From: a bacterium | GTDB taxonomy: Bacteria > AUK180 | DNA length: 6,944 nucleotides | Assembly: GCA_030622125.1 (NCBI GenBank) | Contig: JAUXGM010000116.1 | Coordinates: 1 to 6,944 of the forward strand | Reading direction: 5' to 3' | Shown: in pieces, positions 1-6,944 of the stretch | Position numbering within the stretch: position 1 is the stretch's first letter | Layout of the letters: each line of letters opens with the position of its first letter | Notes under the pieces: generated by a model | What the model saw: the letters and a program-made list of their open reading frames with translations, nothing else | What the model was told of the DNA's origin: nothing | Database searches by the model: none | Made by a program: the position numbers and the translations under genes

Positions 1-123
1 AACACCATTTCTACCGATTAGTGCATATTTATTTCCACTTCCAAGTGAAATATTGATCTTATTCAATATCTTTCTATCGGCAATTTCGTAACTGAGATCA
101 CTGCAAACAATTGAAAAACTCAT
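1..123 (-). CDS. ABC-F family ATPase, N-terminal fragment (runs off the window)
   Basis: Only the first 41 codons are present, read from the ATG at 123-121. The fragment starts MSFSIVCSDLSYEI, continues through a DRKILNKINISL segment and ends in ALIGRNGV, which is the first part of a Walker A P-loop (GxNGxGKS/T). A short strand-rich stretch followed by a Walker A near residue 37, with no membrane segment before it, is how ABC-F proteins (Uup/EttA/YheS type) and soluble ABC ATPase domains begin. ABC-F proteins act on the ribosome or in antibiotic resistance; the subfamily cannot be told here. The ATG overlaps the stop of the upstream radical SAM gene as ATGA, so translation is probably coupled. 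No clear Shine-Dalgarno is seen. A transporter ATPase subunit remains possible because the linker and second domain lie outside the window. Confidence 0.75.
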   Translation of the reverse strand, partial: MSFSIVCSDLSYEIADRKILNKINISLGSGNKYALIGRNGV

Positions 124-2369
124 TCAAATAGGATATCCAGTTTTTTAATTTTCGAGATAGAAATCTCTTTATTCTCCAATGCAAGTAAGGTCTTTTTTAT
201 TGAAGGGAAATTACCATCCTTTTTATTTATCTCAATGATCTTTTTTTTACCATTAACGATATATTGATATTTAACCGCCTTTGATATCGGTTTTGCTTGA
301 ACATTTTTTGCCTCGATAAGGTCTAAACCATTCGGTGAAATCACATTGAACCGCTCCATCCTACCTTTTGAAAATCTATTATGGAGTTCAAGATAAATAT
401 ATTCACCCATGCTTTCTATCCCTATTGGAATTGCTCCATAAGAAGTAAGTTTCTCATTTCTTGCGAACCCTTTTTTTCTTATAATTTCTAATCCAGACAT
501 TTCAAGCAAACGAACAACAATATATAAAAGATCGTTATGTGAGATAAAACGCATTAAACCTATTTTTTTAAATCGAATAAGGTAACGGTAGGTTGTTTTC
601 CGATCTATTTGTTTCCTAATCGGCAGTGTCTTTAATGGAATACTTTTCTGCGGCTGTAATGCTTTATTACATATACCGCAGTTGGTACATTTTCCCATAA
701 AACAATCCTCCGTTTCATCTCCCGATAATGCTTTTTCATATTCAATTTTTAAAAATTCCTTGTTAGTGATATTGATTATTCCGCACCAATAATCCATTTT
801 GAAATTTCTAAGATACCTTTCAAAATTATTTTGACCGGCTATATCTGCGATCTCAGAATACCAATTATCCTTATTGAGAAGATCAACCAATAATTTTGAA
901 ATATTCAGATCCCCTCTTGCAAAAACGGTTTCCATAAGGGAACTGAAATAAAACGGATAGCGGATCTTAACATTTTTCCAATGAATTCCGGCTTTTAATA
1001 TTGAAATTCTTCTTCTATAGTCATCATAAGTGATCAGATCACAATTCTCAAATGGAGTGTTCGGTTTAGGTGCGAAGATAGATACCGTTACATTGATCTG
1101 AAAACGATTTGTCAGTACCTTTCTTACCCTATCTATAAGATTAATGATCTCTACAATATCCTCATCGGTTTCCGTAGGAAGCCCGATCATAAAATAAAAT
1201 TTCACCGTTCTCCAGCTTTTATCTTTAATACGGGCAAGCATCTTAAAAAGATCGGCTTCCGTTATTTTTTTGTTAATAACTTTTCTCAATCTTTCACTTC
1301 CCGCTTCAAGTGCAAAGGTAAGGGAGGTTATTTTTCTTTTTCCCAACTGCTCTACTATCTCCGACTCCAAACTATCCAGTCGCAAAGAAGGAAGAGAGAT
1401 CTTAATATCTTCATTTAACAAAAGAAGTCCCTTGACAAGGGATTTTAATTGAGAATAATCGCCTGTGGAAAGCGAAAGCAAACTTATAGATTTAGTTGCT
1501 TTATTTCTTATTTGCTTTTTTATTCTACTCAATATCTTATTTACATCCCTTTCTCTGTGCGGACGGTAATAACTTCCGGCAGAACAAAAACGGCAGCCCT
1601 GAGTGCAGCCTCTCATAAGCTCCACCTCATATCTTGCTTCACCGATCCTTGTTAATGGAATGAGCACCTCATCTATTGGTGGTGTTTTGGAAAAATTGCT
1701 CCACTTCCCGATTTTTATTACATTACCTATAGGGAAATTAAATCCCTGTTTTTCAATATTTTTGTAATTTTTGGGAACAATAACACCATCAATAGATGAA
1801 ATTCTCTTAAAAAAATCTTCGGACCTTCCATATTTATTGTAGAGATCAATGATCTTTTTGAATCCGAATTCAGCTTCACCGACAAATATGATATCAAAAA
1901 ACGGGAATAACGGAATTGGATTTGAAAGTGTCGGACCTCCGGCGATCAAGAGTGGGGAATCTTCTCCTCTATCCTTTCTGTATAACGGTATATTGGAAAG
2001 TTCTATCATCCTCAACCCGTTTATATAAAGTAGTTCCGATGGAAAAGTTATTCCAAAAACATCATAAGTATCAACGGGATCAAAACTTTCAAGTGTAAAA
2101 AGCGGAATGGAATTTTCTGCCATTTTAGAGATCATATCTCTACCGGGTAAGAAGGTTCTTTCAAATGCTATTTCTTTCTCTTTCGCAAAAAGATCATAGA
2201 ATATTTTTATTGCAAGATTGCTCATTCCAAGTTCATAAAGATCGGGAAAGCCAAACGCTATTTTAATCCTTGAATTCTTTTTATGTATTATTCCGATTTC
2301 ATTACCGATATATCTCTGAGGATATTGAACCTCCGGAAGTATTTTTTCTATTTTGTTAAATAGATTCAT
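120..2369 (-). CDS. Radical SAM protein (TIGR03960-type) fused to a DUF2344/TIGR03936 C-terminal domain
   Basis: The protein has 749 residues. Residues ~15-220 form a B12-binding-like N-terminal region with the PxRYxGxE motif (YPQRYIGNE) and TYDVFGITFPSEL. The radical SAM core follows (~245-440), with the 4Fe-4S motif C255-x3-C259-x2-C262 inside MRGCTQGCRFCSAG. A second cysteine cluster, C556, C561, C564 and C567 (GKCTNCGIC), could hold another metal or cluster. From ~594 the sequence matches the DUF2344 'radical SAM-linked' domain (RFKKIGLMRFISHNDLL, then GAIPIGIES). The substrate of this family is not established; elsewhere it often sits beside RNase E/G and ribosomal protein genes, and the two halves may be separate genes. 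Here it follows rph, and its ATG overlaps the rph TGA (ATGA). No strong Shine-Dalgarno is visible, so coupling is likely. Family assignment is firm; function is unknown. Confidence 0.9.
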   Translation of the reverse strand: MNLFNKIEKILPEVQYPQRYIGNEIGIIHKKNSRIKIAFGFPDLYELGMSNLAIKIFYDLFAKEKEIAFERTFLPGRDMISKMAENSIPLFTLESFDPVDTYDVFGITFPSELLYINGLRMIELSNIPLYRKDRGEDSPLLIAGGPTLSNPIPLFPFFDIIFVGEAEFGFKKIIDLYNKYGRSEDFFKRISSIDGVIVPKNYKNIEKQGFNFPIGNVIKIGKWSNFSKTPPIDEVLIPLTRIGEARYEVELMRGCTQGCRFCSAGSYYRPHRERDVNKILSRIKKQIRNKATKSISLLSLSTGDYSQLKSLVKGLLLLNEDIKISLPSLRLDSLESEIVEQLGKRKITSLTFALEAGSERLRKVINKKITEADLFKMLARIKDKSWRTVKFYFMIGLPTETDEDIVEIINLIDRVRKVLTNRFQINVTVSIFAPKPNTPFENCDLITYDDYRRRISILKAGIHWKNVKIRYPFYFSSLMETVFARGDLNISKLLVDLLNKDNWYSEIADIAGQNNFERYLRNFKMDYWCGIINITNKEFLKIEYEKALSGDETEDCFMGKCTNCGICNKALQPQKSIPLKTLPIRKQIDRKTTYRYLIRFKKIGLMRFISHNDLLYIVVRLLEMSGLEIIRKKGFARNEKLTSYGAIPIGIESMGEYIYLELHNRFSKGRMERFNVISPNGLDLIEAKNVQAKPISKAVKYQYIVNGKKKIIEINKKDGNFPSIKKTLLALENKEISISKIKKLDILFE

Positions 2370-3088
2370 ACGATCGGGTCTGTTTCTATCACTTCCTTTT
2401 CAAAAGAAATTAAATCGGAAATTATTGTCTTTGCTTCTTTTATTACTTCCATAAGTTTACCTTCCGAATAAGGTGTCCCCTCAGACCCGCCTTGTATCTC
2501 CAGTAATTTATTTTCACTGTTCATTATAATATTTAGATCAACATCTGCCGTAAAATCTTGCTCATAATCGGGATCAAAAATAATCTTTTCATCTTTTATT
2601 ATTGCACTTACCCCTGCAATATAATAATTGATCGGTATATTTGTAAAGAAAGATTGTGATCTTAATGTCTTTAATGCCTCATAAAGTGCAATAAATCCCC
2701 CAAGTAATGAAGCGATCCGTGTCCCGCCATCCGCCTGAATAACATCACAATCTATCCAGATGGTTTTTTTAGGGATTGTCGTCAGGTCAATTGCATTTCT
2801 TAAAAGTCTGCCAAGCAATCTTGATATCTCAATCTGTCTTGTATCGGGAACGATTCGGTTCTCATTTCTTATCTTTCTCTTATCGCTTGCCCTTGGAAGC
2901 ATTCTATACTCAACTGCAAGCCAGCCCTGATTTGTTCCGAGAAGATGCGGTGGAACTCTTTTTTCAATTGAGGCGGTTACAGCAACAATATTATTACCCC
3001 AATTGACCCACACAGATCCTTCCGCCCATTTATTCCAATTTTTATTTATCTCAATTGCCCTCAGTTTCCCGCTTTCTTTTTTTAACAT
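2366..3088 (-). CDS. rph: Ribonuclease PH (phosphorolytic 3'-5' exoribonuclease)
   Basis: RNase PH trims the 3' ends of tRNA and other stable RNA precursors, using phosphate and releasing nucleoside diphosphates; it works as a hexameric ring in the cytoplasm. Starting at the ATG at 3088 it is 240 residues, a normal length. Family landmarks are AEGSVWVNWG (22-31), QGWLAVEYRMLPRA (54-67), the Arg-bearing segment DTRQIEISRLLGR (82-94), the phosphate-binding CDVIQADGGTR (114-124) and the acidic cluster DFTADVD (178-184) expected for metal binding. A longer reading from a TTG at 3103 adds five residues (MRGTN), but the ATG at 3088 is preferred. GAGAGG at 3101-3096 lies 7 nt before it, and the family does not need the extension. 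The start is 1 nt after the murI stop, and the end overlaps the next start. Confidence 0.97.
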   Translation of the reverse strand: MLKKESGKLRAIEINKNWNKWAEGSVWVNWGNNIVAVTASIEKRVPPHLLGTNQGWLAVEYRMLPRASDKRKIRNENRIVPDTRQIEISRLLGRLLRNAIDLTTIPKKTIWIDCDVIQADGGTRIASLLGGFIALYEALKTLRSQSFFTNIPINYYIAGVSAIIKDEKIIFDPDYEQDFTADVDLNIIMNSENKLLEIQGGSEGTPYSEGKLMEVIKEAKTIISDLISFEKEVIETDPIV

Positions 3089-3089
3089 A

Positions 3090-3890
3090 TTAGTACCTCT
3101 CAATATCTATTTTTTTGACATGTTCTATCTTTTTATTTAAAAAATTCATGGCAATACTCTTAAAATTTCTCGGTATATCACTGAGATAGAACTCAACATT
3201 TCCATTACCGTTAGAATTTTCCAATCCCTTTTCTCTTAAATAGTTAACAACGACTTTTGTAACTTCCCTTGCCGGATTTATCAAACTGACCTTACCATCA
3301 AAAAAATCATTTAATTTATCTATAAAAAGCGGATAATGAGTACAACCAAGTATCAAGCTATCAATATCTTCCTTTTTTATCTTATGAAGGTAATGTTCTA
3401 TTACTCTATCCGTGATGTCGGTAGAAACAAGACCCTCCTCCGCAATGGGAACAAAAAGAGGACAGGATTTTTCATATATCTTTACATTGTTGTTGTATCG
3501 TGCTTTTATCTTTTTCTGATAACTTTTGGATTCTATCGTTGCATAGGTTCCCACGATACCTATTTTCCGATATTTCCTTGAAAGAGAAGAAATTGTGGGC
3601 TCAATAACCCCGAATATAGGCATATCGTATTCTTTTTTTAGAACTTCCATACTATTTGAAGAAGCACTATTGCAGGCAACCACTATCAATTTTACATTCT
3701 TTGAAAGTAAAAATTTTACATCCTGTCTTGAAAAGTGAATAATGGTTTCTTTTGATTTGGAACCATAAGGCACCCTTGCCGTATCACCAAAGTAAATAAA
3801 TTTTTCATTCGGTAGTTTTTTCAACATCTGAAAAAGGACGGTAAGTCCTCCAACTCCCGAATCAAAAATACCGATAGCTTTTTTATTCAT
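3090..3890 (-). CDS. murI: Glutamate racemase
   Basis: MurI interconverts L- and D-glutamate without a cofactor and supplies D-Glu for the peptidoglycan stem peptide. The 266 residues are a standard length. The two catalytic cysteines are visible: C73 in VVACNSAS, where many homologues have VACNTAS, and C183 in LGCTHYPL, with H185 beside it. The substrate-binding start IFDSGVGGLTV (8-18) and the YFGDTARVPYG segment (33-43) are also present. The ATG at 3890 overlaps the end of the amidase gene by 8 nt, and AGGAA at 3903-3899, inside the amidase tail, is its ribosome binding site at 8-nt spacing. Pairing with a cell-wall amidase gives a small peptidoglycan block inside the operon. The assignment is secure. 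Confidence 0.97.
   Translation of the reverse strand: MNKKAIGIFDSGVGGLTVLFQMLKKLPNEKFIYFGDTARVPYGSKSKETIIHFSRQDVKFLLSKNVKLIVVACNSASSNSMEVLKKEYDMPIFGVIEPTISSLSRKYRKIGIVGTYATIESKSYQKKIKARYNNNVKIYEKSCPLFVPIAEEGLVSTDITDRVIEHYLHKIKKEDIDSLILGCTHYPLFIDKLNDFFDGKVSLINPAREVTKVVVNYLREKGLENSNGNGNVEFYLSDIPRNFKSIAMNFLNKKIEHVKKIDIERY
3096..3101 (-). promoter_or_regulatory. Ribosome binding site of rph, decides its start
   Basis: GAGAGG on the minus strand lies 7 nt before the ATG at 3088. It sits inside the last codons of murI (Glu-Arg). It supports the ATG over the upstream TTG at 3103, which overlaps this site. Confidence 0.75.
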
Positions 3891-5190
3891 TTATGAACTT
3901 CCTATAATTTTTTGTAATATAGACATCTATTGCATCTGCAATCTTATCAGCGAGCTTATTCTGATAACTGCTCGTATTCAAACGTTTTTCCTCTATTCTA
4001 TTTGATAAAAATCCTGCTTCAATTAAGATTGCCGGCATTGTCGCACCATACAAAACATAAAATCTTGCATGTTTCAATGGACGACCGTTTGGTGGAGTTA
4101 TTGTTTTTAGATATTTTGAGACGAAACCACCCAACACAATAGATTCATTTTCAAATTCATTTGACATCATCGACCATATAATTTCACCAAGCATATCTTT
4201 CTTTTGCTCTTTTTCAAGCTTTATAACTTTATTTTCATAAGCTGCAACCTCTCTGGCTTCATCATCGGAAGCGGATTTAGAAAGGTAGTATATCTCAAAT
4301 CCCTTTGCTCTTGGATTATACGAAAAATTGGAATGGATGCTTACAAATATAGATCCATTATTCTTATTCGCATAACGAGTTCTTGACCTCAACGGAATAA
4401 AAACATCGGTAGATCTTGTCATCAAAACGGTGTAGCCCTTATGTTTTAATTCTCGTGTAATCTTATTCCCAATTGAAAGAACAACTTTTTTTTCCCTAAC
4501 ACCGGTAATTCCGATTGCACCCGGATCCTTGCCTCCATGACCGGGATCAATGATAATACATATCTTCTTTTTATTAAGTTCTCCTGTTTTTTGTGTAACT
4601 ATTGGAGAAATATTTTTCTTATTATCCTCTTTTTTCAAGGTATAAAAGAATTCTATTGTTTTATCCCCCTGCTTTTGAATATTTAGATCCGTAATATATT
4701 TGAACTTAATTAGAATTTTGTTATCAACTATTTTTATGTAATCAACCCCCTTATTTGGTAGGGAATAATAATCCTCTTTAAGATTACAGACCTCTCCACT
4801 TACCAATTTATAAAGCCTGTCGGATTTTTTTTCTGCATTAATTTCTTCATAAGAATAGACCTTTAACAAATAGTGTTCATCCTTGTTCACCACCTCAAAA
4901 TCGTATATACCCGCTTTTCTCTTCCACTTTTCAAGAAACTCATCGGGAATAATAAAATCATTATCCTTATAAATAACATTATCCGTTAAGTGGTAAATAT
5001 TTATTCCCTTATAATATATATTTGTGTTTGGCAGAAAGGTGAAGGTATGTCCTGAAAACTTTAAAGTAAGTATATTACTATACGGATCATAATTATATGA
5101 ATAACCTTTTTTTTCAACGAGTTCCCTTAATGAAAAGGAATTTATTAAAATTGATAGAGTCAGTAGTACAATTATAATTACTTTTTTCAT
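3883..5190 (-). CDS. Secreted N-acetylmuramoyl-L-alanine amidase (Amidase_3)
   Basis: This zinc amidase cleaves the bond between N-acetylmuramic acid and L-alanine in peptidoglycan, in the periplasm or wall. Read from the ATG at 5190 it has 435 residues. Residues 1-20 are a signal peptide (MKK, a hydrophobic VIIIVLLTLSILI, a likely cut after SFS). Residues ~21-185 form a beta-rich region with a GYSYNYDPYSNILTL repeat-like start, possibly a stalk/AMIN-like or copper-amine-oxidase-N-type domain. The catalytic domain spans ~209-428. Expected zinc ligands are H218 (DPGHGG), E233 and H286 (VSIHSN); the catalytic Glu is E391 (LIEAGFLSN). The frame stays open to an ATG at 5250, but that adds 20 residues encoded by the tmRNA 3' end and lacks a ribosome binding site. 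No Shine-Dalgarno precedes 5190 either: the tmRNA CCA ends 6 nt upstream. Confidence 0.93.
   Translation of the reverse strand: MKKVIIIVLLTLSILINSFSLRELVEKKGYSYNYDPYSNILTLKFSGHTFTFLPNTNIYYKGINIYHLTDNVIYKDNDFIIPDEFLEKWKRKAGIYDFEVVNKDEHYLLKVYSYEEINAEKKSDRLYKLVSGEVCNLKEDYYSLPNKGVDYIKIVDNKILIKFKYITDLNIQKQGDKTIEFFYTLKKEDNKKNISPIVTQKTGELNKKKICIIIDPGHGGKDPGAIGITGVREKKVVLSIGNKITRELKHKGYTVLMTRSTDVFIPLRSRTRYANKNNGSIFVSIHSNFSYNPRAKGFEIYYLSKSASDDEAREVAAYENKVIKLEKEQKKDMLGEIIWSMMSNEFENESIVLGGFVSKYLKTITPPNGRPLKHARFYVLYGATMPAILIEAGFLSNRIEEKRLNTSSYQNKLADKIADAIDVYITKNYRKFINE
3899..3903 (-). promoter_or_regulatory. Ribosome binding site of murI
   Basis: AGGAA on the minus strand, 8 nt upstream of the murI ATG, lies within the coding end of the amidase gene. 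It suggests independent but coupled initiation at the 8-nt overlap. Confidence 0.6.
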
Positions 5191-5196
5191 ATTTAT

Positions 5197-5540
5197 TGGT
5201 GGAGGCGGCGGGAATCGAACCCACGTCCAAAGAAGAGCATAGCATAACATCTACATACTTATACTGTTTTTGTTTTTCACCGTGATTTATCCAACAGTCA
5301 GGAGATCACGGCAAGTTTCAGGAAATTTTCTCTGTCTTTCCCTCTGAAACACAAGTTGGACAGATAGCCAATCTACCGTGGGGTAGTCAGAAACGATTGG
5401 CGATCTCTGGTACCCCGCTGCTTCTTTAAGCAGCAAGTGCGAAGTTATCTTCGGCGCTTAAAAATTTTTGACCCGTTACAGTGGATCAATCTGGTATGCA
5501 GTTATACCTACCACAACCCTGTCGAAACCATTACGCCCCC
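5197..5540 (-). ncRNA. ssrA: tmRNA (transfer-messenger RNA)
   Basis: tmRNA rescues stalled ribosomes with SmpB: it enters charged with alanine, then serves as a short message that tags the product for proteolysis. The 5' end GGGGGCGTAATGGTTTCGAC is the classic tmRNA start. It pairs as a 7-bp acceptor stem, GGGGGCG with CGCCTCC (one G-U), followed by discriminator A and an encoded CCA at 5199-5197. The T arm is GTGGG-TTCGATT-CCCGC (5224-5208). The tag frame lies at 5455-5426, and its stop sits in a hairpin, GCTGCTT-AAAG-AAGCAGC (5434-5417), as in helix 5 of known tmRNAs. Total length is 344 nt, one-piece form. smpB ends 5 nt upstream and an amidase starts 6 nt downstream, so the mature RNA is probably cut from a polycistronic transcript. 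Confidence 0.97.
5426..5455 (-). other. tmRNA tag-peptide reading frame (AEDNFALAA)
   Basis: Inside ssrA the codons GCC GAA GAT AAC TTC GCA CTT GCT GCT TAA encode AEDNFALAA, taking GCC as the resume codon. The ALAA ending is the usual ClpXP-type degron. The resume position is inferred by analogy with other tags, which usually begin with Ala or Gly; the C-terminal part and the stop are unambiguous. Confidence 0.88.
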
Positions 5541-5545
5541 GGTTA

Positions 5546-6001
5546 TTATTTATTTTTTCTCATTCGGGCTTCGTCTCTTTCAATATCTCTTTTTTTGATC
5601 TCTTCCCTTTTGTCAAACTTCTTCTTTCCTGTTACAATCCCGATCTCAAGTTTTACATAGCTTCCGGATAGATATATCTTAATAGGGATAATCGTGTATC
5701 CCTTTGCTTCAACCTTTTTACGCAATCGGAGAAGTTCTCGTTTTCCGAGAAGCAATTTTCTTTCTCTAAGAGTATCAACTTTTACATAATCGCTGTTCTT
5801 GTAAGCGTCAATTCTCATGCCTTGAATAAAAAGTTCGCAATTTTTAAAAGAACAGAATGCACCCTTTAATGAAACCCTTCGCATGCGAAGAGACTTCACC
5901 TCTGAACCAGCAAGAACTATGCCAGCCTCGTACTTTTCTACAACAGTATATTTAAAAAGTGCTTTGTTTTGTTTCAACAAAACATATTTTCTATTTTCCA
6001 T
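5546..6001 (-). CDS. smpB: SsrA-binding protein SmpB
   Basis: SmpB binds the tRNA-like domain of tmRNA and places it in the empty A site of a stalled ribosome. The 151 residues match the family in length and order. They include EKYEAGIVLAGSEVKSLR (22-39), RERKLLLGKREL (79-90), KGYTIIPIKIY (100-110), GKKKFDKREEIKKRD (125-139), and a basic C-terminal tail of the kind that probes the mRNA channel. The gene ends in tandem stops (TAA TAA at 5548-5543), 5 nt before the tmRNA 5' end, so protein and RNA partner are adjacent and probably cotranscribed. The ATG at 6001 has no Shine-Dalgarno. A strong -10 ends 8 nt before it, so the message should be leaderless or nearly so. The assignment is secure. 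Confidence 0.97.
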   Translation of the reverse strand: MENRKYVLLKQNKALFKYTVVEKYEAGIVLAGSEVKSLRMRRVSLKGAFCSFKNCELFIQGMRIDAYKNSDYVKVDTLRERKLLLGKRELLRLRKKVEAKGYTIIPIKIYLSGSYVKLEIGIVTGKKKFDKREEIKKRDIERDEARMRKNK

Positions 6002-6009
6002 AATTTATC

Positions 6010-6038
6010 ATTATAGTTTATTTTGAACTATTTTTCAA
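6010..6038 (-). promoter_or_regulatory. Sigma-70-type promoter of smpB and probably the whole downstream operon
   Basis: On the minus strand TTGAAA (6038-6033) and TATAAT (6015-6010) are separated by exactly 17 nt, five of six plus six of six consensus positions. The expected start of transcription is ~6004-6001, at or within 3 nt of the smpB ATG. No comparable promoter was found in the few-nucleotide gaps between the downstream genes. Confidence 0.75.
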
Positions 6039-6039
6039 A
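6022..6039. repeat. Small dyad overlapping the smpB -35 and spacer
   Basis: TTTGAA (6022-6027) and TTCAAA (6034-6039) form a 6-6-6 inverted repeat covering the -35 and part of the spacer. It is placed where a repressor could bind, but dyads this short arise by chance in AT-rich DNA. Confidence 0.3.
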
Positions 6040-6104
6040 TATCAAGACAGTTTTTTGTGAAATAAGATTTTTTTAACCACGGATTTGATCCCGTTAATCC
6101 CTCC

Positions 6105-6148
6105 GTCATTGTGAGCCTTCAATGCAATTGAAGGCGTAACAATCTCAT
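6105..6148. repeat. REP/MITE-like palindromic intergenic repeat
   Basis: The stretch has the layout CGTCATTG-TGAG…CAATCTCAT seen in a widespread class of intergenic repeats, recognised from memory of the pattern. Its core is a perfect 9-bp stem, GCCTTCAAT (6115-6123) and ATTGAAGGC (6127-6135), around the loop GCA. An outer stem, ATTGT (6108-6112) with ACAAT (6139-6143), extends it across a small internal loop. On neither strand is the core hairpin directly followed by a good U tract, so a simple intrinsic terminator is not obvious. It lies between the broken toxin gene and the smpB promoter. Only one copy is in the window. Confidence 0.6.
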
Positions 6149-6201
6149 TTCTTTTTTTTATTTCTCTTTTGTTTTCTAATTGTCAACCCCCGACCCCATT
6201 T

Positions 6202-6624
6202 TTAATTTTTAAAAAATGTTTCCAATTCTGACTCAAAATCTTTCCACAAATCAGGCAGATTATCAGCAAGCGGAATTAATTTTTCTTTATCCAACATTAT
6301 TCCATAACCATGAATAAAAAAATGACGAAAGGCTAAATATTCGTTTAACTTCATGGAAAGTTCAGATGAAATTATTTTATGATCAACCGAGAGGTTTAAT
6401 AAATCCTTGTGCCAAGATTCTGAGGAGGAAACAGATATACCTTTGTATTTTAACACTCTTTTTAGTATATTTTCTATTCCATTATAAGCATTTTAGAGAA
6501 AGGTAGCAATAGCAGCTAACTCAACAACAGTCATTTCTTTACGCCTTAATGTTTCTCTTAATGCCTGAAGAGCAGCCAAAATATATTCTTTATCCACTTG
6601 AATCTCTCTAAGTAATTCATCCAT
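6202..6624 (-). pseudogene. hepT: HepT-like HEPN ribonuclease toxin, interrupted by an in-frame TAA
   Basis: HepT toxins are HEPN RNases that cleave RNA and are silenced by nucleotidylation from MntA. From the ATG at 6624 the frame reads 43 residues (MDELLREIQVDKEYI… ending ELAAIATFL), meets TAA at 6495-6493, then continues NAYNGIENILKR and runs to a TAA at 6204-6202. The total is 139 residues plus the interrupting codon, about the family length. The part after the stop holds the RNase motif R100-x4-H105-x-Y107 (RHFFIHGY); Y107 matches the tyrosine AMPylated in characterised HepT proteins. One C-to-T change (CAA to TAA, Gln to stop) would explain the break. AGGGG at 6640-6636 is a plausible ribosome binding site. 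The start overlaps the mntA stop by 8 nt. An 84-residue restart from a GTG at 6456 would keep the motif but lose N-terminal helices. Sequencing error or strain polymorphism is possible. Confidence 0.82.
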
Positions 6625-6883
6625 ATATCTTTATTCCCCTTTCTTTAATTATTTGATTGAATAAGGATTCTTCGGATAAATCCACAAGATCCACTGGTTT
6701 AGATAGATTTCTTAGCAGTTCGCCATAAAATTTAAAAAAAACCTCGGGTTTAATTCCTTGAACTGCCAAATCTATATCATTATAATTACTTTTGTTCAAT
6801 GATGAGCCAAAGAGGTAAATAGAGTAAACATTATATTTCTTTGCATATAAGATAATAATCCTTTTCTCTTTTTCACTTATCAT
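6617..6883 (-). CDS. mntA: Minimal nucleotidyltransferase antitoxin, MntA-like (type VII TA)
   Basis: MntA-type proteins silence HepT by adding AMP to its conserved tyrosine. From the ATG at 6883 this one has 88 residues. It shows the nucleotidyltransferase core YLFGSSLN…NDIDLAV, with G26-S27 and the metal-binding pair D36-x-D38, and a third acidic position in VDLVDL (D65/D68). The GS-to-DxD gap is 8 residues rather than the more usual 10, but the rest (FYGELL, KPVDLVDLS, and the ERGIKIYG end) fits the family. A longer form from a GTG at 6889 is less likely: AAAAGG at 6898-6893 is 9 nt from the ATG but only 3 nt from the GTG. The gene overlaps the broken toxin gene by 8 nt, the usual coupling for such pairs. 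It appears intact although its toxin is interrupted. Confidence 0.85.
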   Translation of the reverse strand: MISEKEKRIIILYAKKYNVYSIYLFGSSLNKSNYNDIDLAVQGIKPEVFFKFYGELLRNLSKPVDLVDLSEESLFNQIIKERGIKIYG

Positions 6884-6892
6884 AATCACTTA

Positions 6893-6898
6893 CCTTTT
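6893..6898 (-). promoter_or_regulatory. Ribosome binding site of the antitoxin gene, decides its start
   Basis: AAAAGG on the minus strand is 9 nt before the ATG at 6883. It favours that start over the GTG at 6889, which is too close. Confidence 0.5.
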
Positions 6899-6915
6899 AA
6901 GAACAAACATTTTTT

Positions 6916-6941
6916 TATACTCTTTCATTTGTTTGAGTATA
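6916..6941. repeat. 7-bp inverted repeat upstream of the toxin–antitoxin genes, with an extended -10-like element
   Basis: TATACTC (6916-6922) and GAGTATA (6935-6941) are perfect inverted copies 12 nt apart. On the minus strand the upstream arm falls in TGGTATACT (6944-6936), which fits an extended -10 (TGnTATAmT) with transcription starting near 6929, about 45 nt before the antitoxin ATG. An autoregulatory operator is plausible. A -35, if any, is outside the window. The same bases can also be read as the last 17 codons of an upstream frame ending at 6890, so the role is uncertain. Confidence 0.35.
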
Positions 6942-6944
6942 CCA

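Follow-up and report, generated by a model that had tools for sequence, protein, structure and literature searches.

How a gene for a stable RNA can be accommodated between two protein genes that leave it almost no flanking sequence of its own is the question raised by the locus described here. In the 6,944-nt stretch of bacterial DNA that was analyzed (the window), ssrA, the gene for tmRNA, through which stalled ribosomes are freed, is enclosed by smpB on one side and by an amidase gene on the other. A preliminary description had put the smpB stop codon 5 nt before the tmRNA and the amidase ATG 6 nt after its CCA, and both distances prove exact.

Anatomy of the Locus

All of the genes concerned lie on the reverse strand. 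The ssrA gene occupies positions 5197–5540, with identical ends from ARAGORN and from Rfam model RF00023, which it matches over its full length (157 bits, model positions 1–374). The tRNA-like domain and a tag frame encoding AEDNFALAA* (ARAGORN) further identify the product as a tmRNA, and its CCA is encoded, ending at 5197. The SsrA-binding protein encoded by smpB (5546–6001) matches its family across the full length (PF01668, 3.6e-49; TIGR00086, 4.4e-48, above cut-off). The 5-nt spacer between these genes (5541–5545) reads TAACC, a second in-frame TAA followed by CC. On the other side, the 6 nt ATAAAT (5191–5196) separate the CCA from the amidase ATG at 5190; this start has no Shine-Dalgarno (SD) site, the bases upstream of it being those of the tmRNA acceptor end, and the six nucleotides would form the entire downstream leader if the tmRNA were excised.

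Behind the tmRNA follow genes for an N-acetylmuramoyl-L-alanine amidase (Amidase_3; 3883–5190; PF01520, 6.7e-52) with a signal-like N terminus, MKKVIIIVLL; glutamate racemase (murI; 3090–3890; TIGR00067, above cut-off); RNase PH, a 3' exonuclease that trims the 3' ends of stable RNAs (rph; 2366–3103; TIGR01966, above cut-off); and, as the downstream member of the run, a radical SAM/DUF2344 protein of the TIGR03960 type (120–2369; Pfam and TIGR03960). The ends of these four genes overlap. An alternative amidase start inside the tmRNA (ATG at 5250) was rejected, as an MKK signal-like N terminus directly after the CCA is common to the relatives, and a minimum-free-energy fold of the tmRNA precursor was set aside because this approach misfolds a pseudoknotted RNA.

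Conservation of the Junctions

Seven genomes of the window's phylum were compared, five of which (G000–G004, with G000 the window's own) belong to one family. In all five family members the smpB stop codon falls between −1 and +5 nt of the tmRNA 5' end: the gap is +5 in G000, +1 in G002 and G003, and −1 in G001 and G004, in which the stop codon TAG takes the first G of the tmRNA. The distance from CCA to the amidase ATG is 6 nt in G000, 7 in G001, 5 in G002, and 7 in G004, these four genomes representing only three genera, and in each the tmRNA is followed by amidase, murI, rph, and the radical SAM gene in that order. The amidases at this place in G001, G002, and G004 are 54–57% identical to that of the window. 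Tight junctions on both sides are therefore found in four of the five family members, and the 5' junction in all five. Comparison with related genomes had been proposed in the preliminary description as a check; both junctions recur in G001, G002, and G004, and the smpB junction alone in G003. Because of this recurrence, and that of an analogous pair in another phylum, the junctions can be taken as real, neither chance nor misassembly.

In G003, amidase-murI-rph lies elsewhere in the genome, and the same unit is present in G005, likewise without an adjacent smpB-ssrA. Neither G005 nor G006 gave a match to smpB or tmRNA, but these assemblies are 80% and 72% complete, respectively, so that loss is not claimed. 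At the place held by the amidase in its relatives, the G003 locus has a convergent gene 41 nt behind the tmRNA that by eye resembles a REP-type transposase.

Promoters and Terminators

If the tmRNA shares a transcript with its neighbors, a promoter should be sought ahead of smpB. A scan with a sigma-70-type consensus, scored out of 12 and apt to miss weak promoters, predicts an operon promoter at 6010–6038 on the reverse strand (TTGAAA-17-TATAAT, 11/12), with the −10 box ending 8 nt before the smpB ATG. Sites of 10–11/12 precede smpB in all five family members, with the −10 box ending 8–18 nt before the ATG: TTGATT-17-TATAAT at 8 nt in G002, TTGATA-17-TATACT at 14 nt in G003, and TTGACT-17-TATAAT at 18 nt in G001 and G004, counted from the ATG of MEEESRRYLL, the latter of two ATGs in frame. 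Since sites of at least 10/12 occur at a background rate of ~0.5 per kb per strand (~0.01 expected per 20 nt), the presence of one so close to smpB (within 20 nt) in all family genomes is not attributable to chance.

This promoter is also the only site of at least 10/12 on the operon strand in the ~900 nt before the amidase. The scan found none at that threshold between smpB and the amidase in any of the four linked genomes, although with 0.35–0.4 such sites expected by chance in 811 nt, absence from a single genome is weak evidence. The unlinked amidases do have a promoter of their own, scoring 11/12 at 45 nt before the start in G003 and 10/12 at 51 nt in G005; a linked amidase would seem to borrow a promoter, and an unlinked one to have its own. 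In the window, no intrinsic terminator-like site was found between the tmRNA 3' end and the amidase, as the preliminary description had supposed. One terminator-like hairpin (5489–5468) lies within the tmRNA itself, and a candidate −10 box for a promoter of the tmRNA's own (AATAAT, 5550–5545, 4 nt before 5540) was rejected, being without a −35 partner and not conserved.

By consensus scan and five-genome comparison, then, smpB and ssrA share a predicted promoter, with neither terminator nor promoter predicted between them. The reading put forward in the preliminary description, a single transcript carrying smpB, ssrA, and the amidase from which the tmRNA would be excised, is well supported by these comparative results. 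Another possibility is that ssrA is driven chiefly from within smpB, co-transcription with smpB being minor, RNase P trimming the leader, and read-through feeding the amidase. Promoters within upstream genes are common, smpB mRNA should be much scarcer than tmRNA, and sites of 9/12 do occur inside smpB of G001 and G004. These two sites are at different positions, however, no site of at least 9/12 occurs inside smpB of G000, G002, or G003, and the strong conserved promoter is the one directly before smpB, all of which make an internal promoter quite improbable.

Predicted Near-leaderless Starts in the Window Genome

Excision from a common transcript would leave the amidase message with almost no leader, so that it matters how genes begin in this organism. 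The anti-SD at the 3' end of its 16S rRNA is intact. In a sample of ~641 kb of the window genome's contigs, 259 of 468 first-ATG genes have an SD-like match, compared with 96 of 468 control positions. Promoters of at least 10/12 peak 5–7 nt before the ATG, where 22 genes have one at these three distances together, as opposed to 0–5 genes for each remaining distance; almost all of the genes in the peak are without an SD. From this sharp, nearly SD-free peak it follows that the genome clearly contains a class of leaderless genes. The start of smpB, also without an SD and with its −10 box 8 nt upstream, lies close to this class. The messages for smpB and the amidase would both be nearly leaderless if ~10 nt is taken as the upper limit for the leader, a prediction new in this analysis; the SD-less amidase start goes beyond the preliminary description.

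tRNAs Placed before Start Codons

The amidase start is not isolated in its placement. Among 22 cluster-terminal tRNAs of the window genome, six are followed within 12 nt by a same-strand ATG opening a frame of at least 100 codons, compared with one of 23 tRNAs from other bacteria, a small comparison set (Fisher p = 0.047). In five of the six, the ATG lies 3–11 nt after the tRNA and is clear of any SD: a TilS-like protein (3 nt), an HD-domain protein (9 nt), a protein without a Pfam match (10 nt), a nucleotidyltransferase beginning MKKAIVLAAGLGKRM (10 nt), and a PHP-domain protein (11 nt). For the sixth (L242), translation may instead begin at another ATG, which has an SD-like match. Genes 18–50 nt behind a tRNA have SD-like matches (L222, L229, L234, L237, and L239), and one at 17 nt (L279) is without. 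Given these short SD-less spacings, the window tmRNA is placed like several tRNAs in the same genome. The tRNA 3 nt before the TilS-like gene (L235, contig G000:C101) has the anticodon CAT; if it is a TilS substrate, RNA and enzyme would be adjacent there, as are ssrA and smpB.

Proposed Processing of a Shared Transcript

Taken together, we infer that smpB, ssrA, amidase, murI, rph, and the radical SAM gene would form one transcription unit, read from the promoter directly before smpB, and that the tmRNA would be released from this shared messenger instead of being the product of a free-standing gene. RNase P, which makes tmRNA 5' ends (PMC3985003) and the RNA of which is present in the window genome (167 bits), is predicted to cut at 5541/5540, the border of spacer and tmRNA. 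At the other end, an endonuclease would cut in the few nucleotides after the CCA, and the product would be trimmed by an exonuclease, RNase PH or one like it. For a single cut to leave the tmRNA complete and the amidase frame undamaged, it would have to fall inside the spacer of 5–10 nt. Following excision, the smpB message would end just past its stop codon, or without a stop in some relatives, and the amidase-murI-rph message, with a leader of ~6 nt and no SD, would be translated as a near-leaderless mRNA. As a whole, this explanation, including translation of the cut downstream message, is one that we consider probable.

Which enzyme would make the 3' cut bears on a different possibility, that excision and a translatable amidase message are mutually exclusive: cleavage would then be distal, followed by 3'-to-5' trimming, and the amidase would be translated from uncut transcripts despite the tRNA-like fold ahead of it. 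None of the five family members gave a match to RNase E/G (TIGR00757), which is present in G005 and G006, and RNase Z gave no match above cut-off; RNase PH is known to trim stable RNAs, and its gene sits in the operon. The amidase start, on the other hand, has no SD and is 6 nt from the acceptor end, and short SD-less spacing recurs both after tRNAs and in another phylum. In Propionibacterium acnes, moreover, which has no evident RNase Z and many leaderless mRNAs, cuts are made a few nucleotides after the encoded CCA, with RNase PH as a likely trimmer (PMC3848588). Mutual exclusion appears rather unlikely, and a cut within the spacer is the preferred reading. As a separate observation, the occurrence of RNase E/G is opposite to that of smpB and tmRNA across G000–G004 versus G005 and G006, the last two being incomplete assemblies.

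Overlaps and Related Loci outside the Family

Variations on this arrangement are found well beyond the family. One genus from another phylum is represented by three genomes (G052, G327, and G386), in which the smpB gap is −10, the final codons (KGA-stop) lying in the first ten bases of the tmRNA, and an amidase starts 10 nt after the CCA, followed by murI. The order smpB-ssrA-amidase is also present in family f26 (G030), where the leader is longer and has an SD-like site; the gene order thus does not demand a near-leaderless junction. The smpB stop codon lies 8 to 21 nt inside the tmRNA in several Patescibacteria loci, and in three of these (L052, L096, and L103) infC follows ssrA instead of the amidase, with a likely start (ATT or TTG) 7–9 nt after the tmRNA. 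These smpB-ssrA-infC loci, in one of which the IF-3 identity was tested with TIGR00168, would represent a second kind of ssrA sandwich. Other candidates were not retained: the apparent 9-nt start in L131 overlaps a terminator-like hairpin, and in pattern matches from G177, G146, G286, G238, and G358 the frames after the CCA span only 3–69 codons, so that no gene is claimed.

A 2014 survey found overlap of smpB with ssrA only in Carsonella, where it should make the smpB mRNA non-stop (PMC4131195). The window, with its +5 nt gap, has no such overlap; it is present in G001 and G004, in G052, G327, and G386, and in the Patescibacteria loci (−8 to −21), which would extend it to at least three other lineages. 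In these relatives the 5' cut would remove the smpB stop codon, a second point beyond the preliminary description.

Whether the association serves a purpose is a distinct issue. Simple packing, in which loss of spacers joined smpB-ssrA to amidase-murI-rph with no link between ribosome rescue and the cell wall, is compatible with the excision mechanism, and we lean toward it. It fits with the unlinked amidase-murI-rph units of G003 and G005 and with the replacement of the amidase by infC in three Patescibacteria; recurrence of amidase-murI after ssrA in another phylum, at similarly short spacing, and of the amidase after ssrA in f26 points the other way. The preliminary description had expected SmpB, tmRNA, and cell-wall genes to share expression. 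That much would follow from the operon, but a selected purpose does not, the amidase-murI-rph unit existing unlinked in G003 and G005.

Relation to Known Systems

That ssrA is the most frequent neighbor of smpB (PMC4131195, PMC3534368), and that the two are co-transcribed, was already known. As in the Bacillus subtilis operon secG-yvaK-rnr-smpB-ssrA, smpB here is directly upstream of ssrA on one strand. Unlike in operons of that type, hardly any spacer is left on either side, the protein operon that follows has no terminator or SD ahead of it, and the cluster includes RNase PH, not RNase R. What resembles Carsonella is that in G001, G004, G052, G327, G386, and several Patescibacteria the 5' cut would coincide with the smpB stop codon or precede it; the window, in contrast, keeps its stop, and the SmpB proteins considered here have a C-terminal tail of normal length.

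Another parallel is the tRNA punctuation of mitochondria, in which excised structured RNAs leave leaderless messages, sometimes with incomplete stop codons. The spacing here would fit such a scheme. Unlike mitochondria, this is a bacterium whose anti-SD is intact and which has SD starts as well, junctions of the punctuation kind are only a part of the total, and there is no evidence for common descent of the arrangement. P. acnes likewise has endonuclease cuts a few nucleotides after the CCA, and leaders no longer than 10 nt are frequent there; its tRNAs are mostly transcribed singly, and the available part of the report describes no tmRNA-protein operon (PMC3848588). New with respect to these systems are the sandwich, with a downstream start that would be nearly leaderless, its recurrence in two phyla with the same amidase-murI neighbors, and the parallel with tRNAs.

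A more far-reaching suggestion is that bacterial tRNA punctuation operates here, excision of the tmRNA and of several tRNAs making near-leaderless messages, while in the relatives non-stop smpB mRNA feeds its own rescue system in a feedback loop; this we offer tentatively, as conceivable rather than probable. If the explanation proposed for the window is true, a bacterium makes translatable messages by excising a stable RNA, a strategy for which mitochondria have so far been the main example, and one transcript links the supply of tmRNA and SmpB to that of cell-wall enzymes. The overlap in further lineages would present a circuit, open to testing, by which ribosome rescue limits itself.

Flanks of the Window

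At the downstream edge, the start of an ABC-ATPase-like frame (1–121, reverse strand) overlaps the radical SAM stop codon by 4 nt and is cut by the contig end; it is perhaps a further member of the operon. Upstream of smpB, the region 6202–6889 (reverse strand) holds an MNT nucleotidyltransferase and then a HepT-like frame that appears broken, its Pfam match being limited to profile positions 25–108 and the upstream part lying in another frame.
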